This document shows positions 1 through 64,000 of a stretch of 64,000 nt of DNA, piece by piece. Each line of letters starts with the position of its first letter. Position 1 is the first letter of the stretch. The notes below the pieces were generated by a model that was not told the origin of the DNA, made no database searches, and saw nothing but the letters and a program-made list of their open reading frames with translations. This DNA is from Tachypleus tridentatus (Eukaryota; Arthropoda; Merostomata; Xiphosura; Limulidae). The position numbers were made by a program, and so were the translations under genes. The DNA is taken from NCBI RefSeq assembly GCF_004210375.1, contig NC_134834.1, positions 141,703,009 through 141,767,008 on the forward strand. The letters run 5' to 3'.

Positions 1-590
1 TAAAGACTGACACAGTCATAGTGAAATTGTACCATTGGGAAAATAAGCTATTCCTTAAGTGTAGTTTAAGACTACCTACTCCCTTTAGAAGGAGTGGTCT
101 AACATACAGTGCAATGATATATTAATAAAATGAAAAATACTTTAGCTATCATTTATAAAGTAAAATACCTTTTGATAGAACAATAAGGTAAGAGAAAAAT
201 CCTTTACAATTTTATAATATAGAAAACCAAAAAATAAAATTATTCTTTAAAAAAGAACTTAAGTCCATTAAAATTAGTCTGCAGGAAATCAATAAACCAA
301 AATTTTACAGTTAAAGAGTTTTTCAACAAAACTTATTTTAAATATTGATTTGAGTCACAAAATGAATATGGATATAAGCCTTTAGTAAAACTACATAACT
401 AATGTTCAATGGGAGTAATGAAATAAAAGAAAAATCAAAATGTTAGACAAAACTTCTTCATCGAATTTGCACTTTATATCTACTTAAGGATGAAAACAAT
501 ATGTACGTATATAACACAATTTAACGTGAGAAAAGGGAAGTATACAAAATATATTTTCTAAGTTATGCAACGAAATACACGAAAACACAA
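1..590. other. AT-rich non-coding DNA
   Basis: No open frame, tRNA-like box or recognisable transposon was seen. The sequence is AT-rich but retains CpG, for example in the stretch 500-585, unlike the gene bodies further right. Confidence 0.5.
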
Positions 591-1400
591 CTCACCAAGA
601 ACCTGTCAAAGTTTTGCTCACCACTTAAGGTTTTCCCTAGTCTCAACAAGGGCTCTATCTGTATTGGCCATTTTAGCCAGGATGCACTTCTTCCTCAAAT
701 TTTGTTAGAAGTATCATTAGTCCAGTTGATGGTATTTCTTGGCAGTGCATCTTCAACATTAGAATACATTCTAGTGTGGGGTTATTTGTTACACCTTAGG
801 CGGATTAAACAGAAGTTCAACACTCAGCATTCTCTTATCAACTACTAAGGGATGCATTCAGTTTCTTCTATTCACAATTGGTACTCCTGCTGTTGAGGTA
901 GAAGTTTTCTCATAAATATTGAATTAATTAAGTTGCAGTAATGGTTCACCTGTATTACTGTTGATGTTATGGTGTTAGGACAGAAGCGCCTGACGTAATG
1001 GACATTACATCTGTGATGGTATTGCTTTTAAGAGTGAAAGGATCTAAGTACCACAAAGGTTTTCTTGGGCTTAAGAATATATTTACTGCACCTAATAGAG
1101 ATACAATCACATCTTGCATCATCATTGAGACAGGGAAACCCTCAAGTTTAGTAATCATGACACTCTCTTTTATGGAACTGGACTAACTAGCCCCTAGTAA
1201 CATCAGAGCCAACTAGATGATAGACACAGTGAACTCTTCCATGTCAATTCCATCATCATCGAGAAACACATCTTAGCCCATGGGCTCAGCCACAGTAAAA
1301 GTTAAGTTGGTTCTAGTGTCCTAGGTTTGGAAACATCACGAGTCCCCTAATTCCACAGAAAGTCATGAAAAAATTGAATAACAGTCATCAGCTATAAGAA
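590..1400 (-). pseudogene. Possible decayed coding sequence, unidentified
   Basis: This patch is richer in G+C than its surroundings. Read on the minus strand it shows long stretches with few stops, including one uninterrupted 63-codon run (1158-967), but every longer reading is broken by stops and frameshifts. I do not recognise the family. It may be an old retrocopy or transposon coding region. The open frame at 998-1186 on the plus strand is its antisense shadow. Confidence is low because the call rests on composition and frame openness only. Confidence 0.25.
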
Positions 1401-2035
1401 AGGATCTACTAAATGACAGAACAACAATATGCAGGGTCACAGTGACTAAATGAGCTAAAACTTGTCTTTAACCATTAAAAGTTCACATTCAAATAGAACG
1501 TTAGGTTAGTTCTAACTGGTGAAAAGTACAGACAAGCGTGCAAGTTGAATGGAGTCATAATGTGGGTTAATAGTTATGTCCATGAACTTTGAGGTCATGC
1601 ATTGATCAAACGATGTTTCTATGAGCTTCGTATGCACTCTTACACTACATCACCTGTTGAACAAGAATTTGAGATTCAAGAGCTTTCTGATCTTTAGGCT
1701 TCTGTGGGTGTCCAACTGACCTACTACTGATATCCATGTTCATTTTTTTATCTCTGTTTGATGATTGTGATACAAAACATTCTCTTACCTGTTTTAGTTC
1801 TACTTCCTACTGTCTAATTGCCATGTATACAATGCCTAGTTTCAGAAAGAAGACATTAGGTTGAGACTCCAACAATTCTATATACATCGAAACTGACTTG
1901 AATTAAACAGTTTCAACTGTGTTTCATTGTAGACTTTCATACACAAGTTTTTACTAGTTTTGCGTTATTTTTAATACTGTATTCTTATCAAATATTTCAA
2001 TTTGTATGATTGAAAGTATCAGTAGTCACATTTGG
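1401..2035. other. Non-coding, nothing recognised
   Basis: No gene, repeat boundary or regulatory element could be recognised here. Confidence 0.4.
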
Positions 2036-2131
2036 AAAAAACGGCTCGTTTGGGTTGAGAAACTTTTTTACGCTCCTCTACGTAAAAAAAAAAATATATT
2101 TTTCTCTACAAGTGGGTTTTTTCGACATCAC
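2036..2131 (+). repeat. Penelope-like element terminal fragment
   Basis: The segment reads ACGGCTCGTTTGGGTTGAGA followed by CTCCTCTACGTAAAA and a terminal ATATATTTTTCTCTACAAGT. The same words recur at 19566-19665 and 53078-53246. The two halves lie in opposite orientation, as in the other fold-back copies, but the middle is deleted. The assignment to Penelope-like retroelements rests on the hammerhead-like cores in the better copies. Confidence 0.5.
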
Positions 2132-2439
2132 TGATTATCAGTAGTCATAATCAAGTGAAACACAAGATATATCAAGTTTACATTTAGTATGATATCCAAG
2201 ATACGTTTTGTGAATTTAATTTATTACTCAGTCATAGATATATTCATTTGATCCAATGAAAATATTTTGCACTGCTTTTACTGACAAACAATGTTAAAAC
2301 TGTTTTCTTTGAGCTATCTAACCCAAAAGACCATTTCAGTGCAAAGTGTCATATTTAAGCTTAACAACTTTAGGCTAATGATGCGTTTAGATCAGAACAA
2401 AAAATTACATTTACAATAAAAACTAATTCCTTATCCAAA

Positions 2440-3060
2440 ACAATCAGCGTTTGTCGAGGAATTTTCTAATTTTAAAAAAGTACAACAAGAACAGTTGAAA
2501 AAATTTGATGCTGCATATTTTGTTGGAAAACAAAGGTTGCAATTCACTGTGCATGAAGACATACTGTGGCTAGAGAAATGTCATGGCGTTGATGTTGGTG
2601 ATATATATGTGTCACTCGCATACAACGTGGTGAGATTGTCGATTTTCAAGGCAAGTATCTTACACATAAACTGGGGAAGGAGGATTTGCAACAAGAGGAT
2701 TTGTTGCTAGATGGAGCAACAGAGTACGGTGTGACAGAGAAATAAATTGTCTATGCCCTGTATTTTGACCTACAACATTCTTGAAAGCATTTTGAAGAAT
2801 GAAGTTATAAGTTCTTCCAACCACAAAGTATTTATTGAGCAAAATGGAATTCCCAGTTTAAAAAAAAGTCTGGATTTATTGCAATAAAAGAAAAAAAGAA
2901 ATAATTTGAGTCTATATCTTCTTGCATATCTTTCCATTCGGATGACTTTGGCAATTCCTTGTCAGAGAAGACTGTTTTCGAATTGAATATTGAATCATGG
3001 GTAACTGGAGTTGAATTTCACCTGATACCTGTAAACAGAGAAGGGTTTATGTTTCACCCC
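2440..3060 (+). pseudogene. Degenerate hAT-type transposase fragment
   Basis: From about 2485 the plus strand encodes a segment beginning KKFDAAYFVGKQRLQFTVHE and continuing with an LEKCHGVDVG block. This matches the pattern of hAT-superfamily transposases of the ZNF862/KRAB-A-like group, where a '(F)D.AYF.AK..LPFT' block is followed by 'LE.RHGV..G..Y'. After a frameshift near 2640 the reading resumes with LLLDGATEYGVTEK, the place of the family's 'DGSTD' block carrying the first catalytic Asp, and then VYALYFDLQH. Stops and shifts make it non-functional. No terminal repeats were located. Positions 3060-3480 may hold further decayed remains. Confidence 0.55.
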
Positions 3061-3479
3061 GAATTAAATTAATATCTTTGTGATTCTAATATAATTGAAT
3101 TATTTGAACATTTAAAAGCTACACTGTGTAATAATGGCATCAAATACGTCTACTGATAAGTTGGTATTGGTAAATAGCATGACGTGTTTACCTACAGCAT
3201 CAATTGCCTACAACTTAGCATATAAAACTATACAAAAACCTTCACGGAAACAAGATGGAAAACTTCTCAACATTGAATGAAATGCTATTTTCTGTTCCAG
3301 TCTCAAATTGAAAACTAGAAATATGTTTTCATAATTACACAGAACGAAGATTGACTCTATGTGTTCAATTGGTGAGAAAAAGGTAAAAGATTTACTTAGA
3401 ATCACAAAAGAAGGTTCTTCACTTTGCTTCTTTGATGTGACCTCAGTAATTAAGCTATGTAATGAAAGTTAGGAAACCC

Positions 3480-4396
3480 AATTGAAAGAAAAGTAAAATA
3501 CTACGAACAAAGATCTGTAGATTTAACACTGTTCCAGCAAAGGACTTGCGTGTCTAGATCTACAGTATCAAAAAGACTCAACGAGAATGAAATACATTTT
3601 GCTATGTAGCAGTTATAAAGCCTATAAATACTGTCAAGAGACTGCAATTTGTTACAAAGTACACAAATTGGACTGTTGATGATTTGACGTTATAAGTGGA
3701 TGAATCCAATTTTGAAATGTTTGGTTGAAAGTGTAGGTTACACGTTCAAACGAAGAAAGGTGAAATGTAGATATTTCAATACATGGTACTTATCAAGATA
3801 TCGGGTTTCAATACCCGTACTGGGCATAGCGCAGATAGTCCATTGTGCAATTTTGTGCTTAACTTCAAACAAATTGACTTACCAAAAAGCAATGGGGAAG
3901 CAGCGTGATGGTTTCAGAGTGTTTTTATACTGAGGCAATATGAAATATTTCCAAAATAGATTGTATAATGAACCAGTGCAACTACCATCAGATACTGATC
4001 TTTCATGGTATACTCAGTGGTTCATGTTTTGTTGATAAAGGATTCTACTACCAAGAAGATAATGGCTCCAAACACTCATCCAACTTATGCAGAAATTACA
4101 TAGCTAAGAAAGAAGCTGCTGGTGTCATTCAAATGATGCAATAGTCTCCATAGAGTCCTGATCTCAACCTAATGGAACAGATCCAGGATTTGATAGATCA
4201 AAAACTTGACAAATCACAATTTAGTTCCAAAGAAACTTTATGGGAGTGTATTAAAGACATTTCAAAGGATACTTTGATTAAATATGTTCCAACAGTGACT
4301 GAAAGACTGTTTGCAGTTATTAAAGCAAAAGGGGACACTCAAAATATTATCTGTTTGTCGAACTCTAGCATTTCCACTGAGTATTTGTTGTACTAA
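3480..4396 (+). pseudogene. Tc1/mariner transposase remnant (DD34E type)
   Basis: The order of motifs is that of a Tc1 transposase. Near 3550 there is a helix-turn-helix segment (VSRSTVSKRLNENE). At about 3670-3715 is the first catalytic region (VDDLTL then VDESNFEMFG). After a SINE insertion, a KQRDG block at 3898-3912 corresponds to the usual 'GGGSVMVWG' region. At 4050-4110 is YQEDNGSKH with the second Asp, and at 4158-4380 SPDLNLMEQIQDLIDQKLDK with the glutamate of the triad. The last 74 codons (4172-4396) are open and end in AKGDTQNI, like family C-termini. Several stops and frameshifts show that it is dead. Confidence 0.85.
3787..3872 (+). mobile_element. 5'-truncated tRNA-derived SINE inserted in the Tc1 copy
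   Basis: The B-box-like TCGGGTTTCAATACCCGTAC is followed by GGGCATAGCGCAGATAGTCC and TGTGC-containing tail sequence, the same order as the fuller copy at 6219-6337. It interrupts the transposase frame between its first catalytic block and the downstream KQRDG segment, so it inserted after the Tc1 element. The A-box end is missing. Confidence 0.75.
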
Positions 4397-4399
4397 ATA

Positions 4400-5157
4400 T
4401 GAACATTAATATTTTTCTATGTTTCACCCGTGATTTACCTTATAATGTCCTTTGAAACTAGCCTGAAAACTAATTTTGTCTTTCTCCTAACACTTTTGCA
4501 TAGTACTGTTGAGAGTTTCTTGTCATCACCTGCATACATTCTGTACAGCTATATCATGCATCCTTATTTACGCTAATTGTTTAAGCTAATATCACATGAT
4601 GCTAAATACTCTTTAATTACCAGAATTTTATAAAATTTAGCAAGCTTATGCTTAAAAGTTGGCATTAAATAATAACCATCCACCCGTACGATTCTTCAAA
4701 ACTTGAACTGGATAAGAAACTAAAAACTGTCCACCATTACTCTTAGTTAAAGATGTAATAAAAATTTAAGGCCGATACCTCACGTGACTTTTCGGGTAGG
4801 CTTGCATACAAATTTTGGTTAAAATTTAGCTGTTTTTGTTAATTAACTATACACGTGTGGCTTATATGTATATCAAACTTGATAACTAATTTTAGATTGT
4901 GAAGATATTCAAATTTGAGTAAAATCCATAAAAAGGAATACGGTTCCTAACAAATAAAATTGCCACTTTTGATACGAAGAAAAATATTCAAAATTGGAGA
5001 TTTTATATCTCGTGCATTTCTAAATGGATTACTTTGAAATTTAGTTTGTGAAGTAAGATACCAGTAAAAGAAATCCACTGAAAACGTGATAGTATGGATT
5101 ACCACAGTCTGAGCTACAGATAGTGGAAAATTACTAAACCGTCACTATTGGGCCCAC
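4400..5157. other. Non-coding, nothing recognised
   Basis: This is the flank of the Tc1 remnant. No convincing terminal inverted repeat for that element was found, and no gene is visible. Confidence 0.4.
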
Positions 5158-5233
5158 ATTGACAGTACTGTACACATATACCAGTAAAACTACTGTGCAA
5201 CACAGTAGTTTTATGGTGTACAGTACTGTCAAT
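5158..5233. repeat. Near-perfect 76-bp hairpin (inverted repeat)
   Basis: The left arm ATTGACAGTACTGTACAC...AAAACTACTGTG and the right arm CACAGTAGTTTT...GTGTACAGTACTGTCAAT are complementary. The left arm has about seven extra bases (ATATACC region) bulged out, and the loop is only a few bases. It abuts the oligo-T end of a SINE. It could be a small MITE or a cruciform-forming palindrome; no target duplication is obvious. Confidence 0.75.
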
Positions 5234-5500
5234 TTTTTTAATCTCGCGCAAAGCTATACGAGGGTTATCTGCGCAAGCCGTCCCTAATTTAGCAGTATAA
5301 GACTAGAGGGAAGTCGGCTAGTCATCACCACCCACCGCCAACTCTTGGGCTACTCTTTTACAAACGAATAGTGGGATTGACCGTAACATTATACACCCCC
5401 ACGGCTGGGAGGACGAGCATGTTTGGTGCGACCGAGATTCGAACCCCCAACCCTCGGATTACGAGTTGAGTGCCTTAACTACCTGGCCATGCCAGGCCCT
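5234..5500 (-). mobile_element. Full-length tRNA-derived SINE, family A
   Basis: Read on the minus strand it begins GGCCTGGCATGGCCAGGTAG, with an A-box-like TGGCCAGGTAGT and a B-box GGTTCGAATC about 40 bases later. A conserved body follows (AAAAGAGTAGCCCAAGAGTT, GGTGGTGATGACTAGC, CTAAATTAGGGACGGC), then the tail GCGCAGATAACCCTCGTATA-GCTTTGCGC and a run of A. A and B boxes make an internal Pol III promoter. A truncated relative lies at 11890-12077. Confidence 0.9.
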
Positions 5501-6207
5501 CTGTTATGTTATTACTTTTATGAAATGTTTAAGCTTCTTAACTTTGTGCACCTAATATTTTGTTCTGTTTAATACAACTTGATGAAATATGTATATTCCG
5601 AAACGTTCAATAATTAAATGTTTGTAATTGTACTCACGTGTAATATGTTAGTTGCTGCTGCTGTTGTTCTACAGCTCAACATTAAACTTCGAGTGCATCT
5701 ATTGATAAAGTAAATATTGTAAACAGCCTTTTCAACCTGAATATTCTTTAATAGTAAAAAAAAATTTTGCTTTAGTTATCAAGAAAATTAACATTTGCTT
5801 CGAAGAAACAATCTTCCATTCGTGTTCACTACTTTTTTCACTATTTCCTTCACGGCAAAGAAAAAAATTAAAATATTATACTTTCAAATTTCATTATTTC
5901 TTCTAAACAGATAAAAACCAATTTAGGAACCACATTAAAATTTTGCTAAGGAACAAAGTGAAATTTAGCTCCACTCCTAGATGAGTTTCAAGTACTTCTC
6001 GAGTCATTTCAAATAAACTAAAAACTTACTATGAATCACTTTCTGACACTAAAACTGATATTGCGAGTGACCAAGAAGCTAAAGTCTCTATCTATAGTTC
6101 GTTTCGTGTATACGTGCAAAGTTACAAAATATATATCGACACTAATCATTCATAACTGTGAACCGAAAGACTACAGGAAAGACAGATATTTGGCATGTCA
6201 CTAGCAC
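5501..6207. other. Non-coding, nothing recognised
   Basis: No coding potential or repeat signature was recognised between the two SINEs. Confidence 0.4.
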
Positions 6208-6348
6208 ACACACCAAATGTGCCCCCCAGTGGCTCAGCTGTATAACTGCGGACTTACTACGCTAAAAACCGGGTTTCGATACCCGTGGTGGGCAGAGCAC
6301 AGACAGCCCACTGTGTGGCTTTGTGCTTAATTCAAAAACACACCAAAT
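6208..6348 (+). mobile_element. Full-length tRNA-derived SINE, family B, with target-site duplication
   Basis: The element (6219-6337) has an A-box-like AGTGGCTCAGCTGT and a B-box GGTTTCGATACCCG. A tail GCACAGACAGCCCACTGTGT-GGCTTTGTGCTTAATTC ends in A-rich sequence. It is flanked by an exact 11-bp direct repeat, ACACACCAAAT, at 6208-6218 and 6338-6348. The duplication fixes its boundaries and shows target-primed insertion. Confidence 0.92.
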
Positions 6349-6374
6349 TTAGGCTACATTAGTCTTATAAAGCG

Positions 6375-6452
6375 CTAACGGCCTCAAAACGTGAGACTTG
6401 AACTGTGGATTCTCTGATTCTTAGTCCGACACGCTAACTGCTAGGCTACGTT
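6375..6452 (-). mobile_element. tRNA-like SINE head, family D
   Basis: On the minus strand GTAGCCTAGCAGTTAGCGTG (A-box-like) is followed by an anticodon-arm-like segment and GTTCAAGTCTC (B-box-like). No tRNA gene is claimed: the acceptor ends do not pair and the body continues into unrelated sequence. Confidence 0.55.
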
Positions 6453-6727
6453 CTACCTTTTCAGTAGATAAAATTTCTAATTCCGTACTCCGGTGGGCTG
6501 TTTCAATATACGTGACATCTACATTAAAGCACAACTTTAGAGCATATCACCATAAACGTAATGTGTTCAGTATTAGTGCTTACGACAAATAGCATCTGAA
6601 TATTAAATACTCATTGTATCATATTCTTTTCGCTCCCATTTTATTTTGTGGTGCAGTAGGTAAACTTATACTTGTACAAAATATGATATAATGTCAGAAT
6701 TCTCAAGTTTTATTTCTTTATTTTTGA

Positions 6728-6824
6728 ATAAAGTCACATTGTGACATCTACTGTGTCCATCACAGGAATCGAGCCTCAGATTTTAGCACTGTCCGTAATC
6801 TCATCATTGTTACACCGAGGGATT
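6728..6824 (-). mobile_element. tRNA-derived SINE, family E
   Basis: On the minus strand CCTCGGTGTAACAATGATGA is followed by a TGAGGCTCGATTCCTGTGAT block and GGACACAGTAGATGTCACAA, then TGTGACTTT. The order (tRNA-like head, B-box, 'GGAC.CAGTAGAT' tail) parallels families B and C. Confidence 0.55.
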
Positions 6825-8550
6825 TCACAAAGCAATCATGAAACTAAAGCTGGCAAGATATTTAGAATAATGCACAATGTATACCTTACTAGAAATGCAT
6901 CATGAAGTTTTCACTTAAAACACTATTCTGCCATTTCTAATGAAATACTCGAAACGGTATAGACAAATGTTTATACCCATTTTCTAAAATTTCGTTCACA
7001 CTTCTTGAAAAGAACAAAATTGCTTACACAAAAAATGCATAAGTAAATTGGTTAGTGTTTTAACTTCGATAAAATAGTTTTGATGAACATCAGCGATATC
7101 TGAGCTTTAACTTAGCCGCTTGAACAAATTCTTAAAGAAATTAGTGGCCATTAAAAGCTCTTGAATTTTTTAAGGTGGAAATTTGAAATGCAAAACGCTG
7201 CCTGATATTGATTTGTGCTTCAACTTTACAGTGAACACATTAGAAAAAAAAACTTGTGTTTTATTGTCAGACTTATCCAGCCTTCGTGAGAGAGGGGAAT
7301 TGCATCTTTCTCATCCAAATGTTATTTATTATTTTTCAAAATAATAGGTTACTTAGGGTTAGAAAGTTGTTATAAACAATTGTAATGACTATATTTGAAA
7401 TAACATACCATTAATATTTTCTAAAATTATCATGACAGTCGTTAATGGAACGTTTGCTGCATAGTGAAAATAAATAGTAACATCTACAGAGATTTATTCT
7501 ATGCATCTTGGAAACTGCAAGACAGTAAATAATTTGGAATAGCAACACCAATGAGGGATTTTAGTAACTAACACAGTTTAACATCTAAAACAGGTGGCGT
7601 CTTACTTCACACGTATCTCACATACATAAAATAAAACCCCAAAGGAAATTAATTTCGAGTAAATTCAACGACCATCAAGCCAGATTGTAAACCAAATACG
7701 AATGAAGATTTCCTGTTGCAGAACACGGTGAAATTGATTACATGAAGTGTTAGCATGCTATCAATATATTGTAGTATTGATTGAAAAAGTAAACATTGAA
7801 AGCTAGATGTAGCTATACAACCTTAAACATTCATTCACAAAGAAAAGGTGTGTGTGTGTCGGTATGTTTAAACACAAACTGCAACAATTTTGCACTTTGT
7901 ACATATAAATTTTCTTATGAATCAAGATATTTTTAATGAAAATAATTTCTCCTTGATACATTCAATACTAACCTTGTAAATAAATAGGTAGTAGTGGTAA
8001 AAAAAGGTGTTTCCACATGTATTTTGTTAATGCTGAGATTGGTCAAGAGCTATTCATAAATATTTTATTTAAAATCCAACGTTACCCAACTGTTTTAAGA
8101 ATAAAAAGAATTCAAACAAATGTTTATAATTTCAACATTCTTAGGAACATATAGCCAGCTGTTGGTTAAAAGAAGTTTCTGATTTGATCAAATAAAGTAA
8201 TTTAAGATAAAACACACTATATACACTTCATTTGATAAACAATTACAAAATATGTTATGCAATAAATACGTTCATGATATTATAAAAACACGTGTATTTA
8301 AGAAGTCTTAATACAAAAGTATGCAAACCCTATAACCCGAGTGCTGTCGAAAAGCGGATCGTTCTTCTTCAAGGTCAAACTTAGAAGTTTACCCCCAAAA
8401 AAGAAAGGTCTACCTTTCCAAATCACCCATTTTATGTTTTTTTTTTTATTATTTTATGCAATACGGTATATTTTGTACAAACTTAAGAATTTACAGAAAT
8501 TCTAATGTGGCCCATAGTTTTGGGATCATGGTTAAGTACCCGAGAGTCCA
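6825..8550. other. Non-coding; short GT microsatellite only
   Basis: Apart from a (GT)n run near 7848-7860 nothing was recognised. There is no frame of convincing length. Confidence 0.4.
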
Positions 8551-8672
8551 CGCCCTCCAGTGGTACAGTGGTCAGTGTATGTACTTATACTGCTAGAAAC
8601 CGTGTTTCAATGTTGTGGATAGGCAGTGCACAGATACCCCTTTGTATAGCTTTGTGCGTAATAAAGAATAAC
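8551..8672 (+). mobile_element. tRNA-derived SINE, family B, diverged
   Basis: CCCTCCAGTGGTACAGTGGT (A-box region), CTGCTAGAAACCGTGTTTCA (B-box region, mutated), GGCAGTGCACAGATACCCCT and TAGCTTTGTGCG occur in the family-B order. An imperfect AGNGTCCAC repeat flanks it (near 8543 and 8676). The 78-codon frame over it (8505-8741) is incidental. Confidence 0.8.
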
Positions 8673-10292
8673 AATAGTGTCCACATACAACTGAAACGTT
8701 CTGAAAGAAACAGTAAAACCTACCAAAAACGTGAAATTTAAACAATTTGCTTCTTCATTTCTGGCTCAGTACTCAGAGCGAAATCATACCAATCAGTTAA
8801 GGTACAAGGACATACACTGGCTGGTAATAGATAAAGACAAATACCATTAGTTATTAACTCAAAGTTTTGATCTGAAATTCATATTTTATAAAACTGAAAA
8901 TGTGTTTCCAATTGATACTTTCTCTCACATTTAGGTTCTCTATTCAGTTTTTCGTCTATTTGCAAAATCCATCGCTCGTCATTAGCCTTCAGGCTCCTAC
9001 CTAATCTTACATGATTTGTTGGACACAAATGAGCGTGAAATAACCCTAGACCACTAAGAGTGTGACACTGTCTTTTAGTGCAACAGGATTCCTCTTAAAA
9101 GCTTGTTTAAGTATAACTTCAAGGTGAGGCAAAAAAGTAAGATGCACCTGAAGTGGAGAGGAAGGTAGTGATGAGAAATTTTAACTTTCGCTACGATATG
9201 GAACCATTTCTCTCGTATAACCAGAATCTCAAATTGATTTGATGGAGGAATCAAGTAACGCTTTACCCAGATGAGACTTATTTAAAAATTGCCTGAAAAT
9301 AACCCACGAAATGTTGACAACATATACCTTGGAATAGTACAGACACACATTTGTGGGAAACTGCATTTCATCTGCACTAGAATACACTTTTTGTCCGTCA
9401 AGGAAGGAGAATGTTGCAAGAATAGCTAGAAAATACTACGACAGTCTAAAACCTACCTCATGTTTTTGTAAGTTGTGGTTATAGTGCATAAGATCACATG
9501 TACTGAGTCAACTCCAGTCCATTCTGGGCAATGTTAGAAGGATGGACCCTACCTTTTTCATATCAAGCCAAGTGAGGCAAAACGTCGTCCTCTACACTTG
9601 TGTTTCCACAACAGGTAGTTGCCGTCCATTCTACAAAGTTTCATCATGAATACTTTGCCTAAACAATCTATCAAAGAATAACAAAAAAAAAAAAACACAC
9701 TTGCTCTGCAATTGATTGAAGACTTACGTTGGCGAGTTATGCACCAATCCAACACCATACCTCCCAGAAACTTGGTTTCCAGATGAGGAAAAGTTGTCCA
9801 GATGAATGAATTGTACTATAAATACAGAACACCACTGCACTACTCTCTATTTTAGTGGATCTGGTTTGCTACCCCACCACATAGGAACTGATGAGTAACT
9901 ACCATGCACTACTAGAAGAAAAAGAATAGGAATGAAAGTGCAGTTTGGAGTCCAGAAAAGTATACCACCATGAAACAGTGCAAAAGGTAACTATGAAAAA
10001 ACTTATTTTAAAAAGCAGATCAGCATTAAGTTTCAAACTAGACAGGAGAATGGGTAGGAATCCACTGCTGCTTCACTCATGCTAGTTCTCTGTGTGTGTG
10101 TGTATGTATATAGTCTCGATTGCACCTTGTTTAGGAAAATAAGCACAATGAGGATACCTCAAACAGTCTTATGATACACCAACTTTCATGGGTGACCCCA
10201 GACATTGGGCAAGGACAGCTGCACATTGTGAAGATTTTGGTTGCGTAAATCCTGAGAATCAACACTTGTTTCTGAGTGGAATCCACTAATGG
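8673..10292. other. Non-coding, nothing recognised
   Basis: A long stretch without a convincing gene. It retains CpG and carries a (GT)n run at about 10089-10106. Short open frames here have no recognisable content. Confidence 0.35.
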
Positions 10293-10559
10293 AACAGAGA
10301 GCACTCTAAGAAGGAAGAAACAGATAGACGATGTAGATAGTGTGTGACAAAGGTATGAGAAGTAGTCCAAATGCCAGTACAAACAGAGAGCACTCTAAGA
10401 AGGAAGAAACAGACAGACGATGTAGATAGTGTGTGACAAAGGTATGAGAGGTAGTCCAAATGCCAGTACAAACAGAGAGCACTCTAAGAAGGAAGAAACA
10501 GATAGACGATGTAGATAGTGTGTGACAAAGGTATGAGAGGTAGTCCAAATGCCAGTAGA
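10293..10559. repeat. 89-bp tandem repeat, three copies
   Basis: Units start at 10293, 10382 and 10471, each beginning AACAGAGAGCACTCTAAGAA and ending CCAAATGCCAGTA, and they differ at only a few bases. 89 is not a multiple of three, so each unit shifts frame. This explains the nest of three overlapping minus-strand frames encoding the same words (YWHLDY, LSYLCHTLSTSS); they are not genes. The near-identity means the array is young, or homogenised. Confidence 0.95.
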
Positions 10560-11061
10560 AACAAATTCTTCCAATGGATGATGGAAGTGCGCAGCCAATT
10601 AATGACATAGGCGACGAACATGATGGCAGAAACCTGAAAACACCAACATTCTTCTTAATCCACTAAAGAATGCACTAAATATATAAATTGCCAATCCTAT
10701 CTAGTGAAATTAAGAGGAGAAATATCATGAGTAATTTAAGGACTCCATGAAAATAAAAAGATTAAAAACCACACAATGAAGACGTGTGGGTCAAATAACA
10801 ATGGACTACATGAATAGGATAGAGGAAGTGATCAAGAACAATGATGAGATCTGAGGAAAATATATAGGGAGTAAACACTCTATCAACCTATGTGCTGTAG
10901 AAATTTTAGGAAGAAAAGTATGATACTGATGAAGTCAGATATAAGAGCAACGGAATAGAGTAGAAGAAGGGTTGATGGCATACAAGCCAGAATGCTGACA
11001 ACTACAGGTGAGAATGAAGAGAAAACAAGTATTAATGGACATTTAGTACAAGAAGTGTGCG
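10560..11061. other. Purine-rich non-coding DNA
   Basis: The plus strand becomes rich in A and G here, and the bias continues to about 14.1 kb. No gene is visible. Confidence 0.4.
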
Positions 11062-11179
11062 AGTGTTTTCTTATAGCAAAACCACAATGGGCTATCTGCA
11101 ATGTCCACCAAGGGTAATCGAAACTCAGATTTTAACTCTGTAAATCCAAAGACTTAACCACTGTCCCAGCAGGGGACTG
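11062..11179 (-). mobile_element. tRNA-derived SINE, family C
   Basis: On the minus strand CCCCTGCTGGGACAGTGGTT is followed by a B-box-like GAGTTTCGATTACCC, then GGTGGACATTGCAGATAGCC, CATTGTGGTTTTGCTATAAG and AAAACACTC. The second copy of the same family is at 48748-48843. Confidence 0.75.
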
Positions 11180-11889
11180 GTATAAGGGACAAAGGTCAAA
11201 GGGAACTAGCGTAATGGCATGAAGAATAGCATTAAGGATGCAGTCATATGTAAGGTAAAAGTATGGGAAAGACTAAAAAACACAACAGAAAACAGATAGT
11301 GTTCGAGAGAATCACTTGGTAACCAATAATAATCAAGATAAACCAAACCTAGTAAAGAAGCCATTTAAAGAAACCAGATAGTTAGGGAATAGAATTATGA
11401 AAAGGCAAGAAGGATTGATACTGAGACCAGTACTAATAAATATACTACTTCCTCCAACATACGTCTAAGGAAGATGAGCAAACATAATGGGACAGGAAAA
11501 AGGCTACACATGAATAGAGTCCTGCTCAACTTGCAGGTGAACAGAGGTCCCATGTATGAATCCAGAATGATGACACATCTAAACGGGAAAGTGAGAGAAA
11601 AGAGGAGGGGAGCAAGCCAGAAGACTCAGAAGAGGAAACCAAGATTAGGCTGGCAAATATGTTATCATCAAATTAACTTGACAAGGAGTGTCCCATCTAA
11701 AGAAAAAAGTTTGAGAAAATAGATGAATGATAGCGTAGGAACAAAGGAAAATATCAGACCATTGCTAACTGAATGCTTTAACTGCCTATTCCAACGTATG
11801 TGGAACAAAAAATTCAAACAAGGGAAGCTTGGTATTATCATTATGGAAACGGCATCGTTGTGAGGAATGCCCATGTAAGAGTGTGGTTT
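11180..11889. other. Purine-rich non-coding DNA
   Basis: The 82-codon frame at 11474-11722 is lysine/arginine-rich simply because the strand is purine-rich. It has no recognisable domain, and I do not call it a gene. Confidence 0.35.
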
Positions 11890-12077
11890 GTTTGCAAAGC
11901 TACTTGATGGTTATCTGTACTAATCATCCCTAATTTAATAGTTAAAGACTAGCAGGAAGGCAGCTAGTCATCACCACTCACTGTTAACTCTTTGGCTACT
12001 CTTTTACCTGTGAATAACATGATTGACCATAACATTATAATACCATCATGACTGAAGACGCAAACGTGTTTGATGAG
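11890..12077 (-). mobile_element. 5'-truncated SINE, family A
   Basis: On the minus strand it matches the body of the 5234-5500 element: AAAGAGTAGCCAAAGAGTTA, GGTGATGACTAGCTGCCTTC, ATTAGGGATGATTAGTACAG, and a degraded tail. The tRNA-like head is missing or too decayed to see. Confidence 0.8.
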
Positions 12078-14100
12078 TTAGGAGTGGAATATGCAATCCA
12101 CAGATTGCAAATAACGCACCCTACACATTTGCATATGAGAATAAAGCCAACTGAAAAATACAATGATTAAGGGACCACTTTGGCAAAGGGTTCTGATAGA
12201 GTTTCCATTCATTGTGTAAAGTCCATAATTAAAGATGCAGGAGAGCACAACCCAAGATAATAAGAGGACCAAAGGAAGCCAAAATTCCCAATAGAAAGAA
12301 AAGATTTCGTGCGGAAAGAGGGGAGGTTATAGCGGTGGAAACCCAACTCTTCATAGCCCACAGATGCTGAAATGAGAAGAATACATCCAAATGAACCAAC
12401 TACTACCTTGGTGTGTGTAAGATGAGGCTTTTCCAGCTTGACTACCTGACTTATATAAACCACATTCTAAAGAAAGAGAAAGGGGTGGTTGGAGGAGTCT
12501 TTCTGGTAAGGAGCTAAAAGAAGCCAATCATCCATATAATGGTAGAATCTAGATCCTAATCTGTGAATCTGAAAACTGATGACTAGCACTACATGATTAA
12601 AACATATGGGGTTAACATCAGGCTAAAAGGAATAATTTGAAGCTGATAAATAGGTCTATGATGTACAAATCAAATATTAAGTCTAAATGCTAGGGAGATG
12701 AGAATTTGAAGATAAAAATTACACATCGACTTTAATCATCCAAAGCTTCAGAGAAAAACATGATTTGAGGGTGGGAAAACTAAAAAAAATAAACTGAGGA
12801 AAGTCAAACAATTGAAATAGATGGAACATAACAATAACCAGATGTCAATCCCTGGTATATTGGGGAGCAACATACTGAAATAAAATCCTGAATTAGAGTG
12901 AGGAACCATTTTGATAGTATTCTTGGTCAAAAGATCTGACACCACCTTTGGCAATAGTGAGTGACAGGTTCTCTTGGATGAGAAAAATGAACAGGAAATA
13001 AAAATTAAGGAGAGAAAAGATGACTGATAAAGGCAACAGATAAAACTTATAATTTTTAGTCGTTGGCTGCAAGAGGAATCCACAAATCCCCACACTGAGG
13101 CCCCCAATATCCCTAAGCCTAGAGAATAATCATTGACAAGACTTTTGGCATAAAAAACTTACAGAAAGTGGTAAAACAGAAGGAAAAAGAGGAATGGGAT
13201 GAAAAAACAGTGAGCAGAAAGAAGTCAAGAGGATAAATGGCAGTAACTGAAAAAGAACAAGTTTGAGATAGACAAGAGCAGTCAAAAATGTTTGTGTATG
13301 ACCTTAGCTCTTGATTACAAAGAATCAGGTGCCCCAACAAGGACCTGTTTAAAGAAGAAGGATCCAAATGAATGTCCCTGAGATAAGAGATAAATATACT
13401 TAGGTAAAAAAGTCATCACTCTCCACCAAATTCAAACAACAGCCTAACCAAGAGAGAAGGGACAATGTCAATGAAGAAGAATGCACCAATATAGAAAAAG
13501 GAAGGGAATGAGTGTCTGTCAAACACTACTCATGGAAATGGTGGAATGCTTGCAAAAGAATATGAATGAAGGATAATGTGAAATGACAAGGAAAAGATGA
13601 GTAAACTGACTTGAAGAAGACTACCAGAGGATAATGAATCAGCACTTGAAGCCTCAAAGAAGAATCTTCAGTTTGGGAGCCCAAGAAAAAGGTTTTCACC
13701 TTGAACTAAATTGTTAGCAAAAGCATATGTGTAACTAGCCAAGAATGATGAGGCATACCAGCACTACAGTGAAGATGAAACAAAAAAATTACAATAGACA
13801 TGGATATCAAAGGAAGCAGAAAAACATACTACCGTGAGGAAAGAAGGGCAAAGAATTATATATAAGGTATGGGAGAAAGTAAAAAATGCAACAATATGCA
13901 ACAAGAAATGTCATTGAAGGATGCAAAATGTTAATGCATTGGAAACATTGTTTCCAAATTTATGTGGTAGAGAATCCACACCCTTCAGTACAAGAATTAT
14001 AAGACAAGAGAAGTCCTGATCTAAAAAACGCCTAGGCCACACTCAAGGTTCCACTACCTGCCACATAATAGCTTTTACATCTCCTGACAGACAAAGAAGT
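12078..14100. repeat. Purine-skewed unclassified tract
   Basis: The plus strand is strongly A+G rich with GAAGAA/GGAAAG-type words. The minus strand therefore throws up serine/leucine/phenylalanine-rich open frames such as 13107-12748 (119 codons). These are composition artefacts with no domain. Similar texture occurs at about 22.3-24.0 kb and 35.5-36.7 kb, so the tracts may be diverged copies of one interspersed family. Confidence 0.4.
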
Positions 14101-15332
14101 ATAAACACTATTACAATAGCCTGCCTAGAGTAAACAAAGTCCACATGATCAGTTTTAGGTAACCTTAAAATAACCATGTATCTGTAACTCATGTTATGGA
14201 AAATAAAATACACAAAGTCTGCAGAGTCAGAATTGTTTAAAGGTAAAAATAAAAAATAGTTTCATAAAAGATTTTTTTAAATATATTTCAAGGAAATGTT
14301 GATAGTGACAACTATCACATAAGAGATAAAGACACTGGGGCCAAATCAGGAGGTAATGATTCAACTATTGGTATATAAAGAAAGCCAGCTGCACTAAAAC
14401 ACAGTAGAAGGTTGTCAAATGTTTAATTGGCTGAAAACATGCAAAACCAAGTAGGAACCTTAAAATATTGGTGATTGAAAATATTTGCTTATACAAGGCA
14501 ACACTAAATTTGGAAGCTAGATGTAAGAAAAGTTATGTATGGTATAAGAAGTGCCTTTTTCTGCAAAGAACCATATCATAAAAACATTTAACAAATAATC
14601 TGAGAACTATTAATTTTACATCTGTGATAAAGTAGTTGTGCTTTTTCTTACCAAGTTTATTATTTATCTCATTCCCCTACATTTCATATAATTTTAGATT
14701 TAGAATTCATGTAGGTGTATAATTATAATTAGTTGAATCCTTTTAAGAAACAACTTCAAGACCTTTCTTAAAGCAATAGATTTATTGATTAGAGACCAAT
14801 TGTTTCTAATATATGGACTTTCTTTGCATTATGTATCTACATTTTACTTCTGAAAAATAGCAACATATTATTTTGAAAATATTTAGCTTAAAATAACTGT
14901 ACATTAAAGAAACTCAATGCACATTTTCAACAGTGTTATTCAGGAAACTTATATTGTCAACTTTACAAATGAATGTAATTAAAATTATAAATGCCTGTTG
15001 TAGCATGGTAAATACAAAACTTAGCAAGAGTAAGAACCATGGTTTTTGATATAGTGACACTGATTCTTCCTCTTTGAAGTTTGTGTAAGACTTTGCATGA
15101 TCAAAATTTACCAATGTATATGCATGAAACTTTTTAACAAATGTTTATCTTTGTTTAAAGAGCATGACTTAAGAAAAACACAGTTTTCTTTGAATATAAA
15201 CATTTATAAGGCTATTGTGAGCTAGTGTAATAAAAATACTCAACAAGTAAGCATACATCAAATTACAAGTGCACATTTTCCATAACAATTGAATGGTTCA
15301 GCAGAAATACTTCTAATATTGTATTCACAAGA
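14101..15332. other. CpG-poor AT-rich DNA, left end of the SPSB unit
   Basis: CpG becomes very rare from about here and stays so to about 37.9 kb. This may be the distal 3' UTR or downstream flank of the SPSB gene, whose stop is at 18890. No poly(A) site could be fixed. Confidence 0.3.
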
Positions 15333-15525
15333 TAACTGGTATGGGTATTAAAACTTTAATTAAAATAAAGTACAAAACAGTGTTTTGACATTCTCAGGTC
15401 ATCTTCAGGTTAAGAAATGGAGTTTGTTAGCCTGAGATTTATTTTAATTAAAGTTCTTATACCAATACCAGCCATCTAGAGAATATGTTTTTACTTCAGG
15501 TGGCTTTCTTGTCATCGTGAATTAC
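15333..15525. repeat. Penelope-like fold-back repeat with degraded hammerhead-like core
   Basis: The left arm CTGGTATGGGTATTAAAACT and the right arm AGTTCTTATACCAATACCAG are inverted. The left arm contains, on the minus strand (15407-15383), CTGAAGA, the stem-like TGACCTGAGAATGTCA, and AAAA where a GAAA is expected. The right flank ends ATGTTTTTACTTCAGGTGGC, the same terminal words as the copies at 31.8 and 38.7 kb. The centre is partly deleted. Confidence 0.65.
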
Positions 15526-18500
15526 TTCTGATATTGACTGTCTATAGAGTTACTGCAATACATTTCATGGTTTACACAGATTTCAACAATATATTTCTTG
15601 AAGTTAAAGACAATCAGTAAAGCACCATTTAAATCATGGATTACTTTCACCTTTTGGCTAAAATCATATTATTTTATTTAAAATATTTAACATAAAATGA
15701 AATATTCAGAAGATAATGTCAATTCATTTTAACCCTACCACTACAGATAGGCTAAAGTATACATGTCAAAGTTTTTATAAGGCTACATTAAAACATTAGC
15801 TAATCTCCTCTTGTATACATAATGTGACATTTGTCTCATCCTGCTAATTTTCTATTTTTTTCCCATCTCCCCTCTCTGATGTTCTGAGTTTAACATAAAT
15901 TATACATTAGTGTATCAATACTACTAATACATAGTCTAATTTTTATATCTTTCAATATTTTTTATTTACAAAGTAATAAACTGGAAAGTCAGATCCACTT
16001 CTTATGCCCATCTATCACATTCTCTTTTTCACAAATTTCCAATAATTTTTGGCATTTCCTATTACAACATTTATAACTAATAGAAAACCATAATCTTATT
16101 TTACCAAATGATATACAATGCTAGTTTGTTCTCAGTACAGATATTTTAGTTATTTTACCTACAACTTGAAAGTTAAGAAAACCAATTTCAGACTGAGTAG
16201 CAGTAATTATTTTAAGGTAGGTGTGTGTGTGTATATATATATTAGTTAGAAAGCTAGTTAAATTATAAGTTATAGAAGATTGATTGCTTTGGGCATGTTA
16301 TATAGTTTAATGTACTTGTACCATCATTACAAAGAGTAAGCTTAGATTTAATCAGTGGGCCAATGAAACTGAAAGACAACCAAAAGGCCAAAGTAACTAC
16401 TATATTTCTTATTTTCTTACATACATTTTTAGTAGCTGTACAAAATTTGCAAAAATGTAAACAAGTTAGAAACCTGTTCATGAAAAACATACTTGCAAGT
16501 AGATTGGTCTTCACTTTTGCAGTCTGATTTAAGCTTATATCTCAGGATTATTAGTTAGATACCATTCCAGAAACAATAAAATTAAATAAAAAATGTAAAC
16601 TATTACTAACTTTAAACTGTTTAGAATAAATAACTCTAACTTTCTGCTACAATCTGTAGTCACACTTGGAGGGAAAAGAAATAGTACTTTAAATTTATAG
16701 CATTTCTTGTGTGCTGGTTACAAGGTAGATCAAACTGACCAAGTTTATGTCTATTCAGGGTAGATGTAATATAAAAATAATACAGTTTTATCAAAAAAAT
16801 GTTTGATATTCATTTACAAGGTCTTAAAGGTTATGCAAATCAAATTTGAAAACTGTAAGATGAGGAAGGTATTTTTAATCATAACATGATAATCACCTTG
16901 CACTTGAGCTAGTCAACATTCTCACTCCATACATTTATGGAGGAATCTTCAGTAAAAGTATTAAAGCTTGTCAAGGTTTATTAAGATACATGATGCAAAT
17001 TGAGAATTATAGTATAGGCTATGATCAATGAGCTGAGACAATGTGCATATGTTTAAATTATTTCTAAAATCCCTGATATTTAGCAGCTTATAGGTGCATC
17101 TTAAGATATACCAAAGAAAAATAAGTGTAGTACAGGATGATACTTTTGTTTAAATTGTAAACAATTTCAAAATGATTTATTTTTCAGAGTTTTTAGTTTA
17201 GATGAAAGACAGTAAGTACCACTATCATTTTTTTTCCATTTTAAGAAAATACCAGATATAGGTTTGCCAAATGACAATTAATTGGCTTTCCTAAAGAGAA
17301 GATAGTACATGGCATCCAGAAGTAGAAAACTACCTTTCCCATCAGTGCCATCAAATCAGATAAGTATCAAGGCATTTGAGGTTCGTTTTTGTATTGTGCT
17401 CTTGCATATAAAACCAACAGTGCCCTATAAGAACAAATTCATATAACTTTTAAGAAGTTGTATTTAATTTTTGTAACATGGATGGCTTTAAACTCTTTGT
17501 TTTTGTATAGCAAAACCTCCAAGTCTTATGTTTAGTATTTTTCTTGTTTAACTCTGCATGTATTCTTTTCAATGTGTTACTTCAGCTGTGTGTTGTGAGA
17601 TAAGAAGAACTTCAACTGAATTAAACAGCAACCATAGTTTTGTTTTAATTTAACTTTACTTTTTTGGTCAAATATTACATTCTGAGTTTCACTTTTGTAT
17701 TAAGATGAAGTATTAGTTTATATTACAGGGAGGACCTATCAAACCTATAAGAACTTTTGAATAAAGTCTTTGCATTTCTCTTATCAGTTCAATATAAAAT
17801 GCTGAATGCTTAACTCTTATTATATTTTTTTGTTATTCTAATTCTGTTTTAGTGTGTAAATAAACATTTATGTGTTACTATTTCTATTGGTTTTGAGTCT
17901 ATTTTTCAGACAATCATGGTTGAAAATTGCAGAGATAAATCTATTTTGCAGTGCAATATTCTTCAAAATTCTAGTTAGCTGATATAACTGATTGTTGTTT
18001 GGGAAAACTTTTTGTATGAAAAATACCATATAAGTAACAAATGCTCAAGTGTTTCATTACATAGTAACATGAAAACATAAAATTACACTGTAAACAAAGA
18101 AATGTTTCCTGGAACAATAACTTGAGAATCTTATTGAAATATATTTGTCTTTAAATTTTTGATGAATTAGTGTATGTACAAGATAGCTTAAAAACTAAGT
18201 ACACTTTAATTCATAAAATACGTCTGACTAAAGCATTCTTTAGCAGGTCTAAAAAATTATGTGTCTGTATGAAATTTGTCTGAAATAAAATACTTTTTAT
18301 ATAATTTAAGAACAAAATTCAGTAAAATTAGTTGCTCAAATAGCCACAAATAACTTGACATTTGAAATCTGAGGCAGTTTGGAGATAGTTATTTCTATTC
18401 ATAGAAACAGAAAGTTTTAACACTGAAAATTGTAAAACAATCTAAAAATATCCACTGAAGCAATACATTACCAGTCTATTAGTTACATATAGTGAGATCA

Positions 18501-18889
18501 TAAAACATGAAAGCATATTACAGAAACATGTCACTACCAAAGATGTTTCTATATTTTCTATCAATACTGATTGACTTTTAGTAGTTTCATTTCCTTCACT
18601 TGGCTGTCCAAAAATATAAAGTTATTTCTTAATCTCCATCATAAACTCCAGTTTTAATGCTGCAAAACGTACTTAATGCCTCTTTCTAAAATATTAGCAC
18701 ATTAACACTCTCATACTTTAATAATATTTCTTTTATAGAATTCAAATCATCATATTAACCCCTGGAAAATATTTCTTTACAAATAGATATGGAATTATTA
18801 ACTTCAGCTGTTTAAACAAACATAACAATTTTTAATTTCAGCACACAAAATTATAAGCTTCATAAATTACTTTTCTTGCATTATTGCTA
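15526..18889 (-). other. Probable 3' UTR and downstream flank of the SPSB gene
   Basis: No coding sequence or transposon was recognised. The stretch is AT-rich with almost no CpG; a (GT)n(AT)n microsatellite lies at 16220-16242. The minus-strand frame at 16514-16263 has no recognisable content. Several TTTATT (AATAAA on the minus strand) occur, so the poly(A) site cannot be chosen by eye. Confidence 0.35.
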
Positions 18890-19026
18890 TTATCTATGGT
18901 CTTGATATAATAAATAGTTCTTAAGAGCAGTGGGCAAGCTGAGTTCATGAATCTTGTTCAGATGACTCTTTCCTATTCTTTGCCTTATTACTCTGCGACA
19001 TACATCCTTCAGTGGCAGAGGTTCAG
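18890..19026 (-). CDS. SPSB/Gustavus-like protein, exon 2 (SOCS box)
   Basis: The last coding exon reads PEPLPLKDVCRRVIRQRIGK, then HLNKIHELSLPTALKNYLLY, then QDHR and TAA at 18890. The acceptor is ...CTTCTAG|CT. The first two bases join the single C left by the upstream exon to make a proline codon, giving GLD-PEPLPL exactly where vertebrate SPSB1 has it. The SOCS box recruits Elongin B/C through its BC box (LKDVCRRVIRQRI region) and Cullin-5 through the Cul5 box. In the family as I know it the Cul5 box reads LPLP, but here it is LSLP, a possible change in Cullin preference. The tail DHR goes slightly beyond the usual LLYQ end. Confidence 0.95.
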
Positions 19027-19565
19027 CTAGAAGATACAAAAACATTTACTAATAGTTCTTTTTATATTGTAATTTTAAGGAAATACCAAAAATTATAAAG
19101 TATCATATAGGTGTATTTAGTCAAGTTGTAAGAGTCTGAGGAATGTTATCACTAAGGGTTGAACTGAATATTACATAATAAAAAAAATGTCACAATATTT
19201 TTTGTAAATTGAAAACTTATTAGTCTTAATAGTCTTGCATAGGAGACAATCTGTTAAACTTCTATAACCATTCACATTTTACCAAAGTGTTGTATACAGC
19301 TGGCTTTAGAGAAACCAGAAGCTATTTTCTTTCATTTAAAATTAACATTTTCATCTATCTAAAAACAAACATCAGATGTGACTCACCTCTTTTCAAAACA
19401 GAGTTAACAACCTTGCACCATTGTCATAAAGATTTTTTGAACATTGGAAATCACAAACTTTCATCTCTACACTGTTGCATCAAACAAGACACAAATTCAA
19501 TACACTATAAGTAGGAAGGACAAAAAAGAGGTTGTATAGAGTCAACAAACAATCTGAAATACATA

Positions 19566-19665
19566 TATATATGTAAAACGGCTTGTTTGGGTTGAGAAAA
19601 TATTTTACGTAGAGGAGCAAACAACATTTCAACCTTCTTCGGTCATCGTCAGGTTCACAAAGAAA
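19566..19665 (-). repeat. Penelope-like fragment with intact hammerhead-like core
   Basis: On the minus strand (19652-19627) CTGACGA is followed by the hairpin-forming GACCGAAGAAGGTT and then GAAA. This is the conserved CUGANGA - stem II - GAAA arrangement of a hammerhead ribozyme. It continues GTTGTTTGCTCCTCTACGTA and CTCAACCCAAACAAGCCGTT. Hammerhead motifs in Penelope-like retroelements are established knowledge. Stems I and III are not resolved by eye, so activity is not claimed. Confidence 0.65.
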
Positions 19666-20497
19666 AAAAGAGGTAACTGATTGGAAGCTGACCACATGTT
19701 TGAAAGGGGTTGTGTAACTGAGTGTCAGAATGCAGAGGTTGGTGTTAGATGTTTGAATATGTAATTTTATATATATTTTTTAGGTGAGGAAAATTTTAAC
19801 TTCAGAAATTTTTACTCCTTTCTGCATAAAAATAAGCTGGAATTACACATTGAAAAAAATGATGGAGGGCCAGTGCAACAGGTATAAATTGCAAATATGA
19901 GAAGCTTTCTCAAAAATAGTGCCAGAAATGGAAAAACCCATGAAAGTTGTCACTCACTAGAGGAAAGGTCAGAAAGTGGAGAATTACTCAGTAGGAGGCC
20001 ACATCTAACTCAAACAGGACATAGTTTTCACCAAATAGATGTGGTAAATTAAAATATATTGTCAAAATACCTTATGCATGTTGCAAAAGTCGTTCACAGT
20101 ATGGCCTGTACTTCCAAATAACACCTATAATGATACTCCCCATCAACAGGTGTGTTTATTTGGCTTCATAATAGTAGAATGACAAGAATCATTGGTGAGG
20201 TTTCCACATAGACCTCCCCAGTGATTATAGGACTGAGGAATATGATAGAAAAGAACATCAGACAGGTGGTGAGATCAAAGAGAAAATGCCACACCCATAG
20301 ACAAACACACATCTGCTGCTGTCCTTATATTTGTGGAGTTTAACCTGGAAGAGAAGATATATACCCTGCTGAAGAATTGTTGCAAGTGCAAATGCTTAAA
20401 ACTTTCTATTCTCCTCATACTTCATGTAAATTTTGGGAAAGAGAAATAGTCCTTGTGAAGCATCACTGACTACTTGGTGGATTTCACCATCTCTAAT

Positions 20498-20523
20498 ATA
20501 CATATATATACACACACACACAT
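20498..20523. repeat. (AT)n(AC)n microsatellite
   Basis: A run of CATATATATA followed by CACACACACA, located just before the dispersed repeat copy. Confidence 0.9.
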
Positions 20524-20614
20524 ATTATAATCATACATTTTTAAGCCATAAACAAAACACATTAACATGAAACAAAAGCTGCTGCATATTTTAAAGAGGA
20601 TCCTGTGGTACAAG

Positions 20615-20850
20615 CTACAATGAGGAGTTATAAAATGTATCCTAGGTTTTGTAGGTGACTGTGGAAGTAGGACACATATTGCAGTGGGGATGCACCATCC
20701 ATCAGTCATAACCTCCAATTTGCTAGTCTCACATAAGAAGATTAGAAATTAGGAGAGCAAGATGTGGGTGCTCAAGCCCAAAACATCCCACATCTATATC
20801 ATCCTTCACTGCCTGTAGGTAGTTGTGGGAAGGTGACTGCTCTCCCAAGT
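20615..20850 (+). repeat. Dispersed repeat, copy 1
   Basis: It shares with 62515-62745, in the same order and orientation, the blocks TATAAAATGTATCCTAGGTT, CACATAAGAA, AGAAATTAGGAGAGCAAGAT, CCCACAT, CCTTCACTGCCTG and GGGAAGGTGACTGCTCTCCC. The two copies differ by small insertions and many substitutions. The class is unknown; no coding sequence and no tRNA-like boxes are visible. Confidence 0.85.
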
Positions 20851-21202
20851 TAAAATCAGACAAAGATAAACATAAAAAGATGAAAAATGAAAAAACAAGT
20901 AAAAATGAAATTAAGATACTACCTTCAAAAGGTAAGTTTTACCAAATCAAATGGTATTTATTTTTATTTTTTATATTTTTTTATTTCTCACCTTTTTATG
21001 TTTATATTTTTCTTTGCATTAGGACGAATTCTTGTTAAGCAATTAATAAAATCAATGGGAATAATTACAATGAATCACTGTCCTTTTGGGTCATTCTACA
21101 AGACTTATTAAATGTGTTTTAGAAACAGCTTTTAGTTGCATATAATGCCAAAACTGTTAAGGTTAATAAAAATAATTATGATATTTTTCATTTATTTCAC
21201 AA

Positions 21203-22252
21203 TTACATCATAACAAAACTATTTCTTAGAAAAATATTTGTCCAAAGTTGACTGCGCATATTTTGATTTTTTTTCATATTATACAATTTCCTATAACTAG
21301 CAATCACTTTTTCCAAATTTCTGTGGACTTCCATGCTTCTTTCCATATTAGTATCGACATTTAGATACAAATCCTTGGCAGCTTCAACAAGTTTAAATCC
21401 TTCTTCAAGTTCTTTTATAGTGATTTCTTCACCCATATTTTCAGCTGTTTCACCCTCTTTATCTTCAGTTTCTCCAAATGCACATTGCTCATTGAGTTGA
21501 AGATAATTTTCGCTTAATTCTTCTACATGCAAATCAAGTAATACTTGCACATTTTCTGTATCCATGTCAAAACATACGTTACTTCCAATAGCAGTTATCT
21601 CTTTAATTATTTTGTCCATGGGACTGAAGCCAAGAAAATCATTTGCACAATTGGACAAAAGATATTTCCAAACTGCTCACATATTGCTGAAAGTAACTTC
21701 TTGTATGAAAGTTTAATGTTTCCAATGGTCTACTTTATATAGTATTCCTTCCAAAATTCTGTACATGAAAGTACCTTTTCTCCTGATGTTGCTTGAAGTG
21801 CTTGAGCAAAAGTCCTTCAAAGATAATATGCTTTGAATGATGCAAAAGTTCCTTGGTCTATTGATTGCAATAATGATGTTGTATTTGGTGGTTTAAAACA
21901 CAATTTTTACATTTTCATTCAAATCTTCCAAAGAAGTATGATGTCCTGGAGCTTCATATAACAGCAAGATCTCTTTAAAACTATGGTTATTATTCTTGTC
22001 AGAGACACACTGCTATAACATGTGAGTCCCACGGTGACTGAGCACACACTGAGTCTGACTGTCATTTGTACATATTTTATTTAAAGCAGTTGACACGATC
22101 TACTTGTAACTCGAGTTTTCCAGAAATTTCCAGAAAGATCTCATGGTAATTGAATAATTACGCAGAAAAAATAGGAAAAGAACACAGTTTTCCCAAATTG
22201 TGGTAACTGAATTTCGAACTGATTGAAGTAGCGTATAGCAGGGTTTACCTGT
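21203..22252 (-). pseudogene. Tigger/pogo-type DNA transposon, internally deleted
   Basis: On the minus strand from about 21960 the reading shows the DDE region: LQDIILLWKI, then PPNTTSLLQSIDQGTFASFK and AYYL, matching the Tigger 'PPNTTSLLQPMDQGVI..FK' block. A 151-codon open C-terminal part (21658-21203) has the acidic ELSENYLQLNEQ and ITIKELEEGFKLVEAAKDL segments typical of Tigger tails. At 22250 a TA-flanked CAGGTAAACCCTGCTATACG looks like the 5' terminal repeat. It is followed after only about 170 bases by the catalytic domain, so the CENP-B-type DNA-binding half is deleted. No right terminal repeat was found. Confidence 0.85.
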
Positions 22253-22299
22253 ATAATAATCAGGGAGATGTAAAACAAAAACTAGCAAAGTAATTAAAC

Positions 22300-24000
22300 T
22301 CATCTCACTAGAATCTTTGGAAAGATTGGCAAAAGGCAAGAACCATGAGTTGATGAATCTGATGGAAGGTTATCTGATAAAGTTGACAGACAACTTTTTT
22401 CATGGAAGAATAAGCTGGATTGATGGGCTAATGACCCTAACCAGTCAAAGAGGAAGATGATAACACATGAGAAGATAGGGAATACTTTGCAAGAAATGGT
22501 GATAACATTTTCAAGTACAGAAACAGTACAAACAAGATAACACTGACTATAGAACAGGACATAAAAGATAATCAGGGTCACAATGATTATATGGAGAAGA
22601 AATGAAATGCAGAATGACTGGAGTAAACAATCAACTCAAGTCTAAGAGAGAAAGATGCAATCTGGAAATAAAATAAACGTTTACCTGTGACAAAGTGTGC
22701 AAGAGGTATCTAAGGCAAATATATCAGAGCAACGTCTTCCACCAGCAAGAAGAATAAGAAAGATGATATGGGTAACAGAGGGCCAAAGGTTTGAATGGGG
22801 AAAATTTAAGGGCCCAAAAAATAAAACAGAGGTTCCAGATTGGAACTGGGAGAGAAAGAAGAGAATAATGTCCAAAAAGAAATGCTTAGAAGAGTTCACA
22901 TAACAACTGGGAAAGAAAAGAAGAACATCCAGAGAAGAGATTCCAGGTTATTGAGAAAGCTTCCTCTCATTGGTGATGGTGGAAATTAATAAACTGCTCT
23001 CAAAAGCCAGGTAAAAATAATTAAATTTATCCAATGGTGATTTTAAAGCATGAATTGCTAAAGCTAAGGAGTCCAGGATTGGAGAGCAGAAAAGAGAAAG
23101 TGTGGCAATGAGAGAAGATGCAAGAGCACTGGTGGGAAAACTCTCAAAGTAGGAACATATTCAAATCCACAACAATAAAAAGCAACTTCATAGGAAAGCT
23201 TCAGTCTAAGTAAGTGTCAATGGAATACCAGATTCATAGCTTGTGAGTCTAACAGTCAAATGTTGTGGATGTAGGTTAAAAAAAAAAAAAATCAGAGGCA
23301 GAAAGTAAAGGGCCCAAGAGAGAGTGCTTCTCTACTGGTTGATAAAAGACATGACAGTTCTCTGAAAAACTCATCTCAAGATGATAAAGCAGATGAGATA
23401 AAAAATGTTTGTTGAGCCAACAATTCAAAGACATAAATATGAAGTGACTGCTTTACTTGAGACCATACCCCAAAAAAGGTGTAAGTGTTCAAAATTGTTC
23501 CCACCTGGAAAGAAGGACAGAAGTGAACAGATGCCTATCTGGGTGAAGTAAGGCAATAGATATGTCTCATGTTCTGTGGAACTAATTAATTACAGGGAAA
23601 GATAAAAAGAAGAGGATATATTTCAATGAAGTGTCAGGTTCTACTTTAAAAAAAAGAAAAAAAACATGCTGCATCTGAGAAGAGCAAAATACTCTTATGA
23701 AGAGATTCCCAAAAAAGACAGAACTTCTCATAAAGGAGAAGAGATGCAAAATACCTAAAACATTTCATAAACTGGAATACAAAAGTGAGAATTAGCACTT
23801 AACAATAAATCTCATCACAAACACTTGGGTAAGTGTCCAGAAATTACAACTTTGATTTGGTAAAAGATTAAATTGAAGATAATTAAAATCAAAGTTCTAA
23901 CTGAAATGTTTAAAATGCAGTTTCTTTCTTTCTCATGATGAAGAAAATTGGAGGAAAATGGCAATATGAATGGGAATAAAAGCTTAAAAGAAAAAACACA
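22300..24000. repeat. Purine-skewed unclassified tract inside the SPSB intron
   Basis: The plus strand is A+G-rich, so the sense strand of the SPSB pre-mRNA would be pyrimidine-rich here. No coding content was found; the open frames at 22300-22903 on both strands follow from composition. A poly(A) run lies at about 23279-23291. Confidence 0.4.
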
Positions 24001-25195
24001 AAATGCCATCAATTACTAGAAACACTTTTTAAACAAAACAGTACCAAAAAAAGGAATGTGCCTTTGTTCATATGCTTATGCTTCATATGAAGGATGTTTT
24101 GCCTTTTTTTATGTTGGTGAAAGGCTAAAGTCTACCAATGAATACATCACAGGCTGGTGCAATACATTCATTGGAGAACTGTCAAAAATTTCCATTGCAG
24201 TGGCACAAGATAATAGCTATTTGCTGTGCAAAAAAAAGTAACCTTTCTGAAGCAATCACTTTTAGATGGCAAAAACACTTCCAAAACACCTGTTTGTTCT
24301 CAATGCTTAAGAAATACTAAAGGAATACCTCTTAATTGCCTATAGGTACATGTATGTTTCAGTGTTTTGATAAATTTGTTAAATTACTTACATAGGTATA
24401 CATTTCTTACACAGGACACATTTTATAGTAATACAAATCTAATGCATGAGAGTTAGCATAAATGTTTTTTAGAAATTTAGATTTAGGTAAAGTATCTATA
24501 TATTACATTTTAATTTTACCTAAATTTTTTTGTATCTATGTATATTCAATTTTTGGATTTCTTCCACAGTTTTTCAAAAAACTATTTATAATTTTGTATG
24601 TAGATTCTTGGCCTCCATAAAATATTCAACAGTGCTATAATTATTATTCATACATGAAGGGTTACCTAAAGTATACCTTGTCTGCTTCAACATGAAATAC
24701 TTATAATCACAATAGTTCATGCTGCAAAAATTGTTGTATCTATAAGCTATGTCGTGGTAGATGCAAGAAACAGATTGACTATGAGCTCACCCTAAGGACT
24801 TAAAGCATTACAATCAATTATGTTTAGATACAATGACTGAGGTTTGTTCACCAATAGGAAACAATAAGGCAGATTTTGCTTTACTAAAACATAAGATGAA
24901 CTTGATTACCTAAGATATTATCTTATGTTGCTCATTGCATACATATATTCATTGGCTTTCAGTTAAACACATTTCACATAGTATAAACCAACAATGGTAA
25001 CCAAAGACCATACAAAACACTTTTACCTGTTAAATTTAAAATATATACAATAATACACTCTGTAATGTGTATTTATCAATTGCTCCTGTTACCCCAGCAA
25101 ATTTGTGGTTGGTTTAAAGGAGACCTTTTTATTAAAATGAACCACTAATTTTAAACATAAAAATTACAAATATCTGAGCATATTTTAGAAATATA

Positions 25196-25668
25196 TACAA
25201 GGTGAGCCATCTTGATTTTTCTTATTCTGCTGAAGTGAAGTAAGTGTGAAATGTCATGTATCTGCCAAAATAGAATGTTTAAGTATATTTGAGGCTATTT
25301 GTTACTTGAAATGATGTCATGATACAATAGTCAAATTAAGACCATCCAACTGCATAAATTTGTGTAGTTTTATAACTCACCACACATTATAGAAAAATAT
25401 TTTGGAATAAAAAATGTACAATTTTATAAGAAACAAATAAAAACAGTATTTCTCTGGCAATATCTTTGTGAGCTACTACTTTTGTACCAATACATTTTAC
25501 TTCAGATAGTTTCATATATAGCATCTGGTTGACATTGATCTGGCTTTTATGTCAAAAACATAAGTGAATCCATATATGTCTAAACAACTTATTTCAGCAG
25601 ATTTTCAATAAATCACACCTACTTAATAATGATGGGGAAAATCAAGACTACTGTTTCACCCAGTATAT
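25196..25668. mobile_element. Mariner-like MITE (tentative)
   Basis: The left end TATATACAAGGTGAGCCATC-TTGATTTTTC and the reverse complement of the right end (TATATACTGGGTGAAACAGT-AGTCTTGATTTTC) are similar. That suggests imperfect terminal inverted repeats of about 30 bp with TA targets. The interior (about 410 bp) has no transposase. Confidence 0.45.
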
Positions 25669-25859
25669 ACCAAGTTCACATGACAACAATAACTCAAGGC
25701 TTAGATAACCTTATCATAAATTTCATAAATATTTAAAGGAAAAACAAGAGTTTATTAGCTCATCATGGTGTTAAAGCTATAGATATGTAAAAATATACTT
25801 TATTAAAACTTAGTAAATAATAAATACATAAAAATTTAAAGGGGCAAAAACAAACTTAT

Positions 25860-26620
25860 TAGCCCATCAAGGTGCCCCTTCCAGAAGCCAACTATAACCA
25901 CTCCTTTCTAGTCATGTATTTATCCAATCTTTTCTTGAACTCAGTTAAATTTTCTTTCTTCACCACTCCTGAAGACAGCTCATTACAAAAGCCAATCCCC
26001 CAGTTTGAAAAGTAATACTGTCTACACTTCAGATAACTCCCACACTGTCAAAATCTGAATTTTTGTCCCTTTGTGCTATTGTTTTCATTGCTAAAAACAA
26101 AAATATTTGATGGATCTCTATTATCAATACACTTAATAATCTTGAACACCTCAATCAAATCTCCTAAGACCCTTTGCTTATTCAGATATAAAAGGTTCAA
26201 AGATTTTAGTCTCCTATCATAGGAAAATCCCAATAGATCTTCTTTGAACCTTCTTCAACAATTCAATTTCCTTCTTGAGGAAGGAAGTCCAAAACTGTAT
26301 ACAGTGCTCTAAATGAGACCTTATAAGAGATCTATACAGTGAAAAACAATATCGCTTCTCTTGCATTCAATATTTTATAGGTGCTACCCAAAATCTATTG
26401 GCCCTATTTTTAGCTACAATGGTTTAGATGTCTCAAGTGATTTTTCAACCACAACACCAAGATATTTTTCTTCAACTGCCTACAGTGATACAATATTTAA
26501 TGTATTCCAATTTAAATGTAACAATAACTTCATTAGTGAAAACCTACATGCATTATTTTACATTTTGGACATATAAACATCATCTGCTACATACTTGCCA
26601 AATACATCAAATGATCTAAA
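25860..26620 (-). pseudogene. CR1/L2-type LINE, 3' end of the reverse transcriptase ORF
   Basis: On the minus strand an LLKKVQRRSIG-like block is followed by MGFSYDRRLKSLNLLYLNKQ, then RVLGDLIEVFKI and a short gap, IDNRDPSNIF, and finally EFKKRLDKYMTRKEWL before the stop near 25905. This order ('Y..RL..L.L..L..RR..GDLIE.YKI..' ... 'FK..LDK') is the C-terminal signature of CR1/L2-clade LINE reverse transcriptases. Stops near 26045 and elsewhere make it dead. The part above 26360 is only weakly assignable. Confidence 0.75.
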
Positions 26621-27870
26621 TGTCCATGTAAGTCTGCAACATCTTTGATTCAGTTAACTACCCAACAATCTTAATAATAATAACAATAATCAGTGCAATT
26701 TTCTATTTTTTAATTAACAACCACCAAAGGGAAGGCAGCCAGTCAGCAACATTCTACCACTCTTATAACCATATCTTAAATTGCAAAGAATACTTTTTGG
26801 TAACAGACAGTTCTGAATTCCAGTGCTCTATCACAGAACCAAAGCAGGTTTGAGGAATGAACTAAGGCATCTTGAACAAAAACGTAATAATAATAGTTTA
26901 GTACTCATGAAGAGCTTTTGGAATGCTTATTTATTGGCAATTCAAAATGGAAACTAAAATCTACTTATTTTTTAACAACAAAAAATGTATTAATTAAATA
27001 TCCTGCTTCACTACAACAAAAGATTTCAAAATGAAGAAAGATGACAAACTAATCCAAACTAGACCAGCTATTCAAACTACTTAATTCTAACATGCCAAAA
27101 AATTAAAGGTTGCACATAACATGTACAATATAAATACATTTTAAATGCTAAACTGCTGTAAGCTAGCCACTTAAATCTAAAAACAACTAATGAAATATTT
27201 CTCTATTTTATGTGACTAGAAAATAGGTTTTATGTCAAAATCTCAACTTCAACAAAACACACATTTGAATCTTGCATATGACTTAGTGAGTTGACCAAGC
27301 TACAGATGAAGTCGGATAAATTTTTAAGCAATTTGTTTGTGACAACAATAATTCTCTGTATATTTATGAAAGCAACTCTCCTGCTTCCCGTATCTTTCTA
27401 GAAAATGAATCCTGAAAAAATTATAATGACTTCCAATCAGATGATACAAACCATTTACAAAATGGTAATGCAGACTGGCATGTAAGTAAAGGAATACAAA
27501 CACACTGATATATCTATATACAGGGTGGTGCAAAGTTGAGCCACATGAGGAATTTATATAAGAAAAACAATGTAATCACATTTTTGTTTATTGAAGTAAA
27601 TGTTCAAATCTGCTAGCCATTAAATTTGAATCAATAAGCATAGTGAAGTTAATAGCCAGTAATTCAAATATATAATTTAATAAACTAAACTATAATTACT
27701 TTTTTTTATTGTTTCACAATCTCTATACAGAGTGACTTTTGCACTATTCTGCATACTGGTGGATGTAATTAATCACAGCAGGAGTATTGTGTGAAAATAC
27801 TTATAAACACTAAATAAACCTTATATGTACCAGTATATATGACTTATATGATAAAAACATCTGTGCTTAC

Positions 27871-28570
27871 GATCTAGGCCACCGATGTACTTCATGGTGA
27901 TCTCACAATGTCCCCAAACTGCACTAACAACAGGATAAAGTTTCTTCCCTTTCAGTCCACGGAAGGCTACACCTAAGTACTGACCATCCACCACAAATGA
28001 TAAAGTGCCCTCATCCATGTCTAAAACTACTACAAAACTATCTGGGACTACAAATGTTTCATCAGACTTCAAGAAACAAGGGTAAGTGATACCAGAATTG
28101 TTCTTCACATCATGGTACAGCTTGTTTCGGCCTAGGTCCCATCCCCATGATTCTGAATTACTCCCTACAAGGGACTGGTACCCAACACAATGTAGAGGTG
28201 CCTCACGTGTGGCAACACCCACAACAGCATGAGTTCCTCTCTGCCTTGTGCTCCAGTGAATTTCCCAAACATGTATTCCTCGAGTATAGCCTATCTTCCC
28301 ACGAATGCAGTCAGTGCTCTGGGCAACTGGATGCCTATGGAATGTTAACTTGTCTTCATCCTTCACAAATATATTGATGGAACGATCATCTGAATTCCAG
28401 GAGTGCTTTACTTGCTGCTCAAGAGTTATTAATGGCATGTCTAACAAAATATCCAATCTAGCAGGCCGTTGAAATTCTTGGTTTATGGCCTGAGCTACAT
28501 AATGAGAAGGTCCCAATGTTTCTCTGGTAATTGTCTTAACACCAACTGATGCCTTCTGCCCCATATTCAT
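27871..28570 (-). CDS. SPSB1/4-like SPRY domain SOCS box protein (Gustavus), exon 1
   Basis: This exon encodes most of the adaptor. It opens [20 protein letters not shown]; the second Met gives MGQK, the start used in vertebrate SPSB1, so either ATG (28570 or 28564) is plausible. In-frame TAA codons lie upstream (about 28592). Residues about 30-60 hold [20 protein letters not shown] and HSWN, and about 60-230 form the B30.2/SPRY domain with [51 protein letters not shown] and [18 protein letters not shown]. Coding ends at GLD plus one base before the GTAAGC donor at 27870. In the family, the SPRY domain binds short substrate motifs (such as those of Vasa, Par-4 and inducible NO synthase), and the SOCS box hands them to Elongin B/C-Cullin-5 for ubiquitination. 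The 28147-28377 plus-strand frame is a shadow. Confidence 0.97.
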
Positions 28571-28859
28571 TGGATCAGAGCAGAAGTGTTAATAGTAGAT
28601 TTCAGATATGGTGACACTAGAGCAGCTGGCTAATAGATGATCCATTGATTGTGAGAGTTGGACCTGTAATCATACCGAGAAGGTTAGCAGTCTGATGTTA
28701 CAGGTAATTTGATAAAGTCTTTTTACTGGCATGGTCTTGAAGGGGCTGTATTAGATAAATAAAATTCACAGCCAACACTGTAGGGAATCACAGGGAATAA
28801 AAATTTGAAGAAATCCACATTGACATCCTTGTTTCCTTGACTGATGATCTTGTCTACAA
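28571..28859 (-). other. Probable 5' UTR part of the SPSB coding exon
   Basis: On the minus strand TTATTCATTTCCATAG at 28860 is a good acceptor candidate, about 290 bases before the start codon. An alternative is GTATGATTACAG near 28665. Stops in all relevant frames before the ATG agree with untranslated sequence. The transcription start is therefore further right. Confidence 0.45.
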
Positions 28860-29186
28860 CTATGGAAATGAATAAGTATTAGTTTTTATTCTTACTTTAT
28901 GTAGTAAAAAGTCAAACAAAAATAATTACTCATAGAAAAGAGAAACTACATGGTTCAGCAAATACATCAACTATAAATAATTCTGAGAGAAGGTATTTAA
29001 TGTGAATAAAGGCCCAAAAATTACTAAATGTGAAAGTAGAGAAATTTATATTTAACACTCCTATGAAAAGTGGGGCCTAATAGGCCCCAGAGCAAATTGA
29101 AAGGTTATTAATATTAGGCTAATAATTTTGTATTTAAATGAAATTGCCATTTAAATCCATTAATGAATGGATTAACGAGGTTCCCA

Positions 29187-29221
<35 letters not shown>

Positions 29222-31787
29222 GGGGAACTGGCTTGGAGAAATCAGGACTAGAAACGTCTTTTCGTAGGAGTGTTAAAAATGTCAACAACACTGTTTCTGC
29301 TAAATCCAATACCAATGAGAACTTTGCTCACTACAAGAGATCATCAGGCCAGCTGGAACACAAAAGGAAAAGTTTTGGTTAAGATGATAGTTATATTATC
29401 AATTTGCACAAAACTTTCACAAGTAAATATTCTTTAAAATAAACACTTTACATTCAGTAAACAATGCTTAAAACAAATATTTATAAACTGTAGAAAAGGG
29501 CAAAAAGTTTTATCGATACAACTTGTAATCACAGCACAAAACTTAACATAATGTATACAGAATGAAAAATCAAATGTTTACAAAATAAAATTTAATGGTA
29601 TCTGAAGACCAAAATGACATACTTAATTTTCACACTTTAACACAGACAAATAATTTACATAGCAAGTCTTACATGAATGATAAGTCCATTGAAGTCACAT
29701 ATAAGTGAAAACTCCTACAAACCCAACTGAATGTACCTACTCCCAAACCTGAAGGTTGTGGAACCAAAGACCAAAATGAAGAAATCTTGGCATTCCAGTG
29801 AGTAACAAATATGTTTATATGAAGTGTTTCCAGTTGAAAACACATCCATTGCAATACCTATAGAAAAAGGGAAACATTGGTAAACAAATGAAACTTTAGA
29901 TAAGGTGAAGGAATAGAAACCCCCATCCTGGTCAGTTTGCTATCAAGCCACAAAGCAGGGTTGACCCTGATTGCACAGGGAAAGGGTAATAGGATAACCC
30001 TAGGGAATGCAGGAGAAGTTCTTCTGGTTGAGATAAATCCAATGAAGTTAATACATGTGAGCTCCACCTAAGGGTATAAGAGCTTCCAAGAAAGCCCACA
30101 ATCCTAACAAAGAAAGAAAACTCTCTTTCATTGAAAAAAAGAAGGTAGAAGTAAAGTGTAGAAGGCTTGAATCAATGGATGGGAATGAAAGAACCTCCCC
30201 ACTTGCCCAGTGAAATTGGATATTGAGAAGGTTAAGAGTAGACCTTTCCAACTGAATCAAACCACAAAGTCTGATTTAACTTTTCAAAGAAGTAAACAGG
30301 TGTGACTGAGTGATTGACTGACTAGGTATAGAAAGAAATGAGTATTGTTAATTGGTTACCACAGTTACATCCAGACCTTTAAATAACTGCGTCTTTTCAT
30401 CAAAGTCTACATCTGCAGATTCTATTAACTTAAAAGAACCTTTGACAAAATACTTTACTCTTCTCTACTCTGTTACCACAAACTAATCAGTGATAAATTC
30501 ACTCACTTTACCCCATGGGTTACCACAGTGTATACAAAGCTTTAAATAATCCTCTCTGTCATGAAAAGTCTACACAGGTCAATTCACTTACTTTAGAATT
30601 CAACCAACAAAAGGAATTATTTTCCTCTACTCTGTTATTACAATACAATTTGCAATTTTAACACTTCAAAGTCACCACTATACATATTTAATGGCTAAAT
30701 TGATTATCATCGAGCCTAACTATATTTACTTTCACTAACTTAACTTACTTTCTCTCTGTACTTGCATATATTCATAACATGAGACATAAAAATCTAGACT
30801 CCTAGTAGCAACAATATTACACAAGAAAACTTATAAGCTTCAAGTAAAATGAGGTCAACAACATTACAAAAGTCTAGTACAACAATTAAACTACATACAC
30901 AGAGTACAACTCATACAAAATTATATTACAAAATTTGTAATAACTATGGCTTTTAAATAAATAAACTTTTAGTAGTTTTGTTATGAAAACCAAATAATCT
31001 TTAAGCATTAAATCCCTAATTAAACTAAATAATAGCTCTTACACTTAACAGTCTTATATATCCAACACCTCTTCATATTCATACCACTAAGGAAAAGAGT
31101 ACTTGAACCTTTTTTTGTTGTTGTTGCTGGACAAAAAGTTTTAAATGTTTTCAAAAACTGTACTTGCTTTAGAACTTAAGGTAGGGAAAGCTGGTGAATG
31201 AAATTTCATGGAAACATCTTAAAGGTGCATAATCATCAAGACAAAGCAAAATAAAATATCTGTCCTTTTTAGTTGTGTGGAAACAGTGTGAAGAAAAAAC
31301 ATCATTAGTTTTGTTTTTTCTCTTTCCTTTTTAATTTCTGGAAAAAAGTTTATGTTTGATTAAAATTAAAAAACACTTTTTTCATTTCATAAAAAAATCT
31401 ACAAAAAAGTTCTAGACACCATAGTAACCTGTCACATGGGATTCAGCAAACCCTGGTAATGTGCATTATATCTTTTAAACTATTACAGGCACAATCTTAA
31501 ATTTGGAGAACTGATATCTATACAGCAAGTATAAATAAACTTACAGCTGGAAACACATTTGTTACTTGCTAATAAAACAGTAGGAAGGGTAAATTCATTA
31601 TGTGTGGTGAAAGCCTGTAAGAAAAGTGATATCACTGTGTTTAGAAAGGAATACAGTTCTTGATTTGATGTTCCTGAATGAAAAGGTATATAAGCATTTT
31701 CTGTGTGTTATTCATCAGGTTGTAGACTCTGAAAGTAAAACATGCATCATGATTAGTTATGCAATTCAGATGGGATATTAGTGGAAT
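28860..31787 (-). other. Upstream intron of the SPSB gene (presumed), non-coding
   Basis: No exon or known transposon was recognised. Short minus-strand frames at 29669-30260 sit in purine-skewed DNA and carry no domain. Confidence 0.35.
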
Positions 31788-32370
31788 TTGGTATGGTATG
31801 GTATGATGGTATGGGTAACACTTTTACTGATAAGCAGAAAACGACATTCTGATCTTCCTAGGTCATCTTCAGGTTAACAAAAAGAGTGCACAACTGACCG
31901 TTGCCAGACATGTCTTGGTGACAAGAGTATAAATGGGTACGAAATTGTAGGGGCATTGCAGTTGGATGTTAAGTTATTAACTAGTATAGGTATAAAGGTG
32001 TTCTTTTACATTAGTTTAATTTTGGTTTTAGTTGCTGTATAAGTAGGGCTTCATTGATTTTGCATTTGTTTATATTTGTTTCCTTACTTAGTATTTAGGA
32101 ATTTTCTATGGTTGTAAAAGAACACCTTTATACCTATACTAATTACTAACCTAACAACCAACTGCAATGCCACTTACAATCCATATCCTTTTATACTTTT
32201 GTCCCTAAGACATGTCTGGCAATGGCCAGTTGCAAACTCTCTTTGTTAACCTGAAGATGACTTAGGAAGGTCAATACAATGTTCTCTGCTTATCAATAAG
32301 TGTTAATACCCGTACCAGCCATTCTGAGATACATTTTTATTTCAAGTGGGTTTCTCATTATCAAAAATTA
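31788..32370. repeat. Large Penelope-like fold-back (two inverted copies, about 220-bp arms)
   Basis: The left arm (about 31795-32015) contains CTTCCTAGGTCATCTTCAGG, CCGTTGCCAGACATGTCTTG and AGTATAGGTATAAAGGTGTT. The right arm (about 32108-32325) contains their reverse complements: AACACCTTTATACCTATACT, AGACATGTCTGGCAATGGCC and CCTGAAGATGACTTAGGAAG. The loop is about 90 bases. The right end runs into ATACATTTTTATTTCAAGTG, the same terminus as the other copies. A (TGGTA)n run lies at the left edge. The hammerhead-like cores are mutated in both arms. Confidence 0.85.
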
Positions 32371-35300
32371 TTGGTCTCATTGACCAGTTAGATTCAACTA
32401 ACTTATTATTTTTACAGTAGAGTCAACATTATCTGCCAGGAGCAATGAAATATGCTGAATGTATCAATCACTTCAATCATTTCCAGAATTACTTGGGGCC
32501 ACATTAATGAAGAGCATGTAAATCCCACCAGTACATGAAATCCGTCATACCTAACAGACTTAAGCATTTTCCACCCAAATATTTCAATGATGATAAAATA
32601 AACTTTTATAAGTTTACAAAATTATACAATTTTATTCAAAATGTGATTGAAATATTTGTGAAAGCAGATTTTCAAATGCTTACAAGCCTGCTGTGATGAA
32701 CTCCATGTAATTATGTATCAATGCCTGCCATTTCTTGATTCAATAAATTTTGGATTTTTAAAGAAAATTTGAAATAGTTTTGAAACTAAGGCAGATTGTT
32801 TAATTACAATTTGTAGTTTGTTTCACAACAAAAGTAAAAAAATGGAGTAAATACATATAAAACTGAATTTTCCATTAAGAGATTTTTAAACTTCATTGGT
32901 CTCATATAATTGCCCTGATTTTATGTGGGCTAAATTAAGATTCAATTACATAAAAGAAATGACATTACTTTTTATAATTGACATACAGACAAACATCTAA
33001 GTGATAGAGAATGAACTTTTTATGCTTTTTACAAAATCACTCTTGTCTAAGATTTTATAAACTTACAATACTCGGTTAAGTCTATATACAGGAAACTAAC
33101 ATTCCTCTTTGATTTGATTTTTTTAAAGATATTTTTGAACTGCCCTTCATTTAATACAATATAACTATGTATCTTCAAATAAACAAAAAAGGGTTAAGTT
33201 ACTTTTGAAACAAAGAATAATACATAATGCCACATATACTTTTACACAAAACCTGTAACAATCTTCAAATATGATTGTCTTCCTTAGACTTCACAAATAT
33301 TCACAAATTACTCAACAAAAACTACTCAATTTTTGTTTATGGAAATGAATATTACTTGGTGACATTGATTAAATATCAGAAATATCCTAAACCTCTAATT
33401 CTCAGATTTTATTGAATGTAACCTTTGTACACATCCTTCAAAAGAATTTTACCAGTATACTAAGGGAAGCTGCAGAACCAATCAGTTATTAAGGTTGAGA
33501 AAAAGTATACACAGAATTGTTAAGGAAAACTGGGATATTCGTTTCTAAATAAACTAATTCTTCATTACAAATCACTGTCCTTCAAGAAAACAGAATAACA
33601 CCATTAAAAAGAATTGGGATATCTAGTTCTAGTACACTATTGCTAAATAAACTAATTGCTTGTTAAAAGTAACTGTACTTAGTTTTCATTTAGTAAAATA
33701 AAAACTATTCTTATCAGTGTGTGTGATAAATATATGTATAACTCAGCAAAATCAAATTCAATCCAGTCCTACAAAAAACAAAGTCAGTACAACACTTAGT
33801 ATCTGGCAAGAAAACTTGTGATGTTATTAGATGACCTCTTTAGAATGATTTAGTACAGACAGATATTTTGTAAGTAATACTAAAAACACAGAAATAGTAA
33901 ATAATATTTAACTACCAACATTTCTCAATTTTTTTTCTAGTTCCACAATTAACTGGAAAAATGTCATAAATAAGCTCTATAAGTATAAAAACATCATAAT
34001 CTTTTAAGTGTAGTTTTTGGTACAGACAGAAGTTAGGAAAAAAACATTAAATTAATATGTTTATATTTTTATCACAGGCTGGAAAAAGCTAAAACTGTGA
34101 GCTGCTGAAATATCAGTAATGAAACTTCCTATGTAGTTAAAACTAGTCATTCTTAAACAGCTGTCCTGTTTGTGTAAACACACTAACATATTGTTAGATT
34201 ATCATTAATTCACATTTAGTAAATTATAATAAACACAATTAAATATTCGAGCTATTCAGCAAACACTAAGTCTTTGAAGAAATAAAAAAACAATGAATAT
34301 TAACTTCTAACTATCTTATTAACACAATTTTATGCTAAATTATGCATGCAGTTAGGGTTGTTCTTAAGGAGGGGCTCACTTTCAATCCACAAAGAAGAAA
34401 ACATCCACAAACACACAAATATAATTGATATGCAAATAATATAATATTTATATTGTAGATTAAAACACACAGTGTCATAAGTTATTATATAATACAATGT
34501 GAGATAATTTTATATTTTCTGCCTTAAATTTTTATCTAAAATTTAGCTTAGATGTACAAATACATAGGGTATATAACAACAAAAATTTCAAGCATAATGA
34601 TATATAGAAGATATACAACAGTGTGTTTTACTAAACCAAGGCTAAGGGCAAAGTGACAGCAATACCTTTCTAACAATTACTCTCAAAATATCTGTACTTT
34701 TGTTCAGAAAATGATAAGTGTTTTTCTTCTTTTAAATACTACTAAATCATTATTATGAAAATGAAACCACTAAAAGTAAATAAACTCTATGGTATATTTA
34801 AAGCAATATGTGAAACAAGAAGTCATAATTTATGTTAGAACTATTCTTTACACATGTAGGTTGGATTTATGCATCATAAATATAGTATTTACGGGTGAAA
34901 GACTGAACAAAACCAATAATGTAAATATCTTTTGTATATATCATGTACAATTGCTGTGCAAATAACAAAAGATAGCATTTTCATAATCTGAAAATGTAGT
35001 TCTGATAGATACTTACATCTTCACACAGAACAGCTATATCCCTCATGCATCTGATTCTGAGATTTGCATGAATCTAGCCTTTAGCAAATTCTCACTTAAA
35101 ATTCACATTTAGCATAAAATTTGCTGGTGCATTATGACATCATCATGCATTAAAAGACCTCCATCAATAGGAGGGCAACATAACTTTCAGGTACAATAAT
35201 ACCCATTAAGCAATTGCACTCAAAATAACTTTGTGGTCAGACAAGGCAAGAAGACAGTGCAACAGAAGTAAAAACGTGTTATGAGGTATTTATCGGAAAT

Positions 35301-38300
35301 ACAATTTCAACTTTGGAAAATGTAATTTCAGAGACAATAATCCACCTGTTCACACAGAATAGGTAGAATCACACACTGAATTGATAGAGTGGCTGGTGAA
35401 AATTTTAACCTAGATGAGCTTCCTTCTGAAAGTGTCTAAAGTTTAACCTAATGATTCAGACTCTATAGGAGCACTTCAGGGTGGACCTTCATCTCTTCTT
35501 GACCAGGGCATCTCTTTCACCTGGAAAAAGAAGAAGGGAAAATAAGCCTAAAGTATTGCAGGGATAAGTTGAATAAAAACATGATTATGTGAGGACTAGC
35601 ATGAAAGCAGTTGGTGAACAAATATGTGCAATGTGATTATGGTGCAACCATGCTGTAAAGGGTGTATTCACTTAGCCAGACTTAGGCTGCAGGAAAAGGA
35701 CACACTAGCTGTTTGAATGGTGACCTGCAGTATCCTGACATTGTCAACACTGCCCCACTTTTCATTGTATTATACTAAACCAAATCAATGTGGGACTCTC
35801 TAAGGTTCACTACCCCAGTGGTTAGGAACTGGTAAGCAGCAAGAATCTCCCATGCTTTACTTGAATAGAGAAGAGGGGTTCTTATTTGGGAAGCATGGAA
35901 AAGTACTAGAATTCCCATAAGACATTTGTTGGAAAAGTTTTTTATTGGAGACAGTACAACGTGTTACCATGAAATTGTTTACTTAAAAGCTGGAAAGTGC
36001 AAACGAAAGAAGTGAACAGTCATTTCCCTGGTGCCAGATTTGTCTATAATGGTAGAGCCTGGAAGGGGGGGGAGGGTCTAAGCACTTCTTATTAATCCTT
36101 GCCTACTGCATATTTTAGGAAATAAACATACCCTGGGAGGTAACAACAGACACCTGATGAGATCCTGTTAGGTGGAGGAGGAAGAGAGAAAGAAATTATA
36201 CTTAACCTTATTAAGGATGGTAGATCCATTGAAGATTGTCGACCTGATGTTGTTGAAATCATGTGAGAGAAAAAAACAGCTCAATGATGAAGATAATGAT
36301 GCCACAGGCTTGCCTGGAGGATCTCTTCCAAGAACAAGTAAAAATGAGAAGTAAGAAAATGAGACAAGAGATGAATGATGAAGTTGAGATAGATAAGAAA
36401 CCAGGAAAATGAATGAGAACTGACAAGGGGCTATATAAGCCTAGGTCCCCAGTGAAATCAAATACTATGAAAGACTTCTGAACAAAGAAAGAAAGCCCAA
36501 CAAAAATCACAGAAACATGAAGTAAGGGAAGCACATACTAGTAAGGAATGCATCCCAACAAGTCTCAAGCACAGAAAAATCAAGTAAAGACAGAGCAAAA
36601 GTAGTACTAGCTAAGATGGTTAGGAAAATAGCATAAACTAGCACATGAATCTTACAAGCATATATCTGAGAGATAGAGCTATTTCATCTGAGCAGAAAGC
36701 TATAGGTTCAAGATTTGCCAGTGCCTACCACAACTTCTATCACAGCATGAATTCAGGAAAGTAAAGGTGTTGTAATATAAACACACAATGCAGTCCTTTC
36801 AGGAATCAAAATATTACATTCTCCTTCCTGATTGGGAATGCATGGTTCATCCATATTTGTTTAGTTATGACCAGTGAAAGTGAACATATTACATGGATTA
36901 AATAAAAAATAATTCCTGAAGAAATTCAACTTTACACAAGGCAATGTAAGTTTCCTAATAGCTTTTCCTCAAGTGAGTGTAATTCTATTTTATTATTTTT
37001 ATACCTGGTTTCATGTTTGAAAAATGCATGAGGGTTGTAAGTAGCCTTTGCCAAACAGGGGCTATTAGGTGAAGGACTTTAGAAAAATATTAGTAAGAGG
37101 CTCACACTATCTAACCCTTCATATCCTTCAAAACCTTTGGGGAAATATCTGGCCAAATATCCTTGTCATTCTTTAAACTTCTAAATGTTTTCTTAACAAG
37201 CTCAGAAATGATGTGACATTTGTATTTTTTCTGCCAAGTGTTCTGGATAAGAAATGTTACTCAACTTTTAATTACCAGAAAGAGAAGAAAACACAGATTT
37301 CAGTAACTCATCCATCATGTAATTGTCAGAAATAGGCTTTCCATTATCATCTCTCAAAGACTATACTCTCTTCAACATTTGGTGTACTCTTAAATATATT
37401 TAATGAAATCTTTATTGTTAATTTTTATTTCAAGATTCCATTTAATTACTTTTCTCAATCTTGTATAATCCTCCAAGTATCCCAACAAGTCATTCAACTT
37501 AAACTTTTTTTTTTAATTTTATAATGTTAATTAGCCAATTGGCCTTTTATACATAGCTATTCTTTTTTCTTTTCTGTACTTAAAGTGTCTATTTTGGATG
37601 ATCAAAAGTTGTTTATATAGAAATCTACATTTGAGCAGCATCTTTATTTAAAACAGAAGCCCACTTCAAAGTTAACTGACAATTCTTGACATATTCATTA
37701 ACATGTTCTTTCTTGAAATTTGCAATAAAAATGTTATTATTCCTGATCCTCATAAACAGTACCATATTAAGTCTAATTTCCAGGACCTGACTGAGGTATT
37801 TTGAGAATGTTAAGGGAATTGATAGTGTTATTGAATCTTCTCTTACTTTGTGGAAAAAAAAAAAGCAATAGGAGGAGACAAAAGCTAAGATAGTTCTATT
37901 TTTAACACTTAAGTGCAATTGGCTTTTAAAATGACTTTCTTTAAGATGAAGGGTATGTAATAAATGTAAAGTGGTTTATACATTATAGAGAATTCGTGAA
38001 AAATATTTAAATGAAAAGTGCTGTCGTTCAATTTTTCTTCCTCTTTTTATATAGTTTACTTGAGACTCGTTAAGTGGATGGGACAGCCTATATGGACTTT
38101 AATTTCTATCATGTCACTTGTTCTCTAAAAAGTTTAAAGTAATTAAAATTATATTACTTAATTACTGTATTACTAGTAGTCTATACTGCGTGTAACGTTT
38201 TAAACGTAACATAATATTAGTAAAATACATTCATTCTTAAGCTGTTGTTTTTTAAACTAGTAACTCTAACAAGTTTTTAACTTCTCCATAGCAAATGTAT

Positions 38301-38359
38301 CAGTTTTAGTTTTACATTAAAGAAATTGTTCTTACGTTACATATGTAGCCTTTAACTTA
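32371..38359 (-). other. CpG-poor presumed first intron of the SPSB gene
   Basis: Nearly 6 kb without a recognisable exon or classified repeat. 35.5-36.7 kb is purine-skewed on the plus strand like 12-14 kb, with short open frames (36172-36354, 36534-36259) that reflect composition. A G-run occurs near 36065. CpG is rare until about 37.95 kb. Confidence 0.35.
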
Positions 38360-38720
38360 CTTTCGTTTTTCTTTCGAAGTTTTAAGTTATACTGATAGTT
38401 TCTTATTTTTTCAATATACAATATTATTTCACTGAAATATCTTACAAATGCTACTTAAATACTACAAATTATTTCGCGAAGCTACTGACAATTCAGGAAC
38501 ATGGCGTATGAATAATAGTTTTTATTCAGGCCAAAAGGTGGCGGGGCGGTGTTTAACTAATGAAGGTTAATTACATCTGTTGCACGTGGATAACCTTTTA
38601 AACTGATGCAAGTCGTGTTTTCTGAATTGAAAAGAAAAATCAACGAGATTATTTTAACGTTTGTCATCTAAGCATTAGTTCTTATCTTTAGTAGTACTAT
38701 TAGTATTAGCTCATTCAGGT
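38360..38720. promoter_or_regulatory. Putative divergent promoter for SPSB (left) and UreG (right)
   Basis: Within CpG-poor surroundings this segment retains many CpGs (TTCGCGAAGC near 38475, GGCGTATG, GGTGGCGGGGCGGTG at 38538-38550, CAAGTCGTG). It has a GC-box (GGGGCGG, 38543-38549) and an E-box CACGTG at 38583-38588. Candidate donors face outward: plus-strand TTCAG|GTATGT at 38718, and minus-strand GAAA|GTAAGTT near 38365. No TATA box is evident. Promoter function is inferred from base composition and from the position between two oppositely oriented genes. Confidence 0.45.
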
Positions 38721-38734
38721 ATGTAGAGAATTTA

Positions 38735-38990
38735 TATTTTTCCTGGAAAATTGTGTTCCAGCTCATGATAACAAGAAACCTATTTGAAGTAAAAATGTAT
38801 TCTAAAAACTGCTGGTATGAGTATTAAAACGTTAATTAAAATAATGTACAGAACAACGTTTCGACCTTCTTAGGCCATCTTCAAGTTAACAAAGATGACC
38901 TAAAAAGGTCGAAACGTTGCTCTGTACTTTATTTAACTTAAAGTTTTAATACTCACACCAGCAGTCTTAAGAATACATGTTCCTGCTCGG
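38735..38990. repeat. Penelope-like fold-back with hammerhead-like cores
   Basis: The arms are GTATTCTAAAAACTGCTGGT-ATGAGTATTAAAAC at the left and GTTTTAATACTCACACCAGC-AGTCTTAAGAATACAT at the right (about 38795-38978). The centre holds two opposed cores. On the minus strand (38884-38859) TTGAAGA, a hairpin GGCCTAAGAAGGTC and GAAAC occur. On the plus strand (38892-38915) AAGA, GACCTAAAAAGGTC and GAAAC occur. The first has C3 replaced by T, and the second has lost the CTG. GAAACGTT ... AACGTT could form the stem III and cleavage-triplet side. Confidence 0.75.
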
Positions 38991-40269
38991 TTGTAATAAA
39001 TCATTAAATGTAAATATGGTTGCTGGTGCATATTCGAGTCGTATATTGTAATTTCGATTATCAGATTTCTTATTCTATTAGAATTAAAATGCATGTAATT
39101 TGATGTGACCGTATTTACTATTATGTTTACTTTACCTGATTTTCGAAAATGTTTATGGTATGTACTGTCTCACAAAACTTAGTCGGAATGCTCATAGAAC
39201 TTGCAATTGCGAGCTTTAATTAATTTTAAAAAAGTGAATGATAAAGCTTGCGAAGACTAAATATAAAGTGCGATGATAAACAAATCCAGTTTTCTTTTGG
39301 AAATTTGTGATTCATCACGTACCTTAGGCTTTTGAGGTCACTTTAATCTTTAAAACATTTATGATAGTTGTTTGTCATTTGTGGCAATAATTTTGATAGT
39401 ATTACTATTAGGAAGGAAACCATTTCTAAAATCTATGTAATGGTGGCTGGGAAGAGCTGATATATTTATTTGCAGAAGGAATTGAAAACATATTTATCTG
39501 TGGGCCAGAAGGAAAAAAAATTGTTATAGAACATATTATTTTAAAAGTAAAAGCAATTACTTTGGATACTTCTCATTTGGTACTATACATACAAACTTTA
39601 GAAGTAGTATAATGATTACAGCTTCACTTTTTGTATTAATTTCCAAATATGAACTTAGTATAGCATAATTTGTACAATATTAAGAATGCTTGCTAAATAA
39701 TTATTACTGATCTTTTCATGGTAATGAGGAGGTAGGACTCATATGTGTAATGCTTTATTTAGTTCTTGTCCTGTAGATACTATTTAGTGCTGGTATGATT
39801 ACAACTTTTTACAGTACAAAAATTTACTCCAGTACTACTTATAAATTAAAGTTATTTAATAGAGGAACATTGTTGTTAAAAGTGAAGATCTTGGATGTGT
39901 TAAAGTTTGAAACTCTCAGTCAATGTGGCAAAGATAAAATTATTTATAGTTCAAAATGTAGGAAGCTGGATGATATCCTCAAAACAACAGTTGACTTTCT
40001 GAGTGGTATTTGAAAGTATTTTGCAGTTTATTAAAAACACATATATTCTTTGTTGAATAGAGGATTGATTGATATTCCAAAATAATGGAGTTATTGATCT
40101 GTATGTAAAGTGAACTACAGATCAGGATGTTAAACCTATTTTGAGTGGGATTCAAAGAGAACCTCAATATTGAGAACAGATATTGAGAACCTCAATATGA
40201 ATTAGTTAAAAAAAGAACTTTTTTTTAAAATATATATTAAGGTAATTTGAACATAGTAAACAACTTTGT
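38991..40269. other. Non-coding, nothing recognised
   Basis: Presumed first intron of the plus-strand gene. The frame at 39795-40013 has no recognisable domain and may be the decayed upstream part of the LINE that follows. Confidence 0.35.
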
Positions 40270-42160
40270 GGCCTTTGCGAAACATCTATTTGGGTTTCTG
40301 TTTGCGATTATAGGGGGGGGGAGAATTTTAATGAAAACCAGTAAAAGTAATGAGACTTTACAGTGAGGTTAATGAAGTCATAGGATGATTTTTCTTTATT
40401 TCATGCATATGGATTAGGAAATGTTAACCAAACTATGAGATAGATTTTTTTCACCAATTAATCAGGGAACCTACAAGAAACAAGCTGTTTTAGATTTGTT
40501 GTTAACTTTTTAATGTAAAATTAGTTTGGAATGTGGGGATTAAATAAATCTGGGTTCAAATTATCATTGATCTATTGAATATTATTTTTAAAACTTAGAG
40601 AGTATAAGAATAATGAGAGGTTGGTTACAAATTTCAAAAAAATCAATAATTCTTTCTTGTGATTTGGGTGACTGAATCAATGGGAGATACTGGTTAACTG
40701 TGTAAAAATTTTAAAAGTAAAATTTTAAATGTTCAAAAGAGATATGTTCCTTTAAAAAAAAAGTGGCTGTAAGTAAAAAAAAAAGATTGTCTCATAAAAT
40801 GTACAAGTAATAACATTAAAGAAAAGCATCATAAGTTGAAGAAGTTTAAATTGACTAATACAATTGGAAACTTAGAGAGAAAAAGGTTAAGAATGTTGCT
40901 GAAACATAAAATTAAATAGTCAAAAGGGGTACATGAATAAAAAGGCTGACAAAATGTAAAATTTCACATTTCTCTAAATACATTAAAAGAAAACAACATA
41001 TTAGGGTGGGATCACAAAAATTGCTGGGTTATTAAATTCTGCTTTTTTTGCAATTATTGCCAATGAAGATTTAAGCAACATTTTATGTCCTGATCAGTCA
41101 CTGAATGGAAACAAGATGATCACATTAATTATGAGCTTGTTAAGAAAGATTAAGAAGTTAATGATAAAATGCCTAGGCCAGAGAATATTATCTCAAAGAT
41201 TTTGAAAGAGTTGGATATGTAAGCCTCTTGCTACTATTTTTTGTAAGTCTAAATAGTGAGCAGGTGTCAGAAGATTAAAAGTAGGTTAATGCTATTCCTC
41301 TTTTCAAGGTAAATTGTTCTGGTAATTATAGTCTATTGGTGTTACATGAGTGGTGGATAAAGTTTATCAAAGTCTAATAAACAATGCTTTGTTTTGGTTT
41401 CAGTAAGGGAAAAGTCTTGGTTTACTTACATTATGAAATTATATGAAGAAGTTAATGTCTATGTACATGAAGGTACAGCTGTGGATTTCATGTAACTGGA
41501 TTTTCAGAAAGCATTTGACAAGGTACCAACCACTTAAAAGATATGTTAAAAAATTACCTCTGAAGATACAAGGGATAAAGACTCATTGGTTGGAAAAGTT
41601 GATAGATGGAAAAAAAAAGGGGATGTTATAAATGGAGTTCATTAAAACTGGATTAAAGTCACAAGTGGGGTACCTCAAAGCTCAGTATTAGGATCTTTGA
41701 TCTGTATCAGTAACATAGATAAAGGAATGATCAATAAGTTACTTATAATTGCATATGTTGGCTGTGAGGATGCTGCTACTATCTTATGAAAGGATTTAGA
41801 TTATTTGGTAAGACAGGCAAATAAATGTTTGAGTTAATTGTAATAAATTCAAAGTAATGGATGTGAGTTATTGTTATTTAAATTATAAATATATTTTGAT
41901 AGGAAGGAATCCTTAATGTGTTAAGGAGGAAGAAAATTTTGTTGTACTGGTTGACTAGTCTGTCCCTTCAGCCATCTAAGTAGGAGTTTAGATTGTATTT
42001 ACAGAAATTCTGTATAGGTCACTGGTAGGCCACATTTGGGATGTTGTGTTTAGTCTTGGCTGTCTCCTTAGGAAGGATATTTAAAGTGAATCAAACTTTG
42101 TGGAGTCCAAAATGGAACACCTTATTGATGAGTAAAAAAGTTGGTTGCATTAAAAATAAT
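40270..42160 (+). pseudogene. CR1/L2-clade LINE, endonuclease to reverse transcriptase, degenerate
   Basis: In order: end of the endonuclease domain at 40455-40560 (INQGTYKKQAVLDLLLTF, i.e. 'EPTR..N.LDLVLT'), a lysine-rich linker, an 'E.L..LK.SK.PGPD.I' region at 41140-41215 (RPENIISKILKEL), and an IPLFK-like stretch at about 41290. Then comes the RT block VDFM*LDFQKAFDKVP at 41480-41530, a SGVPQSSVLGSLICISNI-like block at 41665-41720, an FNVNKCKVMDVG-like block near 41830-41865, and LYRSLVRPHLGCCV at about 42010-42060. Many stops and shifts show an old insertion in sense with the UreG unit. The 62-codon frame 41443-41631 is part of it. Confidence 0.85.
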
Positions 42161-43180
42161 TAAAACTTCTTTTAATAAAAATTGTATACTATATTATTAT
42201 ACTTTCCATTAGATATTATTATCTTTAATAAATCAAGAGTACATTTTGAAAAGATATATCACAAAGAATGTCATTCCTGAAAAATACTAGATAATCAATG
42301 ATAATTAACCTAGACATTAGAATTATGTAACAGAATTTTGAGCAAGGTATTGATGTATTGATAGTGTGTTTGAAAATGAAATGTTACAGTAATAACTATG
42401 TAGACTAATATAGTCTGCAAAAATTTATATTACAGAGTTGAAAATAAAATGTCAATGTTTTTGACATGCAGGACATTTTTCAAAACAAAGCTAGCTAGTT
42501 TAGTATTGTTATGTCAATTATAACAATAGTATTTTGTACTGAATGCTAACGTGATATTTCAAGGCTTTTATAATACAAAGGTCAGTGGTTAGTGTCTAAC
42601 AATGCTTTGAGACAGTGTGCTAATTTCATGTTATTACATCCTCAGTAAGTATACAATTATGCATTTAAACATGAAAATATGAAAAAAAACATTTAAACAT
42701 GCAAATCCTGTTTGCAGTCATAGTATGATAGTGCTTAGCAGTATTAATTTTGATAATGCAGGACATTTTAGTTCATTATTTCCCAAAGTGGGACATTGAA
42801 GTAACCACCAAAGTTTCTGGGAGACAGTTTTAAAATAAAACTGTCCCACCAAATTGGAATTTTTTGGTCACATTGAGGATATTGAATTGTTAAAGGGTTC
42901 TATGAATTGCTGCTAGGATGGAAAGGTTGTTATATGAGAACAGACTAAGATCTCAGAAATTGTTTTGTAAATAGAAATAATAATGCTGACATATCTTTTT
43001 TCATACTTAATGGCAGAAATGATAGGTCTAGGGAAACAAATATAAGTTTTGTTAGCATAAGAATCATCTTCAGCTAATTCAATTTTTATTTTTCAAAAAG
43101 GACAGTTAGCTTTGAATTGGATTACCATCAGGTGTGATGGAAACAGTAAATTTGAGGAATTTTAAGGGAAGGCTTCAAAA
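42161..43180 (+). other. Decayed LINE 3' sequence or unassigned DNA
   Basis: A KGFYELLLGWKGC-like and GNSKFEEF-like reading at 42890-43180 may continue the C-terminal part of the preceding LINE, but the homology is too weak for a firm boundary. Confidence 0.3.
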
Positions 43181-43189
43181 ATATTAAAA

Positions 43190-43874
43190 TGATAAAGGTT
43201 GCTTTGAGTTGTTTTTTATATTTTTGATAGTTTAGGAATGGCCTAGATGGATTAATCTATGTAGAGAACCATATGAGAACCATATGACTTACTGTTTTGC
43301 TGAAACAACATAGGTGGTGTGTGAGGAAATAACATAATAAATGTGATTTCATCTTAAGAATATGATGGTATGAACAAGGTGTAACAGATGGTTAGCTTAT
43401 GATAAAGGTTGCTTTGAGTTGTTTTTTATATTTTTGATAGTTTAGGAATGGCCTAGATGGATTAATAGGTTTTTAAATGTAAAAAAAAAAGTACATAATA
43501 GTGATGGGTGCAAACTGAAAAAAGTGTTTTTCATGCAAAATATGACAAAAACATTTTTCAGATGGTACCCAGTAGTTTTATTCTTTTGATTTACTGAAGA
43601 ATGCACAAGTGCAACAGTGTTAAGCTACAGAGAATTAAAACATGAAAGCTTCATATTTTTTGTCTAAATTCATTTGGTTTGCTTCTATTACCTTAAATAA
43701 TAGGGCTGGCACAAAATGTAGATATGAAAATATAGGTTATGAGAGAACCATATGACTTGCTGTTTTGCTGAAACAACATAGGTGGTGTGTGATGAAATAA
43801 CATAAAATAAATGTGATTTCATCTTAAGAATATGATGGTATGAACAAGGTGTAACAGATGATTAGCTTATGATA
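43190..43874. repeat. Two interleaved direct duplications
   Basis: Repeat 1: a 67-bp segment (GATAAAGGTTGCTTTGAGTT ... GATGGATTAAT) at 43190-43256 is identical to 43400-43466. Repeat 2: a 130-bp segment (GAGAACCATATGACTT ... TTAGCTTATGATA) at 43275-43404 recurs at 43743-43874 with only a few differences. The first repeat's second copy begins at the end of the second repeat's first copy. The order is therefore R1, R2, R1, spacer, R2. Confidence 0.92.
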
Positions 43875-44267
43875 TGAAGAACATTGACAGTGATGGTGGC
43901 TTTTTACAAGTTTGAGAGGAGAGTGAAGGGCATATTTAATTTTTTTTACTTTTTTTCATGGAAAGATTTCAATGACTAAAGTTTACTTTGTTGTCTGCAA
44001 TATTGTTTTTTATAAGAACTTTTCCTAAACCAATAAACATTAGTTTTATGCAACATTTTATTCTAGATTTTTCTCATTTAAAAATTTTTATAAGAAGGTT
44101 GTTTCAATAGATTGAATTTGTTGTTTTTGTGTTATTAATTGCTGATTATCATTTTTGTTTGTACCTTAGGTTTGGAATGTTTAACTGATGTCAAATTACT
44201 AGTATATCAATACATTAGATAGCTTTTAACTTGATAAGCTATCTTATATCATCTTGAGTTTCCTCAG

Positions 44268-44303
44268 AGATGACTACAGAAGAGAAATGTGCTTTTCGTG
44301 AAG
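44268..44303 (+). CDS. ureG: Putative UreG exon carrying the start codon
   Basis: The pyrimidine-rich acceptor GAGTTTCCTCAG is followed by AG and then ATG at 44270. Twelve bases short of forty codons are not needed: the exon is tiny, encoding MTTEEKCAFRE plus one base, and ends at the donor G|GTGAGA (44304). The left-over G joins the first two bases (TT) of the 59243 exon into GTT and continues in frame to GSMQPVHG. The matching phases and good splice signals support it, but so short an exon could occur by chance. The alternative is translation from the ATG at 59251 with this as UTR. Confidence 0.45.
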
Positions 44304-45539
44304 GTGAGATTTTAAATGGTATCTTTCTATAAATGCTTTTAAATATGAAAATAAAGTTACTGATATGTTTATCCTAGATATATTTACCTACTGTGTTCTT
44401 TTTATTTTATTAACAGTGAAAAGAGTTACCTTCAATTTCACGTTTTGGGAGTAAAATGCAAGCTAAGCTAACTTATGTGCAGATTGTCAAATGTTAATAA
44501 GGTGGTGTATTACCTACATTTCTCATTAAGTAAATTGATAAACTAAATTTTTTTTTCATTTATCATTAACATTATGATGGGTCTAACAGTGAATTCCAAT
44601 CTTTTATATATGCTTATTTTGAAATCTTGTTTTAACTTCCTGTCTATTTAACATCATTAAAAATTTGAAAGCACAAGCACATTAATTCCATAGAATGTTG
44701 CATCACAATATTTTACAAGCCAAGTTTCTACTTATATGTCCATCATACACTTTCAAAAGTTATTTGTGTTATTTGAACTCTCATGAAATGTTTGTTACTC
44801 AGGTTTTAAAAATACTATTACACATCTAGCACTTGAGAGCTGTTGTGAATTATTGAACATTATAAAAACATAAAAAATGATAAGAAGCTCTTCTAAATCA
44901 TTTACTGAAATATCATAAATGAAAGTAATGTAGATTTACCAAAGAGAAACCTTGTCTTATTAATCTAGTATGTTTTTTAGGAATGTTAAGTACAATGTGC
45001 TGATGACATTAAACTCTAATATTTATAGCAGTATTGAGGATACTTAGGTATTACAGAATGACTTGGATTAGTTGGAAGGTTGGACAGATAATTGGCAAAT
45101 AAACTTTGATTTCAAGTCATACTTACTTACTTCTTGCACTTACAGCTGTTACTTTACTGCCATTTTCCTCCTTTGCCCATCTAACCATTGGTCCAATTTT
45201 TTCTTGCATGCTCCATTCATTTATACTTCACTTGATTATATTTGTCTTGTGACATTCAACACCTCTATCAATGCACTTACTATCCTGGTACTGTGAATAA
45301 GTCACTTACTCAGATAATATTATCACTTTTTCTTGACAAAGCATCACTTCTGGGTTTCCCAGTGCTGTGATCTTTGGAGATACTTTTAGCATTTTTTATG
45401 TTATCTAGTTGATTTTTATAAATAAAAATTTCTGTTATCAAGCCAAAGTATGGTATGAATTCCCAGATCATTATTTTAGGCACACAGGCAGTTCAGATCT
45501 CTCCTATTCATTTTTGATATCTAGCATCATAGACATGCG
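44304..45539 (+). other. Intronic DNA, nothing recognised
   Basis: CpG-poor and AT-rich. Short open frames (45072-45296, 45409-45636) have no recognisable content. Confidence 0.35.
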
Positions 45540-45816
45540 TGCCATTTTTCCGCTGAAACGCGGATTTCCCGCGGTTTTCAAACGGCCAGCGATCACCCAC
45601 GAGATTCGTGTAAATTCGAGGAGAAAATATGAGTGATTTGGGGGCCGGGTAGGTGGTTTTTGAGGAGAAATCGTATTTTTTCAATGTTTATTGCAGAAAA
45701 ATAAAATCTGACCGCCATCTTGGAGGCAGTCTTGTTGCAGGTCTCGTAGTCTGGTATCGTGTGCATACCAGACGATAAAATATTCTCTACGCTCCAAAGA
45801 AACAACAGCAATTGAA
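45540..45816 (+). promoter_or_regulatory. CpG-rich leader with YY1-like site upstream of an unidentified ORF
   Basis: This is an abrupt CpG-rich block (GCTGAAACGCGGATTTCCCG, AAACGGCCAGCGATC, GGGGCCGGGTAGG) in CpG-poor DNA. CCGCCATCTTGGAGG at about 45711-45725 matches the YY1 consensus. No TATA box is seen. It could be the promoter or 5' UTR of a retroelement or of a nested gene. Confidence 0.4.
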
Positions 45817-46116
45817 ATGTTTAAAAGGAAAGATGTTCATTTTGATCCTGTAGTAGACAAGAGAATGTGTAAGGACATTAGATCAGCAGCTTCAAAGTAT
45901 ACCTCAAAGCTGAGGGAGAATCAGAAGAAAAGGGCAGAAAGGCTTGAGGCCTATGGTTCTGTGAAATCTGGCCCAGCCACCTTGGCTAAAAAAAAAGTCC
46001 AGAAAGCCGCAGAGGCACAGAGAGCTGCCCATTCAGAGAAGGAGAGAAAAAAAGCTCGGAAGAGAGCACTGGAAACCCTTGTCTCGAAAAAGAGGAAAGT
46101 AGCCAAGATTGATTAA
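45817..46116 (+). CDS. Unidentified lysine/arginine-rich ORF, 99 codons
   Basis: The frame MFKRKDVHFDPVVDKRMCKD ... KKRKVAKID has codon use and G+C unlike the flanks and no internal stops. It begins with a purine at -3. Residues about 25-45 and 60-90 are charged, alanine-rich and probably helical or coiled (NQKKRAERLEAYG, KVQKAAEAQRAAHSEKERKK). The C-terminus LVSKKRKVAKID contains a KKRKV-type nuclear localisation signal. I do not recognise the family. It could be an exon of a mobile element's own protein, given the repeats and GC-rich end that follow, or a nested retrogene. It lies inside the inferred UreG intron in the same sense. Confidence 0.5.
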   Translation: MFKRKDVHFDPVVDKRMCKDIRSAASKYTSKLRENQKKRAERLEAYGSVKSGPATLAKKKVQKAAEAQRAAHSEKERKKARKRALETLVSKKRKVAKID

Positions 46117-46125
46117 AGGAAATTA

Positions 46126-46790
46126 AGTGATTTGAAATTTGACTGTAATTTATGCAGAAGAGCAGAAGTTGATATCAGTGACTGAAAAAACATTTTATTA
46201 TTATCTGCAGCATACAGTGCCAGTGGTTTATTTTAAAGCATATCATTAATTTTATTTTGAAGCAATGTCAAAGCTTTCCTTGATTTGCTGTTTCAGTTTG
46301 TATTGTGAAAGAATGAAAAATATACTGATATTGAGGTACCAGTAATTTACTGACAAGATTGTATAGATGAACAAGTTTTACTGTAGGTAGTCATGTAGAG
46401 TAATTTTAAGTAATTTGAAATTTTAATGTAATACATGCAGCAGAGCAGTAGTTGTTGATGTCAGTGACTGTACAAAATTTAATTTCTGAGGCATATCACT
46501 GATATCAGTAGTTTAATATTGAACCATATCAGTAGTTGAATTTTTAAGCAATGTCATAGCTTTCCTTCATATGCTGTTTTAGTTTGTATCGTCAATTTGT
46601 GAAAGAATGGAAAATTCACTGACATTAAGGTACCAGTAGTATAATGACAAGATTGCATAGATGAACAATTTGAACTGTAGGTAGTCATGATTAGTCAAAA
46701 GAGTAATTTTATGTGATTTGAAAATTGTTTGGAATATATGCAGCAGAGAAGTAGTTATTGGCAATGACTGTAAAACATTTAATTGGCTGC
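46126..46790 (+). repeat. Diverged tandem repeat of about 290 bp behind the ORF
   Basis: Units start at 46126, 46411 and 46712 with AGTGATTTGAAA/AGTAATTTGAAA/TGTGATTTGAAA. Each continues with ATGCAGCAGAGCAGTAGTTG-type words; the first two also share AAGCAATGTCA-AGCTTTCCTT, GAAAGAATG-AAA, GAGGTACCAGTA, GACAAGATTG.ATAGATGAAC and ACTGTAGGTAGTCATG. The third unit is partial. They look like a repeated 3' UTR. Confidence 0.85.
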
Positions 46791-47214
46791 ATACCAGTAG
46801 TTGATGATGATGATGTTATTGATGACAAAAAGGATAATAATGAAATGATTTGTATTTGAAATATTTACTGAGTTATTTTGGCTTTATTAACTCATATTAC
46901 TAATATATTTTGATTTAGAAAAAATTAAACTGAATAAATAGCAAATAAACAATCTTAAATTTCATTTATTTACTTTTATTTTATTTGTTAATTTTAGATA
47001 TTTTGATATATCTTCTAAAATGAATGCAAATTAAAGAATAAATCAATCTGCTAAAACTGTAAATGAAAGTTATAGTTTTATTAGTTTGATTTAGTCTTTT
47101 AATTTCCTTTTGTTATTTTATATGATATATATTGTGTACTTTGCCAACATTGCAATGTCAAAAAACATAAAGAAATTATGTCCCAGATTGCACCAAATCA
47201 CACCAAATAGCATC
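46791..47214. other. AT-rich DNA between the tandem repeat and the GC-rich end
   Basis: No gene seen; probably part of the same element as the repeats. Confidence 0.35.
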
Positions 47215-47320
47215 AATTTTTAAAAAATTTCCCAGGGGGGCATGCCCCCGGTCTCCCCTAGTCAGGCCCGGCTGCGCCGCGCTGTGGCACCTCTGGCGCC
47301 AGGCTATATACCTTTTCCTC
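47215..47320. repeat. GC-rich palindromic block, possible transposon end
   Basis: GGGGGCATGCCCCC is a perfect 14-bp palindrome within AATTTCCCAGGGGGGCATGC. It is followed by CTAGTCAGGCCCGGCTGCGC and CACCTCTGGCGCCAGGC. It stands out sharply in AT-rich DNA. With the CpG-rich leader at 45540 it could bound one mobile element of about 1.8 kb. Confidence 0.45.
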
Positions 47321-47539
47321 TTTTTTTCATAAATGTCTTTGGCATGCCTGCATAGAACAGTTGGGCATTGGAGAGTTGCTCTGAATTTAGACTCTCAGTG
47401 GTCCTATTCATAGTGAGGTGGAGATGTATATTCAGTACAGCTGCAATTTAGGATAATCCTAAACCTTCTGGAGATAATGTATTTGCTATACCTTCTTTTT
47501 TAAATTCTGTTATCTTTTTAGAGCTCCTTTGGATAAACT

Positions 47540-47640
47540 TATTGTGATAAGTTTAAAACTTGCAATACTGACATTGAGGATTCAGTTCCTTATAGTGGAC
47601 ATAACAGATAGTCCAATGGTGTTTTTACTGTGACAAAACA
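47540..47640 (+). mobile_element. Degraded tRNA-derived SINE, family B/C
   Basis: A B-box-like GAGGATTCAGTTCCTTATAG is followed by TGGACATAACAGATAGTCCA and then TGGTG..TTACTGTGAC, the order seen in the better copies. The A-box end is poor. Confidence 0.5.
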
Positions 47641-48733
47641 TATCTGACAAAGTGTTCTAAACAACAGTAATGTGAACAGTTTTTAAAAGAAATAAGAAAG
47701 GAGGTCACTTTTAGATAGGCTGCTTTTAATTTGCTTTTCAGTTGATCTTTTGAGAATGTGATGTTTTAAGTTTTTCACCAGTTGCTTTTGAATGTGCACT
47801 TGCTCACTGTAAGGCCTAAGAACAAATATTTAGTTTTCTGTCCATCCACGAATATTGTGGTTCACGCAGGAGGTTTATTGCTAAGTTACATAAAGGGACA
47901 GCTTTGCCTTATCTGCCATGGTTGTAAGAACTATGCTTTGTAGCCCACTTCTGCCAGGTTGAAGTATATCCTAACTCTCAAGTAATACATCTGCTCCTCA
48001 AAATTAGGGGGTTCTAAGGTGGTACTTGTAATTGCCCTGCATAAATCACTGCTTCCTGGAGAGATGGTAGTAAGTCTAAGATGTTACAACCCTCAGGATC
48101 ACTACCTTCATTGATGATAAGCTGGAACCTTTGTTAGCATGCACATTTTTTCTATTGTTAGCTACTACATTCATTCATGTTATTGTTGTCATTGGCATCT
48201 AACTTTCATCAGCTCTTATGGTGTGTCAAAACTCCACTCCTGTTCAAACATTTTGAATCCCTGACATCAGCCCCTTGGTACATTGGAACCCATTCTTCAC
48301 CACCATTGTCCATTCAGTCTGTAGGATTTCCTTCTGCTGCAAATATTTGGATTTTGAGACTTAGTTCTATGGCTATTAGTTTTTTTGTTTTGGGGTCTGG
48401 TGGAAAAAAGAAATAGGATCATGCTATTAATTTTGAGGTTTTATTCCCCTTGGCTGTTAGGCCTGAGAAGACAGGAATTTGGTGTCCAGTCATTGATTTT
48501 CATAATAAGTGTCAAAATCTAGATTGTTTAAGATTCACAAATGACTCACTCCTCAATTCCTGGATTCTATTTTCAGAAACAACTAAGACAGGGTTCATTC
48601 TCAGAGTTGAAACATCTATTCTTGTTTTGACTCAATATGTTGTCAATACAGGTTTTTTTCTCTGTGATATATCTCAGTTAGGGTCAACTAACTCCTACCC
48701 AGCTCTTTGCTATGGAACAGAAAGCCCCACTTT

Positions 48734-48857
48734 CACTCACCTCTTCTGTCCTCTGCTGGTACAGCAGTAAGTTTATGGATTTACAATGCTAAAATCAGGG
48801 GTTCAGTTCCCCTCAATGGACTTAGCAGATAGCTATAAGAAAACACTCACCTCTTCT
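48734..48857 (+). mobile_element. tRNA-derived SINE, family C, with 14-bp target-site duplication
   Basis: The insert (48748-48843) has CTGCTGGTACAGCAGTAAGT, a B-box-like GGGGTTCAGTTCCCC and GGACTTAGCAGATAGCTATA-AGAAAA. It is flanked by exact CACTCACCTCTTCT at 48734-48747 and 48844-48857. It splits the Jockey LINE and is therefore younger. Confidence 0.92.
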
Positions 48858-50044
48858 CGCACTACATGGATGGTTTTGTTTCATTTGGGAATGTGGACAA
48901 CACTGAAATCCCTCATGACTCTGTGATAAGTACACAGGATATCCTTTCAATAGTCTTAATTAGACTAAGGAATTATATACATAAACATCAATTCACTGGA
49001 TTCACCAGTTTCCTTATTCAGGATCAGTCTTCAGTTTTGAAGGATTGTTAGGACACTCCTAAGATATGGGTATCTCTGCTACCACCTCATCCAGAGATTT
49101 TCTCTTCACGAATGTCTCACTTCAGGGATGGGATGCAACAGTTAGGAATTCCAAGGCCTATGCATGGACAACAAGGCTTACTACACAACATTTTAGTCCT
49201 TCTTGCTCTTAAAGAGGTGGTGACTCATGGTCTGTACTTATTAAGGGAAAATCATAAAGCATCACTCCAACAATTCCATGGTGATGTTTTGCATTTCATA
49301 TCAAGGGCCACCTGGTCCAAGGCTACTCCTCATTTTCAGACTCTGTATTCTCGCTGATATTCAAAACTGACTGGCCCATTTCTCATTAACAGCTACTTCA
49401 ATCCAGTTTTTCTGGATACCAGGCCACGTTGGTATTTGTGGGAATGCGCTTGCAGACATGGCAGCTAAATCTATCTGCTCTGGCACTATCACCACTGTGC
49501 TTATTCCGTATATGGACTATGGTCCTGTATTCAAGGCTCAGCTCCATGCCAGCTGGCAGTTCACTTGGAGTGAAAAACGTGACAACAAGCTTTTTCAAAT
49601 AAAACCCTACGTTGGGCTTTGGCCATCTAGCTTCCGTAAGGTTCGGAAGGAGGAAGTTGTTCTAACTAGACTATGCAATGGTCACAGTTTTTTGACTCAT
49701 CATTTTCTTTTATCTGCAACTGATGCACCAGTGTGTAGTTTGTGTAACATTCAAATCACTATCAGCCACATTTTACTTTCTTGCCATCATTACAACTCTC
49801 AATGACGGCACTATTTTAAACATGTTTTGTCCCAGGGTTTGTCTGTAACATTGGACAGTGTTATTGGTGATGGTGACACTGTCCACCTTGATAAAGTTTT
49901 TAGTTTTTTAATGGCCAATAATCTTTTTAACCTCATTTAAGTGTTTGATATTTATTCATTACACCTTTTTAATTGTGGTTCCCTTTTCAGAGTCTCAATC
50001 TCTCTAGTTCAATTTGACATTGTAAACTGGCCAGAACATTAAAT

Positions 50045-50830
50045 AACTCGACACCAGGACTGGAAAGGCCAACTTCAGGTGATTAACACTGCTGTTTGAA
50101 CTACTCGTTAGTCATCCTGGTGAGTTGTTATTACACTTTTGCTGCATGTCATTTAACACTTTTATTACTTTACCTTTTAGTACTGGCCATAATGACACAT
50201 AACCAGGACAACAAGAAAGACCAACTTCAAGTGACTGACGGTGATTCTTATACTTACCTGTTAGTCTTCCTGGCGGGTTATGATCATTACCATTCTGCTA
50301 CAGGAAGTCCTTTACAACTTTGTAGACTGGATGTCAACATTGGTTTTATGCCATTTTCTGTTTTTAATTGCTGTTTTGTTTTTACCTTTGTTTCTTTTTA
50401 CAAATGTTACTACATTTACTTTACTTTTACCTTTTTACAGGACATTTGGCTAATTTTTATTATGATTTGGCTATATGTCTTTTAACACTTTTCTTATTTT
50501 ACCTTTTGATAATGGCTGTTATGTCAACATAACCCGGAACCAGAACTGGAAAGGCCAACTTCAGGTGACTGACGTTGGTTCTTGTATTTACCTGTTAGTC
50601 TTCCTGGCGAGTTATGATCATTACCATTTTGCTAGAGAAAGTCTTTTACAACTTCTCTTACTCTGCTTTCTCTCTAACATTGTAGACTAGGTGTCAACAT
50701 TGGTTTTATACTTTTTCTGTTTTTCAATTATGTTTTACCTTCATTTCCTTTTATGTATTTTACTACATTTAATTTATTTTTACCTTTTTACTGGACATTT
50801 GGTGCAGATAGCCTAGCTGCTTTGTGCCAC
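50045..50830 (+). repeat. Tandem repeats in the Jockey 3' UTR
   Basis: Three units start with an ACCAGGAC(TGG)/AACCAGAACTGG block at about 50050, 50200 and 50535. Each holds CCAACTTCAGGTGACTGACG (or a variant) and CTGTTAGTCTTCCTGGCG-GTTATGATCATTACCATT. The first unit is about half the length of the other two (about 330 bp). TGGATGTCAACATTGGTTTT and TTTTTACTGGACATTTGG also recur. Confidence 0.88.
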
Positions 50831-50860
50831 AAAACACTAAATCAATCAATCAATCAGACC

Positions 50861-53077
50861 CTGAATATTCTTTCTTGGGACATCTCCTGTCATATCACCT
50901 TGTACTATTTTGCTATGCTGCACAGGTAATAACTGTAGTAATAGAAAAATTGTATCTATTGAAACAAATTCCCTCAACAGAATAGATGCAACATTATAAG
51001 GTTGTCTGATTGACTGGTTCTCATTTTGTAATACTAATGATTTGTTTCAACCAATTATTGGGTCCTGTTGATAGCACTGAATAGGCATCTACACCCTGGT
51101 TTCTGTTTCTGTAGTACCTCTGGAATTGCCCACCTCTTCTGCTTCCTCTTTGGCTATCTCTGTAGAGGCAGCCATGATCTGACATGGTAAAACTGGCTAT
51201 CCAGAAGCTCAAGCTTCAGGCATGAGGTTATACAGTTCTTCACACAGTATTGAGGTTTAACTTCTAGCATTGCAGTATGATTGTCACAGTCATTGCTTAG
51301 TCCTGTGATTTAAAAACAGGAATGGCACACACATCAACAGTGATGTGTGGAAAGAAAGTCAAACCATCTTTGATTAGAAGTGCCAACCATAACTCTTTTT
51401 TAACCTGGCTGTTAGTGTTTTGCATCTTTTACAGTCTCCTTGTATAAGATGGTTTTGTCAACAACTCTTTGATACTTGAGACAATATTTCTTTGACTTCC
51501 TCTAGTTGCTTTGTATCCTTATTCCAATTCATTCCAGTTACCAACTAGTTGTAGTATATTAAAGTTACATTACATATGCTTTTTCAACACTCAGTTGTAA
51601 TCTAATTTGCATATGCCATGCATCACCTTCACCTGAAGGTTTATTTTTGTTGCTATAGAGCTAGAGACATCAGCAGTCATATTGGGTTTTACTGTTTGTC
51701 CACAAGATGCTTTATCATTCTGCTTATGTTCTCAAACCTGTTCTTTTTTCCTGAGACACTTTTCATCAATTCATCTTATCACTATTTCTCATTTCTGAGA
51801 CTGATCAGAGTTTGATCATTCATTATGTCCATCGAGAGTAAGCTTTGAAGTTTTGTTGCCTGAACTAATGTCTTTAGAGATGTTAGATAGTGACATTTCA
51901 TTCATTGAAATCATTCAGTGTCCAAGAATTTATTCCCATTTACCTTGACAAGGTGGGTACAAATTTGTTCTATATTACTTATTCTGATCTCTCTTTGTAG
52001 GTGAAGAATCTTCTGTTAGTCATGTCTAATAATATTTGTTAACAATTCTATTTCCTTAGCTACCAGTTTGAACTGCTTGCTGAAGGACATTGTACAGGCT
52101 GGCATATATAGACCTTCTATACTATTTTATCTTGCATTATTTGCATGATTCAGCAGATTCTTCATCTGGGGGTGCTTGACTAACCCCTGTAGCTATCTTA
52201 ACCACTTATGCTAGATTATACAGATTTGTGAGTATTTTCATTGCTATGCTTATCTCTTCTTTGCCTTTCATAGTTTCCAACTTCTTTTCACAGGATCCCT
52301 CTCTGTGGTAAGTGTTGCTCAGGCAGGTATGCTTTTATCCCACCAATTGTGCAATAGCAACTAATAATGTAGTATAATTTGTACAGGCTGTAACAAGCTC
52401 TGTTGAAATGAGGTGTTCTATAAGACCACATGTAGAAGTTGACTGGGTAATATTACTATATTGTGCTGTACTGCCATTCGTGGGCTGTCATAAATGATCC
52501 TGCCCTTCACTGCCAATCATTAGGTTGAACAGATCTGGGTCAGTTTTCTTTTAAAAGTTTAGGGAACTTGGTTCACCTATTGCACTGTTTCCAGAACAAT
52601 TTTCTTGAGGATTTCTCAGTGTGCATTACAATGCAGGTTCTACAAATAGAGCTAGGGAGTTCTTACCACATCTGGTTTTCAGTCACTGAGATGGTAGACA
52701 GAGGTTTTCCATCAAAGTGTTAGAGTGAATATTTCACATTTTTGGAAAATTAGGTAAAGTTGGGGGGCTTTCCTGGCCTGATTGCTGGATGTTTTCCCCA
52801 GATGTTGGCAAGAGCAGCACCATTCTACGCAGGAGAATGCTCATAGTACTTGTTCAGATTTGACAGTCAACTATTCAGTTGGATTAAGCATGGTTCTTTT
52901 TTTGTTTGATATTGATTCGGTACATTTTTCACAGAAGAAGGCCTACTGTTTCCTCATTATCCAGAATACACAGTGGTCCCATCATGAGTCCTTGGTTGAG
53001 CACAGTTTGTTCCACATCCTTTCCATAATTTTGGAGACAAGTGGAATTTACCTTACACACTTAGTTGGGAAGTAAGA
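50861..53077. other. Unassigned DNA
   Basis: No firm feature. A short minus-strand frame (51212-51021) has an arginine/glycine-rich RGSRRGGQFQRYYRNRNQG segment that recalls RNA-binding tails of retroelement Gag proteins, but nothing around it confirms this. Other frames are uninformative. Confidence 0.3.
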
Positions 53078-53246
53078 ATGTGTGTTCCGTGATGATGAGA
53101 AAACCAACTTGTAGAGAAAAATATATATGTAAGAACAGCTGGTATGGGTAGAGAAAACTCTATGTAGAGGACAAACAATGTTTTGATCTTGTTTGCTTCT
53201 CTACATAGAGTTTTCTCTACCTATACTAGCCGTTTTTACATATATA
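53078..53246. repeat. Short Penelope-like fold-back
   Basis: GGTAGAGAAAACTCTATGTA-GAGGACAAAC and GTTTGCTTCTCTACATAGAG-TTTTCTCTACC are inverted around TGTTTTGATCTT. The left flank on the minus strand reads ATATATTTTTCTCTACAAGT-TGGTTTTCTCATCATCACGG, the terminus seen at 2.1 kb. The hammerhead-like region is deleted in the centre. Confidence 0.8.
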
Positions 53247-53789
53247 AGGATGTGTGTTCATAATTCCAGACTGGATTAGTTATGTTTACTCATGTTGAGT
53301 AAGATGTACAAGATCCTGTCATTAAGTGGGGTGTAAAAGACTGAAACAAGCTAGAAAAATGAGACCAATGCTTAGATGGGCAAAGGAAGAAACCCTGGCA
53401 GTTGAGTTATAGTGTTAATGGAGGTAAGTATTATTGGAAATAGATTTTTGATTTAAGAAAATGTTAATTTGTAGTTAGTGCAGTATTAATTTGGTTAATA
53501 TTTAACTTGTATTGCTATGGTGTATACCTCTCACTGATGGGTTATTTTAATTACCTATTGAAAGTAATTCAACATCCAGCTCAAGTAACAATAATAAATT
53601 AATGTTTTTACTACTTAAACATGTACTGTCATAAATTTGTTGTAAGCATACATTGCAAATGACTAATGTAAAACAATTCAGCATGTACAAAAGAACTGCA
53701 ATAGCTCACATGTTGATTGAGCCACTCTCTGTCTTGAAATCACCATACATTCTTTGAGTATTTGATTTAACAATGCACAATTCTATTTC

Positions 53790-55560
53790 TATATCATGCC
53801 ATCAGAAGAGGGATGAAGAACTATTGTCCTAGTCATTTTAATTGTACAACTTACACAATTCTGCAAACAAGCCTGATTCAGAATTTCATCTCTAATCTGA
53901 TTGGAGCTCCATAGAAACACCAACTCTTGAGACAAATTTCTTATGTGAGTCTTCTCAAAAGAGTTTAGGGATAGCACATGCTTCTGGTCTATCAGTGAAG
54001 TCATTTATCACATCCAAGCTGTACCAAATTCCACTGTTACTTTGTGAAAGAGGGTCAAGCACAGCAATAGCAGCTCTCTCCAGTGGTATTCCAACACACT
54101 ACTGCTGTATCTGCTCTTGCTTTTTCTTTTGTGGTTTTTGGACCATTTTGGTTCTCAGAAGAGTTCATGTTTTTTACACCAGTTTTTCCACAGATTCTCA
54201 GCACTAAACATAGCAGAAGCATCTTTTATTAATTTCAGTGTCTTCTTAACACTGAAGTGTCCAATTGTTGACATATTTTGAAGATAACTAGTATCTTCCC
54301 ATTTTTGACATAATAGGTCCTCTCATGAGCATGAGGAATACCACTGTTTCCAAGGCATAATTATTTTCTAGCTGTATGATGCATTGATTTACTATGAGGG
54401 TCTCTCTGCATTATTCTTGAGACACTGAATAATTAGTTTCAAACTTTTATCCTTTGCCTGAGCAACTTTCAGTTGGGTGTTGGATCACATAATTATTTTT
54501 TGATGTGGATGTCACATCTCAAATTAAATTTTGCCTGTATATGAAACTGGCTGTCTTTTCTATCTTGTGCTTCACTCTTCACACATTTTTCTCCACTCAT
54601 AATTTACACATGATTTTTCAGATAATATACCAGTATATTCATGATTCCATCCAGAGTTATGTATAATATTAAAATTGTACTTTTGGAGTTTTTGGAGCTG
54701 TCTTGCTATTTGGTCTTCTTCATTAAAAAAATTCAGCATTCACTTTAAAAGTTACATGATCTGTTTGGAGATCTGTATCAATATGTAAATAATGTTGTAA
54801 GTGACTTAGGGCTTGAACAACACTTAGTATCTTCTTTGGAATGCACAGTACCATCTTTTTTTTTTTTGCATTTATTGTCTTATTATAATAAGCAACCACA
54901 TTTTCCTCTCTATTGTTTTTGTGAAAAAACTACTCCCTCTGCAAAATCACTGGCATCTATATCTAAAATGAGGGAACTTCTAGAGTTAGGCATTACAGTA
55001 CAGCAGGAGTATTGGTCAATTCCATTTACTTTAGCCTGATTCTCATGTCCTTATATAGTATTGGAACTATATCATAATCTGCAGTGCAACAAAACTTATT
55101 TGTGATATAGCAATATTTGTAGAGTGTGATATAACATTAGAGAAATATTCTACAAAATAACATTAGTAAGAGCACAGTTCAAGAAATATCTTTCCTTCGT
55201 GCAGGTTTTTTGGTGTTGGCCAATTCTGTACAGAGTGAATTTTAATGGATCTATAGACACTCCTTTTCTGCTAACTATGTATTGCAGGTAACTCTCCTAT
55301 TGATGGAATGATTCACACTCCTTGGTATTCTGCTGTATAAAACTACTGACTGATTGTGAGTAGCTCAGTGGTAAGTCTGAAAATTTGTGTTGCTGAAAAA
55401 CAGATTTTGATTCCATGGTTGACATAGCACAGATAGCCATTGTGTAAATTTGTGCATGACAACAAAAAAACAAGGTTGATATGTATACTTGATAGCTGTT
55501 ACAGTTTTCTGCTGAAAAGCTACTTGATGTTGTCAAGACTGGTTGGCCCTTTGGGATGGG
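53790..55560 (-). pseudogene. Ty3/gypsy-type pol fossil (RT end, RNase H, integrase)
   Basis: The element is read on the minus strand, high to low coordinates. Around 55230-55000 is the RT C-terminal stretch with an NWPTPK-like region; near 54960 LILDIDASDF is the RNase H start. 54900-54600 has KTINAKKKRWYCAF and DQIARQLQKLQKYNFNIIH, the usual end of the domain. About 54250-54200 has GHFSVKKTL of the integrase zinc-binding region, and 53950-53790 has LVFLWSSNQIRDEILNQ with a final LHPSSDGMI, the 'HPQSDGQ.ER' position of the integrase core. Multiple stops and frameshifts and a SINE insertion make it inactive. No LTRs were located. Confidence 0.85.
55346..55472 (+). mobile_element. tRNA-derived SINE, family B, inside the gypsy fossil
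   Basis: GTGAGTAGCTCAGTGGTAAG (A-box), a B-box-like GATTTTGATTCCATGG, GACATAGCACAGATAGCCAT and TGTGTAAATTTGTGC followed by A-rich sequence match family B. It lies in antisense to the gypsy pol reading. Confidence 0.75.
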
Positions 55561-58500
55561 CAAGAAGAGAGATGACTTGTTGCTCTGGAATATTGTTTCA
55601 AACTGAGCACAGTAAGTCTCCCATTATACCTTCCCATCATAGTCCATTGGTTTATTAATTGACCTATGTTCAACTGGCTAGAATAATTCTGGATTGGGTT
55701 GTTTTGTGACTGGAGTAGTTCAGAAAGATCTTGTAATCACAGATTGCTTAGCAGGAGTGATAACATGTGTAGACCATATTTAGTAGGTAATGGTGACTTG
55801 TGTTGAAATTCTTTGGCAAATGCAGAAAGTGGATCTTTTCATTTAATAGTTCTTTTTCTAAGTGTTTTATTCTGTGATTGAAATTATATTCTGACTCATT
55901 TACCTTCTTGTTATGATCTTTCTGCACATTATTAATGTATTTTTGTACTTTATTGGTGTATTTTTAACTTTAATTTTCTCATTAGTCTTTCTGTACTTTT
56001 AGATGTTCTATTGTATTTCACATTTGACTTCACTGATGATCTTGTGTATTTCTTCACTTGTGTTGTATTCTGTCTGTACATCTCTAATAACTTTGTTTAA
56101 ACTGTTTTCATTATCTGGTAGTGAAGTACTGAACATGACAATACATTGTGAATCAAGCCTGTGCTCAAGTTAGCTAGCATGTATACATAAAAATGTGCAT
56201 AATTTTTTTTAGAGATGTCATTTTTCATTTTGCACATATCATTTATAAATACACTACCATCACTGAGGTGCACTAAAAACAGGTATGTCTACTTATTGCA
56301 CACTGTGAAAATGACTATTTCTTTTACATAGACACTTGCATTGTGCTTAAAAAGAAACAAATCACAATTAGGAATGTAATGATACATTTAATTATTGATA
56401 GATTACAATAATAGATGTCTCATTGCATTATTGGTAAATTTCAGAATTTATAAAAATTACCAATAATACCTTCAGTTATTAATGTTTATTTATAAACTTC
56501 ATTAATTTCTAAGTTCTTTTATTTAAACCATTTCTTAGTAATTTCCCTTTGTTTAAGACTGGTTTTAATGTTTCTACTCTTCTTTAACCTGAAGAGCTTA
56601 TTTGTCACATCCACCATTAGCAGTGTTGCTTGTACAATGGACCAAACCTCTATTGGAGAATTAGAAAATATTATAATTCAGATTTTATTATGTGTATCTT
56701 TATGAATATTAGCAATCTTTCAGTAAATATGAAAAGTGTGTTGTGTAAGAAGTTCAGATTATTTTAAAAATAAAATATTTGCATGAAACACTAATTTCAT
56801 GATAGGGACAACTTCTATCTATTTTAATTTTAGAGTTTCATATTTTATTTGCACAATCTCTAGAATTTCCTTAAATCAACCTGAGAAGTATTTTTCAGTA
56901 ATGTATATTTTTGTCTGTAGATTCTTTTATACAAATAGCACATACTTGAATCTTCTATTTTTGATGAAAACCTAGCACATGGATCTTATACTGAGCTTAT
57001 GAATTTTGATGGAACCAATAAACCCACCATAATTTGAAGTGATACTGAGTAAAACATTGAAAGTAAAGTAATGCCCATTCTTATCAAAAGTGATTTGGTA
57101 CAGAATGACTGGTTTAGGTTTAAAGATATTGAAAGGTAGATATAAAAAGTCCAAAACTGAACATTTATACAAAAGGATTATTGAACTCCATAGTGATCAA
57201 TCTCCTAACATTCAAAATTTGTCAAATAGCTTTATGTTTTTGTGTAACAAGTGTTGATTGTGAGAGTATTTTCTGTACAAAGCAAGCTCAAGGCAAAATT
57301 CAGGTATTCTTTGAGAGCTAAAGAGATTGTTTAATGAGAATTGTAATGCTAGACCCAGAAATTTTATGCTTCAAATTCTATAAATAAAAAAAACAAAACA
57401 ACAAACAGAAGAAGGGTGAGGCTTTCACAACCATACAGACAGAGAATTAAGAAAATTACATAAATAAATGTGTAAATTGTGTGTTTTTGTAGTACTTCCA
57501 TAAGGCCAAATGCATAAGAAGGTAGTAGTGACACATTCAAACTTATAAATGGTTCAATCACTTCATAAACCAGTATACAAATCCTCGTCCTTGATACTGA
57601 ATTAGTGACCACCTTTGGAAGGTACTGATAGAAGTGAAATTTCATCATTGCCTTACTGATTATGGCAGAAATTATTTTGAGCTATTCCTGATTGTTAAGC
57701 CCTGCAAGATAGATCAGGGTTTTTATTTTTTATACTTGATTATTGTATTTCTCCAATATTGAATGTTCAGGCTTATAATCCTAACCAAACTACACATTCA
57801 GGCTCAGTTGAACATCTGTGTGATAATGAATGATTGAGCTGTCTGACATTTCACCCATCTTAATGACATTTGATGATATATTTACCTCTACCAATTCTGT
57901 ACTTCCTACTTCGTATAGATGTGGTCTTGCACTGAATGCTGTTCCACTAGTTAACTGCACACTTCCTTGATGTCACATTCCATGGGCTTCCTCTTTTTGA
58001 TGCTGTTTTTGGATAGGAGCAGATCTTTGTAATCTCTTTCTTTGCACTAGCATCTCCACAATTTTTGCTGTGGAATTTTAGCTCTTTATGATTCAGAAAG
58101 GTGAGTAATGTTGCTGAAGATAACATTTTCCTTACCTGAAAATCTCTCTTGGATAGATACTCACCTTTGTACATCATCTCCAATCCTTCCTTTCCATTTC
58201 TGCTGAATTTAGTTTGCCTTGTCAATTATGATCCTATGTTTACACAGGGAGAATACTGTGCATGGAGGATATGTTGCCCTACTATTGATAAAGGATTATA
58301 GTCTAATGATTACTACATCATAGTCTGACACAATGCATGTTCACACATGTAAGAGTGGAAATTTTATTCAAGGCTGGTGTCATGTGCAGGTATGTTTTTG
58401 CTCGTAGTAGTCCTACAAATTCTGTGTTCACTTGTAAAATGTGCATGGATTTATTCTGGATTTCATAAAAATGAAATAAAACATTAATTGTACCATTTAT

Positions 58501-58789
58501 ACTGACTCACTTAGCTCTTCAAAGAACCTTGAATTACATATTTTTTTCTGTTCCATATTCAGAAGTGAAAAGCCCATTTCTCAGTTTTATCATTGCTTAT
58601 CTCATTTTTGTGGATCAATGAACATGTTGGTGGCAGAATGAATAAACTTGTACTAAGCAGATCTTCAATGGTAATATCAACCTTCTTTTTATTTCTTATA
58701 ACTGGGAAGGATTCATACCAGTTAGCAAATGATTTGGGGTTAGAAGAACTTTAAAAGCTTTTCCATACACAACCTGCTGATTAGTCATC
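55561..58789. other. Unassigned DNA, possibly decayed gypsy 5' part
   Basis: If the fossil at 53.8-55.6 kb were complete, its protease and gag would fall here on the minus strand, but no motif survives that I can identify. The 92-codon minus-strand frame 58225-57947 (many Lys/Arg/Ser) has no recognised domain. Confidence 0.3.
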
Positions 58790-59050
58790 TAGTTTGTACA
58801 ATATTTCAAGAGAGGACATTGTTCTGACTAGACTCCACATGACATATTTTGACACATCATTTTCTTCTACAGAGCAGTATATCAAAGACAACTGTGCATT
58901 TTACTTTTATACCATCATTATAACACTGAGTGATGGAATTGTTTGTATATATACAAGTTTGGGTTACCCTTTTGTGATTGTGCATTATAAATGTTAAACT
59001 TGAACATGTTTCAACTAATTATTAGCCATAGGCTTTTTAATTCAATTTAA
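58790..59050 (+). pseudogene. Second, degraded Jockey-type LINE 3' fragment
   Basis: ISREDIVLTRLHMTYFDTSF aligns by eye to KEEVVLTRLCNGHSFLTHHF of the 49.6-kb copy. Both continue at DNA level with ACTCATCATTTTCTT/ACACATCATTTTCTTCTACA, then ATACCATCATTATAACACTG against TGCCATCATTACAACTCTCA, and then ATTATTAGCCATAGGCTTTT TAA. The fragment ends about 190 bases before the UreG exon. Confidence 0.75.
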
Positions 59051-59242
59051 ATTTTTAATATTTTTCTTTTTTTGGAAAATAAAGATATGTTTTATATAGT
59101 GTAATTCTTAGTATACATGTATATATATTTATATTCTTCAATGAACTTTATATTACTATTGTCCAAAATAAAAAAAAGGTTTGTAGAATTAACCAACTCC
59201 AATAAAACATGTGAATTTTTTTTTGTATTTTCCATTGCACAG

Positions 59243-59376
59243 TTGGATCTATGCAACCTGTTCATGGTTCTCATCATGGGCACAGTCATGAACATGATCA
59301 TACACATGAACATATGGAAACACCTGGAAGTTACTTGAATAGAGATAAATACAAGGTCCGAGAGGATTGGAATCAG
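59243..59376 (+). CDS. ureG: Urease accessory protein UreG, histidine-rich N-terminal exon
   Basis: The pyrimidine-rich acceptor TTTTCCATTGCACAG ends at 59242 and the donor CAG|GTGAGT starts at 59377. The in-frame reading is GSMQPVHGSHHGHSHEHDHT, then HEHMETPGSYLNRDKYKVRE and DWNQ. UreG of fungi and plants starts with just such a histidine-rich metal-binding segment, followed by 'METPGSY..R ... R.F..RAFTIG(I/V)GGPVGSGKT'. The exon stops immediately before the expected 'RAFTIG'. UreG is a GTPase that works with UreD/UreF to deliver nickel to urease. The P-loop and later motifs are not in this window, so the intron is at least 4.6 kb. A histidine-rich stretch alone could come from a zinc transporter, but the METPGSY block argues for UreG. 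The overlapping frames at 59092-59338 are shadows. Confidence 0.75.
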
Positions 59377-60189
59377 GTGAGTATATTTACTAAAGTCTAA
59401 AAGTTTTTCATAGTTTGAACAAAGTTTGAAATCTCATCCTAAAAATACTTCAAATATATTGTGGCTGATGATGCTGTTGTTCAAAAGCACTTACGAATAT
59501 TGTTAAAATTAGAAAATTAATATGTTTTTACATGAGTGAGGTGAAGGGTAGATTGATGATTTTTTTGTTGTTTGTGAAAAATTGATGCCACTACCATGAC
59601 ATTCTTTTCTGTCATTGTTCACAACAAAATTGGTCATAGGATACCCATCTTTCTTTTTATATACTTTTACTCTGTATCGTGTATCTACATTTTTGTCTTT
59701 ATGCTTATATTGTGTGAGGTCTGAAATTTTTCACAGATTATTGGTCACTTATCCTAGTAAGTGTCACGATTGTGCCTTAGAAGTGTGTCACACATCTTGC
59801 TGTCATTCAGCTTTAGAGCTGTTGTCTCTCTAACTAATTGGGATCTTTTGTCTCATCTGCCATATCCATGTCTTCATACACTTAAGAACTTAGGGGTTGA
59901 TGTACCCAAACTGTCTTACCATTGAACTGGTTCCCTCACTTAGTTTTGCACCACTGTTTAGTAGAGATACTAGGATATGGCCTTTGACATCTACAGCCAA
60001 TTACTTAGAACTGTAAGTGGGAGCTGAGGAATCTGGGAGCACCCATAATCCCACCAATATTCATATTAACATTGGTGTGTAACAGGCAGGTCAGTCAAAG
60101 CATCTAGCCCTCCTAAATAATCCCAAATATATAAGCTATTTGATTTGGTTATCATAGAAGTTTATGCTTCTACACAAGATCACAGTTGA
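59377..60189 (+). other. UreG intron, unassigned
   Basis: No feature recognised; the plus frame at 59615-59833 is uninformative. Confidence 0.4.
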
Positions 60190-61060
60190 GTTGCTCTATG
60201 GTGATATACAGAAATGTTATGATTGGAAAAAATCATCAAACATGCTTTGTTACAGGTGATTTAAATGCCAAGTTTTGCATAGCAAAATTTAGAGATAATC
60301 TGAGTCAATATAAACTTGGTTCATAAGATGAGAGAGCTGATAAACTCTTGTAGTTCTGCCAACACAATGATCTCTTGATAGTTAACACCTTTAAACAACC
60401 TGTAAGATTATTGTCGATATTCACAGGAACCAAACAGACTACATGATGATAAAGCAGTGCTTTAGATACTGTTTAAAGAATATCCATACTTGTCCTGGTG
60501 CTCTTGTAAATTCAAATAATAACTTCCTGTTTATGGTAAAAATTAATGTTAAATAAAAATCTTAAAGGAAAAGAACATTCATGAACAGTTGGATGTAAAC
60601 AGACTTGAAGAAATTGGGAGAATCTGTGCTTTAGAGGTCAATAAGAGATACAAGCTCCATGTATTGGAAGAAATAGAACAGGTAGAGAATGTAAAGGGAG
60701 GTAACCAATGAAAGAAAAGTATGTTTCACAAAAAAAAAGTCAAGAGAAAAGAAAGATTGGATGATGGATGTATCAAAAGGTGAATCATTAATTTATTTAA
60801 AAATGGATTTAAGGACAAAACGCAGATGGATGGAAAATTCTATTTGAAAGAAATGCATGCAGTAATCAAAGATGTGACTTGTACAATGACCCTAATTTTA
60901 GAGAAACCAGAATGATAGAGGGAGACACTAGATCAAGCATTATATGTACAGAAATTGAGGAAAACAGGGAAGCACTAGGTATTGATAAGGTAACAACAGA
61001 ACATCTATAGGCCCTGAATGAGTCAGAGATAAAGATTTACTGGCTTTTTTAGTTTAGAAT
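60190..61060 (+). pseudogene. RTE/craft-type LINE fragment (endonuclease and start of RT)
   Basis: VTGDLNAKFC at about 60255-60285 corresponds to the endonuclease 'GD.NAK.G' motif. ERADKLL*FCQHNDLLIVNT at about 60330-60390 matches 'RG..L..FC..N.L.I.NT', and an IFTGTKQTT-like block follows where the family has 'YTW.SPDG...NQID'. At 60950-61010 EENREALGIDKVTTEHL corresponds to 'A.G.D.I..E.L' at the start of RT. Frameshifts and stops are frequent. Confidence 0.75.
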
Positions 61061-62514
61061 AATGGGGATTTCAACCCTAGGAATACATTCAGTTTTTACT
61101 TAATCACTGGTCTTTACCAAAGTTTTCCACTAACAGGTACATGACAATGCTTTGATCTTTGAGCTCTGACTATGAATACATGTCTATCCTTCCAAAGGGA
61201 CCACACCCACAAATGGCCATTGCTACCTAGGTACCTTCATATTACCCAACTCCCATTTATGTTTCACTTAAAATATATCTTGAGTCAAAAGGTACTGTTC
61301 TGAGATGGATACTCTCCCTTCTGGTGTCTCATTTTTTGTCCAGTCTCTTTAAAAGACTGACTATCTCTACTCAGTTTATGCTACAAGCTTTCTCTCTTTT
61401 ATTTTCCTAATGCTACCTGGTTTTGCACTGGAGTTGTTCCACCAAGTATATTATGATATACCCTAACCACACTAATCTTATGGTATTTTTGAAAAACTTA
61501 TGCAGGTTCTGAAAGTGCTCATATCTTCTGTCCATTTTTTCCACACTTTTCTTTTCTGGCCGAAGAATGTACCATGGTACAGATAAGATCCAGTCTCTCT
61601 TGGGTATGCCCCTAAGCATTTCTAAGTTATAGGATACTGCACTCTGTGGATTCCCTTCAAATGCTTCTTGAAGTGAGTTCATATACTCAAAATTTTGCAA
61701 TGGTCCCTTCACCATTTCAACATGGGATTCTAGCCAAATGTGAGTAGCAGCTATGTATCATGTTGGAACTTAACATCTTCCAAAATTCCAAATACAATTC
61801 TGATATATACTTCCATTTATACTTCCCACACTTCCTCTATTTCTGGTGCAACTTACTTGTCTAATCTTAAAGTGATGATCAAACAATCAGTATAGAGGGA
61901 GTCAGCTGTGTTTTGGTGTTACTTTCTTATTGGTGGAGAATTGTCAAATGCTTATTTGCATAAAATAACACAGCAATAATATACAAAAAATATAAGATTA
62001 GGTTGGAGCCTCAAAGCTAGTGGCAAAAACAAATGTTTGAATATAGAAGGCAGCACTGTGTTAGATATACAGAACTGTTTAATTTATGTTTAATATGAAA
62101 GTTGTGATTTAGATAGTTATAGAACATAAATGTTAAATTAAGTATTTTTGAAAGTGACAATTTACAACAGGTTTGCATACATAACTTGTTATTAATCATA
62201 TATTGTGTTGTCCAGTTGTGAATTGAAGTCATGATTCTTGAACCTTTAAGTTTTCTTCTTGTGAATTGAGTATTGTTACATCATTATGTATTTTAGTTTG
62301 TAGAACATTCTAGGCTTCAGTTGGGCAATACATATATTTTAGTGAAAATAAAAACATTTTAATGAAGTTAAATAACAAAATAAGTAAAATTACAAGGAGG
62401 GACTCTATTAAAAACAATGAATCCAAACCTCTGACTAATTATATTAGTTTGTTCTAACTCAGAAACAAGCCAAAACAAAAACAAAACACTGCATCAACTG
62501 AAAATATCTCAGCT
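61061..62514. other. Unassigned DNA with one 100-codon minus-strand frame
   Basis: The frame 61715-61413 (MVKGPLQNFEYMNSLQEAFE ...) has balanced residue use and could be the remains of a coding sequence. No domain is recognised and it lacks splice or promoter context. Nothing else was seen. Confidence 0.3.
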
Positions 62515-62745
62515 ACAATGTGGGATTATAAAATGTATCCTAGGTTTTGAAGCAGGGGTACACCATCTACCAGTCTTAACCTCCATTCACCAGTGTCACA
62601 TAAGAAATAAATAATAGCAATAGATTTAGAAATAGAAATTAGGAGAGCAAGATGTGAGTTCTCAAACCCATAATGTCCCACATTTATATTACCCTTCACT
62701 GCCTGCAGACAGTTTTGGGAAGGTGACTGCTCTCCCAAATATAGA
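62515..62745 (+). repeat. Dispersed repeat, copy 2
   Basis: Shares ATAAAATGTATCCTAGGTTT, AGAAATTAGGAGAGCAAGAT, CCCTTCACTGCCTGCAG and GGGAAGGTGACTGCTCTCCC with 20615-20850 in the same orientation. The minus-strand frame across it (62765-62526) is incidental. Confidence 0.85.
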
Positions 62746-62927
62746 ATTAATTGAAAAAAATTCATTATGGTTTTGATTTTTCATGATGGATAACTTGTTT
62801 AACTTCAGTGCTTTTGATTTTGCTTGATAGATGGGATATCTTCAATGCTTTTCAGGTGTAATTACCACAAGCTTTAATCAGCTATGACTATAAATTGTTA
62901 ACAGTGAACAAAAATGCATTAAGTGAT

Positions 62928-62946
62928 TATATATATATATATATAT
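62928..62946. repeat. (AT)n microsatellite
   Basis: A short run of alternating AT at the left edge of the putative LTR region. Confidence 0.9.
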
Positions 62947-63640
62947 AGGTGACCAAGTTAATGCAATAAGTAAATTGGTGAAAGATATAGTTCTAGACTG
63001 TGTATGTAAGTTTAGTCATAAAGTGCTAATAGTGGTGACATTTTAAAGTGTAAAATCAAAGACTGTTTTCTAATAACAGAGCAGAAAAGAATAATTCATT
63101 TTTTCAATTGGTTCTAAGATAACTTAAACAGCCTGTGGGTACTTTTGACTTAAAAGAGAATTATTTAAAGCTCTTGATACAGTTGATGTAACCCTTGAGG
63201 TAATGTAAATTAATTTATCACAGAGTATAGGAAAATAATTTATCTTGTCAATTTGGTCCTAAAGTAACTGAATCAACTTGTGTGGACTCTTAGTGTAAAG
63301 AGGTGATTATTTAAAGCTCTGGATACAGCTGTGGTAATTAATTGTGTAACAAATATTTGTCTGTACATTTGGCTTGTTTTTAGTAAATTATTTTAAACAA
63401 ATTGACTGTGTGCTGTTCATTTATTGATGAAATTTATCACAAACAAGTCACAGACACCTACTGTAAAGGTCTCTGTAAAAATCTGAATTATACAGAGAAA
63501 AGTGGTTGTAGAGGAAAACATGAATGGCAGAGTTAATAATTAGCCCTATATATAAGCACAGCTGTAGTGGTGGTGAAAATGTTTAAGTTTAGAACTATTC
63601 TATTTAACCATGTCAACTGATTTTCATACATGGATCAAAG
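62947..63640 (+). mobile_element. Putative LTR/promoter region of a gypsy-type element
   Basis: Two diverged direct copies of about 125 bp (about 63076-63200 and 63220-63345) share CA-TTGGT-CTAA, AACTTAA/AACTGAA, CTTGTGTGGACTCTT-like words and ATTATTTAAAGCTCT-GATACAG. A TATA-like CCTATATATAAGCA lies at 63543-63556, before the gag-like sequence. Duplicated segments upstream of a TATA box are typical of LTR U3 regions. The 3' LTR would be outside the window, so LTR status is inferred. Confidence 0.45.
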
Positions 63641-64000
63641 AGGTGAGTGACTTGAGCTTAAAGGTAATGAGCTGTGAGTGTTTATTAAACAGGAACAAGA
63701 GAAAGAGAGGAGTGTAGACAGAGAAAAGAAAGACTTAAAGATGAAAAGAAAGAAATTGAGAGAAAGAAGAGAATGAAAATAAAGAGAATAAGAATACAAA
63801 TTAAGAAAAAAGAAGAGAGTGGATAGATTGGAAATAGAGACAAAGTGCAAATTGATATCACCAGGCTTGCCTAACAGAAAGATGAACACAAGAATGATGA
63901 GGGATTTGGATCAGTTAAACCAAGCTGCCCAATTTTGATGAACGGAAAAATGACATGGATGTTTTCTTGGAGAGATATGAAAGATTTACCCAAAGTCAAA
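63640..64000 (+). pseudogene. Gypsy-type gag N-terminal part, broken and cut by the window edge
   Basis: 63690-63830 encodes a highly charged REREE/KK-rich coiled-coil. After a frame change, 63922-64000 reads TKLPNFDERKNDMDVFLERY, the 'KLP.FDE..DDMD.YL.RFER' opening of the SCAN-like Gag of certain Ty3/gypsy elements. An in-frame TAA just before this block shows a shift or decay. The rest lies beyond 64000. Confidence 0.65.

Follow-up and report, generated by a model that had tools for sequence, protein, structure and literature searches.

Maturation of a nickel urease is uncommon among animals, and has already been reported in outline for a few of them. The available text of one study places urease in Nematostella, Strongylocentrotus, Branchiostoma and the tick Ixodes (PMC3073912), and that of another credits Acropora, by KEGG annotation, with urease and an accessory protein (PMC3750612). 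A 2009 survey, as far as its accessible part extends, lists urease in two marine animals, in which nickel use was unclear, and in none of 19 insects; the ureases of Aplysia and Strongylocentrotus are treated there as orphans, lacking a nickel transporter (PMC2667541). Nickel delivery is described for Helicobacter, where, in the portion of the source available, UreF and UreH bring two UreG molecules together, a single nickel is bound jointly by their Cys66-Pro67-His68 motifs, the UreG dimer is released by GTP and nickel, and the nickel comes free when GTP is hydrolysed (PMC3792862). No report of urease in a horseshoe crab was found in a literature search, which covers few subscription journals.

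The window, that is, the whole 64,000-nucleotide stretch of horseshoe crab (Tachypleus tridentatus) DNA that was analysed (C10:141703009-141767008), very probably ends within a nuclear UreG gene, in the intron on the downstream side of its first demonstrable exon (Table 1). This exon, at 59243-59376, is the earliest UreG exon that can be shown from the predicted reading of the DNA. It lies between an acceptor, ...ccattgcacag/TT, and a strong consensus donor, CAG/gtgagt, that leaves a 2-base overhang; its translation, GSMQPVHGSHHGHSHEHDHTHEHMETPGSYLNRDKYKVREDWNQ, presents a His-rich stretch followed by METPGSYLNRDKYKVREDWNQ. The splice sites, the overhang and the His-rich reading had all been described in an earlier note on this DNA, and all are present. 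Searched alone, the exon retrieved nothing from the PDB at E 10 or from Pfam at E 1, and in the 2.17 Gb genome (205 contigs; 8 candidates scored) it matches itself alone. Spliced alignment carries its product colinearly into the N-terminus of Hymenobacter UreG, and it joins the P-loop exon in frame and without a stop.

Table 1. Exons and candidate starts of the UreG gene, in window numbering
Feature	Position	Strand	Evidence or remark
UreG coding exon	59243-59376	+	translation, single genome match, spliced alignment, stop-free join to P-loop exon
Proposed ATG exon MTTEEKCAFRE, candidate start	44268-44303	+	ATG 44270, donor AAG/gtgaga, phase fits
Rival ATG exon MIQK, candidate start	58088-58100	+	same phase, stronger donor
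In-frame ATG (MQPVHG) inside UreG exon, third candidate start	59251-59253	+	third codon of the exon's frame
UreG exon 2	67674-67798	+	P-loop exon
UreG exon 3	68685-68781	+	joined frame
UreG exon 4	69167-69314	+	joined frame
UreG exon 5	77099-77202	+	joined frame; GC donor
UreG exon 6 (last)	83846-83977	+	VMECDANVMRQ..., TAA ending 83977

To the right of the window an exon beginning RAFT(I/V)G had been predicted, and one is present, starting at C10:141770682 (67674 in window numbering), 3.7 kb beyond the window end and in phase with the exon at 59243. Four further exons follow it, and the stop lies about 20 kb beyond the window end. The gene structure predicted from the sequence has six exons separated by introns: the exons span 24.7 kb of the 194.6 Mb contig C10, and the introns measure 8297, 886, 385, 7784 and 6643 bases, four being GT-AG and one, at the fifth donor, GC-AG. 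The joined frame comprises 245 codons from the first full codon of exon 59243, with no stop before the TAA. A UreG profile gave four matches genome-wide, all of them at this one locus on C10, on one strand and in order, and one UreG locus was found in the genome. One of the model matches has three stops, because it runs from an intron into the third downstream exon. The last exon is divergent, being recovered by tblastn over 200 kb at E 0.001 with Hymenobacter UreG and at 0.31 with Acinetobacter UreG.

Each exon by itself scores under the cut-off of the UreG model, and the joined product exceeds it. Minus its last exon, this product scores 232.2 bits against TIGR00101 (cut-off 204.2), whereas with the HypB model it reaches 51.5 bits and stays below the cut-off of 121.2; the whole product gives 121.9 bits with Pfam cobW (cut-off 20.7). 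In a PDB search the UreG chains 4hi0 (7e-60) and 5xkt (5.7e-58) came out on top, and HypB chains were next, at 1.3e-10. The P-loop, the Cys-Pro-His nickel motif, ESGGD and NKTD are retained, with the His-rich stretch ahead of them. The identification as UreG made in the earlier note is thereby upheld, by the P-loop exon in phase and by a joined product over the TIGR00101 cut-off.

The UreG frame is open from exon 59243 to the stop and has three candidate start codons. The earlier note had placed the start in the small exon at 44268-44303; its ATG, donor and one-base overhang are present, whereas its membership in UreG is unproven, such exons being found at chance level. When the donor, scored with a donor matrix, had to reach 8 and the phase had to match, six ATG exons were counted in the 59 kb upstream of 59243, and two of the six, those at 44270 and 58088, lie within 20 kb; the whole + strand holds eight in 64 kb, a rate that predicts about 2.5 for every 20 kb. 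As the UreG start the exon at 44268-44303 is thus possible and no better than chance, and it was rejected as a demonstrated part of the gene: given that chance rate, and a closer exon with a better donor, it is possible but unproven. The closer exon, at 58088, lies 1.1 kb before the UreG exon, has a donor score of 12.31 versus 10.93 for that at 44270, and when joined to the UreG exon reads MIQKVGSMQPVHG.

Several other frames lie in and around the gene. On the - strand at 27821-28588 is a 255-codon open frame with a SPRY domain (75.4 bits, cut-off 26.3), presumably resembling an SPSB-type gene. The + strand carries at 49371-49805, within the intron proposed by the earlier note, the RNase H-like end of a retroelement frame (E 0.00046, under the Pfam cut-off). 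Two more open frames, one of 157 codons at 21203-21676 (-) and one of 134 codons at 45712-46116 (+), fall into no confident Pfam family. In the last UreG intron (L012, 7216-7314 and 8099-8197) an identical 33-residue frame occurs twice, with starts 883 bases apart, a local duplication, and downstream of ureG there is a long reverse-transcriptase-like frame (L014, 2689-3660), which we take to resemble Penelope-like elements.

A tree of UreG was also suggested in the earlier note. That built here comprises 77 rows, 76 of them bacterial and one from the crab. The bacterial rows derive from 82 loci (80 from a scan, 2 from plasmids), of which 6 were dropped by a motif filter; the scan used six patterns, one of them taken from exon 59243-59376, and the best 80 of 110 loci were kept. 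The crab protein falls with bacteria into a clade of 40 rows (support 100/100), and a narrower subclade within it (15 rows, 99/91) unites the crab with Verrucomicrobia, Planctomycetes, Acidobacteria and one Myxococcales MAG; the crab has the longest end branch, 0.94 changes per column, and its exact place is unsure. The tree thus answers where the crab falls among these rows and does not speak to the origin of the gene, be it old eukaryotic inheritance or transfer, because the crab is its one eukaryote, crab-derived patterns fed it and the best 80 of 110 loci entered it; the clade may be no more than the eukaryote-like form of UreG. RAFT precedes the P-loop in 39 of the 76 bacterial rows, a fraction biased by the scan pattern taken from exon 59243-59376 and drawn from the best 80 of 110 scanned loci plus the 2 plasmid loci; all 39 of these match a loose pattern for a PG/AG-type motif, and 36 have four or more His. 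A His-rich, PG-containing extension of UreG is shared by many of the loci L051-L091, from Verrucomicrobia, Planctomycetes, Latescibacteria, Gemmatimonadota, Hymenobacter and others.

Whether urease, UreD and UreF exist in the same genome was a question raised in the earlier note, and all are present, with products over the Pfam cut-offs. The four genes lie on four contigs, UreG on C10 (194.6 Mb), urease on C13 (275.9 Mb), UreD on C12 (138.5 Mb) and UreF on C6. A urease search gave three matches on C13, and spliced alignment against a bacterial query with an in-house program yielded a stop-free urease model whose 23 exons descend from C13:170148678 to 170094111; an 11-base exon in its beta-alpha linker is probably an alignment artefact. 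The gamma, beta and alpha domains of the product score 147.5, 121.2 and 180.7 bits, all far over the cut-off. Its best PDB chain is 3la4, presumably jack bean urease, at 1126 bits, versus 787 bits, for the alpha part only, with the top-scoring chain from a urease of several chains. The motifs HVH, KLHED, HTDT, GGGHAPD, CHHLD, SRIR and SSDSQ, which we take to hold the nickel ligands and catalytic residues, are the same in the alignment with 3la4.

UreD and UreF are partly resolved in the predicted gene models, as two and three exons respectively. The two UreD exons, on C12, score 123.6 bits when joined (cut-off 27); spliced alignments past them hit improbable exons and stops, and were discarded. 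The UreF profile PF01730 found no match in the genome at E 0.001, and at a looser limit it found one exon, at C6:40932401 (E 0.0033). A bacterial-type UreF probe matched at C6:40931830 and 40928268 (E 2.77 and 2.84), and these weak matches count because they are the sole two listed genome-wide and are arranged in order no more than 4.3 kb from 40932401; the exon at C6:40931830 adjoins that at C6:40932401 and was also found by spliced alignment. The three pieces read AFPTGGFTHSLGCEAALQCGYITNK, VQGRSLLSTCC... and AVIFGAICGVLKIPVSEVLYMFMFGMLRTLVASMVRLGKIVGSLE, and joined they reach 51.4 bits (Pfam cut-off 23.3). The Pfam match is confined to the second and third pieces (residues 25-99), so that the first is placed by a weak match (E 2.84, 59% identity) and by its position. 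In light of these genes, the horseshoe crab seems, judging from the predicted products, to keep a nickel-urease maturation system.

Two further partners were searched for. The UreE_C profile gave no candidate and no match in the crab genome, with the control positive in 1 of 14 genomes, and the profile of the NicO importer, PF03824, gave no match at E 0.001 with two candidates scored, the control being positive in 5 of 14. Both searches go exon by exon, and the NicO limit is the one that missed UreF; a short or diverged exon can therefore escape them, as UreF first did. An allantoicase search found nothing in the crab and equally nothing in the 14 controls, and is void. Exons of the arginase family, which includes other enzymes too, gave 20 matches in the genome, and urea can therefore probably be made. 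Two sets of these exons on C13 (6343337-6422672) and one on C19 (68760196-68780497) have equal or similar scores, and are either recent copies or duplicated assembly.

The genome also contains 25 matches to arthropod hemocyanin exons. Across 133 residues one of them (L040) shows 88% identity to hemocyanin subunit II 1lla, which we assume to be Limulus hemocyanin II, and it is 62% identical to 3ixv, presumably a scorpion hemocyanin chain; the remaining copies show 56-62% identity to 1lla. These identities very probably mark the animal as a horseshoe crab, and probably one other than Limulus. Two exons on C13, L041 and L033, lie 0.6 Mb apart and are very similar, with an apparent frame shift in L041.

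It is very improbable that ureG reached the assembly through contaminating bacteria or was recently acquired from a symbiont. Within the collections searched its nearest matches are bacterial, at up to 66-68% identity, and a eukaryotic relative of the crab protein could not appear there, as these collections hold no eukaryotes. The gene itself, however, has six exons with splice sites over 24.7 kb, introns of up to 8.3 kb and a place in a contig of 194.6 Mb; its partners on C13, C12 and C6 are split as well, and the urease is a single fused chain whose nearest PDB chain is 3la4. A recent transfer is excluded by the introns of ureG, and the rejection of simple bacterial contamination in the earlier note is borne out by the exons spread through this contig. 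It is scarcely credible, likewise, that exon 59243-59376 is part of a gene upstream of ureG encoding a His-rich zinc transporter or some other non-GTPase. Although His-rich stretches are common in zinc transporters, and the exon alone has no family match, phase and spliced alignment continue through to the P-loop exon, and the same order of His-rich stretch, PG and RAFTVG recurs in UreG of Verrucomicrobia, Planctomycetes, one Myxococcales MAG and others.

The genes might also persist while decaying or being repurposed, UreG for example as a general metal GTPase. The NicO importer was not found (PF03824, E 0.001), the UreG branch is long, and UreF and the last UreG exon are weakly conserved, all of which would fit such a course. 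It is nevertheless unlikely, in that UreG and the urease model are without stops, the nickel and GTP motifs are retained, and all four partners are detected, on four contigs.

The preferred reading is of a nickel-urease maturation system that the crab seems to keep. UreG would be the GTPase that loads nickel into apo-urease together with UreF and UreD, of which Helicobacter UreH is presumably the counterpart. By analogy with Helicobacter, the crab protein would form a GTP- and nickel-bound dimer, helped by UreF and UreD, from which nickel is freed on GTP hydrolysis, and its His-rich stretch may store or collect nickel in place of UreE. The urease, in turn, would split urea from arginase-family enzymes into ammonia and carbon dioxide. 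It is tentatively proposed, with somewhat less than even confidence, that this chelicerate runs a complete nickel-urease system without UreE or a known nickel importer, that the His-rich stretch of UreG stores nickel, and that the orphan ureases of other animals are true nickel enzymes. If so, animals must have an unrecognised route of nickel uptake and traffic. An arthropod that has UreG, UreF and UreD alongside a urease that looks intact is likely to use nickel, and the question of an animal nickel importer becomes directly testable. These genes also point to a urea-to-ammonia route encoded by a marine chelicerate itself.

For animal urease, the earlier note implied more novelty than the published cases leave (PMC3073912, PMC2667541, PMC3750612). 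The crab UreG has in common with bacterial UreG (TIGR00101; 4hi0, 5xkt) the P-loop and the GTPase core, and differs in that its gene is split by introns, it bears a His-rich N-terminal stretch and UreE_C was not found in the genome. It is matched in its His-rich, PG-containing extension and RAFTVG start by the extended UreG of Verrucomicrobiota, Planctomycetota, Kiritimatiellota, Lentisphaerota and Acidobacteriota, and likewise of Latescibacterota, Gemmatimonadota, Hymenobacter and one Myxococcales MAG; these bacterial genes are intronless, unlike that of the crab. The crab urease shares with jack bean urease (3la4) a single gamma-beta-alpha chain and the active-site motifs, whereas its gene, which lies in an animal genome, has about 23 exons. 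Within the animals, Nematostella, Strongylocentrotus, Branchiostoma, Ixodes, Aplysia and Acropora have, by the available text of the sources, a urease as the crab does, Ixodes being another chelicerate. In those same texts urease is listed, with one accessory K number for the coral, whereas in the horseshoe crab UreG, UreD and UreF are each placed in the genome with their exons.
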